From a virus, in the IMG/VR virus record IMGVR_UViG_3300049203_000087, positions 1 to 47,567 of that record: a DNA stretch of 47,567 bases; one strand, written 5' to 3'. Both the position numbers and the translations under genes were made by a program. Positions 1 to 47,567 of the stretch are shown here, one piece after another. How positions within the stretch are numbered: position 1 is the stretch's first letter; each line of letters opens with the position of its first letter. The notes beneath the pieces were generated by a model. That model was not told the origin of the DNA. It worked only from the letters and a program-made list of their open reading frames with translations, and searched no databases.

Positions 1-127
1 ACGGCCGAGTTCGAGCCTACGATGGCCTCGCGCAGATCGTTCGCTTCCGCCCAGACCGAGGCCACGTCGTTGAAGCTCGGAACATGGTAGATCAACGCGC
101 TATAGTCGGCGAGACGCGCCTTAACCC
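1..127. repeat. Left copy of 127-bp terminal direct repeat
   Basis: Bases 1-127 are identical to 47441-47567. The length equals a k-mer size widely used by short-read assemblers, so this is most simply the overlap left when a circular contig is closed. The gene lying across it reads on in frame when the ends are joined, giving a circle of 47,440 bp. A real terminal repeat of a packaged genome is possible but less likely. Confidence 0.95.
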
Positions 128-587
128 GCCCGTCACGAGCCTTGACGGCCATCTGGTATGTGTCGAAAGCGTCTATCGCTGGCTGTTCCATCGCATAGAC
201 GTGTCGGCGACAGCCTCCTACGGATGGACGAAGTGGCGCGTTATCACCGTTGCGGTAACAGAACTGATCGACGTCCCAATTGCCACGAGATATGTTGATG
301 CACTCGTCGGCATGAGCGGCCTTGTATTTGAAAAGAACCTTCATATCCTTGACGGGATACTGCCGCTCAACCTCTGCCCGGATGGCCTCCGCTGCGACGT
401 GGTAGGCATTGTCCAATTCGGAACTATCCTCCGTCGCTTCGATGATCTTCTTCGCATGACGGAACAGGGCGTCACGATCGCCTTGGCTCAGGCGCTTATT
501 CTTCAGCTTTGGCTGGGCAGTGTCGCTCATTTTCTTTCCTTTCTCATGGCGCGGGTTGGTGCGCTCGAACTCGGTTTGGGTGTTCAT
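1..587 (-). CDS. Hypothetical protein, part of a gene crossing the circle joint
   Basis: This is the 5' part of a minus-strand gene whose 3' end lies at 47374 once the terminal repeat is collapsed. The whole gene would be 654 nt, 217 residues, soluble and charged, with no family I recognise. The ATG at 587 overlaps the stop of the preceding gene by 4 nt, the habit of this operon. A second in-frame ATG at 530 follows a clear AAAGGA ribosome site and would give 198 residues, so the true start is uncertain. The extra leader holds a Thr-Asn-Pro-Arg-His motif also present near the N-terminus of the next gene in the operon (47184-47372). Confidence 0.75.
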   Translation of the reverse strand, partial: MNTQTEFERTNPRHEKGKKMSDTAQPKLKNKRLSQGDRDALFRHAKKIIEATEDSSELDNAYHVAAEAIRAEVERQYPVKDMKVLFKYKAAHADECINISRGNWDVDQFCYRNGDNAPLRPSVGGCRRHVYAMEQPAIDAFDTYQMAVKARDGRVKARLADYSALIYHVPSFNDVASVWAEANDLREAIVGSNSA

Positions 588-892
588 GGCTGCACCACGC
601 GGTAGGCGATGATGTCGTCGTCAGCTTCGTCGTGCCACCATGCCAACCGTCCGGCTGGCGCGAACGTAATTCTTTCGCCCTTGCTTTCGTCCTCCGGGCC
701 TCGATAAAGAGGCTCAATCGGCGTCGCTGGGTCAACCGGGCACTTTCCTCCGCCCCATTCGATCCATTCTTCGGCCATCTTATCTTCCTCGATCCATTTG
801 CGGATGATCTCGCTGTTCGACTCCAGCCAGCGAGTGGCGGGGCCTTTGCTTTCGAGAAGCCTGTCGATTGCTGTTGTGAGGGGGGTGGTCAT
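584..892 (-). CDS. Hypothetical protein, small leftward-operon gene
   Basis: The product is 102 aa with the start at 892 chosen because its ATG overlaps the upstream stop by 4 nt. It is acidic and rich in Trp and Glu, with a C-terminal part resembling small phage proteins that contain a conserved TFAPAGRLAWWHDE-like stretch. There are no membrane segments, Cys motifs or catalytic signatures. It lies fourth in the leftward operon counted from the promoter and is translationally coupled on both sides. Function is unknown. Confidence 0.7.
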   Translation of the reverse strand: MTTPLTTAIDRLLESKGPATRWLESNSEIIRKWIEEDKMAEEWIEWGGGKCPVDPATPIEPLYRGPEDESKGERITFAPAGRLAWWHDEADDDIIAYRVVQP

Positions 893-1311
893 GCTGCACC
901 TCCGGCCTTGGCGATGGCGGCGTCCGCATTCGCTAGGGGTAGGCCGATCCATTCTTCAAAGCGGCCGCCAAGGGTCAGTTCAGACCACGGGGCGGGATCT
1001 CCATTGCGGTGAAGGCCATAAACGCCTTCGCTGTCGTTGATCAGATCAGTGATCGCGCCCTGAAGAGACTGTATCGCATCGATCAGCGCCCGGTTGCTTT
1101 CGCGAGCAATCGCGGCCTCGCGTTCAGCCGCGCTGATGCGGCTCGCAATATTGAACGCCAGATTATCCTTGAGATAATCCTGCGTCGCCTCAAGCAAGCC
1201 TGAATAGACTTCATCTACAGCCTTCTTGAGCAGTGGCTGGACAGCCTTCTCGATTGCGCCTGTGACATCGTCTGCCACATCTTCCCACGCCTGATTTAAG
1301 ATCGCGCTCAT
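889..1311 (-). CDS. Hypothetical helical protein of the leftward operon
   Basis: The product is 140 aa. The N-terminal 90 residues look almost wholly alpha-helical, alternating hydrophobic and charged residues, with an AEREAAIARESNRALIDAIQSL-type stretch likely to form a coiled coil. The C-terminal part is Trp- and Gly-containing. Start and stop overlap the neighbouring genes by 4 nt, so it is cotranscribed. I recognise no family; a role in early host takeover would be only a guess from position. Confidence 0.72.
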   Translation of the reverse strand: MSAILNQAWEDVADDVTGAIEKAVQPLLKKAVDEVYSGLLEATQDYLKDNLAFNIASRISAAEREAAIARESNRALIDAIQSLQGAITDLINDSEGVYGLHRNGDPAPWSELTLGGRFEEWIGLPLANADAAIAKAGGAA

Positions 1312-1622
1312 GCCGCCTCCCTCCGCGAACCGGCCACAATGCCCGCAACCTGCGCACCGAGCGTCCGGATGAGATCGACGTGGGGCGCGTTCATCGCAGG
1401 GTCCATGTCGGGGAGCCCGTATGTCTCGCGGTAGATGCGATCGCGTTCAGCAGCGCGGCGGCGGTTCTCTTCAGCCAGGGCGCGGCCTTCACCGGCGCGA
1501 TATTCGTCCTGCCGTTTGAGCTGCGCAGCGAGCTGGTCCGCGATCTTGATCATCCGCTCGCGCTCTTTGCGGAGGCGGGCGCGCTGGCTTTCGAGAAGCG
1601 CTTTGGTCTGGAGGTGGTCCAC
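1308..1622 (-). CDS. Hypothetical coiled-coil protein, first gene of leftward operon
   Basis: The product is 104 aa. Residues about 8-65 are extremely rich in Arg, Glu, Lys and Ala in a heptad-like pattern, so a long coiled coil is likely. The C-terminal third is neutral. It is the promoter-proximal gene, starting 37 nt downstream of the -10 box at 1659-1664, and is followed by a 4-nt overlapping gene. No family is recognised. Confidence 0.72.
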   Translation of the reverse strand: MDHLQTKALLESQRARLRKERERMIKIADQLAAQLKRQDEYRAGEGRALAEENRRRAAERDRIYRETYGLPDMDPAMNAPHVDLIRTLGAQVAGIVAGSRREAA

Positions 1623-1658
1623 TGTCTCTTCCTCATCAGCGGTGGGCTGGTGAGGGGG

Positions 1659-1686
1659 ATAATAAACGTAGCGTGTAGAATGTCAA
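1659..1686 (-). promoter_or_regulatory. Sigma70-like promoter of the leftward operon
   Basis: On the minus strand a perfect TTGACA (1686-1681) is followed after 16 nt by TATTAT (1664-1659). It points at the ATG of the coiled-coil gene at 1622 and is the only strong promoter seen upstream of the operon that runs leftward across the joint. The -35 box lies inside the dyad at 1670-1692. Confidence 0.72.
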
Positions 1687-1692
1687 CACGCT
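1670..1692. promoter_or_regulatory. Palindromic operator over the leftward promoter
   Basis: The site is AGCGTGT, nine bases, ACACGCT: two perfect 7-bp inverted arms. The dyad covers the -35 box and part of the spacer, so a bound dimer would block RNA polymerase. The binder is not shown by the sequence; the nearby XRE repressor (2584-2994) or Cro-like protein are the natural candidates. Confidence 0.55.
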
Positions 1693-1758
1693 TTGTTGAT
1701 GAAAAATCCGCGCCACTTCGTTATTGCGTTGCGGCATGTTGCGGGTCAGAAACGGCCC

Positions 1759-2406
1759 ATGTCTTTGTCCGATAATTTTCGCGCCCGCCGCGATGTCGCC
1801 CTTCGGGATCTGATCGTCAGATCGAGGCGTGCTGGCGGGGTTTCGATCCTCGATGTCGGAGGGCGGGTGGCCTATTGGGAGCGGGTCGGCATCGACTTCC
1901 TGCGTGAGCAAAATGCGCGCGTCACGCTGCTGAACCTATCGGCCAATGAGATCGGGTCCGACGATCGCGGCATCTTCGACATGCGTATCGGCGACGCGAC
2001 CGCGCTGGACATGGCCGATCACAGTTTCGACCTGGTGCACTCAAATTCCGTGATCGAGCATGTCGGCGGGTGGCAGGCGATGCGCGCCTTCGCGAGAGAG
2101 ACCCGCCGCGTCGGTATCAACTATTATGTGCAGACACCTTACTTCTGGTGCCCGATCGATCCGCACTTCGCGCGCTTCCCGATGATCCACTGGCTCCCGG
2201 CACCGCTGCGCCTGCGAGCCTTCGAGATGTTCCCGATCGCCCATCGCGGCAAAGCCGTGGATATGGACGACGCGCAAGACATTCTGGCTGATGCGTGGCT
2301 GATGGATCGGCGTCAGTTCGTCGAGCTTTTTAGCGACGCGCACATCTCATTCGAGCGGCTGCTCGGCCTGCCTAAGTCTTTGATTGCGGTACGGTGCGCT
2401 AATTAG
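1759..2406 (+). CDS. Class I SAM-dependent methyltransferase
   Basis: The product is 215 aa from the chosen start and resembles small class I methyltransferases of the type-11 group. Motif I is an ILDVGGR-like glycine loop near residue 32, the acidic strand-4 region is FDLVHSNSVIEHVG, and the tail has a PIDPHFARFPMIHWLP stretch typical of alphaproteobacterial homologues near polysaccharide genes. The substrate cannot be read from the sequence; a sugar, lipid or small molecule is more likely than DNA, since no DNA-methylase catalytic motif (DPPY or PCQ) is present. It diverges from the leftward operon and stands alone, so it looks like a moron. Starts at 1693 or 1699 are also open, none with a good ribosome site. 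Confidence 0.8.
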   Translation: MSLSDNFRARRDVALRDLIVRSRRAGGVSILDVGGRVAYWERVGIDFLREQNARVTLLNLSANEIGSDDRGIFDMRIGDATALDMADHSFDLVHSNSVIEHVGGWQAMRAFARETRRVGINYYVQTPYFWCPIDPHFARFPMIHWLPAPLRLRAFEMFPIAHRGKAVDMDDAQDILADAWLMDRRQFVELFSDAHISFERLLGLPKSLIAVRCAN

Positions 2407-2527
2407 CCCTAACTGTTGATTCACCGCAAATATATTTTTTCGCTACTGGCGCGGCGCTTGCCGATGTGTCTAACCTAACGCCGTGGCCAGCACTCGGGGG
2501 AGGGCTTTCCTACAGTCGTCAAATATG

Positions 2528-2542
2528 GAACAAAAGCGGAAT
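2528..2542. promoter_or_regulatory. Possible LexA (SOS) box
   Basis: The sequence GAAC-N7-GAAT differs at one base from the alphaproteobacterial LexA consensus GAAC-N7-GAAC, with an A-rich spacer start as is usual. It lies in the 177-bp gap between the methyltransferase and the 3' end of the repressor gene. It is not at either normal immunity promoter, so a single near match could be chance. Confidence 0.35.
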
Positions 2543-2583
2543 ATAGCGGGACGGGGTAGTCGGAATGGACATCGACGATATCA

Positions 2584-2994
2584 TCAGCTTGGCTTTGGCG
2601 CGCGTCGAGACTGCCATGCAGCTTGGGCCGCCATGCGAGCCTTTAGAAGCGGGTCGCCTTCGTCGGTCAATGCTCGCTGAATCGCGACGGCTTCGCGCGC
2701 TGTTGCAGCAATCGTCTGAGCAGTCGCGGCCTGCATCCCTTCCAGCTCAAGAAGGCGCACCAGGATCGGCTCGAATTCGGGCGGCGCTTCACTGAGGCCA
2801 AGCAGCCAGTCGGACGACGTGCCCAGCGCCCTCGCCAGCCTGCAAAGCTCGCTCACCCCCATCTCCCGTGTGCCGTTGATATAATTGCTCAACGCCTGCT
2901 CGGTCATGCCAGCGCGCTTCGCGGCCTCCCCCTGCGTAATATTCAACTGCTTTTTTATGCGCAGCTTTAGCCGCGCCCCCAGTTCTCTTAGCAT
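2584..2994 (-). CDS. XRE-family repressor (CI-like)
   Basis: The product is 136 aa. Residues about 10-70 form a lambda-repressor-type HTH: a QGEAAKRAGMTEQALSNYINGTREM stretch in which recognition and capping helices are clear. It then continues ALGTSSDWLLGLSE, typical of XRE regulators. There is no LexA-type autocleavage domain, only a short helical tail, so repressor release may not be by RecA-stimulated self-cleavage. The start at 2994 was chosen for its AAGGA box 5 nt upstream; the in-frame ATG at 3054 lacks one. It is transcribed away from the Cro-like gene at 3079, the usual immunity layout, and probably controls the rightward and perhaps leftward promoters. Confidence 0.82.
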   Translation of the reverse strand: MLRELGARLKLRIKKQLNITQGEAAKRAGMTEQALSNYINGTREMGVSELCRLARALGTSSDWLLGLSEAPPEFEPILVRLLELEGMQAATAQTIAATAREAVAIQRALTDEGDPLLKARMAAQAAWQSRRAPKPS

Positions 2995-3078
2995 GGCGTC
3001 CTTCAAGCAGGCTTCATCGTGGATTGAAATCAACGATTGCGGCTTGTCAGGCATCAACGCACCGTGTAAAAAGGAGGA
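2995..3078. promoter_or_regulatory. Divergent immunity control region
   Basis: These 84 bp separate the repressor and Cro-like starts and must hold both promoters and the operators. A short dyad TTGAAATCAA sits near 3034-3043. The Cro-like gene has a strong AAGGAGG ribosome site at its end. I could not identify a convincing -35/-10 pair in either direction. Confidence 0.5.
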
Positions 3079-3294
3079 ATGAAAGAGCGACACCCCCATA
3101 GCACGTTTATCAACGACATTGGCCCGGCTATTTTGGTCAGCCGTTTGAGCCTCACTCCACAGGCGCTTCATAACTGGCGCATTCGCGGCATTCCGCGCGA
3201 TCTCAGGGTCGCCGTGGCGAAGGTCGCCGCCGAGCAGGGTGTAATCCCTCCGGGCGATTTCTTCGATCTGCCCAACCGGAAATTCGCAGCATGA
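3079..3294 (+). CDS. Cro/YdaS-like HTH regulator
   Basis: The product is 71 aa. It contains a compact HTH resembling Cro/YdaS or carph-isopro domains: INDIGPAILVSRLSLTPQALHNWRIRGIP, in which the second helix pair and the following basic patch fit a DNA reader. The ATG follows AAGGAGG by 2-3 nt. It is the first gene of the rightward early operon, overlapping the next small gene by 4 nt, and it faces the repressor. It probably represses repressor synthesis during lytic growth. Confidence 0.75.
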   Translation: MKERHPHSTFINDIGPAILVSRLSLTPQALHNWRIRGIPRDLRVAVAKVAAEQGVIPPGDFFDLPNRKFAA

Positions 3295-3404
3295 GGCCCC
3301 GCGAGAGCCGAGGCGTCCCCGCCGCCGTGTGGTTCACGTGGGCCGTGCTCATCAGCCGCCACTTGCACCACCCGCCCTACCAGCTTCCCGCCAACGATTT
3401 CTGA
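3291..3404 (+). CDS. Small 37-aa hypothetical protein
   Basis: This short reading frame starts at an ATGA overlap with the Cro-like stop and ends 12 nt before the next gene. The peptide is basic at the N-terminus with a VWFTWAVLISRHLHH hydrophobic middle, perhaps membrane-associated. The tight coupling supports translation, but there is no family evidence. Confidence 0.5.
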   Translation: MRPRESRGVPAAVWFTWAVLISRHLHHPPYQLPANDF

Positions 3405-3416
3405 GGGAGTAGCCCG

Positions 3417-3689
3417 ATGAACATCCCGGATTTCACAACAGTGCAATGGATCGGCATCGGCTTCGCTGCTTGGTGCATTGCCTCCCCCTTTCTCGGCGTC
3501 CTGATCGGCAAGTGGCTCGCCCGCTGCGCCGCCCGCCACCCTCTCCATGATCTGTCTGACAAGCAGGCCGATTTCGCGAGCGTCCCGACCCTCACCGTTA
3601 CCGAAGGATTCGGTGGGGCGATTGAGGTCGACGCCGACGAGGCTCTGATTCAACGGGCAGTTGCTGCTTATCATGGGGTGAAACTGTAA
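3417..3689 (+). CDS. Small membrane protein
   Basis: The product is 90 aa. Residues about 10-32 form one transmembrane segment (WIGIGFAAWCIASPFLGVLI), followed by a basic KWLARCAARH stop-transfer and a soluble C-terminal part. A GAGGGAG ribosome site lies just upstream. It sits second or third in the early operon after the Cro-like gene. Function is unknown; small early membrane proteins of phages often act in exclusion, but nothing here shows that. Confidence 0.65.
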   Translation: MNIPDFTTVQWIGIGFAAWCIASPFLGVLIGKWLARCAARHPLHDLSDKQADFASVPTLTVTEGFGGAIEVDADEALIQRAVAAYHGVKL

Positions 3690-4153
3690 TGGTGCAGCGC
3701 AGCGCCGTCCTCCCGCCCGTCGCTCCGCTTACGGAACAGGACGCCCGTCACCTTTTAGCCGCTGGCTTGCTCAAGCCGGTCCATGAGCAGGGGCCAACGC
3801 GGGTAGGTCTAACGATCGGCTGCAACGAGAAAACCGTGCGCAGCGCCCGCGACGAGCAGACCACGTTGCGCCTCGATCTGGCGTTCAACACCCTTCTTGC
3901 GGACCCAGCCTCGATCGACGCCTTGCTGGCGCATTATGGCTATCAGCTCAGCCGCCGCCATGCCGATGCCGCGAACGACCTTCTGACCGCAGCGGGTGTG
4001 ATTGGAGCGATGGGGGAACTTGTCGCCCGCCTCGCTGATGGCAAGCGCTGCCGCAACGACACGCTCGCCATTGCGGCCCTGCTGCGCCCTCACATGCCCG
4101 CCATTCACGCGATCATGCGGGAAGCTGATGAGATTGTGGGAGCGGTTGCGTGA
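3689..4153 (+). CDS. Hypothetical early protein, possible DNA-binding regulator
   Basis: The product is 154 aa, mostly helical. Residues about 25-55 (VGLTIGCNEKTVRSARDEQTTLRLDLA) look like a helix-turn-helix followed by a helix, which would suit a CII-type or Rha-type regulator, but I cannot assign a family. It overlaps the upstream stop by 1 nt and the following basic peptide by 4 nt, so it is part of the early operon. Confidence 0.65.
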   Translation: MVQRSAVLPPVAPLTEQDARHLLAAGLLKPVHEQGPTRVGLTIGCNEKTVRSARDEQTTLRLDLAFNTLLADPASIDALLAHYGYQLSRRHADAANDLLTAAGVIGAMGELVARLADGKRCRNDTLAIAALLRPHMPAIHAIMREADEIVGAVA

Positions 4154-4272
4154 TCAAGAGATGGCTCGCCCGTCGTCGCCTTGCTCGCATGGTAGCCGAG
4201 CGCGCCAACTCATTCGAAATCCGGAACTACCGGAAGAACCGCGAAGCTCAATTGAAGCGTCGCAAAAAGTAA
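4150..4272 (+). CDS. Small 40-aa very basic peptide
   Basis: A GTG start overlaps the upstream stop (GTGA). The peptide is about 40 percent Arg plus Lys, with a RRRLARMVAERANSFEIRNYR core, and runs to a TAA directly before a GC-rich hairpin. Such short basic peptides recur in alphaproteobacterial phages at this position. Nucleic-acid binding is plausible but unproven. Confidence 0.5.
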   Translation: MIKRWLARRRLARMVAERANSFEIRNYRKNREAQLKRRKK

Positions 4273-4301
4273 AGCCCGCCGGGGGCTGATCCCGACGGGC
4301 T
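4273..4301 (+). terminator. GC-rich hairpin, possible attenuator
   Basis: An inverted repeat AGCCCG-C-CGGG / CCCG-A-CGGGCT forms a stem of 10 pairs with one mismatch and a 7-8 nt loop. No run of T follows, so it is not a standard intrinsic terminator. It might be an antitermination-sensitive or Rho-linked pause between the regulatory and recombination genes. Confidence 0.4.
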
Positions 4302-4328
4302 GGTACGCATACACTGACGGAGGTATTT

Positions 4329-4616
4329 ATGACCAACGACGAGCTAATTGGCAAGGCCGCTCCTTTCATCAAGGCGCTGGCCGAAAGCCTGGGGATGACA
4401 ATATCTGTCGGGTATCGCCTCCCTGACGAGTTCATCCAGCGTCCGCTCTATACCGCGCATGTCGGCACTTCGGTTGACGGCTATGGCTTTGCGGAGACTC
4501 CGTTCGCGGCACTGACCGAGGCGCTGGCCAACTTCGAGCGCGCCGAAGCCGAGCGTAAGCTGAAGGCTGACATAGCGGCCGAGTTTGAGGCGCGTCTTGC
4601 GCTGAAGGCGGCTTGA
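4329..4616 (+). CDS. Hypothetical early protein
   Basis: The product is 95 aa with an ACGGAGG ribosome site 5-6 nt upstream. The C-terminal third (LANFERAEAERKLKADIAAEFEARLALKAA) is a strongly helical, coiled-coil-like segment. The middle holds Gly- and Tyr-rich strands. It opens the recombination block and ends 1 nt before the next start. No family is recognised. Confidence 0.65.
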   Translation: MTNDELIGKAAPFIKALAESLGMTISVGYRLPDEFIQRPLYTAHVGTSVDGYGFAETPFAALTEALANFERAEAERKLKADIAAEFEARLALKAA

Positions 4617-4617
4617 G

Positions 4618-5364
4618 ATGGCAACGCAACTCGCGCCCGCGCCGATCGGGCATAATCAGCCGCCCGAGCCTTCACCGTACGAAGCGCTCAAGATCCATAT
4701 CGACGATCTGTTCGAGACCGCGCAAGGCTTCCTAGACGGCGAGCCTATTGCCAATGAAGAGCAGGCCAATGCGGTTTCCAAAATCCTTGATGATGCACGG
4801 AAAGCTCGCGCCGCGGCCGAGGCGCAACGCAAGATCGACGCCAAGCCGTGGGATGACGGTAAGGCCGCTGTTCAAGCTCTCTGGACTCCGCTCACAGACG
4901 AGAAAAAGGGTCGGTGTGCCATTATCGCCAAAACTTGCAAGAAGGCTCTCGCCCCCTGGCTGAAGAAGGTGGATGACGAACAGCGGGCCATAGCTGAAGC
5001 CGCCCGGAAAGAGGCGGATCGGATCGCGGAAGAGGCCCGTGCTGCACGCATGGCCGCCGAGCAAACCGACCTTGCTGCACGCGAGTCCGCCGAGGCTATC
5101 ACGAAGCAGGCCGAGGAAGCCGCTAAGCTGGCGCACAGGGCCGAGAATACGCGCGCACAGGCCAAGGGCGGCGCTCGCGCTGTCTCGCTCCGCTCCGTCT
5201 GGCACGCTACGGTCAACGACTACGGCAAGCTGCTCGCCCATTACAAGATGAGCCATCCCGAGCGGATCAAGGCTTGGCTGGATGCCGAGGCGGAGCGCGA
5301 CGTTCACGCGGGCGTTCGTTCGCTCGCTGGCGTCACCATCACGGAAGAGAGGGTGGCACAATGA
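4618..5364 (+). CDS. Coiled-coil recombination-module protein
   Basis: The product is 248 aa. Residues about 115-190 are an Ala/Glu/Arg-rich coiled coil. The N-terminus carries an IGHNQPP motif common in alphaproteobacterial phage proteins located next to Rad52- or RecT-type annealases. The C-terminal segment (VSLRSVWHATVNDYGKLLAHY) is globular and looks conserved. Its place directly before the annealase, with a 4-nt overlap, suggests an accessory role in recombination or protection of DNA ends, similar in layout to Gam-like or Gp157-like proteins, without clear homology that I can see. Confidence 0.7.
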   Translation: MATQLAPAPIGHNQPPEPSPYEALKIHIDDLFETAQGFLDGEPIANEEQANAVSKILDDARKARAAAEAQRKIDAKPWDDGKAAVQALWTPLTDEKKGRCAIIAKTCKKALAPWLKKVDDEQRAIAEAARKEADRIAEEARAARMAAEQTDLAARESAEAITKQAEEAAKLAHRAENTRAQAKGGARAVSLRSVWHATVNDYGKLLAHYKMSHPERIKAWLDAEAERDVHAGVRSLAGVTITEERVAQ

Positions 5365-5981
5365 ACTTCTCCAGCGAACAGGTGAAAGCCCTGTCAGCGC
5401 CGCTTGATCGCAGCCATGTTGCCCAACGTTCGCAGGGTGGTGGGCAGGTCAGCTATATCGAGGCTTGGCACGCCATCGCCGAAGCTAATCGCATCTTCGG
5501 TTTTGATGGCTGGAATCGGGAAACGATCGACCTCCGCCAGATTGGCGAGCCGCGCGAAGTCAACGGCAAGATCCGCGTGGATTATTCTGCGCGCGTTCGC
5601 ATCACCGTTGGCGGCGTTACGCGCGACGGCTGCGGCTTCGGGCAGGGCATCGATAAGGACGTAGGGCAGGCGCACGAAAGCGCCCTGAAAGAAGCCGAGA
5701 CGGACGCGATGAAACGCGCCTTGATGACCTTCGGCAATCCCTTCGGCTTGGCTCTGTACGACAAGACGCAGGCCAATGTTGCCGACACTCCGCCAGTCAT
5801 CGCCACCATCACGGACGATCAGCGGGACATCATCGCCGCGCTCGCTCAGGCATCGGGAATGACGCTCCAGCGCATCTGCGAGGGCTACGAGATCGCATCG
5901 CTGAAAGAGCTTCCGGCCACCAAATTCGCCGCGCTCAAAAGGCGGCTTGAACAAGTCATTCAGGACAAGGAAGCAGCATAG
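5361..5981 (+). CDS. Rad52/22-family single-strand annealing protein
   Basis: The product is 206 aa. The N-terminal 130 residues match the Rad52/Rad22 fold: SYIEAWHAIAEANRIFGFDGWNRE, then a beta-rich RVDYSARVRITVGGVTRDGCGFG, then the ESALKEAETDAMKRALMTFGNPFG signature. The family forms rings that anneal complementary single strands during phage recombination. The C-terminal 60 residues are variable. The ATG at 5361 overlaps the upstream stop by 4 nt; SSB follows immediately, the usual functional partner. Confidence 0.93.
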   Translation: MNFSSEQVKALSAPLDRSHVAQRSQGGGQVSYIEAWHAIAEANRIFGFDGWNRETIDLRQIGEPREVNGKIRVDYSARVRITVGGVTRDGCGFGQGIDKDVGQAHESALKEAETDAMKRALMTFGNPFGLALYDKTQANVADTPPVIATITDDQRDIIAALAQASGMTLQRICEGYEIASLKELPATKFAALKRRLEQVIQDKEAA

Positions 5982-6349
5982 TGCAAAGCATTTTCATATC
6001 GGGAAACCTGGGTAAAGACGCAGAATTGCGGCAGACGCAGGGCGGGGATGACGTTTGCTCATTCTCCGTTGGCGTGAAGCAGGGGTACGGGGACAAAGCC
6101 TCCACGAACTGGTTCCGCTGCAATGTCTGGGGCAAGCGCGGTCGCACCCTCCATCAGTACCTCCGCAAGGGTGTGAAGGTCGTCGTTTCTGGCGAGCTTT
6201 CGATTGGCGAATATCAGGGCAAGCCTCAATTCGACGTGCGGGCGAACGAGGTGGAGTTCATGTCCCGCGCCGAAGGTGGGCAGCAGCCTGCGTCCAGTAA
6301 CGGCGGCTCCGCATACGGCTCCGATCTAGATGATGACGTGCCGTTCTGA
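5981..6349 (+). CDS. ssb: Single-stranded DNA-binding protein
   Basis: The product is 122 aa from a GTG start. An OB fold is visible: FISGNLGKDAEL, the conserved NWFRCNVWGKRG core, and a KGVKVVVSGELSIGEYQGKPQFDV strand. The linker is short and Gly/Ser-rich, and the C-terminus is the acidic tip DLDDDVPF that recruits partner proteins. It is shorter than the cellular E. coli protein (178 aa), as usual for phages. It coats single strands during replication and cooperates with the adjacent annealase. Confidence 0.96.
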   Translation: MQSIFISGNLGKDAELRQTQGGDDVCSFSVGVKQGYGDKASTNWFRCNVWGKRGRTLHQYLRKGVKVVVSGELSIGEYQGKPQFDVRANEVEFMSRAEGGQQPASSNGGSAYGSDLDDDVPF

Positions 6350-6732
6350 TGGCGCTCCCGTCCCGCATAAGCACGAAGCCCCGCCGGCAGAACTCACATC
6401 GTGCCGATGAGTGGAAGCGTGTGCCCAGCTTCCTGCAATGGCTGCGCGGGCGGGAATGCTTCATCAGCCTGCAAGACAAGAGCCATGAATGCTCGGGCAA
6501 GGTCCGCGCCTGCCACTTCGATCCTTGGGGCGACAAGGGTATGGCGACCAAGGTGAGCGATCAGGCGTCAATGCCGATGTGTGACGGTGCCCATGCTGAG
6601 CAAACCGACATTCTCGGATGGCCGAAGTTCCAGCGGAAATACGCGTTCGACGGTCGTGATGTTGTCACGGCCTATTGGCTCGAATGGCTCAAGACCCCGA
6701 TGGGCAAGAAATGGGAGGCCAAGCATGGCTAA
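6349..6732 (+). CDS. Zinc/HNH-like putative nuclease (DUF968-like)
   Basis: The product is 127 aa. It has a spaced Cys/His set: CSGKVRACHFDPWGDKGMATKVSDQASMPMCDGAH, with C, C-x-H, a GxKGMATKxSD loop, and MCxxxH. This resembles the DUF968/Ref-type beta-beta-alpha-metal nucleases that sit beside NinB in lambdoid phages. The following NinB gene supports a role in recombination or DNA processing. The assignment rests on motif spacing only. Confidence 0.6.
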   Translation: MALPSRISTKPRRQNSHRADEWKRVPSFLQWLRGRECFISLQDKSHECSGKVRACHFDPWGDKGMATKVSDQASMPMCDGAHAEQTDILGWPKFQRKYAFDGRDVVTAYWLEWLKTPMGKKWEAKHG

Positions 6733-7129
6733 GGGCTCCACTGTCCGCCTTGTCGGAAAATCGCAGCGCGAGTTTGCCAAGCGCCAGATCGACGCCGCCC
6801 CTGATGGCTACGTCGTGAAGGTTGGCGCGGAGACCCGACGCGATGCGCAGAACCGCAAGCTTTGGCCGATGCTCAAGGACGTGCAGGACCAAGTGCCTGG
6901 CTACGGTTCATTCTCCACGGAAGATATCAAGCTCCGCTTCCTGAACGCGCTCGGTGTCGAAATGCGATTTCTTCCCGAGTTAGAGGGGCAGGGCATGTTC
7001 CCGGTGGGGCTCCGGTCCTCGACTCTCACGGTCCAGCAATTCGCAGGGCTCATCGAGCTTATTTACGCATTTGGCGCTCGCCACAAAGTCCGGTGGAGCG
7101 ACCCCAAAGATGAGAGGGAGGCGGCATGA
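6725..7129 (+). CDS. ninB: NinB-family recombination protein
   Basis: The product is 134 aa, close to the usual NinB length. The typical order is seen: an N-terminal strand-helix segment, the RRDAQNRKLWPMLKDVQDQV helix, a SFSTEDIKLRFLNALG segment, and SSTLTVQQFAGLIELIYAFGARHKVRWSDP at the end. NinB (Orf) binds single strands and SSB and replaces RecFOR function in lambda Red recombination. The ATG at 6725 overlaps the upstream stop by 8 nt. Confidence 0.88.
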   Translation: MAKGSTVRLVGKSQREFAKRQIDAAPDGYVVKVGAETRRDAQNRKLWPMLKDVQDQVPGYGSFSTEDIKLRFLNALGVEMRFLPELEGQGMFPVGLRSSTLTVQQFAGLIELIYAFGARHKVRWSDPKDEREAA

Positions 7130-7890
7130 CACAGCCGGGGGGCAATCGGGTCTCACATCCCGACATTATCGGAACCATTGAGAAGCCGCCCAGGCATCAT
7201 TGGACGGCGAGCGAAATAGAGGCGCTTTCTGATGCCTTTCGCGCCGGGTTGTCTGACGACGAAATAGCAGCGAAGATCGGCCGCACGCGGAAGTCAGTTC
7301 ACAGCAAGCGGATCAACCTGAAACTGACCCGCTGCCGGGCCTACGTGCTCCGGCCTATGCCCGATGACTTCGCGACGCTGGATGACGGCACGCGCACCAA
7401 CGAGCATCTCGGCAAGATCTATACGGCATCCATGGAAACCATCGCGCGATGGCGGCGAGAGGCAGGTACAGCCGGATACCGCCACAAAGCGCACAACAAG
7501 CTGCCGGTTCCCGATGACTTCGCGGATATGGCGTCCCGGCTATATTTCGGCGCGCTGGTCGAGTTTTATCGCGTGAGCGGCGCTGTCGTTCGCAGGTGGA
7601 TTCTGGAGTGCGATGTCCGGCCCAGGGCTTATATCGCACCGCCCAAGCGGTGGGACCCGGCCAACTCCATGTCGAGCAGCTATGTCGCCGTCGATGTAAG
7701 TCTTGCCGGGCGCGCTGCCGAGCATCTCCGTCGCTGCGGCTTCATCCCTGTCTACAATCATCACAAGGTCAATCCCAAGGCCCCCGAGAACGAGTGGTGC
7801 GTCGGCACGCGCAAGTTGACCTCGGGTGACATGATCGACCTGGCGGAAGCCAAGGGCTTTGACGCGAATGCGTGGAGCGCGGTGGCGTGA
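7126..7890 (+). CDS. Myb/SANT-like HTH DNA-binding protein
   Basis: The product is 254 aa. Residues about 24-62 (HHWTASEIEALSDAFRAGLSDDEIAAKIGRTRKSVHSKRINLKL) match a SANT/Myb or GcrA-type HTH: the WT-x-E-I-E-x-L start and the AxxIGRTRxSVxSKR recognition helix are clear. The remainder has two further segments that may be degenerate copies of the same fold (TNEHLGKIYTASMETIARWRRE and YFGALVEFYRVSGAVVRRWILE). It probably acts as a regulator or replication-associated DNA binder. It overlaps both neighbours by 4 nt. Confidence 0.7.
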   Translation: MTQPGGNRVSHPDIIGTIEKPPRHHWTASEIEALSDAFRAGLSDDEIAAKIGRTRKSVHSKRINLKLTRCRAYVLRPMPDDFATLDDGTRTNEHLGKIYTASMETIARWRREAGTAGYRHKAHNKLPVPDDFADMASRLYFGALVEFYRVSGAVVRRWILECDVRPRAYIAPPKRWDPANSMSSSYVAVDVSLAGRAAEHLRRCGFIPVYNHHKVNPKAPENEWCVGTRKLTSGDMIDLAEAKGFDANAWSAVA

Positions 7891-8222
7891 TCGAGCTTCC
7901 CTGGCCTCCCGCGACGCTTTCAGGACACGCCAAAGGACATTGGCGGAGCAAGGTGGCTGTCACCGCCAAGCATCGCGCATGGGCGAAGCACGCAACCCAG
8001 GCCGCGAACCTAAGCGTTGCCGCGATCGGTGGAGATGTTCGCATCGTTGTGACGTTCTACCCGCCGAACCGCCGTGGCGATCGGGTCAACTTTCCCAATC
8101 GGATGAAGCCCTATTTCGATGGGATCGCCGACGCCCTGAACATCAACGATAGCCGCTTTCTGCCCAGCTATCATTTTGCGGAGCCGGTCAAGGATGGCCG
8201 CGTCGTGGTGACACTCGCATGA
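7887..8222 (+). CDS. rusA: RusA-family Holliday junction resolvase
   Basis: The product is 111 aa from a GTG overlapping the upstream stop. It starts with the typical ELPWPPATLSGHAKGHWRSK segment and has the acidic-site region NFPNRMKPYFDGIADALNINDSRFLP, where RusA enzymes carry the metal-binding aspartates. It cleaves four-way junctions made by the recombination genes upstream. An in-frame GTG at 7872 would add five residues. Confidence 0.88.
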   Translation: MIELPWPPATLSGHAKGHWRSKVAVTAKHRAWAKHATQAANLSVAAIGGDVRIVVTFYPPNRRGDRVNFPNRMKPYFDGIADALNINDSRFLPSYHFAEPVKDGRVVVTLA

Positions 8223-8398
8223 GCGAACCCTACACCATAGGCCAGATAAGCCGTGCCCTACAGCAGATGCAAACGCCCGTGCTGCGCAGGCTGGACCCGC
8301 ACACATTCCAACGTTGGCCCGTGCGCAAGATCGTGCCCGCCAAGGTCATCCGCGAGCTGATCGACCATGAAATCGCGGGCAGGGGGGAGAGGGCATGA
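8219..8398 (+). CDS. Small 59-aa hypothetical protein
   Basis: This frame overlaps the resolvase stop (ATGA at 8219) and the next gene's start (ATGA at 8395). The peptide is basic and may contain a simple helix-turn-helix or excisionase-like fold: YTIGQISRALQQMQTPVLRRLDPHTFQRWPVRKIVPAKV. It is too short for a firm assignment. Confidence 0.6.
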   Translation: MSEPYTIGQISRALQQMQTPVLRRLDPHTFQRWPVRKIVPAKVIRELIDHEIAGRGERA

Positions 8399-8823
8399 GC
8401 TACGTCTATTTTATAGCTTGTGAGCCGATGGAGGCGGTGAAGATAGGCTTCACAAAAACCTATCCAGTGTTGCGCCTTGCCGCACTTCAAACCGGGTGCC
8501 CAGCGCGACTGAAGCTTTTGGCCTATGTGCCAGCGTCGATTGATGAGGAGCGACGGCTCCATGAAGCCTTCGCGCCACTACACATTCAAGGAGAGTGGTT
8601 CCGCCTTGAAGGCAAACTGCAAGACATGATCTTTTATTTCGATGGTAACGGGCGCCAAAGCAGCCGAGAAACATTCGAAAACTCCTTGCACGATGTGCTC
8701 ATGCAGGGGCTCTGGCATCCTGACAGCCCAATAACACAAGACGCCTATTCGGACACCGGGGATTGGAAGCCGTTTCGCGATCTTCTCTGGACTGCTTTTG
8801 GCCCGTGGGAGGAATGCGAGTGA
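8395..8823 (+). CDS. GIY-YIG nuclease family protein (T5orf172/MUG113-like)
   Basis: The product is 142 aa. The first 80 residues show the diverged GIY-YIG pattern: YVYFIACE, VKIGFTKTYPVLRLAALQTGCPARLKLLAYVP, then ERRLHEAFAPLHIQGEWFRL, in which the Lys-Ile-Gly, Arg, His and Glu positions fit the T5orf172/MUG113 group. The C-terminal 60 residues are unknown. It could act in DNA processing, or be a remnant of a mobile nuclease in the replication block. It overlaps both neighbours by 4 nt. Confidence 0.75.
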   Translation: MSYVYFIACEPMEAVKIGFTKTYPVLRLAALQTGCPARLKLLAYVPASIDEERRLHEAFAPLHIQGEWFRLEGKLQDMIFYFDGNGRQSSRETFENSLHDVLMQGLWHPDSPITQDAYSDTGDWKPFRDLLWTAFGPWEECE

Positions 8824-9578
8824 GCATCCGCCTGATGTCCGAAATATGGCAAATGACTATGCCACCGGCTGAAAAACTGGTTTTCCTCGCGCTGGCAGAT
8901 GCCGCGAACGATGAAGGTTTGTGTTGGCCTTCTATCGCTACGGTTGCCAGGAAATCAGGGCTTAGCGAGCGGTCGGTTCAACGAGCAATTCGCGACTTCC
9001 AATCCAGGAAATGGCTGCGTCGCGAGGAGGTGATAGGGAAGGGTTGTAAATATTACCTCACCCCCCGACACAGTGTCACCCCAGACACAGTGTCACCGGT
9101 GACAAATGAAACACCGACCCCCGACACAGTGTCACCCAAACCATCAAGAACCATTATTCCTTCAGAAGCTAAAGCTTCTTCAGGAGAGTGCGCGCCCGCG
9201 AAGCGCGGGACGCGCCTGCCCTCGGATTTTGTTTTCCCTGATGAATGGAAAGAATACGCCCGCACCAAACGCCGCTGGTCTGACGATGATATTTCAGGGG
9301 AATTTGAGGATTTCCGCGATTACTGGATTGCCAAGCCCGGAAAGGACGGGACCAAGCTCGACTGGCCCGCGACCTGGCGAAAGTGGGTTCGGAACAGCCG
9401 TCGCGCCTCCGGCTCTGCCCAGCCCGGTCAATCCTCTGGCAAGCAATGGACGGCCGAAGAGCGCGCCGCCTACGCCGCAAAAATCGCCAATCTCTCCGAT
9501 CCTGATCCGCCTCCCCGAGCCAAACGACCGCAGGGGATAGGCGCGATCACCAGCGGAATTGTCGGGCAGTTTCAGTAG
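8820..9578 (+). CDS. Lambda O-like replication initiator with internal origin
   Basis: The product is 252 aa from a GTG with a GGAGG box. Residues about 15-80 form a winged HTH of the HTH_36 type (LVFLALADAANDEGLCWPSIATVARKSGLSERSVQRAIRDFQSRKWL). Residues 83-106 are a low-complexity Thr/Pro/Ser linker encoded by three palindromic iterons. The C-terminal part (DFVFPDEWKEYARTKRRWS ... FRDYWIAKPGKDGTKLDWPATWRKWVRN) resembles primosomal DnaT/O C-terminal regions. As in lambda, the protein probably binds iterons within its own gene. No helicase or loader follows, so host helicase recruitment is inferred. Confidence 0.8.
   Translation: MSIRLMSEIWQMTMPPAEKLVFLALADAANDEGLCWPSIATVARKSGLSERSVQRAIRDFQSRKWLRREEVIGKGCKYYLTPRHSVTPDTVSPVTNETPTPDTVSPKPSRTIIPSEAKASSGECAPAKRGTRLPSDFVFPDEWKEYARTKRRWSDDDISGEFEDFRDYWIAKPGKDGTKLDWPATWRKWVRNSRRASGSAQPGQSSGKQWTAEERAAYAAKIANLSDPDPPPRAKRPQGIGAITSGIVGQFQ
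9067..9136. repeat. Palindromic iterons, probable replication origin
   Basis: Three exact copies of GACACAGTGTCACC lie at 9067-9080, 9084-9097 and 9123-9136. Each contains the palindrome GACACAGTGTC. An inverted half GGTGAC lies at 9099-9104. They are in the linker of the O-like initiator gene. Just downstream a less GC-rich stretch holds an inverted repeat AGAAGCT-AA-AGCTTCT (about 9164-9179) and then a GC hairpin CCCGCG-AAG-CGCGGG (about 9196-9210). Confidence 0.75.
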
Positions 9579-9604
9579 TTTGACCAACCTGGGAGGGCGA
9601 ATAG

Positions 9605-10279
9605 ATGGCGAGAGCTAGGACACAACAGGCGGTAGACCGCTGCAAGGAAGAGATGGCGGACGCTCATCAGGCCCGACTTGAGCGGCTCGGCATAGCCCGG
9701 CCTGCGCCAGCGAAAAAACCATCCGGGATGAGCAAAGCGGAATGGAAGGCAATCAAGCGATCCGAGGAAGCGAAGGTTCGGGCGAACGACTTGGTGAACG
9801 AATTTGCGACGGGCCACGGGAACTATCAGGAGGGCAAGGTTGTGGATCTTTCGGGCGAACTGGGTGGGAAGCCGATGAGCATCACCAAGGTCCTGATTAA
9901 CCGCGGCGGCACGGCGATCGACCGATGGATTGCAACCGACCGAAACGAAATGTTCGCGGAATCCGAGCAGCGAGCGATCCGCTACACGCAGAACCTATGG
10001 GTGAGGGCGGAGGATGGGTTGCGCGCGGTTGACCCGTCAGCCGACATTGTGGATGCCCCGCTTGGCTGGGCCCAACAGGAGGCGATGGTTGAACTGAAGC
10101 GGCTTCAGGATCGCGTGCCAAGGCAGTATTGGGATGTTTATGAGAACGTCTGCCGTTTCGATGAAGAGGCAGGGGTGGCGGGCTCCAGGCTGGCCAACAA
10201 CAGCCGATCGGCGATCGATGCGGCGAAGACCGCAGTTGCGTTCACGGCCAGCCTTATTGCCATGTGGCGTCGTTTGTAA
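9605..10279 (+). CDS. Hypothetical protein, end of early operon
   Basis: The product is 224 aa with a GGGAGGG ribosome site. The N-terminal 60 residues are basic and helical; the C-terminal half contains ERVPRQYWDVYENVCRFDEEAGVAGSRLANN-like sequence (residues about 165-200) that recurs in uncharacterised alphaproteobacterial phage proteins near the early/late boundary. The position after the initiator and before a terminator would suit a late regulator, but there is no recognised DNA-binding motif. Confidence 0.65.
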   Translation: MARARTQQAVDRCKEEMADAHQARLERLGIARPAPAKKPSGMSKAEWKAIKRSEEAKVRANDLVNEFATGHGNYQEGKVVDLSGELGGKPMSITKVLINRGGTAIDRWIATDRNEMFAESEQRAIRYTQNLWVRAEDGLRAVDPSADIVDAPLGWAQQEAMVELKRLQDRVPRQYWDVYENVCRFDEEAGVAGSRLANNSRSAIDAAKTAVAFTASLIAMWRRL

Positions 10280-10536
10280 TTTGGGCGTTGACTGGTGCGC
10301 ACTTATATGCAATCCGTTGAGCAGATGGGCAGTTGCGCCCACGGCAAGGCTCGCTTCGGCGGGCCGTTTTTGTTTTCAGTTTCCGCTGCATTCTTGGTGC
10401 CTCCCTCTCCACAGGGCGCAGCGGAAGCCCGCCGGCAGCACGATCCTTTGCCAATCCTAGAGATGAAGCTGCGGCGGGGTATATCGAGTTTGCGGTCAGA
10501 AAGCTGGATGGCGAGTAATCCGGGCAACCGGGCTAA
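10280..10536. other. Early/late boundary, no firm gene
   Basis: This stretch separates early and late genes. It contains a small hairpin TGGGC/GCCCA near 10326-10341 and the terminator at 10348-10376. A reading frame ending at 10518 has a plausible-looking C-terminus (DEAAAGYIEFAVRKLDGE) but no start codon after the terminator that I can support, so no gene is called. Confidence 0.5.
10348..10376 (+). terminator. Intrinsic terminator of the early operon
   Basis: A stem GGCTCGC/GCGGGCC (7 pairs, one G-T) with a TTCG loop is followed by GTTTTTGTTTT. It lies 69 nt after the stop of the last early gene. Late gene expression would need read-through or a new promoter. Confidence 0.85.
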
Positions 10537-10641
10537 ATGATACCCAAAGGCTCACCGTATGGGGGCCGCCGCAAAGATTTCGTTCGGGAGGATCTCATGC
10601 GCGAAGGTTTCGGCGGACACATCGAAGGCCACGGCGGGTAG
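10537..10641 (+). CDS. Small 34-aa hypothetical protein
   Basis: A short basic frame begins at ATG 10537 and stops 1 nt before the next start, reading MIPKGSPYGGRRKDFVRED and a Gly-rich tail. The tight spacing to the next gene supports it. There is no family evidence and no clear ribosome site. Confidence 0.4.
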   Translation: MIPKGSPYGGRRKDFVREDLMREGFGGHIEGHGG

Positions 10642-10642
10642 C

Positions 10643-10828
10643 ATGGCCTCCGTCCCTCGCATCGAACGCCTAGACGATGCAGGGACCAAAGAGTTCAACC
10701 GGGCGTACCGCATGGGCGTACCGGAGCCCACACTGAAGCTGCTCACCTCCATCCTGCTGATCGATAGCGAGGCTCTCTCGGATGAGATCGTCTGTCCGAT
10801 GCTGAGTGAGTGGGTGAGGAAGCGATGA
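10643..10828 (+). CDS. Small hypothetical protein before the HNH gene
   Basis: The product is 61 aa, helical and moderately acidic (DDAGTKEFNRAYRMGVPEPTLKLLTSILL). The start at 10643 was preferred because the reading frame upstream, open from 10559, overlaps another plausible small gene. Its stop overlaps the HNH start by 4 nt. Unknown function. Confidence 0.55.
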   Translation: MASVPRIERLDDAGTKEFNRAYRMGVPEPTLKLLTSILLIDSEALSDEIVCPMLSEWVRKR

Positions 10829-11094
10829 CTGAACGGCTTCGCGGCAGACGTGGTGTTGAGCAGCGCAAGCGCAGGCTCGCTCGCACTCACGGGCTTTGCG
10901 AGTGGTGCATGGCCAAGGGTGTGACGGCACTGGCTTCGCAGGTCGATCACATCGTGCCATTGTCGCAAGGCGGCGCAGACATAGACGAGAACACGCGCAA
11001 CCTATGTGATCGTCACCACAGGGATGCGACGGCCAAGCAGTTCGGACAGAGGGTGCGGGTTGCCATCGGACCGGACGGGTGGGCAGTTACTTGA
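10825..11094 (+). CDS. HNH endonuclease of the packaging module
   Basis: The product is 89 aa. The zinc and catalytic pattern is complete: CEWCMAKG, then QVDHIVPLSQGGADIDENTRNLCDRHHRDATAKQ with the DH, N and H positions of an HNH active site. Small HNH nucleases encoded next to terminase are required for DNA cleavage at packaging in HK97-type phages, which fits the position here. It is followed by a second, larger HNH gene. Confidence 0.88.
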   Translation: MTERLRGRRGVEQRKRRLARTHGLCEWCMAKGVTALASQVDHIVPLSQGGADIDENTRNLCDRHHRDATAKQFGQRVRVAIGPDGWAVT

Positions 11095-11185
11095 TTTTCC
11101 GTAAGGAATAACGGATAGTTTGCGGGCCGGAACGATGCGTCAACATCGCCCGGCCCTAACCACGAACGATCGGACAAGGATCGAC

Positions 11186-11980
11186 ATGGCTGATAGCCCA
11201 GATACGGCTTGTGTGCCCAAGGCGCAACCAAAGCGGATTAGGAAGAACCGGAATCCATGCGGCCCTATCAGGGAGTGCGTGGTGTGTGGCGCTGAGTTTA
11301 AGCGGCCCAACAGTATCGGGCGTGACGCTGGCAAGTGTTGTTCTCGAGCGTGTGGGTTTGAACTACTGAGGATTAGAGGCGCAACATCGCGCTTCATTCA
11401 GGCAGAGAAGGCGACGTATAAGCGGTGGGCGCGGAACGCAGCGGGTGTGGTTCGGCCAACGGGTAAATGTAAATCATGTGGCGACAAGATAGGCTCGCGC
11501 TGCATCATTTGCCGACCATGTTCCCTGCGGCGGGAGCGTGATCGATATTATGCAACACGTGATTACACGTGCGTTGATTGCGGCGGCGATCTGGTTCCTG
11601 GCTTACATCAACGCCGATGCGGCCCATGTCGGGATGCGCATCGCGAGCCAATCATTCGAGCACATCGGCGCATTGCAAAGCTGAAGCGCAAAGCATTAAA
11701 GCGCGGCGCTCACTCTGAGTATGTCAATCCGATCAAGGTGTTTGAGCGAGATGGCTGGCGTTGCCATCTATGCCATCGGAAAACACCGCAGCGGTTAAGG
11801 GGGACACATAAGTCTGCCGCTCCGGAACTGGATCACATCGTTCCGATATCGAAGGGCGGAGCGCATAGCTATGCGAACACAGCCTGTTCGTGCAGGAGGT
11901 GTAACGGGCTGAAGTCTAACAACGTCCTTGGGCAGCCAAGCTTGCTGGTCTTCATGTGGGGCCGGCCGGGGGGCGGGTAA
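11186..11980 (+). CDS. Large HNH nuclease with four zinc knuckles, possible homing endonuclease
   Basis: The product is 264 aa. Three CxxC-type zinc motifs precede the nuclease: CVVCGAEF with CCSRAC, CKSCGDKIGSRCIICRPC, and CVDCGGDL with RCGPC. The C-terminal domain has the HNH pattern in CHLCHRKTPQ, ELDHIVPISKGGAHSYANTACSCRRCNGLK. The start at 11186 follows AAGGA by 7 nt. It splits the usual HNH-TerS pair, has less GC-rich codons than its neighbours to the eye, and is much larger than packaging HNH proteins, so a free-standing homing nuclease is a reasonable reading. It could also assist packaging. Confidence 0.75.
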   Translation: MADSPDTACVPKAQPKRIRKNRNPCGPIRECVVCGAEFKRPNSIGRDAGKCCSRACGFELLRIRGATSRFIQAEKATYKRWARNAAGVVRPTGKCKSCGDKIGSRCIICRPCSLRRERDRYYATRDYTCVDCGGDLVPGLHQRRCGPCRDAHREPIIRAHRRIAKLKRKALKRGAHSEYVNPIKVFERDGWRCHLCHRKTPQRLRGTHKSAAPELDHIVPISKGGAHSYANTACSCRRCNGLKSNNVLGQPSLLVFMWGRPGGG

Positions 11981-12054
11981 GAAGAGTACATCTTTTCAAG
12001 CGGACACCGACGCCCACCCTTTCTTTTCGCATCCACAGTTGAGAGTTCGACCTA

Positions 12055-12441
12055 ATGGCCAACCCGCGAACGCCAGTCGCAAAGGCTGAGGTTTCCGGCG
12101 CGGCGGCGAAGAATCCACAGAGGCATCGGGCAAAGGCAAAGCCTGCGGTCGCTAACATACCGGCGGCTCCGGGCCATCTGACCAAGCCGCAAAAGGTGGC
12201 CTGGGCAATGTTCGTTGGTGAGATGCCGTGGCTCGGCGCGAGTGACACGGCGATGCTGGAAATAGCGGCGCGCATCCGTGGCGACCTTGCTGCTGGCGGG
12301 GATGTCGGGGTGACGGCGTTGAGCATGTACCAATCGGTGCTGAGCAAGCTCGGCGGGTCTCCATCGGATCGATCGAAAGTGAGCGTCCCTGATGGCGAGC
12401 AAGCCGACCCCGCAGACAAGTTCTTCAGCCGACCGAACTAG
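12055..12441 (+). CDS. terS: Terminase small subunit
   Basis: The product is 128 aa. A basic, Ala/Pro-rich N-terminus precedes a helical part (PGHLTKPQKVAWAMFVGEMPWLGASDTAMLEIAARIRGDL) of the P27-type small terminase group. It binds the packaging start site and loads the large subunit. The assignment rests on this pattern plus position directly upstream of the large subunit, with which it overlaps by 50 nt. Confidence 0.8.
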   Translation: MANPRTPVAKAEVSGAAAKNPQRHRAKAKPAVANIPAAPGHLTKPQKVAWAMFVGEMPWLGASDTAMLEIAARIRGDLAAGGDVGVTALSMYQSVLSKLGGSPSDRSKVSVPDGEQADPADKFFSRPN

Positions 12442-14203
12442 CGAGTACGCTGAAGCGGTTGTTGCTGGAGAGATTGTTGCCGGGCCGCATGTACGGAATG
12501 CCTGCCGTCGCCATCTGGACGACCTGAAGCGGACGGATGGGATCTGGTTCGATCACGACGCGGCGGACTACGCGTTCGAGTTTTTCGAAGACGTGCTGAA
12601 GCTGAGTGAAGGGCAGTTCGAAGGGCAGCCTTTCATTCTTCATCCCAGCCAAGCGTTCATCATCGGATCGCTGTTCGGGTGGAAGCGCGAGGACGGGCGG
12701 CGGCGTTTCGTGCGGGCCTATATCGAGCAGGGCAAGGGGAACGGGAAATCGCCGCTTGCTGGCGGCATCGGATTGTACGGCATGACGGCGGCGGGCGAGG
12801 CTGGCGCGCAGATATACGCGGCGGCGGCCAAGCGCGAGCAGGCAGGAATCCTGTTTGCCGATGCGGTGAAGATGGTGAAGCAGTCGCCGGCGCTTGCGAA
12901 GCGGTTGGAGTTTTCAGGCGGGCCGGGGCGCGAGTTCAACATCGCGCTTCATGCCACGGGGAGTTTTTTCAGGCCGGTATCGCGGGACACAGGCAAGACG
13001 GGATCGGGGCCGCGCCCCTATTTCGTGCTGGCCGATGAGGTCCACGAGCTGCCCGACCGCAAGATTATCGAGATGCTTGAGCGGGGGTTCAAGTTCCGCC
13101 GCGAGCCGTTGCTGTTCATGATTACGAACAGCGGCTCGGATCGCAATTCGGTGGCGTGGGAGGAGCACGAGCACGCGGTCAAGGTGGCGGCCGGCAATAT
13201 CGATGCGGTGACGGACCCGACTTATTTGGGCGAGATCATCGACGATCGGACGTTCAGTTTTGTGTGCTCGCTTGATGAGGGCGACGACCCGCTGACCGAT
13301 CCGAGTTGCTGGATCAAGGCGAACCCGCTGCTCGGCGTGACGATCACGGAAGAGTATCTGGCCGAGACGGTGGCGCAGGCGCGGGCGATACCGGGTCAGT
13401 TGAACGGGATCTTGCGGCTGCACTTCTGCGTATGGACTGACGCTGAAACGGCATGGATGACACGGGCCACACTGGAACCATGCCTTGCCGATTTCGAGAT
13501 TGAGGAACATCACGCCGAGCAGGTCTGGCTTGGTCTGGATCTCTCGCAGAACCGGGACATCACGGCGCTGGGGGCGGTGGTCAGGACCGGCACGGACGCG
13601 AACGGCAAGCCGCTATTCGATGCCTGGGTGGAAGCCTGGACGCCGGGTGACACCTTGGCTGGGCGCGAGTTGCGGGACAAGTTGCCTTACGCGGTGTGGA
13701 AGCGGGACGGGTATATCCACGCTCCGGTTGGCGAGAGCATCAGTTATCGGCACGTCGCTCAGACGCTTGCGGAATATGCCGAGCGGTTCGACGTGCAACT
13801 GGTCGCCTACGATCGGTTCGCGTTCAAGCGGTTTGAGGAAGACGTTGAGGAATTAGGGCTGTCCATCTCGTTCGCGGAGCATCCGCAGGGCGGGATGAAG
13901 AAGGGCAAGCCTCTGGTGGCTGGCGGCGAGGGCATGTGGATGCCCGGATCGGTTCGTTTGCTGGAAGAGGCGATTCTGGAAGGCCGGATTCGGTTCAAGC
14001 GCAACCCGGTGCTGATCTCGGCGATGATGTCGGCGGTTATCGAAGAAGACAAATGGGGTAATCACTGGCTCGCGAAAACGCGATCGGTGAACAAGATCGA
14101 CGCGGCCATTGCGGTCGCCATGGCGATGGGGGCGGCGATGACAAATGAACCACCCCTTGATTACGATAAGATGATTCTGTCCTCAGAGAGCATATTCGGA
14201 TGA
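12392..14203 (+). CDS. terL: Terminase large subunit (HK97-type)
   Basis: The product is 603 aa, normal for the Terminase_1 family. The ATPase has Walker A QGKGNGKS at residues 113-120 and Walker B YFVLADE at about 210-216, followed by the coupling region MITNSGSD. The C-terminal nuclease begins at WLGLDLSQNRD (about residue 375), with further acidic positions in VAYDRFAFKRFEED and the KIDAAIAVAMAMGAA helix. It pumps DNA into the prohead and cuts it. It ends with a 4-nt overlap with the portal gene. Confidence 0.96.
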   Translation: MASKPTPQTSSSADRTSEYAEAVVAGEIVAGPHVRNACRRHLDDLKRTDGIWFDHDAADYAFEFFEDVLKLSEGQFEGQPFILHPSQAFIIGSLFGWKREDGRRRFVRAYIEQGKGNGKSPLAGGIGLYGMTAAGEAGAQIYAAAAKREQAGILFADAVKMVKQSPALAKRLEFSGGPGREFNIALHATGSFFRPVSRDTGKTGSGPRPYFVLADEVHELPDRKIIEMLERGFKFRREPLLFMITNSGSDRNSVAWEEHEHAVKVAAGNIDAVTDPTYLGEIIDDRTFSFVCSLDEGDDPLTDPSCWIKANPLLGVTITEEYLAETVAQARAIPGQLNGILRLHFCVWTDAETAWMTRATLEPCLADFEIEEHHAEQVWLGLDLSQNRDITALGAVVRTGTDANGKPLFDAWVEAWTPGDTLAGRELRDKLPYAVWKRDGYIHAPVGESISYRHVAQTLAEYAERFDVQLVAYDRFAFKRFEEDVEELGLSISFAEHPQGGMKKGKPLVAGGEGMWMPGSVRLLEEAILEGRIRFKRNPVLISAMMSAVIEEDKWGNHWLAKTRSVNKIDAAIAVAMAMGAAMTNEPPLDYDKMILSSESIFG

Positions 14204-15522
14204 CGTGGTGGCGTCGCCTGCTTGGGATTGAGGGTAGGTCCACGGTCTATCCGGGTGTCCACCCGCGCGATCCGGCGCTTGCGACCCTCTGGGGCTACGG
14301 CGGGGAGACTGCCGCGAGCGTGTCGGTGACGCCTGACAATGCCATGCGAGCGCCGGCTGTTGCCGCGTCTGTAAGGTTGTTGTCGGAGACAATCGCAACA
14401 ATTCCGCTGGACCTTTTCGAGCTTGACGCAAACGGTGAGAGGGAGCGGGCGACGGCGCAGCCACTTCATGCGATAGTGCATGACGCGCCGAACGAATGGC
14501 TGAGCTCCACCGATTGGCGCCGCCGTATGATGAACGGCGTGCTGCTCCGTGGGAACCAATACAATCGAATTTATTGGGCGGGGGACGGGTCGGTTCGTTC
14601 GATCGAGCCGCTTCCAAAGACGGTAACACCGAAGCGGGCGAACGGCAGAGTCTACTATACCGTCTATCAGGACGGGCAGTCCTACACGCTGCCGGCGATA
14701 GAGGTGCTGCACATTCGCGGTCCATTTCAGTCCGAGGATAAGATTGAGGCGGATTCTCCAGTCGTTATCGGCCGGGAGTTGATTGCGCGCTCGATCGCGT
14801 CGGGTGAGTATATTTCACGGTTTTTCGCGAACAACGCTGTCCCGAAGGCTGCTATCAAGATCCCTGCTGATGTTGGAGAGGAATCTGCGAAAAAGCTGCG
14901 TAAAGATTTCGAGGCCCGCCACAAGGGTCTGGAGAACGCGCACCGGCTAGTGATCGTGCCGGGCGGGATGGAGTTGACCACTCTCGGATCGACCAACGAA
15001 GAGGCTCAGACTCTCGATCTCTACAAGCAATCCGCGCTTGAGATTGCATCGCGGCTTTACGGAATCCCGCCGCACCTGTCTGGCGATATCGAGAAGCAGA
15101 CGAGCTGGGGTGCTGGCATCGAGCAGATGGACATCGGCTACGTCAAGCATGTGGTTCGTCCCTATCTGGTAGGGATCGAGCAGGCGCTTGGTATGGCGCT
15201 ACTCACTGCCGAGCAGCGCAGCCGGTGCAAGTTCGAGTTCAACGTCGAGGGCCTTCTGCGCGGCGATTTCAAGAGCCGGATGGAGGGCTACGCGCTGCTA
15301 ATTCAGTGGGGCATGGCGACGATCAATGAGGTTCGCCGTCGTGAGAACCTTCCCCCGATCCCTGGCGGCGATGTGCGGATGATGCCGTTGAATTATGCTC
15401 CTGCCGACCGGATCATGGATGTGCTGTTGAAAGAGCCGGCCAAGGCGATGCGGGCGATGGCGGATTTGTTGATTGAGATGCGCGAGCCCGATGCGATGAT
15501 GAAGGAACACGGACATGCTTGA
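14200..15522 (+). CDS. HK97-family portal protein
   Basis: The product is 440 aa, standard for the family. Typical elements are NAMRAPAVAASVRLLSETIATIPLDLFE near the N-terminus, the RRRMMNGVLLRGNQYNRIYW segment, VLHIRGPF, and the LEIASRLYGIPPHLSGD region with the following TSWGAGIEQ helix. The dodecameric portal is the DNA channel and the docking site for terminase and connectors. It overlaps terminase by 4 nt and the protease by 8 nt. Confidence 0.96.
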   Translation: MTWWRRLLGIEGRSTVYPGVHPRDPALATLWGYGGETAASVSVTPDNAMRAPAVAASVRLLSETIATIPLDLFELDANGERERATAQPLHAIVHDAPNEWLSSTDWRRRMMNGVLLRGNQYNRIYWAGDGSVRSIEPLPKTVTPKRANGRVYYTVYQDGQSYTLPAIEVLHIRGPFQSEDKIEADSPVVIGRELIARSIASGEYISRFFANNAVPKAAIKIPADVGEESAKKLRKDFEARHKGLENAHRLVIVPGGMELTTLGSTNEEAQTLDLYKQSALEIASRLYGIPPHLSGDIEKQTSWGAGIEQMDIGYVKHVVRPYLVGIEQALGMALLTAEQRSRCKFEFNVEGLLRGDFKSRMEGYALLIQWGMATINEVRRRENLPPIPGGDVRMMPLNYAPADRIMDVLLKEPAKAMRAMADLLIEMREPDAMMKEHGHA

Positions 15523-16093
15523 TATCGAGCGCCGCGCCCTCCCGGCCGGGATTGAAATCGAAACGCGCGAGGATGGTAAGAGAAAGCTGCGCGGTCACGC
15601 TGCGGTGTTCAATGCTCTATCCGAGGATCTCGGCGGCTTTCGCGAGCAGATCGCGCCCGGTGCGTTCGCCGATGCGATCGGCATGGATGATGTTCGGCTG
15701 CTTATCAATCACGAAGGCTTGCCGCTGGCGCGCAACCTGTCGGGCACGTTGAAGCTGGGGGAGGACGCTCGCGGCCTCACGATCGAGGCCGATCTGGACG
15801 AGGCTGACCCAGATGTGCTCCGGCTGCTGCCCAAGCTTCTGCGCGGCGATGTCAATCAGATGTCATTCGGCTTTTCCGTCCGCCCCGGCGGGCAGGATTG
15901 GGCGAAGGATGATGAGGGTCGCACCATACGCACGCTGAAGAAGCTGCGGCTCTTCGATGTCTCCGTGGTTACATATCCCGCCTACACTCAGACAGATGTG
16001 GCGGTGCGCGAATTGCGGACGTGGGAACAGTCTTTGAAGGCTCCCACGCCCTATCGATTGATGCAGGCACTGGAGCGCCAGGCCAGCATCTAA
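15515..16093 (+). CDS. HK97-type prohead protease (S78)
   Basis: The product is 192 aa. The S78 pattern is visible: GHAAVFNALSEDLGGFREQIAPGAF, the catalytic His in LLINHEGLPLARN (about residue 66), and the catalytic Ser in NQMSFGFSV (about residue 117), followed by LRLFDVSVVTYPAYTQT. The enzyme matures the capsid by removing the N-terminal scaffold region of the major capsid protein. A strong terminator follows, before the capsid gene. Confidence 0.95.
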   Translation: MLDIERRALPAGIEIETREDGKRKLRGHAAVFNALSEDLGGFREQIAPGAFADAIGMDDVRLLINHEGLPLARNLSGTLKLGEDARGLTIEADLDEADPDVLRLLPKLLRGDVNQMSFGFSVRPGGQDWAKDDEGRTIRTLKKLRLFDVSVVTYPAYTQTDVAVRELRTWEQSLKAPTPYRLMQALERQASI

Positions 16094-16115
16094 GGAACCG
16101 CCAACGCGGGGTTGT

Positions 16116-16142
16116 AAGGTCGGCATGGTGCCGGCCTTTTTT
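16116..16142 (+). terminator. Intrinsic terminator between protease and capsid genes
   Basis: A 10-pair stem AAGGTCGGCA / TGCCGGCCTT (one G-T) with a TGG loop runs into six T. It sits 14 nt before the capsid ATG. Because the capsid must be made in large amounts, this probably marks either partial termination with a separate capsid promoter or an antiterminated late transcript. No promoter is visible in the short gap. Confidence 0.85.
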
Positions 16143-16155
16143 ATTGGAGAATGCT

Positions 16156-17370
16156 ATGAGCGATAAGCTCAAAGAGCTCCGCGCAAAACGCGGCAAGCTG
16201 GTTCACGACATGCGGGCAATTACGGAGGCGGGCACCGCTGAAAAGCGGGATCTGTCGAATGAAGAACTTGCTCAGCATTCGGCTCTCTTTGACGAGGTGG
16301 AGAATCTGCGCGAGCAGATCACGGCGGAAGAGCGTAGCATTGAGGCTGGCCGCCTCATTGCGGATCGCCAGGACGAGCGCAACGAGAACCGCGCCGCGCC
16401 AAAGAGCGAAGCTGAGCTCCGTATGGCGGGCTTCCGGTCGTATCTCAGCCACGGACGCATCGATGGCGAAGGGGCCGAGGAATATCGCGCTTTCCAAGCC
16501 GGCTCCGATACCGAGGGCGGCTATCTCATCGCGCCGGAGCAGTTCGTCCAGCAGATGATCCAGGCGGTTGACAATGCCGTTTTCATCCGTGGCTTGGCGA
16601 CCAAGTTCCAGGTCGGCCAAGCTTCGTCGCTCGGCGCTCCCACGCTCGACACCGACGCGGAAGACACGGATTGGACGACTGAGTTGCTGACCGGCAACGA
16701 GGAAGATTCGATTCGGTTCGGCAAGCGCAACCTGCATCCGCACCCGATGGCCAAGCGCGTGAAGATCTCGAATGACCTGATCCGCAAGGCCGTCATGCCC
16801 GTTGAGCAGATCATCATCGATCGCATGTCCTACAAGGTAGGCGTCACTCAGGAGAAAGCCTTTCTCACTGGCAACGGTGCGCAGCAGCCGCTCGGCGTGT
16901 TCACGGCATCGGCGAATGGCATTTCGACGGGGCGGGATGTCTCCACGGGCAATAGCACGACTGCCATCACCTTTGATGGTCTGATCGAGGCGAAATACTC
17001 GCTCAAGGCCGCTTATTGGGGTTCTGCTCAGTGGCTTTTCCACCGTGACGCGGTGAAGATGATCACCAAGCTGAAGGACGGCGATGGCCAGTATCTGTGG
17101 CGGGAGTCGGTTCGCGTCGGCGAGCCGGACACTGTACTTGGGATGCCGATGAACATTTCGGAATATGCGCCGAATACGTTCACCACGGGCCTGTATGTCG
17201 GCCTTCTCGGCGACTTCTCGAAGTACTGGATCGCCGACGCGCTGACCATGCAGATGCAGCGCCTTACCGAGCTCTATGCCGAAACCAATCAAATCGGCTT
17301 CATCAGCCGTGTTGAGACGGACGGTATGCCGGTTCTTGAGGAAGCTTTCGCCCGCGTGAAGCTGGCCTAA
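16156..17370 (+). CDS. HK97-fold major capsid protein
   Basis: The product is 404 aa with GGAGA 7 nt before the ATG at 16156. Residues about 1-90 are a charged coiled coil, the delta scaffold domain removed by the adjacent protease. The HK97 fold starts at GSDTEGGYLIAPEQFVQQMIQ and shows family marks including the KRVKISNDLIRKAV stretch, AFLTGNGAQQPLGVF, and VLGMPMNISEYAPN. It builds the icosahedral head. Confidence 0.96.
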   Translation: MSDKLKELRAKRGKLVHDMRAITEAGTAEKRDLSNEELAQHSALFDEVENLREQITAEERSIEAGRLIADRQDERNENRAAPKSEAELRMAGFRSYLSHGRIDGEGAEEYRAFQAGSDTEGGYLIAPEQFVQQMIQAVDNAVFIRGLATKFQVGQASSLGAPTLDTDAEDTDWTTELLTGNEEDSIRFGKRNLHPHPMAKRVKISNDLIRKAVMPVEQIIIDRMSYKVGVTQEKAFLTGNGAQQPLGVFTASANGISTGRDVSTGNSTTAITFDGLIEAKYSLKAAYWGSAQWLFHRDAVKMITKLKDGDGQYLWRESVRVGEPDTVLGMPMNISEYAPNTFTTGLYVGLLGDFSKYWIADALTMQMQRLTELYAETNQIGFISRVETDGMPVLEEAFARVKLA

Positions 17371-17394
17371 GCGCCAAATCGAAGGACATTCGAA

Positions 17395-17838
17395 ATGCAG
17401 CTTACTAACAAAGTCAAGACCATCCTGTGCAAAACGGCGGTTGCCGCCGGCACGAGCGACGTTACCGACGCAACGGCAGTTGATATGTCGGGTTATGAGG
17501 GGGTGCGTTTCATCTTCTCGTTCGGCGCGATCACTACGGGCGCGGTGACTTCGGTCGGCGCGGCTTCGCTCGCAACGAGCAGCCCGACTGTCGGAACCGA
17601 CGACATCGCAGGGAGCAAGATCACGGTGGCGGATGACGCGGATGACAAGATTGTTATTCTCGACATCCACAAGCCGCCTCTCCGCTATGTTCGTCCGTTC
17701 GTGGATCGGGGAACGCAGAATGCGGTGGTCAACTGCATCATCGCCGAGCTCTACGATCCGGTGAAGTTGCCGGTTTCGGCCGATACCACGGTTTCCGGGC
17801 AGGAGCTGCACGTCAGCCCCGTGAACGGCACCGCGTAA
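17395..17838 (+). CDS. Putative capsid-associated (decoration-like) protein
   Basis: The product is 147 aa, beta-rich, with small-residue repeats (TTGAVTSVGAASLATSSPTVG) and a YVRPFVDRGTQNAVVNCIIAELYDP strand pair. The position straight after the major capsid gene, length and composition suit a head decoration or stabilisation protein, a frequent neighbour in alphaproteobacterial siphophages. No catalytic motif is seen. Followed by a hairpin at 17847-17867. Confidence 0.65.
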   Translation: MQLTNKVKTILCKTAVAAGTSDVTDATAVDMSGYEGVRFIFSFGAITTGAVTSVGAASLATSSPTVGTDDIAGSKITVADDADDKIVILDIHKPPLRYVRPFVDRGTQNAVVNCIIAELYDPVKLPVSADTTVSGQELHVSPVNGTA

Positions 17839-17846
17839 GACCCGCC

Positions 17847-17867
17847 GGGCGGCCGGGTAAGCCGCCC
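17847..17867 (+). other. Intergenic hairpin without T tract
   Basis: Inverted repeats GGGCGGC (17847-17853) and GCCGCCC (17861-17867) can form a 7-bp stem with a 7-nt loop, 8 nt past a stop codon. No T run follows, so it may protect mRNA 3' ends or slow polymerase rather than terminate. Confidence 0.4.
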
Positions 17868-17925
17868 ATCCTTCCCGTGTCCATAGTGACTAGGCGGCTC
17901 GCCGCTGTAGCCAACGGAGATTTTT

Positions 17926-18264
17926 ATGGCAGACGCCACCTATCAACCCCTCGTTTATAAGAAGCAGGGCGGCAACGAGCTCGTTATCGCGTCCGGCGGG
18001 GTGCTCAACATTGAGACCGGAGGCATCATCAAGGCCAATGGCACGCAGGGCGCCGCACTGACTGCCCAGCTCACCACGATCACTCCGGCGGACGCCGAGG
18101 GCACGCCAGACTACGCAATTGCGGCACTGACGAGCTCGACGCCATTCGGCTTCGCGAGCGCGCAGGAGGGCATCACGGTTCTCTACGTGATCAAGAACCT
18201 TCAGACCCGCTTGGCCGAGGTGGAAGCCCGCCTAGAGGCCGCTGGCCTCGTAGCCGCGAACTGA
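17926..18264 (+). CDS. Putative head fibre/spike protein
   Basis: The product is 112 aa. The N-terminal 45 residues look like short beta repeats (GGNELVIASGGVLNIETGGIIKANG), the middle is linker, and residues about 88-108 form a coiled coil (VIKNLQTRLAEVEARLEAAG). This arrangement fits a trimeric fibre or a head-attached spike. Two genes later lies a GTA-type spike base protein, so it may be the fibre partner. Inference from pattern and neighbourhood. Confidence 0.55.
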   Translation: MADATYQPLVYKKQGGNELVIASGGVLNIETGGIIKANGTQGAALTAQLTTITPADAEGTPDYAIAALTSSTPFGFASAQEGITVLYVIKNLQTRLAEVEARLEAAGLVAAN

Positions 18265-18265
18265 T

Positions 18266-18472
18266 ATGCGCGTCCGCATGAGGTCGCGTATGGCCGGGCC
18301 GGCGGTTAACGCGTCCCCTGGCGATGTGATTGATCTCGACAGGATCGCCGCTCACGCACTTATCGAGGGCGGCTTTGCTGAGCAGATCGACGAACCGGAG
18401 ACGGCCACGGTGGCCGCGCCCGAGCGAGCAGTGCTGCGGCGCGGTCCCAAGCCGAAGACTTCTCGCCCGTAA
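18266..18472 (+). CDS. Small hypothetical protein of the head module
   Basis: The product is 68 aa, basic at both ends, with a GDVIDLDRIAAHALIEGGFAEQI core. Such short proteins between capsid and connector genes are frequent in Sphingomonad phages, where the core resembles a small DUF-type beta fold that lines up residues of gene products called head-completion proteins. Starts 1 nt after the upstream stop, ends before a terminator. Confidence 0.6.
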   Translation: MRVRMRSRMAGPAVNASPGDVIDLDRIAAHALIEGGFAEQIDEPETATVAAPERAVLRRGPKPKTSRP

Positions 18473-18511
18473 TTCCGCAATCCGGGTCCTCCTCTCTCCC
18501 CGGCAACCTTG

Positions 18512-18541
18512 GGGCCGCTCTTAATCGGGCGGCCCTTTTTT
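18512..18541 (+). terminator. Intrinsic terminator within the head module
   Basis: A perfect 7-bp stem GGGCCGC / GCGGCCC with a 10-nt loop is followed by six T. It lies 40 nt after a stop codon and 15 nt before the next start, directly ahead of the next ribosome site AGGAGG. Confidence 0.88.
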
Positions 18542-18556
18542 ATTCAGGAGGTCTGA

Positions 18557-18823
18557 ATGGCCGATGCATTCTCAACCTTCTCCAGCACCGTTTCAGACCC
18601 GTCCACCCTCGCAGTTGCGGTGACCGCGCATGACACGAACCCGCTGACCGACATTCCCAAGGCAATATTCGTCGGCACGACGGGGAACATCACCATGCGC
18701 GGCGTCGGCGGCGGCTCGGACACCGTGTGGAAGAACATCCCCAGCGGGACGACCATTCCCTTTCGTGCGCAGTATATCCGTTCGACCGGCACGACCGCTG
18801 CGGACATTCTGGCGCTTTACTGA
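18557..18823 (+). CDS. Spike base protein, RcGTA rcc01079-like
   Basis: The product is 88 aa, matching a small beta-barrel family found as head-spike base in the Rhodobacter gene transfer agent and in many alphaproteobacterial phages. Marks are AVTAHDTNPLTDIPKAIFVGTTGNITMRGVGG, a hydrophobic pair IPSGTTIPFRAQYI, and RSTGTTAADILALY at the C-terminus. In RcGTA this protein anchors spikes on capsid vertices. Its place among head genes agrees. Confidence 0.7.
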   Translation: MADAFSTFSSTVSDPSTLAVAVTAHDTNPLTDIPKAIFVGTTGNITMRGVGGGSDTVWKNIPSGTTIPFRAQYIRSTGTTAADILALY

Positions 18824-19389
18824 TGTGGCTTCCCGTCACCGTCACGGTGGCCCCCGCGTCCGAACCGATCACGCTGGCTCAGGCAAAGGAGCAGGTGCGG
18901 GTCATTGACGATACGAGCCAGGACGACCTCCTGAACTCATATATCGTCGCGGCGCGGACGCATGTGGAAGCGGTGACGGGGACGAAGCTGGTTTCGCAAA
19001 CGGTGGTGATGAAGGCGGATTGCTGGGACGATCTGGCCAACCTGCCCACCGGGCCGATCCAGTCGATCAGCTCGATCACCTATGTGGACACGGCCGGCGA
19101 CACGCAGACGCTGGCCACTTCGGTTTATGAGACGCGGCTGGACGGCATCGCCCCCAGCATCGTCCTGAAATATGCACAGACTTGGCCGTCGATCCGCAGT
19201 GGTTCGCTGATCACGGTGACGGGCGTGGCGGGCTATGTTGCGGTCCCGTCCAGCGTCCTTCACGCGATCAAGCTGCTGGTGGCGGACTGGTTTGCTGAGC
19301 GGGCGGACGCAAATATCGGGCGCACGGTTACGCCGATGCCGAACGGGGTCATGGCGTTGCTTGCCAATCATCGGCGGTGGGGCGTCTGA
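18823..19389 (+). CDS. Head-tail connector (adaptor, HK97 gp6-like)
   Basis: The product is 188 aa. It shows the gp6-like pattern: EPITLAQAKEQVRVIDDTSQDDLLNSYIVAARTHVEAVTGTKLVSQ, then PTGPIQSISSITYVDTAGD, then VPSSVLHAIKLLVADWFAERA. The protein forms the ring under the portal. ATG overlaps the upstream stop by 3 nt and its own stop abuts the next start. Confidence 0.9.
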   Translation: MWLPVTVTVAPASEPITLAQAKEQVRVIDDTSQDDLLNSYIVAARTHVEAVTGTKLVSQTVVMKADCWDDLANLPTGPIQSISSITYVDTAGDTQTLATSVYETRLDGIAPSIVLKYAQTWPSIRSGSLITVTGVAGYVAVPSSVLHAIKLLVADWFAERADANIGRTVTPMPNGVMALLANHRRWGV

Positions 19390-19730
19390 TGGATGCCAAC
19401 CGACCGCACCTGATCACGTTTCAACGCAGCATAACAACGACGGACGATTACGGCGGCCAAGTTGCGACGTGGACGACGCTCTGCCGCGCTTATGCCTCTG
19501 TGAGCTTCGGGACGGGGCAGGAGCGGCGTGAGGCGGCGCAGGAGAGTGCATCAGCCCCCGCGACCTTCCGCGTGCTCTACAATGGCTCCACGGCCAATCT
19601 GAGGCCGACTGACCGCATCCAGTATCTCGGCTCTGCCTGGGACATCACCAGCATCGCAATGCTCGGATTGAATGAGGGCGTCGAGGTCGTCGCCATCCGC
19701 CTACAGCCTACAGGAGACACACATGACTGA
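19389..19730 (+). CDS. Head closure protein (SPP1 gp16 / HK97 gp7-like)
   Basis: The product is 113 aa. It has the usual small beta-barrel marks: LITFQRSITTTDDYGGQVATWTTLCRAYASV, then REAAQESASAPATFRVLYNGST, RPTDRIQYLGSAWDITSIAMLGLNEGVEVVA. It plugs the connector after packaging and binds the tail. The position right after the adaptor is canonical. Confidence 0.88.
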   Translation: MDANRPHLITFQRSITTTDDYGGQVATWTTLCRAYASVSFGTGQERREAAQESASAPATFRVLYNGSTANLRPTDRIQYLGSAWDITSIAMLGLNEGVEVVAIRLQPTGDTHD

Positions 19731-20136
19731 TATTTCGATCACTGCCGCGAATGTTCTCGCCGGCTCCGGCTCCAGCACCGCTAATGGGACGGCAGGGGTG
19801 ACAATCTTGGCAGGTCAAGTGGTGTACCTCGATGCCACTGACGGCAAGTTCAAGCTGGCGGACAGCGATTCCGCGACTGCTGCGGTTCGCTCGCCCTATG
19901 GCATCGCCCTGAACGGGGCATCGAATGGACAGCCGCTCGCGGTGCTTCGGCGCGGGCCGATCACGATCGGCGGAACGCTCACGGCGGGGCTGGCCTATTA
20001 TCTGAGCAAGGCGACGCCGGGTGGCGTTTGCCCGGTGGCCGACATCGCCTCGGGTGGATATTCGGTGATCCTCGGTATTGCCACTTCCACGACCGTTCTG
20101 GACGTGAAAATCCAGGAAAGCGGCGTCGCGGTCTGA
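19723..20136 (+). CDS. Decoration-like beta protein inserted in the connector genes
   Basis: The product is 137 aa with an AGGAGA ribosome site. It is Gly/Ala/Thr-rich, with a GQVVYLDATDGKFKLADSDSATAAVRSPYGIALNGAS segment like the capsid cement/DUF2190-type and tail-associated beta proteins of alphaproteobacterial phages. It may be displayed on the head. Sitting between head closure and the gp10-like gene is unusual for a decoration protein. Confidence 0.55.
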   Translation: MTDISITAANVLAGSGSSTANGTAGVTILAGQVVYLDATDGKFKLADSDSATAAVRSPYGIALNGASNGQPLAVLRRGPITIGGTLTAGLAYYLSKATPGGVCPVADIASGGYSVILGIATSTTVLDVKIQESGVAV

Positions 20137-20624
20137 TGGCGACGGTCACGCTTTCAGGATTTCGGGAGCTTGACCGCGCGCTTTCTGAACTGCCGAAGGC
20201 GACGGCTCGCAATGTCTTGCGGCGGGTAGGCAAGGCAGCACTTCAGCCGATGGCTGACGCGGCAGCGGCCAAGGCACCGGTTGACGAGGGCAATCTTCGA
20301 ATAAGCGTGGTGGTTTCCGAGAAGAGGACGCGACGCGCCGGCGGGGGAACCAAGGCAGGGTTCGTGGCAGGCAAGGGGTTCCGTCGCGATCCGAAAACCA
20401 GCGTTGATCTGGCGATGGGGCCGGGGTCCGGACTTGGTGTGCTGCCATACGCAACATTTGCTGAGTTCGGCAGGCAAAACCAGGCGGCAGATCCATTTAT
20501 GCGGCCGGCCTTTGACGCTGGCGCGCAGGGCGTGATTGACCGGATCGGCGAGAGCTTGGGTCAAGAGATCGACAAGGCGGCGAAGCGTTTGGCCAAGCGG
20601 GCGGCGAAGAAGGCGGCGAGCTGA
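20136..20624 (+). CDS. HK97 gp10-family head-tail joining protein
   Basis: The product is 162 aa. The family pattern is clear: GFRELDRALSELPKATARNVLRRVGKAALQPMADAAAAKAPVDEGNLRISV, then YATFAEFGRQNQAADPFMRPAFDAG. The C-terminus is a Lys/Arg/Ala-rich helix. It lies between head closure and the tail terminator, its usual place. Confidence 0.92.
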   Translation: MATVTLSGFRELDRALSELPKATARNVLRRVGKAALQPMADAAAAKAPVDEGNLRISVVVSEKRTRRAGGGTKAGFVAGKGFRRDPKTSVDLAMGPGSGLGVLPYATFAEFGRQNQAADPFMRPAFDAGAQGVIDRIGESLGQEIDKAAKRLAKRAAKKAAS

Positions 20625-21019
20625 TGGATATGCAAGCGGCCTTACGCGCACGCCTCATCGGGGATGCTGGTGTTTCGGCGCTGGCTTCGGACAGGGTTTA
20701 TTGGGTTCAGGCTCCTCAGGATGCAGCGCTTCCGCGGATAACATTGCAGACGATCAGCGCCGATCGACCGCAGACGTTTAAAGGATTTCAGCCTCTCCGC
20801 TCTGCGCGGGTTCAGTGTGACATCTGGGCTGCATCCTACAGCGCGGCGCGGACGATCGTGGAAGCGGTGATCGCCGAACTGGCGGTCCCTGAAACGAGCA
20901 ACGGGATAATCTTTGGCAGGCCCCAGGTGGATGGGGAGCGCGATCTGTTCGAGCGGTCTGATACTCAGGAAATCCACAGAATATCCCTCGATCTAATAAT
21001 TTGGTGGTCTGCGGTCTAA
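20624..21019 (+). CDS. Tail terminator (DUF3168 family)
   Basis: The product is 131 aa. DUF3168 marks are seen: LRARLIGDAGVSALASDRVYWVQAPQDAALPRITLQTI and RSARVQCDIWAASYSAARTIVEAVIAEL. Proteins of this family form the ring that stops tail tube growth and joins it to the head. It starts at the upstream stop and precedes the tail tube gene. Confidence 0.9.
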   Translation: MDMQAALRARLIGDAGVSALASDRVYWVQAPQDAALPRITLQTISADRPQTFKGFQPLRSARVQCDIWAASYSAARTIVEAVIAELAVPETSNGIIFGRPQVDGERDLFERSDTQEIHRISLDLIIWWSAV

Positions 21020-21036
21020 TTTAAGGAGAAATTCTA

Positions 21037-21468
21037 ATGTCTGGAGAAGCTATCGGCTGGGGCGCAGAGGTCTGGCTTGACAACGCGAGCGGCACTTTGA
21101 CCGAATTGGTCGGAGTTTTTGAACTGACGATCCCGAACTATCAGACCGATGAAGTCGAGATCACGCACTTCAAGAGCGCCGGTCGCAAGCGCGAATATAT
21201 CGCCGGCCTGATCGAGACTGGCGAGGGCACGTTCTCCATGAATTATGTCCCCGGCTCGGCAACAGATGTTATCTGCCGCGCCGCTCATGCCGATGGCGTG
21301 ACGCGATCGTTCAAGATCGTGATCCCCGACGCGGCCGGCGTGGATGAATGGGAAATCGAGGGCGATTGCTTTGTGCGCGGCTATGAGCGCGGCATCCCGG
21401 TTGACGACCGCATCACTGCCACACTCACTGTGAAGTTCACGGGCGACACCGTAGAGAGCGCGGCGTAA
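21037..21468 (+). CDS. Major tail tube protein
   Basis: The product is 143 aa with AAGGAGA 9 nt upstream. It is a beta-rich tube protein of the phage tail tube family: GWGAEVWLDNASGTLTELVGVFELTIPNYQTDEVEITHF, then IAGLIETGEGTFSMNYVPGS and a C-terminal VDDRITATLTVKFTG strand. It stacks as hexamers around the tape measure. Followed directly by the chaperone. Confidence 0.9.
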   Translation: MSGEAIGWGAEVWLDNASGTLTELVGVFELTIPNYQTDEVEITHFKSAGRKREYIAGLIETGEGTFSMNYVPGSATDVICRAAHADGVTRSFKIVIPDAAGVDEWEIEGDCFVRGYERGIPVDDRITATLTVKFTGDTVESAA

Positions 21469-21469
21469 C

Positions 21470-21817
21470 ATGGTCGCGCCCTTCTATGGTGAGCGCACGG
21501 TTGATATTGACGGCGAGGCTTATTCCCTCGTCATCAATTTCCGCGCTATGGCAGCGATGGAAACACATCGGCCGATGATGGAACTGCTCGCCGAGATGGG
21601 CGGTCAGCGCGTCTCCATATCGACGATGGCGATTATTCTTTGGGGGTTGCTTCGAGCCCGGCATAACGACTTGAGCGAGGATCACGCGGTTGCCATGCTT
21701 ATGTCGCATGGCGGCGAAGTGGGCGCTGCGATTAATGAATTGCTCCAGTCCGCATTTCCGGCGGCGAAGGGTGCTCCCGCCCGCCCTCGGACGCGGAAGA
21801 AGGCCTCGACCTCCTAG
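21470..21817 (+). CDS. Tail assembly chaperone, GTA gp10-like (G-type)
   Basis: The product is 115 aa. The start matches the GTA-gp10 family: an ERTVDIDGEAYSLVINFRAMAAME strand-strand-helix unit then a helical body (MAIILWGLLRARHNDLSEDHAVAMLM). It ends in a basic Pro/Arg/Lys tail. It binds the tape measure during tail assembly. A second frame opens in -1 across its 3' end, as in lambda G/GT. Confidence 0.85.
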   Translation: MVAPFYGERTVDIDGEAYSLVINFRAMAAMETHRPMMELLAEMGGQRVSISTMAIILWGLLRARHNDLSEDHAVAMLMSHGGEVGAAINELLQSAFPAAKGAPARPRTRKKASTS

Positions 21818-22128
21818 CCTTCTATTCCGCATGGTGTGAGGAGTTCCCGCCGGCTGACTTCTGGGAGCAGACGCCGCGGACATTTGAGGCGGCGATGAGA
21901 GGCCGGAGCAAGGCGCGCGAGCAAGCTACCGAGCTGGCCTATTTCCAGGCTTGGGCAACGGAGCGGTTCGCGCGTGAGAAGCGGCTCAAGCCGTTCGGGA
22001 AATATGTTGCGGATATCCGTCCACGGAAGCCGCAAACCGGCGCTGACATCCTTGCGATTTTCCAAGGCTTCGAGGCGGCTGGCGTGCCGGTGAAGATCAG
22101 AAAAGCGGGGTTAGGGCGCGTTGTCTAA
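21739..22128 (+). CDS. Frameshift extension of the tail chaperone (T-type part)
   Basis: The frame is open from 21739 to 22128 in -1 relative to the chaperone, and no ATG, GTG or TTG occurs in it before 21895. Yet the translation upstream of that ATG is clearly protein-like (AEEGLDLLAFYSAWCEEFPPADFWEQTPRTFEAA). A fusion made by -1 ribosomal frameshifting before the stop at 21815-21817 is therefore most likely, giving about 230 residues overall. I see no perfect X XXY YYZ slip site; G-AAG-GGT (21766-21772) and G-AAG-AAG (21796-21802) are weak candidates. Independent initiation at 21895 (77 aa) is the alternative. Confidence 0.7.
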   Translation: MAPVRISGGEGCSRPPSDAEEGLDLLAFYSAWCEEFPPADFWEQTPRTFEAAMRGRSKAREQATELAYFQAWATERFAREKRLKPFGKYVADIRPRKPQTGADILAIFQGFEAAGVPVKIRKAGLGRVV

Positions 22129-22362
22129 GGCTTGGTCTGCCCGGGTAGACCAAGCTCCCAGTCCCTCAATCGATCCGGGCTGATTAGCCCAATAGAAGAA
22201 TGAGCCGATTACGGCTGATATGATGGCCATGCGGATAACCAGCAGCTTTGTGCGGCGGTTATGCTCGGCGAGATCGTCAGCCGAGGTGAAACGATGGTGA
22301 CAGTAACGACAGACCGCTGCGTCTGGTCGCACCATCTCTCTGCACTGGGTGCACTCTTTCAT
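22111..22362 (-). CDS. Minus-strand zinc-ribbon membrane protein (moron)
   Basis: The product is 83 aa, transcribed against all late genes. The N-terminus is a zinc ribbon, CTQCREMVRPDAAVCRYC, followed by a charged segment and one transmembrane helix at about 40-60 (LLVIRMAIISAVIGSFFYWA), then a short outside or periplasmic tail. The ATG at 22362 follows a strong GGAGG box. Its 3' end overlaps the chaperone extension by 18 nt. It fits a moron expressed from the prophage, perhaps acting at the membrane. No promoter pair is obvious. Confidence 0.72.
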   Translation of the reverse strand: MKECTQCREMVRPDAAVCRYCHHRFTSADDLAEHNRRTKLLVIRMAIISAVIGSFFYWANQPGSIEGLGAWSTRADQALDNAP

Positions 22363-22421
22363 GGCCGCCCTCCGTTGGCGACCTGTACCCCGTGCGACTG
22401 CTTGATAGAAGGGGGCTCCTG

Positions 22422-24539
22422 ATGGCGAGAAGTTCACCCGCCGCCATTGGCAACCTTGCCGTCGATCTGACGATGAACACCGCGTCATTCTCGCGAGGCG
22501 CCAAGGTGGCGCAAACGCAGTTGAGCGGCGTCCAAAAGAGCTTCGCGACGGCCTCCAAGTCTATCGAGGGGGCGCAGGCGCGCATCACCCAATCGATGAA
22601 GGGGATAGCCGCCAGCCTTGGCGTGCTTGGCGTTGGTGCGGCGGGGCGCACGTTCCTTTCTCTCGCCGACCAATCGAAGCAGATGACGGCATCGCTCAAA
22701 CTGGCGACGGCGCAGGTTGGCAATTTCGCGCAGGCCCAAAAGGATGTTGCGCGGCTGGCTGGTGAAACCCGGAGCGGCCTTGTCGAGACGGCGGCGCTAT
22801 ATGGAAACTTCCTCCGCAATGCCCAAGATCTGGGGATTAATCAGACTGAAGCCGCCCGCGCTACGGAGACGTTCTCCAAGGCGATGAAGATCAGCGGCGC
22901 GACTGCTACTGACGCGTCGCAGGGCACCCGTCAGTTCGTCCAGGCGCTTCAATCTGGCGTGCTGCGCGGCGATGAGTTCAACAGCATTATGGAGAATAGC
23001 CCCCGCTTGGCGCGGCTGCTTTCCGAAAGCCTGGATGTTCCAATCGGCTCGCTTCGCAAAATGGCCGAAGAGGGGGAATTAACTTCCGACAAGCTGGTCA
23101 AAGCCCTTACCGATCGCAAATTCACCACGGGTATCGACGAAGAGTTCCGGCAGATGCCCGTCACTTTCAGCGAGGCGATGCAGCAAATCAACAATGCTGC
23201 GATCACGACCTTCGGAGAGTTTGACCGGGGCGGCGATTTCTCAACGATGCTCTCTAATTTCGTCGTGGACGGCTCGAAAGGCTTTGCGGACCTCGGCGCG
23301 CGGGCGCTTGAGTTTGGCGTGCAGACGCGCGCGACGATTGCGGGTCTGTCAAGCGCTTTTTCCCCCCTTTATTCCGCCACGGTCGCGTTTTTCGACTTTT
23401 TCGAAGGGCAAGCGGCCAAATCTGGCATAAATATCAAGCGGGATATCCAAAAGAGCCTTGCCGATATCGATCGGTTTACGGGTTTTGTCGCGCAAAGCTG
23501 GAATGAGAGCATTTTCAGCCCCAAGCGGCTGCTGTTTAACCCCGGCATGGCGTCTGGCACAAATTTCGGCGGAAGAAACCAAGCCGCCAGCGCAGCGAGC
23601 GCCCGGCAATCTCGTGCCCGTCTCGCTGATAGCCAATTGCAGGCATCTATCGGCTACAAAGGCGGCATAGGGAGCGCTTCCGACCTATATTTAAGAGGGC
23701 CGGCAACGGGCGGTGGGCGCCCAACGGCTGTTGATCCCGCGGGCGCAAAGAAGGCCGATGCCGAGGCTAAAAAGCGCCAGCGAGAGCTTGAGAAGGCTGC
23801 CAATGAGGCGCGCAAATTGCAGGAGCGTCTTGACGGCGCGTTCCTGAGCTTCCGACCGGACACAATCGATCAGCTTGAGATGGCGCAGGGGTCGATTGCT
23901 GAAATGGCGCTGGATTCCAGCTTCATGCAGAACGCGATGACAGAGGTGGATTTCGCCATCGGCAAAGTTGGCGAGTCGCTGATGGAGGCGAAGCGGAAAT
24001 CAGACGAGTTCGTCGGCAGTCTTGCGGACGGATTGGCTGATGCGCTGGTGTTCGGTGGCAATCTCGGCGACGTGCTGGTCAACAGCTTCAAGCGCGCGGC
24101 GGCGGAAGCGCTTTCTAACGGTCTATTTGATCTTTTGCGCGGTGGCGCTGGCGGGATCGGCGGCCTTCTATCTTCGGCGGGCAGCCTCTTTGGAGGTGGC
24201 CAGACGGCGGCTCAGCTTGGTATCAACGACTATGGCCGCACTGGCCTTCCCGGCTTCGCAAAAGGCGGCGTGATAGGCGGATTTGGCGGGGTGGATAAGA
24301 ATCTGCTCAGCATCAACGGTATTCCAACCGCCCGCGTCGGGCGCGGTGAGCAACTCCGGATTGAGCCGAACAACGACAACGGCAGCCGTCGGGCACTCTC
24401 CGTCCACGTCACCCCGTCTCCCTACTTCAACGTCGCCGTGCAGGAAGTGGCCGCGCCCATGGTGCAGCAAGGCATGGTGGGCGCGGTCGGGATGGGTGAG
24501 GCGCGGCAAGCGCAGCGGGCGAGGCGGCGGCTCGGATGA
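22422..24539 (+). CDS. Tail tape measure protein
   Basis: The product is 705 aa. Residues about 75-230 match the N-terminal tape measure domain: SLKLATAQVGNFAQAQKDVARLAGETRSGLVETAALYGNF, DASQGTRQFVQALQSGVLRGDEFNSIMENSPRLA, GSLRKMAEEGELTSDKL. A coiled coil lies near residue 450. The C-terminus (SNGLFDLLRGGAGGIGGLL and FAKGGVIGGFGG) resembles the lambda H end. At about 0.15 nm per residue the tail would be near 100 nm. The start at 22422 has a weak ribosome site. Confidence 0.94.
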   Translation: MARSSPAAIGNLAVDLTMNTASFSRGAKVAQTQLSGVQKSFATASKSIEGAQARITQSMKGIAASLGVLGVGAAGRTFLSLADQSKQMTASLKLATAQVGNFAQAQKDVARLAGETRSGLVETAALYGNFLRNAQDLGINQTEAARATETFSKAMKISGATATDASQGTRQFVQALQSGVLRGDEFNSIMENSPRLARLLSESLDVPIGSLRKMAEEGELTSDKLVKALTDRKFTTGIDEEFRQMPVTFSEAMQQINNAAITTFGEFDRGGDFSTMLSNFVVDGSKGFADLGARALEFGVQTRATIAGLSSAFSPLYSATVAFFDFFEGQAAKSGINIKRDIQKSLADIDRFTGFVAQSWNESIFSPKRLLFNPGMASGTNFGGRNQAASAASARQSRARLADSQLQASIGYKGGIGSASDLYLRGPATGGGRPTAVDPAGAKKADAEAKKRQRELEKAANEARKLQERLDGAFLSFRPDTIDQLEMAQGSIAEMALDSSFMQNAMTEVDFAIGKVGESLMEAKRKSDEFVGSLADGLADALVFGGNLGDVLVNSFKRAAAEALSNGLFDLLRGGAGGIGGLLSSAGSLFGGGQTAAQLGINDYGRTGLPGFAKGGVIGGFGGVDKNLLSINGIPTARVGRGEQLRIEPNNDNGSRRALSVHVTPSPYFNVAVQEVAAPMVQQGMVGAVGMGEARQAQRARRRLG

Positions 24540-25129
24540 CGATCGATCTCACCAGCCTGTCCGCACAGGTCGCGACGCCGCGGCTGCTCGATTGGGGATC
24601 TGAACTTGTCCCGTCGCTAGGCGGCGTGACGCAGCGGCTTAACCGCCTCGGCAGCCGTCACGCGATCGACGTGGTGCTTCCGCCCATGCGGATCGAGCCA
24701 GATGGGCGTTTGTGGATCTCACGCCTGAAGCGGGGCAAGACGGAGGGGGTTCAGTTCGCATTTCCCCAGGTCGAATTTGACGTGTCATCGCCAGGCACGC
24801 CGCTGGTCAAGACGGCGGTTTCCGGCGGCACGTCGGTGGCGCTGAAGGGGCTGACGCCACGCTACGCCATCAAGGAAGGTCAGTGGTTTTCCGTCATCCA
24901 TAGCGGGCGCAGCTACCTGCATTCGTCCGATGCGCAGGTGATCGTGGATGCCAGCGGAGACGCCACGGTGACGGTTACCCCGATGCTGCGGACGGCGCTT
25001 TCGGTCAACGACGTGGTGAATCTCGGCAAGCCGATCATCGAAGGCTCGCTGTCTGGTGATGAGGTGGCGTGGACGCTGGAGATGGCGCGCACGGTTGGGC
25101 TTCAGTTTACTGTGAGCGAGATAGCTTGA
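24536..25129 (+). CDS. Putative distal tail protein
   Basis: The product is 197 aa, beta-rich, following the tape measure with a 4-nt overlap. It has a VATPRLLDWGSELVPSLGGVTQRLNRLGSRHAIDVVLPPM start and a TRFAIKEGQWFSVIHSGRSYLH-like OB region typical of small distal tail or Dit-like proteins in GTA-related tails. The role is inferred from position between tape measure and hub genes. Confidence 0.65.
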   Translation: MTIDLTSLSAQVATPRLLDWGSELVPSLGGVTQRLNRLGSRHAIDVVLPPMRIEPDGRLWISRLKRGKTEGVQFAFPQVEFDVSSPGTPLVKTAVSGGTSVALKGLTPRYAIKEGQWFSVIHSGRSYLHSSDAQVIVDASGDATVTVTPMLRTALSVNDVVNLGKPIIEGSLSGDEVAWTLEMARTVGLQFTVSEIA

Positions 25130-25293
25130 TGGCGCAGATAGGCAATATCATCGTCACCCTAAAGTGCGAGAAGCGCCCGTGGTTTATGGCGGTTGCGGTT
25201 CCTGTCGTCCTTCTTCGAAGGGTGGGGATCATTTCGGAAAAGTTCGCCGGCTCGCTTATTTTGCGGCTCGGGATGCGGGTTAGCGTAGGTTAA
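25129..25293 (+). CDS. Small 54-aa tail-module protein
   Basis: The frame starts at the upstream stop (TGATGG) and ends at the next start, so it is tightly coupled. It is basic and hydrophobic (FMAVAVPVVLLRRVGIISEKFAGSLILRLGMRV). Homologous short frames recur in this position in alphaproteobacterial siphophages. Function unknown; a membrane anchor or a tail-tip peptide is possible. Confidence 0.55.
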   Translation: MAQIGNIIVTLKCEKRPWFMAVAVPVVLLRRVGIISEKFAGSLILRLGMRVSVG

Positions 25294-25949
25294 TGACCGC
25301 ACTAACCCCGGCGCTCGACGCCGCCCTCTCCGCAGATCGCCCGCTGATCTACGGCGCGGTGGAGATTAATCTTCCAGGCTACGATCTGCGGCTGCTCGAC
25401 GGCTCGGGGCGGATTGCGCACGGCTCGGATATTTTCACAGGCGAGGATGCCACGTTCGGCGTTCTGGCGGCAATCGACGAGATTTCGGACGGCATGGGCG
25501 ACGAAGCCCCGGCGCTGGGAATTACGTTGCAACCTGCAACTGATGCTGCTGCGGCGGACCTGTCGGACCCTGCAATGCAGGGATCGCGGGTCAGGCTTTG
25601 GCTTGGGGCGGTCACGCGCACGACGGGCGCGGCGATCGTCGATCCGTTCCTGCTGTTCGACGGTGAACTGGATGTGCCGGTTCTGAAGGTCGGGCTGCGC
25701 AGCCGGTCGCTCGAATATGAATGCGTCTCTGGCTTCGAGCGCTTCTTCGGCGACGATGAGGGGATGCGGTTGAGCGACAGCTTCCACAAGTCGATCTGGG
25801 CCACAGAAACCGGGCTGGCGAACATGTCGGGGATCATCAAGACGAGCTACTGGGGCGCGGAAACGCCGCCTAACAGCGTGTCGTTCATCGATTCGCGGTT
25901 CGCCGCGGTGCAGGGTATCTCCGCACAAATTCAGGCGGGCCTGGCCTGA
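25293..25949 (+). CDS. Tail tip hub-type protein
   Basis: The product is 218 aa. It reads like the N-terminal part of the hub proteins of GTA-type tails: DRPLIYGAVEINLPGYDLRLLDGSGRI, GDEAPALGITLQPATDAAA, RVRLWLGAVTRTTG, LLFDGELDVPVLKVG, and an ECVSGFERFFGDDEGMRLSDSFHKSIW end. DUF2163-like proteins share several of these blocks, but the match is from memory. It precedes an NlpC/P60-like gene, as in GTA. Confidence 0.65.
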   Translation: MTALTPALDAALSADRPLIYGAVEINLPGYDLRLLDGSGRIAHGSDIFTGEDATFGVLAAIDEISDGMGDEAPALGITLQPATDAAAADLSDPAMQGSRVRLWLGAVTRTTGAAIVDPFLLFDGELDVPVLKVGLRSRSLEYECVSGFERFFGDDEGMRLSDSFHKSIWATETGLANMSGIIKTSYWGAETPPNSVSFIDSRFAAVQGISAQIQAGLA

Positions 25950-26365
25950 TGGAGATGGTCCGCCGGGCGGCGGCAGCACAGGCGACGCTCGACAAGTTCA
26001 AGGGGAAGCCGTTTCATTTTGGATCGATGGATTGCGCCCAGCTCGTTGCTTTTCATCTCCGCAAGATGGGCCACAAGCCCAAGCTGGCGAAGGCGGGCCG
26101 CTATTCGTCGGCGCTGGGGGCGAAGAAGGCGCTCAAGCGGCTGGGCTATGAGACGCTGGCCGAAGCGATGGACGGCAACGGGTTTGAGCGCATCCCACCC
26201 GCTGCTGCGATCGTGGGCGACGTGATCGAGATGCCGGGACTGGAAGGGCCGGGGGCGCTCGCGGTGGCGCTCGGCAATGGCCGAGCCGTGGCCTATCATG
26301 AGGATGCAATCGGCGCGGTGGTGGTGCAACCCTCGCAGATGCTTGCGGCCTGGCGCGTCACATGA
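25949..26365 (+). CDS. NlpC/P60-like tail peptidase (DUF6950 type)
   Basis: The product is 138 aa. The catalytic Cys is probably in FGSMDCAQLVAFHLRKMG (about residue 31), and a GALAVALGNGRAVAYHED segment gives the His position. Proteins of this place cut peptidoglycan at the tail tip to ease DNA entry. It is shorter than classic NlpC/P60 proteins. The 4-nt overlap with the tip protein gene fits the typical tail-tip order. Confidence 0.75.
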   Translation: MEMVRRAAAAQATLDKFKGKPFHFGSMDCAQLVAFHLRKMGHKPKLAKAGRYSSALGAKKALKRLGYETLAEAMDGNGFERIPPAAAIVGDVIEMPGLEGPGALAVALGNGRAVAYHEDAIGAVVVQPSQMLAAWRVT

Positions 26366-28260
26366 AGATCATTCGAACGGCTGCGACCATTATCGGAGCA
26401 ATCGCTACTGTCGTCGCCGTTGCCGGGACACTGACCGGTAATCCGCTGCTGGCGGCCACGGCGGCAACAGTGGCGAAGGTGGCTGCGGTCGTTGCAACAG
26501 CGGCCACAATCGCGGCCGGAAAGCCCAAGCCAAGCGTCTCTGGCAGTCCAACATCGTTCAAAATCGACCTGCAAGCCCCGATACCCTACATGATCGGCCG
26601 CACCCTGAACGCGGGCTATATCGTTCACCGGGGCTCCTACGGGGCCAAGCAAAAATACCAATCGTTCGTGGCGGTCATCTCCGGCGCGGGGCCAATCGAC
26701 GCGATCGAGGCATTCCAGGTTGACCGCACCACGATCACCTTTTCCGCAGGGGCGGCGACGGGCTTCTATGCGGACTGGATGTGGCTCGATACGCAGCTTG
26801 GAGCCGCGCCCGAAGCGGACGCGCTGGCATCGCCCTTCGCCGGGTTCGCGAGTTGGGATGCCTCATCGAAGCTGTCTGGATACGCGGCGTATCTCTGGAC
26901 TCTGAAGTTCGACAAGAAGGGCAAGAAATACAGCAGCGGCGTCCCGCAGCCGGGCGTGATCGCGCGCGGCGTCAAGGTTTATGATCCGCGCCTTGATAGT
27001 ACCTATCCCGGCGGCTCCGGCGCGCATCGCTCGGACGATGAAGCAACGTGGGCGTATTCGGCAAATCCTTGGCTGCACGCGCTGGCCTGGACGATTGGAC
27101 GCCACCACAATGGCAAGCGCGTCGCGGGTGCAGGCGTACCGATTGACGCAATCGACGTAGCTGCTTTTGTCGAGGCGGCTAACGTCGCGGATACGAATAG
27201 CTGGGTCGCTGGCGGGGTGGTCGATACGAGCCCCGGCCAGAAGTGGAACAACCTCAAGCTGATGGCGCAGGCCGGCGGAGGCGAGCCGGTGCGGATCGGG
27301 GCGCTGGTCTCCTGCACCGTCAACGCGCCGAAGGTCTCGCTCGATACGATCACGTACAGCGACATCGTGGGCGAGGCGACGGTGCCTGCGACGCAAAGCC
27401 GCCGTGATCGGATCAACGGCATCGTCCCGAAATATCGGTCGGAGGATCATGGCTGGGAGGTTGTCCCGGCGGACGTGGTGAGCGTCTCCAGCTATGTGAC
27501 GGAGGATGGCGGGGAGCGGACGCGCGAGATTGACTACCCGCTGGTGCAGGACGTGGACCAGGCGGCGCAGCTCGCGGCCTATGACATCGTGAATGCGCGC
27601 GAGTTCGGGCCGATCAGCCTGCCGCTCAAGATCCGGTGGATAGGGTATAAGCCCGGCGATTGCCTCACGATCAACGTGCCGGAACTGAATCTCGTAAGCC
27701 AGACGGCGATCGTCATCGGCCGCGCGCTCGATCCACAATCGGGCGTGGTGACGTTGACGCTCAAGTCCGAGACGGCGGCCAAGCACGCTTTCGCGCTTGG
27801 GCAGACGGGGGCGGCACCGCCCACGCCTGATCTGTCCACGCCTGATCTGTCGGACGTTGACGCGCCGGACGTGAGCGAATGGAGCCTGTCTGGCACAGTG
27901 CTGAACGGAAGCGGGTTGTCGCTGCCGGCGCTGGTGTTCGAGGGCGCGGTTGATGATCCGAATGCTGAAGCGGTGCTGTTCGAATATTACCAAGGGACGG
28001 CAGCTCCGGTCGATCCGGCGGATTGGGTCTCGGCGGATATGTCAGGACCAGATGTAACCCAGCGGGAAGTGTCGACCATCCTCGGCGGTTCGCCTTATGT
28101 CGGCGCCGTCTCTTATCAGGTGCGCGGCGTGATCGGCGACCGGCTTGTTCTTGGCCCGGTTACTACCGGCGCGGGGTCAACCGGCGGCGGGCGCGTCCTT
28201 CTCGAAACCGGTGACCGCATCCTGCTCGAAACCGGCGATCAAAGACTATTGGAGGCATAA
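26362..28260 (+). CDS. Central tail tip / host specificity protein
   Basis: The product is 632 aa, a short J-like protein. The N-terminus has an Ala/Thr-rich hydrophobic stretch (residues about 8-52), then FKIDLQAPIPYMIGRTLNAGYIVHRGSYG and RGVKVYDPRLDSTYPGGSGAHRSDDEATWAYSANPWLHALAWTIG, hallmarks of tip proteins in alphaproteobacterial phages. A beta domain follows (about 480-600). The extreme C-terminus repeats LLETGDR-like octads. It forms the trimeric tip that contacts the host. Confidence 0.88.
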   Translation: MKIIRTAATIIGAIATVVAVAGTLTGNPLLAATAATVAKVAAVVATAATIAAGKPKPSVSGSPTSFKIDLQAPIPYMIGRTLNAGYIVHRGSYGAKQKYQSFVAVISGAGPIDAIEAFQVDRTTITFSAGAATGFYADWMWLDTQLGAAPEADALASPFAGFASWDASSKLSGYAAYLWTLKFDKKGKKYSSGVPQPGVIARGVKVYDPRLDSTYPGGSGAHRSDDEATWAYSANPWLHALAWTIGRHHNGKRVAGAGVPIDAIDVAAFVEAANVADTNSWVAGGVVDTSPGQKWNNLKLMAQAGGGEPVRIGALVSCTVNAPKVSLDTITYSDIVGEATVPATQSRRDRINGIVPKYRSEDHGWEVVPADVVSVSSYVTEDGGERTREIDYPLVQDVDQAAQLAAYDIVNAREFGPISLPLKIRWIGYKPGDCLTINVPELNLVSQTAIVIGRALDPQSGVVTLTLKSETAAKHAFALGQTGAAPPTPDLSTPDLSDVDAPDVSEWSLSGTVLNGSGLSLPALVFEGAVDDPNAEAVLFEYYQGTAAPVDPADWVSADMSGPDVTQREVSTILGGSPYVGAVSYQVRGVIGDRLVLGPVTTGAGSTGGGRVLLETGDRILLETGDQRLLEA

Positions 28261-28961
28261 TGGCGGACAGCAAAGCGTCTGCGCTCACGGCTGCATCGGC
28301 CCTGAGCGGGGCGGAGCTATGGGCGGCCGTCCAGGGCGGCGCGGATCGGAAGATCACGGCGTCGCAAATCCTCACCTATGTGATGGCGGCGATCGTCGAT
28401 GCGGCGCCTTCAACGCTGGACACGCTGAACGAGCTTGCCGCCGCGCTCGGCGACGATCCGAATTTCGCCACGACCGTGACCACGGCGCTGGCCGGCAAGC
28501 AGCCGCTCGATAGTGACCTGACGGCTGTCGCGGCGCTCGCCACCACGAGTTACGGCCGAGCCTTTCTGGAGCTTGCCGACGCGGCCGCGGCCAGAACTGC
28601 TATAGGTTTGGCGTCCGGCACATACACGCCGACGCTGACGAACGGCGCGAACGTCGCTGCGTCAACGGCTTATCAATGCATGTATATGCGAATAAACGAT
28701 ATGGTTACTGTGGCAGGACGGGTCGATATCGATCCAACGTCAGCCTCAGCAAGCACCATAGTTGGCATGAGCTTGCCCATCGCGTCTGATTTCTCAACAA
28801 CTGACCAATGTGCAGGCGCGGCTAATGCTCCAAACGCGCTCAGCCTGCTCGCGGCAATTGTTTCCGATCCGACCAACAACAGGGCGCAAGTCCAGTATTT
28901 AGCTCCAACTAATGTGGGCAATAACGCACTATACTTTACGTTTATGTATCAAGTGATCTAG
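28260..28961 (+). CDS. Tail fibre protein
   Basis: The product is 233 aa. Residues about 40-95 hold the classic fibre motif APSTLDTLNELAAALGDDPNFATTVTTALAGKQPLDSDLTAVAAL followed by a collar-like GRAFLELADAAAARTAIG helix. The C-terminal 110 residues are a beta-rich tip domain (MVTVAGRVDIDPTSASASTIVGMSLPI). Residues 1-30 are typical for attachment to the tail tip. It probably binds the host surface. Starts at the stop of the tip gene. Confidence 0.88.
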   Translation: MADSKASALTAASALSGAELWAAVQGGADRKITASQILTYVMAAIVDAAPSTLDTLNELAAALGDDPNFATTVTTALAGKQPLDSDLTAVAALATTSYGRAFLELADAAAARTAIGLASGTYTPTLTNGANVAASTAYQCMYMRINDMVTVAGRVDIDPTSASASTIVGMSLPIASDFSTTDQCAGAANAPNALSLLAAIVSDPTNNRAQVQYLAPTNVGNNALYFTFMYQVI

Positions 28962-28974
28962 CCCGGAGCAAACC

Positions 28975-29358
28975 ATGACACCAGCAGTTCGGGAGCTTCG
29001 GGCGGCGCGCAACGTGCCGTTCGGGGAGACCTTTGAATTTACCTTCGAAGATGAGCCGTTCGACTTCTCGGGTTATTCCGGCACGATGCAGGTCCGCCTT
29101 TACGAAGGCGCGGCCGGGGCGGCGCTGGTCGATCTGGCGAACGTCACGACCGATGTCCAGGGCGTCCGCATTCTATCCGGCGGCATGGTCCAGATTCGCA
29201 TCGATGAAGCGACGCTGGCGGCGATCGCGGGGCAGAACACGCCCGAAGCTGGGGACGCACAGACCTTTGCGTATGACCTTGTTCTGACGGACCCCGCCGC
29301 TTTCGCGCAACGATGGGTCAAGGGCGCGTTCGTTTTAGAGGCTGGCGTAACTGATTAA
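28975..29358 (+). CDS. Tail-tip accessory protein
   Basis: The product is 127 aa, beta-sandwich-like: FGETFEFTFEDEPFDFSGYSGTMQVRLYEGAAG and MVQIRIDEATLAAIAG and FAYDLVLTDPAAFAQRWVKGAFVLEAG. This pattern recurs beside fibre genes in alphaproteobacterial phages and resembles the N-terminal domain of upper baseplate proteins. Its exact job is unknown. A terminator follows. Confidence 0.7.
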   Translation: MTPAVRELRAARNVPFGETFEFTFEDEPFDFSGYSGTMQVRLYEGAAGAALVDLANVTTDVQGVRILSGGMVQIRIDEATLAAIAGQNTPEAGDAQTFAYDLVLTDPAAFAQRWVKGAFVLEAGVTD

Positions 29359-29387
29359 CCTCTAACTCACTGAATTACCACAACAAC

Positions 29388-29411
29388 AGGCGTCCTGCGG
29401 GGCGCCTTTTT
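29388..29411 (+). terminator. Intrinsic terminator before the large fibre gene
   Basis: An 8-pair stem AGGCGTCC / GGGCGCCT (one T-G) with a TGCG loop is followed by five T. It lies 29 nt after a stop and 17 nt before the next ATG. Confidence 0.82.
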
Positions 29412-29428
29412 CATATCCGGGGTGACAA

Positions 29429-31873
29429 ATGGTTGATGTTGTGAAGCTGGACTCCGCAGGGCTCCGGGGCGCGGGCGCGTATGAGTATTGGATCGCCGAG
29501 GGCAATGTCGGCACGGTCCAGGACTTCCTTGACGCGCAGGAGGCGGCGGCGGCTGCGCAGGTGGCGTTGGCGGTTGCGGCTAAGGACGATGCAGAGACGG
29601 CCGCCGCCGCCGCTGCTGCGTCAGCTTCTGGCTTCAGTGACCTTCAGGTTGAGGCTGGCGTCACGGGGGACGATGTTTCGACCGCGACAATCGGGTCAAC
29701 GACACCTAACACGAATACGCTGACCACGACTGACTTTTCCTATTCGCCCGCCGCCCCCATCGCCGAAGATGGCTATCTGCGCTCTGCATCGATCCGACTG
29801 AGCGCGTCGGGAACGGGGCGATGGCTGATCGTCAACGCGGCCGGGCGCGTCGTTTATGATGAGGCGGTAACGGTCGCTACCACGCCGGAAACCTTCGCTT
29901 TCGACAATATCCCGGTCAAGGCCGGATCGCGGCTGTATTATCGTCAGTTGACTGGTGGGGGGCTTCGTTCCGTCAACGCATCCGGCAACAACTACTATGT
30001 GACAAACAGCACCTATTCCGGGTCTCTCGAAGATGCTGTGACTGTTACGCACAACACCGGCGAGGTTTCGCTGAGTTACGATGTCGCCAGCTTTTCGGAG
30101 AATTTGAAAAGACGCATTGATGACCTTGTCGAACAGGCTGAAAGCGTAAACGACAGCTTGCAGGATAGCTTTCGTGCTAGCCGAATTTCCACCACGAACT
30201 GGACTGCGGCGACTGGCTTCAACCGCTACTATGTCGGCAATGATGTGGGCGCCGATATCCCTGTCGGCGCCGTCATTTCCTCAGTTACTTGCGAGCTGCT
30301 GACGCCTGCGACGGCGACCCATTTGAGGGTGCGCATCTTCTCGCGGCTGACCGCAAGTGGCAATATCAACACGGTTCCAATCCTCGATGAGGACGTGTTT
30401 CTTCAGGCGAAGATAATCGACCCCGCTGACGTTGGGCTGACGCCTGGTGCGACATCCTTGGAAAAGGCCGTTCTTCCGATCGACGCTATCAACGCGGAAG
30501 CCGGGAAAACCTATTTCGCCATTCTCGACGTTTTCAACTCGGCTGAAGCGGCGATCAATTTCGGCCTTGGCTACACGGCATCGACCGAAAGCCGGCAGCG
30601 GAAACGCGGCTGGGTATTCACAACCGTCGTTGTCGCCGCAGATGCAGCCGTTGAAGTGTCGATCGGCTTCTCCGGCTACACGGCGCGCCAGTCTCAAACC
30701 AGCTATGATGACCGGGTTACCAAGGCTGTGGCATCTGCCACCGGGCTTGATCTCACCACCACCGCAACTTTTGATCGCAACGGCGTTCCGACCGAGCTGA
30801 CGGACAGCGCGCGGGCGATCTCGGGTGCGACCAACGTCCGGTATGATACGCTCTATTATGACGCGCTCGCGGGCACGTTCGGCGTCGTTGCTGGCACCGA
30901 TCGCGTAACCGATGCGCCGGAGTTCATCCCGGCAATCGGGGCCTCCACGCGGATTCCGCTGTTCAATTTGAAGGTGACGCCAACGACCGTGACGCCTGTT
31001 GCTGTCTGGGATGTCCATAAAAATGACACCCGCCGGCTCACCGTCCAAGCTGAACAGGATCGGGCCTATTCCCGCCGCTGTCTCAGAACGACGCTGGGCA
31101 AGATCGCGCGCGGCGATGCGCTGTCGATTGTGTCGATCGGGGACAGCATCGTTGCCATGGCCAATGCCAACCCGTCCCAGGCCACACCCAACGGCGACAA
31201 CCGTGACCGGGCGGCGGCGGCAACGACGGACACCTATCATTATCTGCGCGATAACATCGGATCGCCGCTGGGGGCGGGAAACGATATTGTGGACGCGATC
31301 GCGCTCTATACGGCGGTCCAGCTTGGGCGGTCGGCTGACACGGCGGGCACGACGCACACGCGCTTCGGCTTCGTGTGGGATCTGATCGCGGCGCTGGAGG
31401 ACTATGGCTACGTCCTCGGCACGGATCTGACTTACGACAATTTCGGCTATCCCGGCGCTACCACGGCAACGGCGCTGGCGTCAGGGGCGGCATGGCTGAA
31501 CGCGGCCGTCGCGCTGAACCGGGATGTCGCGATCGTCAACTTCGGCATGAACGCCGACGCCTCGCTTGAGGCTAATCTTATCACCATCGCCAATGCCTTC
31601 CACGCAGCGGGCACGGATGTGATCCTGATGGGGCGGGCACGAAAGCGGGCTGATACACTCGCGACGTTCGAAGAATATAACCGCGCGATCCGCCGGGCGG
31701 CCGAATATACGAACAGCGCCTTCGTACCGTACTTGCCGCTCTACGATGAGAAATATATCGGATCGATCGGGCTGGCGGTTGCGGATTGCTGCGTAGCCAA
31801 TGCGAACAATCATCCGGGCATCATTGAGCACGCGGCGATCGGTCGCGAGCTTTCGAAGCTGGTGCTGGGCTAG
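29429..31873 (+). CDS. Large tail fibre/spike with C-terminal SGNH hydrolase
   Basis: The product is 814 aa. The N-terminus (MVDVVKLDSAGLRGAGAYEYWIAEGN) is a tail-binding peptide followed by an Ala-rich coiled coil (residues about 30-70). Beta modules fill residues 80-540. The C-terminal 260 residues are an SGNH esterase: block I SIGDSIV with nucleophile Ser573, GYPGATT as block II, NFGMNAD as block III, and NNHPG as block V where the usual Asp is replaced by Asn. It probably de-acylates a capsule or exopolysaccharide before adsorption. Confidence 0.85.
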   Translation: MVDVVKLDSAGLRGAGAYEYWIAEGNVGTVQDFLDAQEAAAAAQVALAVAAKDDAETAAAAAAASASGFSDLQVEAGVTGDDVSTATIGSTTPNTNTLTTTDFSYSPAAPIAEDGYLRSASIRLSASGTGRWLIVNAAGRVVYDEAVTVATTPETFAFDNIPVKAGSRLYYRQLTGGGLRSVNASGNNYYVTNSTYSGSLEDAVTVTHNTGEVSLSYDVASFSENLKRRIDDLVEQAESVNDSLQDSFRASRISTTNWTAATGFNRYYVGNDVGADIPVGAVISSVTCELLTPATATHLRVRIFSRLTASGNINTVPILDEDVFLQAKIIDPADVGLTPGATSLEKAVLPIDAINAEAGKTYFAILDVFNSAEAAINFGLGYTASTESRQRKRGWVFTTVVVAADAAVEVSIGFSGYTARQSQTSYDDRVTKAVASATGLDLTTTATFDRNGVPTELTDSARAISGATNVRYDTLYYDALAGTFGVVAGTDRVTDAPEFIPAIGASTRIPLFNLKVTPTTVTPVAVWDVHKNDTRRLTVQAEQDRAYSRRCLRTTLGKIARGDALSIVSIGDSIVAMANANPSQATPNGDNRDRAAAATTDTYHYLRDNIGSPLGAGNDIVDAIALYTAVQLGRSADTAGTTHTRFGFVWDLIAALEDYGYVLGTDLTYDNFGYPGATTATALASGAAWLNAAVALNRDVAIVNFGMNADASLEANLITIANAFHAAGTDVILMGRARKRADTLATFEEYNRAIRRAAEYTNSAFVPYLPLYDEKYIGSIGLAVADCCVANANNHPGIIEHAAIGRELSKLVLG

Positions 31874-32463
31874 TGGCAGGCCACCTTCACCCGATCCCGA
31901 TACAGCCTGGCCCCGGCATCGGTCAGATGCACGCCATCGGCGATCGTGAACCCTGCACCCGTGATCGGCTTGACATAGCGGAAGCCTCGCGTGGCGGCCT
32001 GGCTGCGCACGAAAGCGGATGCGGCGGCGCTGTTCGGCACTCCCATGAGGATGACCTTGGCAGGGGGCAGGGCGGCGAGCAGGGCGAGATAGCCACGCTC
32101 AAAGTCGGGCAGGGTGCCGCCGGCCATGAAATCGTTCGTTCCGACTGCAACGAGAATGGTTTTCGGCTTCAGCTTGGGCAGGACGTAGCGGGCGATTCCG
32201 GCAATGTCGTCCACCTTCGCCCCGCCCACCCCGGCGTTGAACCATGTTCCGCAGATCTGCCCGAAATAGACGGACTCCGTGATGCTGTCTCCGAGCGCGA
32301 CGAAATCGACCGGCGGGGCAAGGTCGGCGTTCAGGCGGACGAACCCGGCGCGGGTCTCGGCGTAAGTCGGCGGCGGCGGGCGATGCCACCGGGAATATCC
32401 GACGCCCGCCCCCATCAGCGCAGCCGCGCAAGCTACCAACAGGAAGGATCGAACTTGCCTCAC
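31870..32463 (-). CDS. Minus-strand SGNH hydrolase with signal anchor
   Basis: The product is 197 aa from a GTG; a TTG at 32499 would give 209. The N-terminus RSFLLVACAAALMGAGVGYSR is a signal or anchor segment. Catalytic blocks are VALGDSITES (Ser60), GVGGAKVDD, AVGTNDFM (Asn110), and DGVHLTDAGARLY. It is transcribed against the late genes and overlaps the fibre stop by 4 nt. A host or prophage moron that modifies surface polysaccharide, blocking other phages, is one reading; a convergent virion esterase is another. Confidence 0.85.
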   Translation of the reverse strand: MRQVRSFLLVACAAALMGAGVGYSRWHRPPPPTYAETRAGFVRLNADLAPPVDFVALGDSITESVYFGQICGTWFNAGVGGAKVDDIAGIARYVLPKLKPKTILVAVGTNDFMAGGTLPDFERGYLALLAALPPAKVILMGVPNSAAASAFVRSQAATRGFRYVKPITGAGFTIADGVHLTDAGARLYRDRVKVACH

Positions 32464-32513
32464 TCGCGCACCGTTAGGAACGCCACCTCCTTCCGTCAAC
32501 GGGCGGCCGGCTG

Positions 32514-32855
32514 ATGGACGCCGCAGTCATCACCGCATTGGGCGGCATTCTAACCATCCTCGGGGGAGGTGTCGCCTTCGTGTGGGGCAAGATCGAAAAG
32601 CGTTTTTCCGCGATCGAGAAGAAGCTGGAGGAGTGTGAGGAGCGGGACGTTAAAAACCGCTCCCGCCTTGCCGAAGTTCTTTCGATTCTCCGCATGATGG
32701 CGGACGAGATGCACGCCAGCGATCCGACGAACCCGCTGCTGAAGTCGGTTCGGATGGTGCTGCTGAAGGCATACCCGGTTCCGGCGGACATGACCGAAAC
32801 ACTGAACGGGCTCGACCGGGCTCCGATGTACGCGACGGACGGGAGGGAGGTTTGA
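32514..32855 (+). CDS. Single-span membrane protein of the lysis cassette
   Basis: The product is 113 aa. Residues about 4-26 are one transmembrane helix (ITALGGILTILGGGVAFVWG), then a coiled coil to residue 65 (KIEKRFSAIEKKLEECEERDVKNRSRLAEVLSILRMM). The place directly before the endolysin suggests a holin or pinholin-like partner, though topology resembles spanin-like or DUF-type proteins as well. It overlaps the endolysin gene by 4 nt. Confidence 0.7.
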   Translation: MDAAVITALGGILTILGGGVAFVWGKIEKRFSAIEKKLEECEERDVKNRSRLAEVLSILRMMADEMHASDPTNPLLKSVRMVLLKAYPVPADMTETLNGLDRAPMYATDGREV

Positions 32856-33235
32856 GCATCACACTGGGCTCGCGAAGCCTGTCGCGCCTTGAAGGCGTAC
32901 ATTCCGACCTCGTTCGCGTCGTGAAGAAAGCGGCGGCGATGTCCTCGCTCGATTTCACGGTGCTGGAAGGGCTGCGGACCAAGGCGCGGCAACAGCAGCT
33001 ATTTCAGAACGGCGCGACCAAGACGATGAACAGCCGCCACCTGAACGGCCACGCGGTCGATCTGGCGCCGATGATTGGTGGCACGGTCTCATGGGATTGG
33101 CCGCTCTACCACAAGCTCGCCGCCATCGTGAAAGCCGCCGCAGTTGCTGAGGGTGTGCCGATCGAATGGGGCGGGGACTGGCGAAGTTTCAAAGACGGCC
33201 CGCATTGGCAACTACCTTGGAGCAAGTACCCATGA
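32852..33235 (+). CDS. M15-family peptidase endolysin
   Basis: The product is 127 aa from a TTG start overlapping the upstream stop. The zinc site of L-alanyl-D-glutamate peptidases (M15C, like phage T5/A500 enzymes) is present: SRHLNGHAVDLAP supplies His and Asp, and the downstream DGPHWQL supplies the last His. It cuts the peptide cross-links of peptidoglycan at lysis. There is no signal peptide, so it depends on a holin. Confidence 0.92.
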   Translation: MSITLGSRSLSRLEGVHSDLVRVVKKAAAMSSLDFTVLEGLRTKARQQQLFQNGATKTMNSRHLNGHAVDLAPMIGGTVSWDWPLYHKLAAIVKAAAVAEGVPIEWGGDWRSFKDGPHWQLPWSKYP

Positions 33236-33432
33236 TCACCGAAAACACCTCCGCCATCCCTGAGCAGCTTGCGAGCACGCTCCGGGCGTTTCTGATCGCC
33301 CTGGGGGCGTACCTCGCTGGCAAGGGCTGGATCGACGAGGGGCTTGCCTCTGCGACTGTCCCGCTCATTCTTGTGGGCGGACCCTGGGTCTACAATCAAA
33401 TGAAGATTCGCAATCGGCACAAGGCGGGCTGA
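33232..33432 (+). CDS. Putative holin
   Basis: The product is 66 aa. Two short hydrophobic stretches (TLRAFLIALGAYLAGKGW and SATVPLILVGGPWVYNQM) flank an acidic turn, and the tail is basic. This matches small holins found beside M15 endolysins in alphaproteobacterial phages (Pam3 gp28-like). The ATGA overlap with the endolysin supports the lysis cassette. Confidence 0.7.
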   Translation: MITENTSAIPEQLASTLRAFLIALGAYLAGKGWIDEGLASATVPLILVGGPWVYNQMKIRNRHKAG

Positions 33433-33899
33433 TGCTCTCCGGTCCCCGCCTCTACGCCGCGCTCGGCACGGGCCTGCTCATCGCCGCGCTGGTGGTGGCG
33501 CTGGTGGTGACGCGGGCGCGCCTTGCGTCGGTTCGAACCGCCCACGCCGCCGAACTGTCTGCGATCCGTGAGCGCATTGCGGAAGCGAAGGCCGCCGATC
33601 TGGCCCATGCTCGGGCCGTCGAGGCCGCACAGAGCGAAACCAATCGAAAGGTATCAGATGCCTACCAAGCTGATCTTGCTACTCTCAGGGCTCGCCTTGA
33701 GCGCCTGCGCACATCAACCGCTCAAGGTGGTGGCGGAACAGCGAGTGTGCCCAGCCTTCCCGTCGCCCCCTGCCGATCTGATGCAGCCCCCTCGGGTTAC
33801 ACGGTTTCTCCCGAACTGATGTTCGAGGCCGAAGCGAACACGCTGCAACTGACCGCGCTTCAGGCGTGGGTGAAAGCCCAAGAGGACATCGCCCGATGA
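33432..33899 (+). CDS. Inner-membrane spanin (Rz-like)
   Basis: The product is 155 aa. An N-terminal transmembrane segment (residues about 8-27, ALGTGLLIAALVVALVVT) is followed by a long Ala/Glu/Arg coiled coil (28-100) and a periplasmic C-terminal part. This is the i-spanin design. A lipoprotein frame nested in +1 at 33658-33819 is the o-spanin. Together they fuse inner and outer membranes at lysis. Confidence 0.85.
   Translation: MLSGPRLYAALGTGLLIAALVVALVVTRARLASVRTAHAAELSAIRERIAEAKAADLAHARAVEAAQSETNRKVSDAYQADLATLRARLERLRTSTAQGGGGTASVPSLPVAPCRSDAAPSGYTVSPELMFEAEANTLQLTALQAWVKAQEDIAR
33658..33819 (+). CDS. Outer-membrane spanin lipoprotein (Rz1-like), nested in Rz
   Basis: The product is 53 aa, wholly inside the Rz frame in a different phase. 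Residues 1-16 are a lipoprotein signal peptide ending in the lipobox LSAC (MPTKLILLLSGLALSAC). The mature part is Pro-rich (CPAFPSPPADLMQPPRVTRFLP), as for o-spanins. Full nesting matches lambda and P2-type architecture. Confidence 0.82.
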   Translation: MPTKLILLLSGLALSACAHQPLKVVAEQRVCPAFPSPPADLMQPPRVTRFLPN

Positions 33900-34510
33900 G
33901 CGGACTATCTCTGAGCCTCGGGCTTGGACTGACGGCGCTTAGGGCAGTCGCCGCCGCCCCCTCACTGCTCGACAATTTCACCGACGCGGACACGACCAAT
34001 CTTTCGGCTCACACTGCGGACAGCGGCGAGGCATGGACGGCGACTGCCGGCGCGGTGCTGATCAATGGCAACAAGGCCTATCCATCGACGGTGACAGCAC
34101 TTTACCGCTCCGCATGGGAGCCGCCGAGCGCCGAATATGATGTCGAGGCTGTGATCGAGTTCAAGACCATCATCAATCAGGCGGTCTACATCGTAGCGCG
34201 CTGCGCAGACGCGAGTAATTTCTACTATGCGGGCAAGCACGCGACCACGCACAAATGGGTGTTCGGCAAGAATGTGGCCGGCGTGTTCACCGAATTAGGC
34301 ACCCACGCCACCGGGCCTTCCGCCGGAAATAGCTACACGCTCCGGCTTGAGGTTCGTGACGCTACCAAGACATTCTACGTCGATGATGTGCAAATAGGGC
34401 AAAGCGCTGACAACGCGTTGACCGCAGCGCAGCGTCCCGGCATCCGAGCGGCAGCGGTCGCCAGTACAACGACGACTGGCGCGCACTACGACAGGCTGCT
34501 GGCGGCATGA
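33896..34510 (+). CDS. Putative receptor-binding protein with lectin-like fold
   Basis: The product is 204 aa. It starts with MSGLSLSLGLGLTALR, shared exactly with the next protein. The body (LLDNFTDADTTNLSAHTADSGEAWTATAGAVLINGNKAYP, FKTIINQAVYIVARCADASNFYYAG, SYTLRLEVRDATKTFYVDDVQIG) looks like a concanavalin/LamG-type beta-sandwich that binds sugar. ATG overlaps the Rz stop by 4 nt. A tail-fixed adhesin or capsule-binding protein is likely. Confidence 0.65.
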   Translation: MSGLSLSLGLGLTALRAVAAAPSLLDNFTDADTTNLSAHTADSGEAWTATAGAVLINGNKAYPSTVTALYRSAWEPPSAEYDVEAVIEFKTIINQAVYIVARCADASNFYYAGKHATTHKWVFGKNVAGVFTELGTHATGPSAGNSYTLRLEVRDATKTFYVDDVQIGQSADNALTAAQRPGIRAAAVASTTTTGAHYDRLLAA

Positions 34511-35871
34511 GCGGGCTGTCACTGAGCTTGGGGCTGGGCCTGACCGCATTGCGGCCAAGCGGCTTTTCCCCTCTGACACTGCCCACGCTCTATGTCGCGG
34601 GTGCGTCGCTCGAATCCCGCAATCATGGCGGCGACGCATCTTCACGCTTCGGTCATAGCTGCGTCGGACCGCTCACATGGGCGAATATGCTGGACGCCGA
34701 ACGGCTGTTCGATCTGCGCGTGGCGAAGCTGGCTGGCGTCTCGCCATACTGGCAACCGGGAACGAACTTTGCCGGGTCGGGCGCGAGCTATGGCGCTGCC
34801 GGGTCGTTTGGCAGCTCGATCGCCGACCAGGCGGCCGAAGTGGCGGCGGCGATCACGCCCGGTTCGGCGGTCTATTGCTCGCTCGGGCGAAACGATCTGC
34901 CGACTGTCACGGCAGCCGAATATCTCGACAATTTCGATACGTTCATCGCCACGATCCGGGCGGCGGCACCATCGCTGATTATCGTTCCCGGCCTGTGGAA
35001 GCGCGACACGTCGGCGGGCGGGACATGGGCGAGCGGCGGCACATCGCGGCAGGACGTGGACGATATCAACGCCGGCATGATCACACGCTGCGCTGCCTAT
35101 TCGAACATGGTCTATGTCGAGCTGCAATCGGTCATGTGCGACGCGGCCGGGGACCAGAACCCGAAATCAGGCTACACGGTCGATGGCGTCCACCATACGC
35201 CTCTCGGGGCTTATGTGGCGGGCAAGGCGATCAAGGCGGCGCTGGCGAACTATATCACCCCCACCGCCTTCCCGGCGCGTTCCGGCGACGACCTGTTGAC
35301 CGATCTTTCCGGAACGGGCGGCACGTTGACCAATGGCACGACTGGCTCGGTAGCGGACGACTGGACGCTGCTGCGTGGCGCTGCCGGTGACGCTATGGGC
35401 GTGGCGGGGGCTCGGTTTGCCGAAGGTGGCAAGGAGTGGCAGCGGATCACCTGCACGCGGGCGGCGACGCATAGCGGTGGATCTGACAGCTTCACCTTTC
35501 GACCAACATCGGCCCTCTCAATTCCGAGCAGCGCCAACCTCGTGGCGCGGGCGCGCATCCGCGTTCCGATCACCACAGTCGTCCAGATGTTTCACTATGG
35601 GCTGACGGAATTGACGTCGGGGGCGACGCAGCGGTCGGGCGCGATCTTCGGCACGACGGATGGGCAGGACGCGGTGATTGCGGATGGCGCGGCCATTCTC
35701 GGCTATGCGAGCAGCGAGGCGCTGGATCTGTTTGTCGAGACCCCTGTGCTCGTCACGCCATCGGGAAGCACGCGGACGGGTGACGTTCGTTTTTCCAACG
35801 CGATGAACCAGGGCACGGCAGGGACGACGGCTGTGTACGAAATCACCGATCTCCAGTTGGAGCCGGTATGA
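34507..35871 (+). CDS. Putative receptor-binding SGNH hydrolase
   Basis: The product is 454 aa. It begins with the same 16 residues as the previous protein. Residues about 25-250 are an SGNH hydrolase with an altered block I (YVAGASLE, Ser34), block III CSLGRNDLP (Asn129), and block V YTVDGVHHTPLGAY (Asp226, His229). Residues 265-454 are a beta-sandwich probably for carbohydrate binding (DLLTDLSGTGGTLTNGTTGSVADDW). It is the last late gene, before the transposon. Confidence 0.82.
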   Translation: MSGLSLSLGLGLTALRPSGFSPLTLPTLYVAGASLESRNHGGDASSRFGHSCVGPLTWANMLDAERLFDLRVAKLAGVSPYWQPGTNFAGSGASYGAAGSFGSSIADQAAEVAAAITPGSAVYCSLGRNDLPTVTAAEYLDNFDTFIATIRAAAPSLIIVPGLWKRDTSAGGTWASGGTSRQDVDDINAGMITRCAAYSNMVYVELQSVMCDAAGDQNPKSGYTVDGVHHTPLGAYVAGKAIKAALANYITPTAFPARSGDDLLTDLSGTGGTLTNGTTGSVADDWTLLRGAAGDAMGVAGARFAEGGKEWQRITCTRAATHSGGSDSFTFRPTSALSIPSSANLVARARIRVPITTVVQMFHYGLTELTSGATQRSGAIFGTTDGQDAVIADGAAILGYASSEALDLFVETPVLVTPSGSTRTGDVRFSNAMNQGTAGTTAVYEITDLQLEPV

Positions 35872-35984
35872 TCCTCACCTTCCATCGTTGAAACTCCGCT
35901 CCCCGCTTTTCACGGGAGGGGTGTTTAGGGGGAGGTTGCGGAGGGCGGTCAAAACACCATAGCGATTATCGAGACCAAGATAAC
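35872..35984. other. Convergent intergenic region
   Basis: These 113 bp lie between the last late gene (plus) and the leftward operon's original end (minus). A 5-bp stem CTCCC/GGGAG with a 10-nt loop near 35900 is weak. On the minus strand, 35984-35966 reads as the lost C-terminus of the gene cut by the transposon (see 40309-40478). No other gene is seen. Confidence 0.6.
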
Positions 35985-36003
35985 GGTAGTGTCTCAGTTT
36001 GAA
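35985..36003 (+). repeat. Left terminal inverted repeat of the transposon
   Basis: The 19 bases GGTAGTGTCTCAGTTTGAA are the exact reverse complement of 40290-40308. Similarity fades after this, with a few scattered matches inward. Confidence 0.92.
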
Positions 36004-36074
36004 TTTTGACGGGCGATCCCCTGTCGCCAGCCGCTCCCGCCTCCTGTATGCTTAGCGGAAAGCATGGAGGTAAT

Positions 36075-36278
36075 GTGGCTTATATCGGCGAGACCAACCC
36101 GCACCGCCAGCGCCTAGCTGCGCAGACCGCCGAGCGCGGCAATCATCCCTTCGCTCGTTTGTGGGTATTGGAGTGCGGTGACTGCGGCAATTCCTACGGC
36201 GCGAATAGCTGCGACTTTCATATCCGCCGCTGCGCGTGTCAGGGCGGAAAGCCGGGACTGGACGTTCCCCATGCCTAA
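36075..36278 (+). CDS. Passenger zinc-binding small protein
   Basis: The product is 67 aa from a GTG 3 nt after GGAGG. Pattern: AYIGETNPHRQRLAAQTAERGNHPFARLWVLECGDCGNSYGANSCDFHIRRCACQGGKPGL. Cys pairs CGDC and RRCAC would bind zinc. Very similar short proteins are common in alphaproteobacterial genomes, often near transposases, with no known function. Overlaps the next gene by 8 nt. Confidence 0.72.
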   Translation: MAYIGETNPHRQRLAAQTAERGNHPFARLWVLECGDCGNSYGANSCDFHIRRCACQGGKPGLDVPHA

Positions 36279-36501
36279 AGGCCCCCGTGGAGAGAAGCGC
36301 CCCGCCGACGTGATCGGCGCGGCCATCAAGATCGCCCGCATCGCCACTGGCGAGGAAGAGGACGAGCGCGATCCCGTGTCAACCGCAGCCGCCGAGATGG
36401 GGAGGCGCGGCGGGAAGAAGCGCGCCGAGAACATGACGCCGGAGCGCCGGGCGGAGATCGCGAAGAAGGCGGCAGCGAAGCGGTGGTCTAAACCTAGTTG
36501 A
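36271..36501 (+). CDS. Passenger small basic protein
   Basis: The product is 76 aa. Pattern: GPRGEKRPADVIGAAIKIARIATGEEEDE, then AAAEMGRRGGKKRAENMTPERRAEIAKKAAAKRWSK, the last being a general KGG/histone-H1-like basic repeat seen in many bacterial small proteins. Homologues are widespread in alphaproteobacteria beside mobile genes. DNA or RNA binding is possible. Confidence 0.72.
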   Translation: MPKGPRGEKRPADVIGAAIKIARIATGEEEDERDPVSTAAAEMGRRGGKKRAENMTPERRAEIAKKAAAKRWSKPS

Positions 36502-36526
36502 CAAAATATACGGTTTTTCGTATTTG
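36498..36526 (+). promoter_or_regulatory. Promoter with palindromic operator for the ImmA operon
   Basis: TTGACA (36498-36503), 17 nt, TATTTG (36521-36526). The spacer holds the inverted repeat ATACG-GTTTTT-CGTAT (36508-36523), so a dimeric regulator bound here would block the promoter. The XRE domain of the second gene is the obvious candidate autoregulator. Confidence 0.68.
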
Positions 36527-36564
36527 GTTGCGCGTCGGCACCAGCAACCAAAAAGGCCTGTCCC

Positions 36565-37206
36565 TTGAACCTCGCTGAAGCATTCCTTCTTGACCAGATC
36601 CCGGTGGCGCAGCGCGCGGTGGTTCCGACTACCCTTAAGAATGCCTATGCAGCCGCTACGCTCGTGACCAAGGACGAGCCCATCTTCAATGTCGAAAGCG
36701 CGAAGGCCAACCGAGGTCGGATCATCCAATGGGCGGTCGACACTGCTTTCGAGAAGCTGGTGAAGAGCGGACAATGGGGGCGAGATTTCCGTTGGCGCTC
36801 ATTCGAGAAGCCGACAGGACGATATCTAGAGGTGCTTTTCAGCCATTCGGCGCTTACCATCAGCCAGGTGTCAAATCCCGCCAAGCAACCTCGCGATGTT
36901 GGGTTTCGCCGCAACAAGCGCCTCGCTAGCCAGATCAAGATGGATATCTTGCGCGATGAGCAAGAAGACACATCCGGTCTCCCCCATATCTTGCTTGTCC
37001 ACGGCCACCAGTCGCTGGACTTCGCCCATCTGGCGATTCCAGAACCAATCCACTGGCAAGGATTCCAGCACAAAACAGCAAATTTGATGCTTATGGCTCA
37101 CGCTGTACCAGAGCCCGAAATTCCGATGGAGCATACCGATATAGACGCTGTGATGACCCTCAAGGAAGAAATTGATAGGTGGCGGCGTGACGGCGGATCA
37201 GAGTAA
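36565..37206 (+). CDS. Uncharacterised 213-aa partner of the XRE/ImmA protein
   Basis: The start is TTG at 36565. The protein is soluble and mixed alpha/beta with no transmembrane segment; a GLPHILLVHGHQSLDFAHLAIPEP stretch lies near residue 140 and a FRWRSFEKPTGRYLEVLFSHSALTI strand pair near residue 76. I recall similar proteins paired with ImmA/IrrE proteins in other bacteria but know no function. The next gene overlaps it by 20 nt, so the two are coupled. It could be a toxin held in check by its partner, or a protease substrate. Confidence 0.65.
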   Translation: MNLAEAFLLDQIPVAQRAVVPTTLKNAYAAATLVTKDEPIFNVESAKANRGRIIQWAVDTAFEKLVKSGQWGRDFRWRSFEKPTGRYLEVLFSHSALTISQVSNPAKQPRDVGFRRNKRLASQIKMDILRDEQEDTSGLPHILLVHGHQSLDFAHLAIPEPIHWQGFQHKTANLMLMAHAVPEPEIPMEHTDIDAVMTLKEEIDRWRRDGGSE

Positions 37207-38365
37207 TATATTCGAGTTTCCAGCCGCTCGTTCCAGCCGGAGCGGGCGGCTTTTGATTCCTGCGCGCCTACGTGACGCGAGGAAGTTCTTGCGCTTGTCG
37301 CAGGAGGAGTTGGGGGAGCGCATTGGCGTCTCACGACAAGCCATTTCGCAATTCGAACGCGGGGATAGATCGCCAGATGCTGCCACTTTTGCGGCTATTG
37401 TTGAGGCTCTAGAGCAACCACCTGGATTTTTCACCACCGAGGATGCGCCCGTCTTTGGCCGTTACTCGACGCGGTTCTACCGCAAGTTCGGTTCTGACAC
37501 TGCTCGGCGGCGCGATGCCTGCGACACATACGCAGAGTGGTTTGTGCAGGTAGCCAAGACGTTCGATGACGCAATCAATTATCCCGCAGTCAATATTCCT
37601 CAGTATGATCTATCGGAGTTCGGCGAGGATGGGATTGACGAGATCGCCGAACGGGTGCGTGCAGATTGGGGACTTGGGCTTGGCCCTATCTCCAATGTGC
37701 TAGCGTTACTTGAGTCAAACGGAGTCATCGCTTGTCGTTACGAGATGGCCGGCGAGAAGGTGGAAGCTTTCTCGTTTTGGAATGGCCCACGCCCCTTCGT
37801 TTTCATGGCGTCCGAAAAGAAAGCTGGAGTTCGTTCACGTTTCGACTTGGCGCACGAACTGGGGCACCTTGTGATGCACCGGCACATCGACAGCGCCGAC
37901 ATAGAAGATCGCGAGTCTCTCAAAGAAGTTGAGCGTCAGGCAGATCGTTTCGCCGGAGCATTTTTGTTGCCGAAGCACTCGTTTCCCAATGAGGTTTTCA
38001 CTCCGAGGCTTGACGCATTTGTTGATCTAAAACGCCGCTGGAGAGTGTCGATTCAAGCAATGATTTACCGATGCTCTGATCTTGGGATTTTCGACGAAGG
38101 TCAAATTCTCAATATGAGGAAGCAAGTTTCCTTTAGAAAATGGCGGACGCAAGAGCCCCTGGACGATCCCTCGATCATCGCCTTGGAAAACCCGCGCCTG
38201 CTATCCAAAGCGTTCGAACTTGTGGCGCAAAGTGGGCGCATGGGAGTCGACGAGTTGAAGCGAGCGGTTCAGATAAACCCCCGCTTCATAGAGGCGATGT
38301 GCAATCTTCCCGAAGGAGCGTTGGCGGGCTCCGACCCACCTCTGAACACCCCCACTTTGAAATGA
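37187..38365 (+). CDS. XRE regulator fused to ImmA/IrrE metallopeptidase
   Basis: The product is 392 aa from a GTG, overlapping the upstream gene. Residues 28-78 are an XRE HTH ([33 protein letters not shown]). The ImmA/IrrE (COG2856) domain has the zinc motif HELGH at residues 223-227, with a downstream Glu-rich helix ([16 protein letters not shown]) supplying the third ligand. The C-terminal 100 residues resemble the conserved tail of such regulators. Such proteins cleave or sense a partner in toxin-antitoxin, stress, or mobile-element control. Confidence 0.9.
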
Positions 38366-38374
38366 GCGTAATGC

Positions 38375-38403
38375 TTGACACTAAGCATAAAAGTTCATAT
38401 CAA
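38375..38403 (+). promoter_or_regulatory. Transposase promoter
   Basis: TTGACA (38375-38380), 17 nt, TATCAA (38398-38403), placed a few bases before the ATG at 38410. If it is used, the mRNA would be almost leaderless, which may limit transposase levels. Confidence 0.5.
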
Positions 38404-38409
38404 ATGGGT

Positions 38410-39291
38410 ATGAACAAGCTTCCTCTCGCCAAGCGCACTCAGATCCTCGCCATGCTGTGCGAGGGTTCGTCCATGCGCTCGATCAGCCGCGTTGCGGACG
38501 TGTCGATCAACACGGTGACGAAGCTGCTGGAGGATGCCGGGGAAGCCTGCCTCGCGCTTCATGACGAGATGGTGCGCAACGTGAAGGCGAGCCGCATCCA
38601 GTGCGATGAAATCTGGTCGTTCTGCCACGCCAAGCAAAAGAACGTCGCCACGGCGAAGGCTGCTCCGGAAGGCGCTGGCGACGTGTGGACGTGGACCGCG
38701 ATCGACGCCGACACAAAGCTGATCGTCTCCTACAATGTCGGCGATCGGTCTGGCGAAAGCGCGATGGATCTTATGGACGATCTGCGCAGCCGCCTCGCCA
38801 ACCGCGTCCAGCTCACCACGGACGGCCACAAGGCCTATCTGGAGGCCGTGGAAGGCGCGTTCGGCGCGGACGTGGACTTTGCCCAGCTCGTGAAGCTGTA
38901 TGGCCCCACGATCGCCGCTCCGGGCCGATACAGCCCGGCAGAATGCACCGGGACCAAGAAAATCCGTCGCGAAGGCAATCCGGACATCGATCACGTCTCG
39001 ACCAGCTACGTGGAGCGCCAGAACCTCACCATGCGGATGTCCATGCGTCGGTTCACCCGGTTGACCAACGGCTTCTCCAAGAAGCTCGACAATCACATTC
39101 ACGCGCTGGCGCTCTATTTCGCCTTCTACAATTTTTGCCGCATCCATAAGACGCTGCGGATGTCGCCCGCGATGGCAGCGGGGATCAGCGATCGGCTGTG
39201 GTCGCTGGAGGACATCGTTGCGCGGATCGACGCGGCGGCTCCGGCTCCCAAGGCTCGCGGCCCTTACAAAAAGCGCCAGCCCGCCTGCTAA
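38410..39291 (+). CDS. IS1-like DDE transposase
   Basis: The product is 293 aa. An HTH occupies residues about 8-40 ([34 protein letters not shown]). The DDE triad is D66 in QCDEIWSF, D138 in TTDGHKAY, and E202 in [25 protein letters not shown] names this group IS1-family in many alphaproteobacteria, and the ends of the element start as in IS1; IS1595 is another possible family. Other in-frame starts at 38362, 38371 and 38404 exist. It is the only transposase in the element and probably moves it. Confidence 0.9.
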
Positions 39292-39515
39292 GAGAGGTTC
39301 AACAGCCTACTCATCTCCACTGCGGCCTCTTCCGACTGAAGCCGCGCAAGGAGGGTTAAGGACCCCTCTGGCGCTGAATAGCACCGCTGGTAGAGGAAAT
39401 ATCCGCTTGCATCCTCAACCGTTTCACCTGAAGCTTCTATATCGAAGTCGGAGAGTGGCGAGATGAACAGGGTTTGGTCATTATCTAATGACCCGCTGAA
39501 GTAATATTGAGCCAC
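39288..39515 (-). CDS. Passenger 75-aa hypothetical protein
   Basis: The frame starts at GTG 39515 with AAGGAG 8 nt upstream, opposite in direction to the transposase and overlapping its stop by 4 nt. It is acidic ([35 protein letters not shown]). No family is recognised. It diverges from the 243-aa gene with only 29 nt between starts. Confidence 0.6.
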
Positions 39516-39544
39516 GCTTTGACTCCTTGCCTATGGAGGGGGCT

Positions 39545-40276
39545 ATGCCAGAGGCATTAAAGAAGACTCACACGCTTGTTAAAACGCCGAGCCTTAACGT
39601 AAGGTATCTTGCGGACTACATGGCGGCATCTGAACAAAAGCGTCGATCCATATTGAAGGGTTGCAAGTATCGATCCACCGCACGTATGATCCAGCACATA
39701 GAAGCCAAGCTTCATGTCTCGGAGTATATCCGCTCCGGAGGCGCTGATCCAGCGGAATTATTAGAGAAATCTAAGAGCATCAGGGCGAAGTTAGCGGCTG
39801 ATCAATTCGACGAGGATACAAATAAGCACAACGCCGACTATCTGAAGCGATACGCTGAAGTTGCGCCGGGCATAGCTATGCCGAAGTGCGAGGTGCTAAA
39901 AGGCGGCAAATTCATCGATGTTCCGATCAGTGGAATCTCGGTTCGATTCGATCCGGCCCTACGACTGACTCGCACGACTAAAACCAATAAGTTGAAATGC
40001 GGAGCCCTGATGCTGCGTTATCAGAAGGGCAAGGCTCTCCCTGACGCCACAGCCGGCTATCAATCAGCCGCTATCCTTGGGCTTCTTAAACTCATTGAAG
40101 GGGATGATGGGCAGGAGCCGGAAGGGGCGCTCTGCGCAACCCTGGACGCATACTCAGGGGCACTGCACCTCGCGCCTACGAACGCCATCTATCTGTTCAA
40201 AGAGATGACAGCGGCTTGTGAGAGTATCGCCGAACGGTGGGATGCCATCTCTCCGCCGAAGGGGGCGATTTTCTGA
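39545..40276 (+). CDS. Passenger 243-aa hypothetical protein
   Basis: The ATG at 39545 follows GGAGG by 6 nt. Pattern: VRYLADYMAASEQKRRSILKGCKYRSTARMIQHIEAKLHVSEYI at the N-terminus, a helical middle, and PISGISVRFDPALRLTRTTKTNKLKCGALMLRYQKGKALP. Proteins of this look occur beside transposases of this type in other alphaproteobacteria. No catalytic motif is evident. It ends 32 bp from the transposon end, so it may be the cargo that defines this transposon group. Confidence 0.65.
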   Translation: MPEALKKTHTLVKTPSLNVRYLADYMAASEQKRRSILKGCKYRSTARMIQHIEAKLHVSEYIRSGGADPAELLEKSKSIRAKLAADQFDEDTNKHNADYLKRYAEVAPGIAMPKCEVLKGGKFIDVPISGISVRFDPALRLTRTTKTNKLKCGALMLRYQKGKALPDATAGYQSAAILGLLKLIEGDDGQEPEGALCATLDAYSGALHLAPTNAIYLFKEMTAACESIAERWDAISPPKGAIF

Positions 40277-40289
40277 CGGTGCCGCTAAT

Positions 40290-40308
40290 TTCAAACTGAG
40301 ACACTACC
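40290..40308 (-). repeat. Right terminal inverted repeat of the transposon
   Basis: Exact reverse complement of 35985-36003, beginning on the minus strand with GGTAGTGTCTC. Confidence 0.92.
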
Positions 40309-40478
40309 TGGCTTTCCTTGAGTTTGAAGCCGCGCCGAGAAGCGTATGCCTCAAGGTTGGCGCGGAAGATTCCATAATCCGACCTTGGGCAATATCGGTC
40401 TGGACAGTATCGCTCGGCGCCCGCAGTCGCGCCGCACCGGGGGCAGTCATCCACCCGCGTGGGATCGGGGTTAGTCAT
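40309..40478 (-). pseudogene. Zinc-knuckle protein with 3' end cut by the transposon
   Basis: The gene starts at ATG 40478 with CPRCG and CPDRYCPRSDYGIFRANLEAYASRRGFKLKES, a zinc-knuckle type seen in phage small proteins. The next bases are the transposon's inverted repeat, and the frame runs on inside it to 40197. Joining the other flank (35984 leftward) restores a stop after six more residues (Q-L-S-W-S-R), a 62-aa protein. Only the last six codons are displaced, so function could survive with a long foreign tail. Confidence 0.82.
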
Positions 40479-40665
40479 CACCGCGCTCCACATAATTCGA
40501 GTGGCAGGTCTGGACGCTTTCGTCATCCTTGAGGCAGGACACGATGGCGCAATACCAACTGGAGTTCGGATTACAGCAATATCCGCCATAGCGAGTGCCG
40601 TTCGGCTCGAAATGGGCGCAGGTCTGACAAGAGCGCCGGTCCGCTGCTAGTGCTCCGGTCATCAC
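40471..40665 (-). CDS. Cys-rich small protein of the leftward operon
   Basis: The product is 64 aa with seven Cys: SCQTCAHFEPNGTRYGGYCC, WYCAIVSCL and TCH, a zinc-binding arrangement. It overlaps both neighbours by a few nt. Similar small Cys-rich proteins occur in many Proteobacterial phages. Function unknown. Confidence 0.68.
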   Translation of the reverse strand: MMTGALAADRRSCQTCAHFEPNGTRYGGYCCNPNSSWYCAIVSCLKDDESVQTCHSNYVERGDD

Positions 40666-41231
40666 CGCGCTCCTTCTTCGGGCTGGGCTGCTGTCGGCGG
40701 GGTGGGCTGCCTCGTAAGCTCTTCACTCGCAGTACCTTCAACCGCGTCCATCGTCTTTCTCCAATCTGCGATCATACGATCTTCGGCGCGGCGAATGTCT
40801 GCCTTTGTCTCTGGCTCCCCGGCTGCTGTCGGCGGGGTGGGCGTGAGGGCTGCGTCAATGCGCCGTAGCATGTCGGCCTTGGCAACCGTGCCACGCTGCG
40901 TCTGCGGCTCCCAATAGATCAGCCCTTTGTCGCGTACTTCGCGCAGCAATGCCTCCACCCCTTCACGCGCCGGGGTGGAGAGGGCGCGCTTCATGGTCGG
41001 TTCAACCATCGCGCGGGCAATAAATGCCTGGGTCAAGTCCTGACCCATTCCACCCTTCATCCCTGCGTTCCAGATCGCGATGCGGATGTCACCGGCAACA
41101 TCCCCCAGCGCCCCACGCGAGCGGAGGCGTTGGGCTGCCTGGCGCATCAGTTCACCTTCCTCGGTATCGTGAAATAGCTGCGAGCTGCCTTTGGCTTCCA
41201 GCGCATCCGCCAGTTCGTCGTCACTCAGCAT
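40662..41231 (-). CDS. Hypothetical protein with repeated Pro/Thr linker
   Basis: The product is 189 aa from the ATG at 41231; an in-frame ATG at 41246 lies too close to its AAAGG box. Helical N-terminus, then REGVEALLREVRDKGLIYWEPQTQRGTVAKADMLRRIDAAL, followed by two PTPPTAA-GEPE/QPEE linkers encoded by a repeated tract CTGTCGGCGGGGTGGGC. Function unknown. Confidence 0.65.
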   Translation of the reverse strand: MLSDDELADALEAKGSSQLFHDTEEGELMRQAAQRLRSRGALGDVAGDIRIAIWNAGMKGGMGQDLTQAFIARAMVEPTMKRALSTPAREGVEALLREVRDKGLIYWEPQTQRGTVAKADMLRRIDAALTPTPPTAAGEPETKADIRRAEDRMIADWRKTMDAVEGTASEELTRQPTPPTAAQPEEGAR

Positions 41232-41455
41232 CTTAATACCACCCATCCTTTCAGAGCTTCGTAAGCGCGGAGCATGGCAACAGCATCACCGGAACTTGCG
41301 GCTGCGATACCGGCTTGGATGTCTGCTTCCATCATGGCGATCTGGGGCTCGACGATGACGTTCTTCATGCCGCGAAGGGCTTTGAACTCGTCCTGCACGC
41401 CTCGGACACGGTTGATTTCCTTAGGTAGAGATTCTGCCAGGGGTTCACTCAGCAT
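41225..41455 (-). CDS. Hypothetical small helical protein
   Basis: The product is 76 aa, helical (LAESLPKEINRVRGVQDEFKALRG, MMEADIQAGIAAASSGDAVAMLRAYEALKG). The start at 41455 was chosen by overlap with the upstream stop. Proteins of this pattern are frequent in alphaproteobacterial phage early regions. Unknown function. Confidence 0.65.
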   Translation of the reverse strand: MLSEPLAESLPKEINRVRGVQDEFKALRGMKNVIVEPQIAMMEADIQAGIAAASSGDAVAMLRAYEALKGWVVLRC

Positions 41456-41744
41456 CTTCGTTCCTTTCGGTGGTGGCGGCGCGGATGCGACGAGCCTGTT
41501 TCGACAGTTCTCCAGCGACCATCGCTGCGTCGTGCTCATGCCATTGGGCCTCAACGCGCCCGGGTGGCGTCAGTAGGTGCGCCGCTCGTTCCTCCGCCAG
41601 CCCCGCGCAGAACTCGCCGACGAGCGGGATTGCGATGTGGGCCATCGCTTCTGTTTCAACGGTGCTGAGAATCGCCCCGTCTGTTACTTCGGAAAAGGCC
41701 CGGCCGGCTGCCCGCGCCACCCGCTTCACAAGTGCTTCATCCAT
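41445..41744 (-). CDS. Hypothetical protein
   Basis: The product is 99 aa, helical, acidic near the N-terminus, with a basic tail (ELSKQARRIRAATTERNED). A VETEAMAHIAIPLVGEFCAGLAEERAAHLL middle is suggestive of a dimerising helix pair. It is coupled to both neighbours. No family recognised. Confidence 0.65.
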   Translation of the reverse strand: MDEALVKRVARAAGRAFSEVTDGAILSTVETEAMAHIAIPLVGEFCAGLAEERAAHLLTPPGRVEAQWHEHDAAMVAGELSKQARRIRAATTERNEDAE

Positions 41745-41994
41745 GACGGCTCTCCTTCATGCGGGCGGTTAGGCGATTTGTCGCCTCATCCAATCCGGTT
41801 GCGAACGTGAACATGGCAGCGGCCATCAGGACGGCGGCATATTCGGCCAAGCCATGGCCAACCAAGACGACCCCGATGAGGGCGATCAACATTCCGACAG
41901 TCCAGAATAGGTTTAAGGCCAGCCACCGCCGGCACCTCCAACAAAGCCGCCACGCCCCCTTCGCTTCCTTCAGCCGTTCGATCAGGTCGTTCAT
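41737..41994 (-). CDS. Two-span membrane protein
   Basis: The product is 85 aa from ATG 41994 (ATGA overlap). A basic amphipathic N-terminus (LIERLKEAKGAWRLCWRCRRW) is followed by two transmembrane helices (LALNLFWTVGMLIALIGVVLVGHG and YAAVLMAAAMFTFATGL). It may be an exclusion or inner-membrane protein, but nothing specific is shown. Confidence 0.68.
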   Translation of the reverse strand: MNDLIERLKEAKGAWRLCWRCRRWLALNLFWTVGMLIALIGVVLVGHGLAEYAAVLMAAAMFTFATGLDEATNRLTARMKESRHG

Positions 41995-42257
41995 CGGTTG
42001 GGTTCCTCCGGCGGTGCGGCAACGTAGAGCATGACGGGAGGATGGCCGGTGCCAACGATGCGAAGCATGACCTTTGCCCCTGCGGCGATCGCGGCCATTT
42101 CGGCGGGCGTAGGCTCCCAAGCGCTGACCATGCAGGGCGCGTCACCATTCATCTCGTCGCGGATTGGCAGGCATCGGCATGGGCCGCTCGTCTCCGGCGT
42201 CCATCCCTTGGGAGCACCTAGCGTGCGAGTGCATCCCTCAATTCGTGCGGGCAGCAT
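41991..42257 (-). CDS. Hypothetical protein with Cys residues
   Basis: The product is 88 aa, Pro/Cys-rich (TRTLGAPKGWTPETSGPCRCLPIRDEMNGDAPCMVSAWEPTP), ending in a short helix-strand unit. It resembles short early proteins of Sphingomonad phages. It overlaps the upstream gene by 20 nt. Confidence 0.62.
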   Translation of the reverse strand: MLPARIEGCTRTLGAPKGWTPETSGPCRCLPIRDEMNGDAPCMVSAWEPTPAEMAAIAAGAKVMLRIVGTGHPPVMLYVAAPPEEPNR

Positions 42258-42456
42258 CGTGCATCCTTTCGATAACGCGCGCTGTTATGCTGTCCAGAAA
42301 CTCGGCAGCGTGCCGTGGGTTTGGGCGATGGAAGAGCATCACGCCCACGATCAGGCTTTCGAGCGCGACCATTGCGTCCGAATCTCCTCTGGCTTCCTTG
42401 ATCAGCCGGTTCAGCAATTCCGGCACGAGACGATTGTGATTGTCCGAGGCATTCAT
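42238..42456 (-). CDS. Hypothetical small helical protein
   Basis: The product is 72 aa, with LVPELLNRLIKEARGDSDAMVALESLIVGVMLFHRP and EFLDSITARVIERMHDA helices, resembling small regulatory folds. Coupled by 4 nt to the gene upstream. Unknown function. Confidence 0.62.
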   Translation of the reverse strand: MNASDNHNRLVPELLNRLIKEARGDSDAMVALESLIVGVMLFHRPNPRHAAEFLDSITARVIERMHDAARTN

Positions 42457-42806
42457 CGGTCAGGTTCCTTTGCGGAGGGGGTGGGGCAGCCTTGCGTCAG
42501 ATGATGCCGCGAACGCCGCTCCCAATTCGCCTGATCGGTTTCATATTGCTCCTGAACCCACATCGGGATGGTGGCGCTGCGAGTGAGGATCGGGGCGTCA
42601 GGGTAGAGCGCGTTGTGGCGCGCGGCACGACGTTCCAGCAACGCCTCATCACCAAGCATCTCGGCTTCGATGTTTGTTCGCTCCTGCATGTCCAGCTTCC
42701 GAGCGCGCACGCACAGGTCCAGCCCCTCCGAAAGTAGCGTGCGGCACATATCGCAGCCCATCACCCTCTCTCCCCCCGGCGCAGGGATCACCTCAGCGCC
42801 GCTCAT
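42453..42806 (-). CDS. Hypothetical protein with CxxC near N-terminus
   Basis: The product is 117 aa. A CDMCRTL pair at residues about 18-21 may bind metal; the middle is a charged helix (LDMQERTNIEAEMLGDEALLERRAARHNALYP) and the end is basic. It is the first gene after the gap that follows the integrase. Confidence 0.65.
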   Translation of the reverse strand: MSGAEVIPAPGGERVMGCDMCRTLLSEGLDLCVRARKLDMQERTNIEAEMLGDEALLERRAARHNALYPDAPILTRSATIPMWVQEQYETDQANWERRSRHHLTQGCPTPSAKEPDR

Positions 42807-42993
42807 GACGGCCTCGGGGTGGCTAGAAATAGTTTTCCCGGCAACCCGTAACTATTTGAGCAATAACGGGCTGGTTTTGCCGAAACGGAAGTGGAACACC
42901 CGCAGAAAACCGCGGTTTTTTGATAACGCTGCGTTAAGTTCGACCGGCGGTTTTGTGCCGAGTCGCGGCTGGGGTTTTCCAAAGTTTTCCCGT
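42807..42993. other. Repeat-rich gap after integrase, candidate attP
   Basis: This 187-bp non-coding stretch next to the integrase holds six GGTTTT-like motifs, including the exact 10-bp direct repeat AGTTTTCCCG at 42831-42840 and 42983-42992. It also holds the perfect 14-bp palindrome AAAACCGCGGTTTT at 42906-42919. It is less GC-rich than its neighbours. Such a layout fits integrase arm and core sites. No tRNA-like remnant that would give the core is visible. Confidence 0.45.
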
Positions 42994-44001
42994 TCACCGT
43001 TTGCCCTCCCACCGCAAGATAGCCGCAGACCCCAGAGAAACGCTGTTCCGCCGCTTGGCGTAATGTTCGATCATCTGGAGCGACTGCCCGCTGATCGCCG
43101 CCGTCTCGGCTACGCTGCACCCGCATTCGAGCAGGGCGTTCACGGCGTTCTTACGGAGCCCATGGGGCACGACCTTATAGCCAAGCCCAGCAGCGAAGCC
43201 TTGCAGGATCGCCCGCGCACGCTCAGTGCCGAGCGGCCCGCCATCCTGCCGCGTCACGATCATCAGGCCGTTGCGCTCCGCCGCGTCGATAATCGGCCGC
43301 AGCCCGGAGTGGATCGGAATGACGAGCTGCTTCTTCGTCTTCTGCTGGCGCACGTGGATGCCGTCAGCTCTGATGTCCGACCAGCGCATTTTCAGCACGT
43401 CGCCAATCCGCTGCGCCGTGAAGTAGAGCAGCCCAACCATCAGCCGCACCCGCGGATTTTCGGATGCCAAAGCCGCGTCCAGAAGGTCTAGCGGCCACGG
43501 CTCATATTCACCGCCCTCGAATTGCTCGATCTCGCGGAAGGGATCGATCTTAACATGCCCGCGCCGCCTGCCCCATGTGTAGAGCGCGTTGGCCACCTTC
43601 AGCGTCATGTTTGCCGCGATTGGCGTTTCGGCCATCTCGTCCATCAGTCGGACAAGATCATGCCGTGCGATCTCATCGGCGGGGGTGTTGTAGAAGCGAT
43701 CCGCCAGCCTGCGCAGATAGTAGCCGTAAAGATCCTGCGTAGCGTGGGCGAGCTTCTTGAATTGCGGGGCCTTCTCGTAGAGCGCGATCAACGCCGGGAT
43801 CAGAAGGGTGGATTCTGGCTCAATGCGCCGGTTGCGATGCGCCAGATATGCAGCATAGGTCACTCCGAACGCCCGGTCCTTCGGATCAGGCAGGCGCTTG
43901 TACACCTTCCTGCCAGCAGCGTCGGACTGGCCCGTGTCGAAATAGACGTAGGTTTTCCCCTTCGCCTTCACGGTTTTGGTGTGTGGAAGGCTAGCGGCCA
44001 T
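42994..44001 (-). CDS. int: Tyrosine recombinase integrase
   Basis: The product is 335 aa from ATG 44001; an ATG at 44034 would add 11 residues. The catalytic set is R198 (TAQRIGDVLKM), K221 (QQKTKKQLVIP), H280 and R283 (PHGLRKNAVNALLECGCS), then SGQSLQMIEHY with Q306 in place of the usual His/Trp and nucleophile Y314. The Q variant is common in alphaproteobacterial integrases. The N-terminal 110 residues carry the SAM-like core-binding domain. It integrates and excises the phage. Confidence 0.94.
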   Translation of the reverse strand: MAASLPHTKTVKAKGKTYVYFDTGQSDAAGRKVYKRLPDPKDRAFGVTYAAYLAHRNRRIEPESTLLIPALIALYEKAPQFKKLAHATQDLYGYYLRRLADRFYNTPADEIARHDLVRLMDEMAETPIAANMTLKVANALYTWGRRRGHVKIDPFREIEQFEGGEYEPWPLDLLDAALASENPRVRLMVGLLYFTAQRIGDVLKMRWSDIRADGIHVRQQKTKKQLVIPIHSGLRPIIDAAERNGLMIVTRQDGGPLGTERARAILQGFAAGLGYKVVPHGLRKNAVNALLECGCSVAETAAISGQSLQMIEHYAKRRNSVSLGSAAILRWEGKR

Positions 44002-44230
44002 AGTGTCGGTTCTCGCTTCTCCAATCGGGGACACGCTCGCCGGTCAGGCGCTCGATACATTCATCGAGCAGCACCCTGCTCCACCGCTCCGACCCGCCGA
44101 AAAGAACCGGCATCGGTACTTTGCCCGCCGTCATCTCCCGCTCAAACTCGGCCGTTGTCATGTCCAGGTACAACGCTGCCGTCGTCCGTCGCATCATCCT
44201 GGGCCAGTCTGGGATTGATCTCGCCCCCAT
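43991..44230 (-). CDS. Excisionase-like wHTH protein
   Basis: The product is 79 aa from ATG 44230, which overlaps the upstream stop. Pattern: MMRRTTAALYLDMTTAEFEREMTAGKVPMPVLFGGSERWSRVLLDECIERLTGE, the winged-helix MerR/excisionase fold with SERW as the wing end. It overlaps the integrase start by 11 nt, the expected site for Xis or an AlpA-like partner. Confidence 0.8.
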   Translation of the reverse strand: MGARSIPDWPRMMRRTTAALYLDMTTAEFEREMTAGKVPMPVLFGGSERWSRVLLDECIERLTGERVPDWRSENRHYGR

Positions 44231-44493
44231 CACGCGCCCCCTGGGGAGGGGGGAAGGGGCATCCAGTGGGTGGGGCCATCGACACGCCATCCGTTTAGCT
44301 GGACGCGCTCACCATCTTCGTGATCGCAGCATCCATGCGGCTGATGGCGCTCCATGTCGTCAAGGAAGGCCCACGGCCAACCGTCTCCTTTTATGGCCGG
44401 GTTCCACGCGCCGGCATGGACCCACCGGCCATCGCTCAGGAGGATAATAGTCCCATCCCTCGGCGCCTTGCTCATGTCGTCCTGCCACTCCAT
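44230..44493 (-). CDS. Hypothetical protein with APRDGT motif
   Basis: The product is 87 aa. It begins MEWQDDMSKAPRDGTIILLSDGRWVHAGAWNPAIKGDGWPWAFLDD, the beta-rich pattern of many small phage and prophage proteins (DUF551-like), with CCDHEDGERVQLNGWRVDGPTHWMPLPPSP at the end. Widely found, no known function. Confidence 0.72.
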   Translation of the reverse strand: MEWQDDMSKAPRDGTIILLSDGRWVHAGAWNPAIKGDGWPWAFLDDMERHQPHGCCDHEDGERVQLNGWRVDGPTHWMPLPPSPGGA

Positions 44494-44495
44494 CC

Positions 44496-44702
44496 TCACC
44501 CCTCCCCTTGGAGATGGGCGCGGACGGCCTCGCCACGCGGCGTTAGGCCGGACCTGAAAAGGAGATGCAGGAAACGCTTGCGCCACATCCAGAACACCAT
44601 GCCAAGCGACACAGTGCCGTGCAGCAGCGCATCCTTCTGCGCCTCGGTCAGCTTCGCCGCAGCCCGCTCGATCTCAGCCTCGGAGGGGGTGGGGCGGGTC
44701 AT
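44496..44702 (-). CDS. Hypothetical small protein
   Basis: The product is 68 aa. It has AEIERAAAKLTEAQKDALLHGTVSLGMVFWMWRKRFLHLLFRSGLTPRGEAVRAHL, a pattern of short HTH-like proteins found in alphaproteobacterial phages, with ALLHG and a Gly-x-Ala end that recalls the winged fold. The stop overlaps the next start. Function unknown. Confidence 0.65.
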   Translation of the reverse strand: MTRPTPSEAEIERAAAKLTEAQKDALLHGTVSLGMVFWMWRKRFLHLLFRSGLTPRGEAVRAHLQGEG

Positions 44703-45475
44703 GCTGCCAGCCTCACTGCGGGACGATCGAAGTGCAGCGCGCCGTCAAGATGATGACCGCCCTTGTCCGCTGTCCGCCCGCCGACCTGCTTGAAATTGAA
44801 CACCCTACCGAGGTCGCGCGATTGCCGATGAAGGCTGCGCGCCCAATCCAGATTCATCGGCCGGGCGTTGGCCCCGCTCTCGCCGCCGACGATGATCCAG
44901 TCCGGTGCGTTCTTATCGAGAATTACGAGACCAAGCAGGGGCTCGAAGCTGCCGAACGTGAAGAGCGGTTCGCGACGGGCCTTCACCTCGGCCAATTTCA
45001 TGCGGTCGCGATCGTATTCCTCCTGGTTCGCCATCGTCGCGCCGATCGCGACGTTGTGCATGTCGAGGTGGTTACTTGACCCGCCGTCGATGCTCGTCAT
45101 CTTGAGCACGTTGCCGATCCGCTTCGTCAGCAGCAGCCAGACAAGGTTCGGCGTCGCTTCGATGAGCCGCCACAAGTCCGCGCGCCAAAGCTCGTCCACC
45201 TCGTTGTCGAACACGTCCGCCAGTGATGAGCAGAACACGAATGGCCGGGTGCCAGCGGCTTCAGCTTTCCGGTTCCATGTAAGGGGCTGCTTCCATGTAG
45301 ATGGAGCGGTGCGCGAACGATCCTCGCCAGCGCCCCAGCGGACGCGACCGTAGCGAGTGTCCATCAGAGCTTCTGCATAGCAGTTGTCGCACGCCGGGCT
45401 GACCTTGGTGCAGCCGACCCATCCGTTGAACGTGTGGTCGCACCACTCAATTTTCGTCATCTCAGCCACCTTCAT
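44699..45475 (-). CDS. Phage Gp37/Gp68 family protein (DUF5131)
   Basis: The product is 258 aa; a start five codons later (MTKIEWCDHTFNGW) is possible. Family marks: WCDHTFNGWVGCTKVSPACDNCYAEALMDTRYGRVRWG with three Cys in a radical-SAM-like spacing CxxxxxxCxxC, FVFCSSLADVFDNEV, and IIVGGESGANARPMNLDWARSLHRQ. The group is widespread in phages and mobile elements and is suspected to be radical-SAM-related. It may alter a nucleic acid or counter host defence, though its reaction is unknown. Confidence 0.9.
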   Translation of the reverse strand: MKVAEMTKIEWCDHTFNGWVGCTKVSPACDNCYAEALMDTRYGRVRWGAGEDRSRTAPSTWKQPLTWNRKAEAAGTRPFVFCSSLADVFDNEVDELWRADLWRLIEATPNLVWLLLTKRIGNVLKMTSIDGGSSNHLDMHNVAIGATMANQEEYDRDRMKLAEVKARREPLFTFGSFEPLLGLVILDKNAPDWIIVGGESGANARPMNLDWARSLHRQSRDLGRVFNFKQVGGRTADKGGHHLDGALHFDRPAVRLAA

Positions 45476-45756
45476 TCCCCTTTGAGTGCTGCGGCGATCG
45501 CCACATCCCAGATGTCCGGCGGGTTGATCGTTCCTGCGAGCTCGTCCATTGCAGCGCGCATTCCGTTAGTCGGATCGCGTAGCTCCGTGAGCACTTCGCG
45601 GGCGGCGGGCAGGTGCTTTTGCCAAGCATACTGAGAGACTGTCGACCCGCTTCGCCCGTCGTGGGAGGCCCAGCCGGAACCAAAGATTACTTCGTTCGGG
45701 CGCTGGCCGGATGCGCGGCAAATCACCCACGCAAGTCGCTCCACCATATTATCCAT
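45472..45756 (-). CDS. Hypothetical small early protein
   Basis: The product is 94 aa. The pattern VERLAWVICRASGQRPNEVIFGSGWASHDGRSGSTVSQYAWQKHLPAAREVLTELRDPTNGM recurs in many alphaproteobacterial phage small proteins whose job is unknown, combining a short helical head with a W/Y core. Coupled by 4 nt on both sides. Confidence 0.7.
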   Translation of the reverse strand: MDNMVERLAWVICRASGQRPNEVIFGSGWASHDGRSGSTVSQYAWQKHLPAAREVLTELRDPTNGMRAAMDELAGTINPPDIWDVAIAAALKGE

Positions 45757-46261
45757 CTATGCCTCCGGGGTTGGGGTGGGCGGGCCAGCGCTGTAACTGG
45801 CGCTCGTAGGCGAGCATGAGCGGGTGGCACGGGTGGCCATCCTTGGCCGGTGCGCCGATGGACATTGGCCGCCGACTGACCAGCGACGCCATCTCAAGAA
45901 TGCGGCGGTATCTGGTCCGCAATCGCCTGGGCAGCTTCCCGGCAGGTCCCCATGCGACGACAACGCGATCAGCCTCCCGAAGCATGTCCATCAGGTGCCA
46001 ATCGTTATCCGGGCCGATCGGGTCGGAGCATGTTGCCAGAGCTCGCACGTCTGTTGAGCGATAGGCGAACAGGTTTCCGACGATAATCCGGCCCCAGTCA
46101 TAGCGAACGCCGAAGCCCTTTAGCTTCCGAATCGTCGCGTCGTCCTGTTCGGCATCGGCCGTGGACGGGTTGACCATGATGACGGCGGTTGCCCCATCGC
46201 CCGGCCCGTTGCGCTCCAAGCGATAGCGGTAAAGGCCACATGGAGAGATGATCGCGCTCAC
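45749..46261 (-). CDS. DUF1643-domain protein
   Basis: The product is 170 aa. DUF1643 marks: YRYRLERNGPGDGATAVIMVNPSTADAEQDDATIRKLKGFGVRYDWGRIIVGNLFAYRSTD, then WHLMDMLREADRVVVAWGPAGKLP and GHPCHPLMLAYERQL. The family occurs in bacteria and phages and has no established function; its fold suggests a nucleotide- or nucleic-acid-related role. Overlaps both neighbours. Confidence 0.88.
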   Translation of the reverse strand: MSAIISPCGLYRYRLERNGPGDGATAVIMVNPSTADAEQDDATIRKLKGFGVRYDWGRIIVGNLFAYRSTDVRALATCSDPIGPDNDWHLMDMLREADRVVVAWGPAGKLPRRLRTRYRRILEMASLVSRRPMSIGAPAKDGHPCHPLMLAYERQLQRWPAHPNPGGIDG

Positions 46262-46575
46262 TCCCCCTCTCCCCTTGCGCGGGAAAGGGCGGCGGCCTCA
46301 CGCCTTGCCTCTTCGCGCTTTTCAATCAGGCCATTGACCTTGGCCCGTGCGAGATAGATCGCGTCCTGAAGTGACACTGCTTCGGATGTTGCGATCTCGC
46401 CATTCTTGCGGATCGTCACCGACACATGACCATTCTGGCAGTCCGCGCTTGGGCCATGCGCGCCATATCCAACAATAACCGCGCCCTCATCTCCGTCGCG
46501 GATGCTCGCCAGATCGACGCCGATCAGGTTAATTCGGTTGCGTTCTGACCAACCCGAGGTGATTCCGCTCATCAC
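46258..46575 (-). CDS. Hypothetical protein
   Basis: The product is 105 aa. A beta-rich middle (INLIGVDLASIRDGDEGAVIVGYGAHGPSADCQNGHVSVTI) is followed by a helical, charged tail (YLARAKVNGLIEKREEARREAAALSRARGEGE). It is coupled on both sides. No family recognised. Confidence 0.65.
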   Translation of the reverse strand: MMSGITSGWSERNRINLIGVDLASIRDGDEGAVIVGYGAHGPSADCQNGHVSVTIRKNGEIATSEAVSLQDAIYLARAKVNGLIEKREEARREAAALSRARGEGE

Positions 46576-46826
46576 AAATCCTTTCCGGGGGTGGGCGTGG
46601 CGCGGCGGGCTTCTTGCCGCAGCCTGCGAGCAATCTCGCGACTGTGCTTGTGGACCTTCCCCGGCTCTGGCTTCCGAGGCCGGCGCAATCCCAAGCGGTC
46701 CAGGCGCTCTAGCTCCTCCGCTTCCCGCAGCTTTGCCGCTGCGATTTCCTCATCAATCTGAGTGCGCGTCACAATGCCGCTGCCAACGAGGGCCGCGCGC
46801 CGTGCTCCCGATGCGGGCAGGCTCAT
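46572..46826 (-). CDS. Hypothetical small charged protein
   Basis: The product is 84 aa from ATG 46826, which has AAGGAA upstream and follows the preceding stop. It is helical and very charged: IVTRTQIDEEIAAAKLREAEELERLDRLGLRRPRKPEPGKVHKHSREIARRLRQEARR. A coiled coil is likely. Unknown. Confidence 0.65.
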   Translation of the reverse strand: MSLPASGARRAALVGSGIVTRTQIDEEIAAAKLREAEELERLDRLGLRRPRKPEPGKVHKHSREIARRLRQEARRATPTPGKDL

Positions 46827-46827
46827 C

Positions 46828-47187
46828 TCAAAATTCCTTTCCGAAGGTTCGGCCCAAAACCTTCGGCTGTTCATCCACCGCAGGGGGAGCGGCAGCGGTC
46901 GGGAGGACCGGGGCGGGGGGAATGTGAAAACGCCTGATCATCGCCTCAATGGCTTCCCGTACGCCGGGGCCATTCGGAACGACGACAATGTCCATGTCGC
47001 ACCTTTCAGGATCGGTTATCGTGGCGCTGACTTGGCCGTTCGAGAGAATTTCAACCTCGAACGTGAGGCCGCGCGCGATGATGACATCGGCTTTGTCCGC
47101 AACATCATTCGCCACTTCAATGCTGGTCGGCTTTGCACGGCCAGTCGGCGCAACGTATTGCGTGAAAGGGATTTCTCGGCTCATCAC
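46828..47187 (-). CDS. Hypothetical protein
   Basis: The product is 119 aa, mixed alpha/beta: IEVANDVADKADVIIARGLTFEVEILSNGQVSATITDPERCDMDIVVVPNGPGVREAIEAMIRRFHI, with a Pro-rich end. It is coupled to the upstream gene by 4 nt. Small phage proteins of this pattern often bind no known ligand; no function is given. Confidence 0.65.
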   Translation of the reverse strand: MMSREIPFTQYVAPTGRAKPTSIEVANDVADKADVIIARGLTFEVEILSNGQVSATITDPERCDMDIVVVPNGPGVREAIEAMIRRFHIPPAPVLPTAAAPPAVDEQPKVLGRTFGKEF

Positions 47188-47372
47188 GGCATCACCTTCG
47201 AAGCTATGGCCATCGCGCCACCGCCGATCACCAAGATCGTCCAGCCCCAGTTGACGAGCCAGTCCGCGATCGGGGTCTCGCTCTGCATCGGCAGCACGGG
47301 GCCGGTTTTCCCGAACCTCAGCGCATCATGGCGCGGGTTGGTGGCGTGGAACTGTGCGTCGTGGCGAGCCAT
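47184..47372 (-). CDS. Small single-span membrane protein
   Basis: The product is 62 aa from ATG 47372, which follows the stop of the joint-crossing gene by 1 nt; an ATG at 47423 would overlap that gene. It carries TNPRHDALRFGKTGP then one transmembrane helix (WLVNWGWTILVIGGGAMAIASK). The TNPRH motif and 18 bp of DNA are shared with the upstream leader. Confidence 0.65.
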   Translation of the reverse strand: MARHDAQFHATNPRHDALRFGKTGPVLPMQSETPIADWLVNWGWTILVIGGGAMAIASKVMP

Positions 47373-47373
47373 G

Positions 47374-47567
47374 TCACGCGGCCAGTCGTGCGGCAGCATC
47401 GCTTTGGATGCGCTCGATGACATCGTTGCTGAGAACCAAAACGGCCGAGTTCGAGCCTACGATGGCCTCGCGCAGATCGTTCGCTTCCGCCCAGACCGAG
47501 GCCACGTCGTTGAAGCTCGGAACATGGTAGATCAACGCGCTATAGTCGGCGAGACGCGCCTTAACCC
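47374..47567 (-). CDS. 3' end of the gene crossing the circle joint
   Basis: This is the remainder of the gene that starts at 587 or 530. It ends in TGA at 47374-47376, reading SNSAVLVLSNDVIERIQSDAAARLAA. Bases 47441-47567 duplicate 1-127, so only 47374-47440 add new coding sequence. Frame is kept across the joint. Confidence 0.75.
   Translation of the reverse strand, partial: VKARLADYSALIYHVPSFNDVASVWAEANDLREAIVGSNSAVLVLSNDVIERIQSDAAARLAA
47441..47567. repeat. Right copy of 127-bp terminal direct repeat
   Basis: Identical to bases 1-127. See the left copy for its reading as an assembly overlap of a circular molecule. Confidence 0.95.

Follow-up and report, generated by a model that had tools for sequence, protein, structure and literature searches.

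A 16-residue leucine-rich N-terminus on unrelated phage proteins as a candidate virion-attachment peptide

Results

Gene content of the window

The stretch of DNA analysed here, referred to as the window, is an IMG/VR virus record of 47.6 kb that encodes a siphophage-type tail module and a lysis cassette composed of an M15 endolysin, a Phage_holin_10 protein and an Rz-like protein with nested Rz1, which is followed by two genes that begin with the same 16 residues (Table 1). With 71% identity between its endolysin and that of Caulobacter phage DMCA, the virus probably has an alphaproteobacterial host. The Rz-like gene that precedes the first tag copy is 81% identical in L172. According to the PHROG scan, the J-like protein and the fibre are encoded by separate genes. 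The J-like protein ends C-terminally with the repeat RVLLETGDRILLETGDQRLLEA (28180-28260), and a similar repeat, FLIDTDGAYLTDQDGAYLLEAA, ends the 47-aa tagged product of phage DMCA (L167:5327-5470); the two strand repeats are possibly related. Downstream of the tagged genes (37172-39291), there are an HTH plus IrrE-like peptidase gene and then an IS1-type transposase gene.

Table 1. Positions of the genes and features discussed (in the window unless a locus is named)
Feature	Position	Strand	Remarks
Tape measure	22392-24539		siphophage-type tail module, tail-tip genes also present
J-like protein	26362-28260		
Fibre	28260-28961		
M15 endolysin	32852..33235	+	PF13539 E 1.7e-12, phrog_465 E 4.8e-61; upstream of the tagged genes
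Rz-like i-spanin gene	33432..33899	+	after holin and endolysin; TM start, coiled-coil-like body
Rz1-like lipoprotein	33658..33819	+	MPTKLILLLSGLALSAC...; nested in Rz, other frame; lipobox read from sequence
204-aa tagged protein	33896..34510	+	
Tag copy 1	33896..33943	+	MSGLSLSLGLGLTALR; begins the 204-aa protein; ATGA overlap with the Rz stop
454-aa tagged SGNH/GDSL-type esterase	34507..35871	+	PF13472 E 1.2e-7, phrog_6102 lipase E 2e-14
Tag copy 2	34507..34554	+	MSGLSLSLGLGLTALR; N-terminus of the 454-aa esterase; start overlaps stop of the 204-aa gene (ATGA)
Small all-beta protein, ~100 aa	L008:7165-7485, L144:2143-2454, L007:12346-12666, L167:4995-5324		

Two copies of the tag on unrelated proteins

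Both ATG starts, at 33896 and 34507, open with MSGLSLSLGLGLTALR, and the bodies behind them are unrelated, without any mutual match, which agrees with the initial annotation that had described an identical 16-residue start on two unlike proteins. The list of open reading frames also contains the first tagged gene as a longer form with a GTG start (33866), but the ATG at 33896 is preferred because of the ATGA overlap, an AGAGGA-like Shine-Dalgarno sequence and the matching starts in relatives.

The differences between the two copies, previously estimated at about 12, amount to exactly 12 of 48 nucleotides, are distributed over 10 of the 16 codons, and are all synonymous. Only ~32% of the single substitutions in the tag stretch are synonymous, and when 12 substitutions were placed at random, the peptide was not kept in any of 200,000 trials (the independence bound is ~1e-6). 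The identity of the copies is 36/48 within the tag and 2-6 of 12 per 12-nt bin on either side. As the divergence is entirely synonymous and as the tag recurs in unrelated phages, the sequences argue well for selection on the peptide and not for recent copying, as had been proposed.

The first body, that of the 204-aa protein, has no Pfam, PHROG or significant PDB profile match, and this includes jelly-roll and LamG/concanavalin-like lectin profiles. Its AlphaFold model is unusable (pLDDT 33), as there are too few relatives, and none were found in IMG/VR. The body resembles the end of a long Microcystis phage protein and a Rhizobium phage protein, neither of which has the tag; the N-terminus of the Rhizobium phage relative is a different one, and the aligned part begins only behind the tag. 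Because the relatives lack the tag and the alignment begins past it, we read the tag as a separate module that is joined to existing bodies.

The second body has the profile as well as the Ser, Gly/Asn and Asp-His blocks of SGNH/GDSL hydrolases. With 32.8 bits, the PF13472 match is just below the curated cut-off of 32.9, and the motifs GASL, GRND and DGVH (DGVHH), as read from the sequence, are kept, with the Asp of GDSL replaced by Ala. The term "receptor-type", which had been applied to both proteins, thus holds only loosely, as the second is an SGNH/GDSL-type esterase and the first gives no Pfam or PHROG match. A tblastn search of INPHARED with the esterase gave no match, and none was found in 200 Sphingomonadaceae genomes, a search of little weight. 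The window contains three separate SGNH/GDSL-type domains (29429-31873, +; 31870-32499, -; 34507-35871, +); the second starts with a hydrophobic N-terminus of its own, and its gene lies in reverse orientation between the tail genes and the lysis genes.

Occurrence of the tag

Tag patterns were scanned over IMG/VR, and the following counts refer to the fetched loci. The patterns fix most Leu positions and therefore exaggerate the uniformity of the tags, and one pattern also prescribed Arg at position 16; the Arg16 of the window, L003, L004, L153 and L187 was not prescribed. There were 60 distinct matches, 44 of them in open reading frames shorter than 150 aa, 3 of low complexity, and 13 in long and complex open reading frames. 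Relative to the stop of an upstream open reading frame, eleven of these 13 start at -4 to +8 nt, and the other two have no such neighbour. The coupled bodies comprise an SGNH esterase, proteins with virion/tail PHROG matches (L140, L144, L198) and others without informative match. Pfam gave no match for most tagged bodies. A single tagged gene was present in most of the phages, compared to two in the window. Phages with the same peptide pattern differ widely in GC content (36-70%). Related starts are also present in isolated phages, namely in DMCA_023 of Caulobacter phage DMCA and in an SGNH gene that follows the lysis genes of Rhizobium phage RHph_Y25. The search that had been suggested for the start in phages, and for what follows it, found the tag in front of unrelated bodies in IMG/VR loci, and related starts in isolated phages.

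In cellular genomes, the strict tag was searched in 399 Sphingomonadaceae and 297 Oricola-order genomes, and only an Oricola match looked real, the others being low-complexity or unrelated starts. A looser pattern gave 9 matches in 385 Alphaproteobacteria genomes, and a pattern scan of GTDB returned mostly simple repeats among the matches listed. With the tag alone, tblastn gave no match, as expected for a short low-complexity query. In Ruegeria atlantica (L036, minus strand near 7072), an Mrr-type nuclease gene beside a UvrB-like gene begins with MPGLSLGLGLGLTNN, which is probably a chance occurrence outside a phage. No description of the motif was found in the literature searched under motif strings.

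Exchange of bodies behind the tag

In three phage groups, the tag is retained while the body changes. The first group consists of the window and L171 (IMG/VR 3300049180_000025, of which L003 is a part). The end of Rz and the tag of L171 resemble those of window copy 1 (54/60 and 41/48 identical), and this copy-1-like tag beside the lysis genes runs directly into the esterase of copy 2, which is likewise 454 aa long and 94% identical to the window esterase after the tag. The L171 tag and window copy 2 differ at 12 of the 48 bases; identity is ~77% over the adjacent 48 bases, and the following ~130 are almost identical. Because the tag and the adjacent 48 bases have diverged while the ~130 bases thereafter are nearly the same, we conclude that the esterase body was shared recently, and that the start, including ~16 residues past the tag, has a separate history. 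The window lineage may have gained a body-plus-tag unit, or the L171 lineage may have lost one.

The second group (L008, L009, L010, L011 and L153; 37-47% GC) has a TM-protein gene in common, which lies immediately upstream, and the tagged proteins begin with MS[GA]LGLGLGLGLG. With L011 as reference, identity is 75-96% in the first 48 nt and ~12-44% in the bins that follow. The bodies are different proteins, and only those of L010 and L153 are related to each other. The tagged bodies of L009, L010 and L153 contain short repeats (SVITGDITGMKLTYL..., NTISGKLPTDWKSM...) of leucine-rich-repeat character.

The third group, L004 and L187, which are both fragments, shares the endolysin region (86.8% over 869 nt) and a 47-nt island (89%) at the tag; the sequence immediately before the island does not match, and neither do the bodies. 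The tagged product has 47 aa in L004 and ~905 aa in L187, where the gene preceding the tag encodes an Rz1-like protein. Occurrence by chance only, which would have spoken against the initial annotation, probably applies to the Ruegeria nuclease and is disfavoured by the exchange of bodies behind the tag in these three groups.

A small all-beta neighbour

A small protein precedes the tagged gene directly or at a distance of 1-2 genes in L007, L008-L010, L140, L144, L153 and DMCA, with related sequences in all of them. It was modelled as an all-beta jelly-roll (pLDDT 80). Many phage proteins without assigned function are similar to it, and it is widespread in phages. As it was not detected in the window, L171, L004 or L187, the last two being fragments, it cannot be the only acceptor of the tag, and it was set aside as a general partner. 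The scanned tail proteins of the window gave no match to a T4gp10-like or other adaptor domain in Pfam and PHROGs, with HMM scans that can miss such a domain.

Discussion

A probable docking function of the tag

We consider it probable, at roughly 0.6, that the 16-residue start is a virion-attachment peptide, i.e. a shared plug behind which adhesin or enzyme bodies can be exchanged. This reading fits the sequences best because three independent phage groups keep the tag in front of changing bodies, because of the tail and lysis neighbourhoods and the upstream coupling, and because the tag is not signal-peptide-like. In such a mechanism, the tagged genes would be coupled to the preceding gene by the ATGA overlap, any body placed behind the tag would be carried by the particle, and recombination could replace the bodies behind the tag. 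One phage could then carry two tagged proteins at once, which would be an adhesin-like protein and an esterase-type protein in the window. The peptide has Leu at positions 4, 6, 8, 10 and 12, separated by Gly/Ser over ~ten residues, and then Arg at 16, and this alternation suits an extended strand with one hydrophobic face. The hydrophobic strand-like segment might insert into a tail acceptor, perhaps as an added beta strand, which is the detail that we prefer, albeit tentatively and with more doubt than confidence. We infer from the sequences that the tagged proteins would be present in the virion and dock there to such an acceptor. That relatives of the 204-aa body occur in untagged form was counted for docking. 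Counted against it were the position of several tagged genes behind the lysis genes instead of in the tail operon, the search for an acceptor, which found none, the chance occurrences of the motif, and the search patterns with their fixed Leu positions. The docking of alternative adhesins, as it had been proposed for the two proteins, therefore stands as the best-fitting explanation, as the tag is kept with changing bodies, whereas the further assumption that both would use the same virion site is an extrapolation. In its boldest form, the model would be a widespread donor-strand-like plug of tailed phages that are unrelated and infect different hosts. Interchangeable adhesins and enzymes would be attached through it to one common acceptor, with tag-body cassettes that can be stacked within a genome; in this generality the model is rather unlikely.

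What alternatives exist? The tag could be an unusual export or membrane-targeting signal, by which accessory products reach the host envelope in lysogeny or lysis without being parts of the virion. Indeed, the tagged genes are preceded by holin/spanin genes in the window, L171, L004, L187 and Rhizobium phage RHph_Y25, and by a TM-protein gene in the L008 group, and the PHROG of the esterase is classed as moron. The peptides themselves, however, do not agree with such a function. In 16 of the 17 tags examined, there is no K/R in the first five residues and hence no basic n-region; the first K/R comes after the hydrophobic part, usually at position 16, and the uncharged run covers ~7-18 residues. 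The hydropathy over 19 residues is below 1.6 in 16 of the 17 tags, which is too low for a membrane helix, Arg16 follows directly, and none of the 17 has a Cys or a lipobox. The combination of basic n-region, core and cleavage site or lipobox that characterizes Sec/Tat or lipoprotein signal peptides is thus not found, and both signal-peptide and membrane readings fit poorly, including the cleaved signal peptide that would have contradicted the initial annotation. We therefore regard an export function as improbable.

No more can be said for a self-association or folding element that trimerises the bodies or pairs the two tagged proteins without contacting the virion itself. The alternating Leu-Gly/Ser pattern would suit strand pairing between chains, and two tagged proteins of one genome could mix, but the bodies are very different in size and kind, including the 47-aa products in L004 and DMCA, and a single tagged gene per phage is the usual case, which leaves this with a slim chance. 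It is very improbable that the stretch matters as DNA, i.e. as a recombination boundary or translation-coupling element with the peptide as by-product: bodies do change near the tag, L004 and L187 have their island of identity there, and most copies either overlap with the upstream gene or lie next to it, but the window copies differ at 25% of the bases with unchanged peptide, and the peptide pattern is the same in phages of widely different GC content. Low-complexity convergence or a functionless remnant of an old duplication is hardly credible, since, common as Leu/Gly repeats are as simple sequence and in spite of the many short or low-complexity matches, all 16 residues would not survive such DNA divergence without selection, and the exchange of bodies in three groups had already disfavoured this reading.

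If the tag docks, receptor-binding or polymer-degrading proteins of the exchangeable kind could be recognised by the 16-residue motif where nothing else identifies them, as most of the tagged bodies do not match Pfam. Such genes could then be found by a simple sequence criterion even outside the tail operon, and the tag would allow one to test how phages replace host-recognition parts while keeping the attachment.

Comparison with known systems

Short N-terminal docking peptides are known from the E. coli phages K1-5/K1E, Salmonella phage SP6 and the Klebsiella KP32, KP34 and Menlow groups; hepta- and undecapeptides (7-11 residues) attach the second receptor-binding protein in K1-5/K1E/SP6, and the hydrophobic peptide of KP34 viruses is MALxxLV (PMC6872550). 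Like these peptides, the tag is a very short, conserved and hydrophobic N-terminus with exchanged bodies and more than one copy per phage. The proteins with unrelated bodies have this N-terminus in common, and the window has two peptide-bearing proteins, which corresponds to the K1-5/KP32-type arrangement of at least two such proteins per phage, or of an anchor plus a second receptor-binding protein. The tag has a different and longer sequence (~16 residues) with alternating Leu-Gly/Ser, and in contrast to the known cases the window is siphophage-type, no T4gp10-like adaptor was recognised, and the genes may follow a lysis cassette. By analogy, the tag may well work like these docking peptides.

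In chaperone-usher pilins, a short N-terminal donor-strand extension with alternating hydrophobic residues completes the sheet of an acceptor. In a similar way, the tag, a short N-terminal segment in which hydrophobic residues alternate with others, could add a strand to the sheet of an acceptor, but no usher, chaperone or pilin domain was seen, the systems are not homologous, and the likeness is one of sequence pattern.

The protein gp63.1 of E. coli phage G7C is an SGNH-type esterase, as is the second tagged protein of the window. Its N-terminal part binds another tail protein, gp66, and it uses a positively charged surface that binds to a T4gp10-like domain (PMC6872550). The tag segment, in contrast, is hydrophobic, and the window has no recognised T4gp10-like domain. 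The tag would be a new sequence variant of a known docking principle and not a new kind of system.
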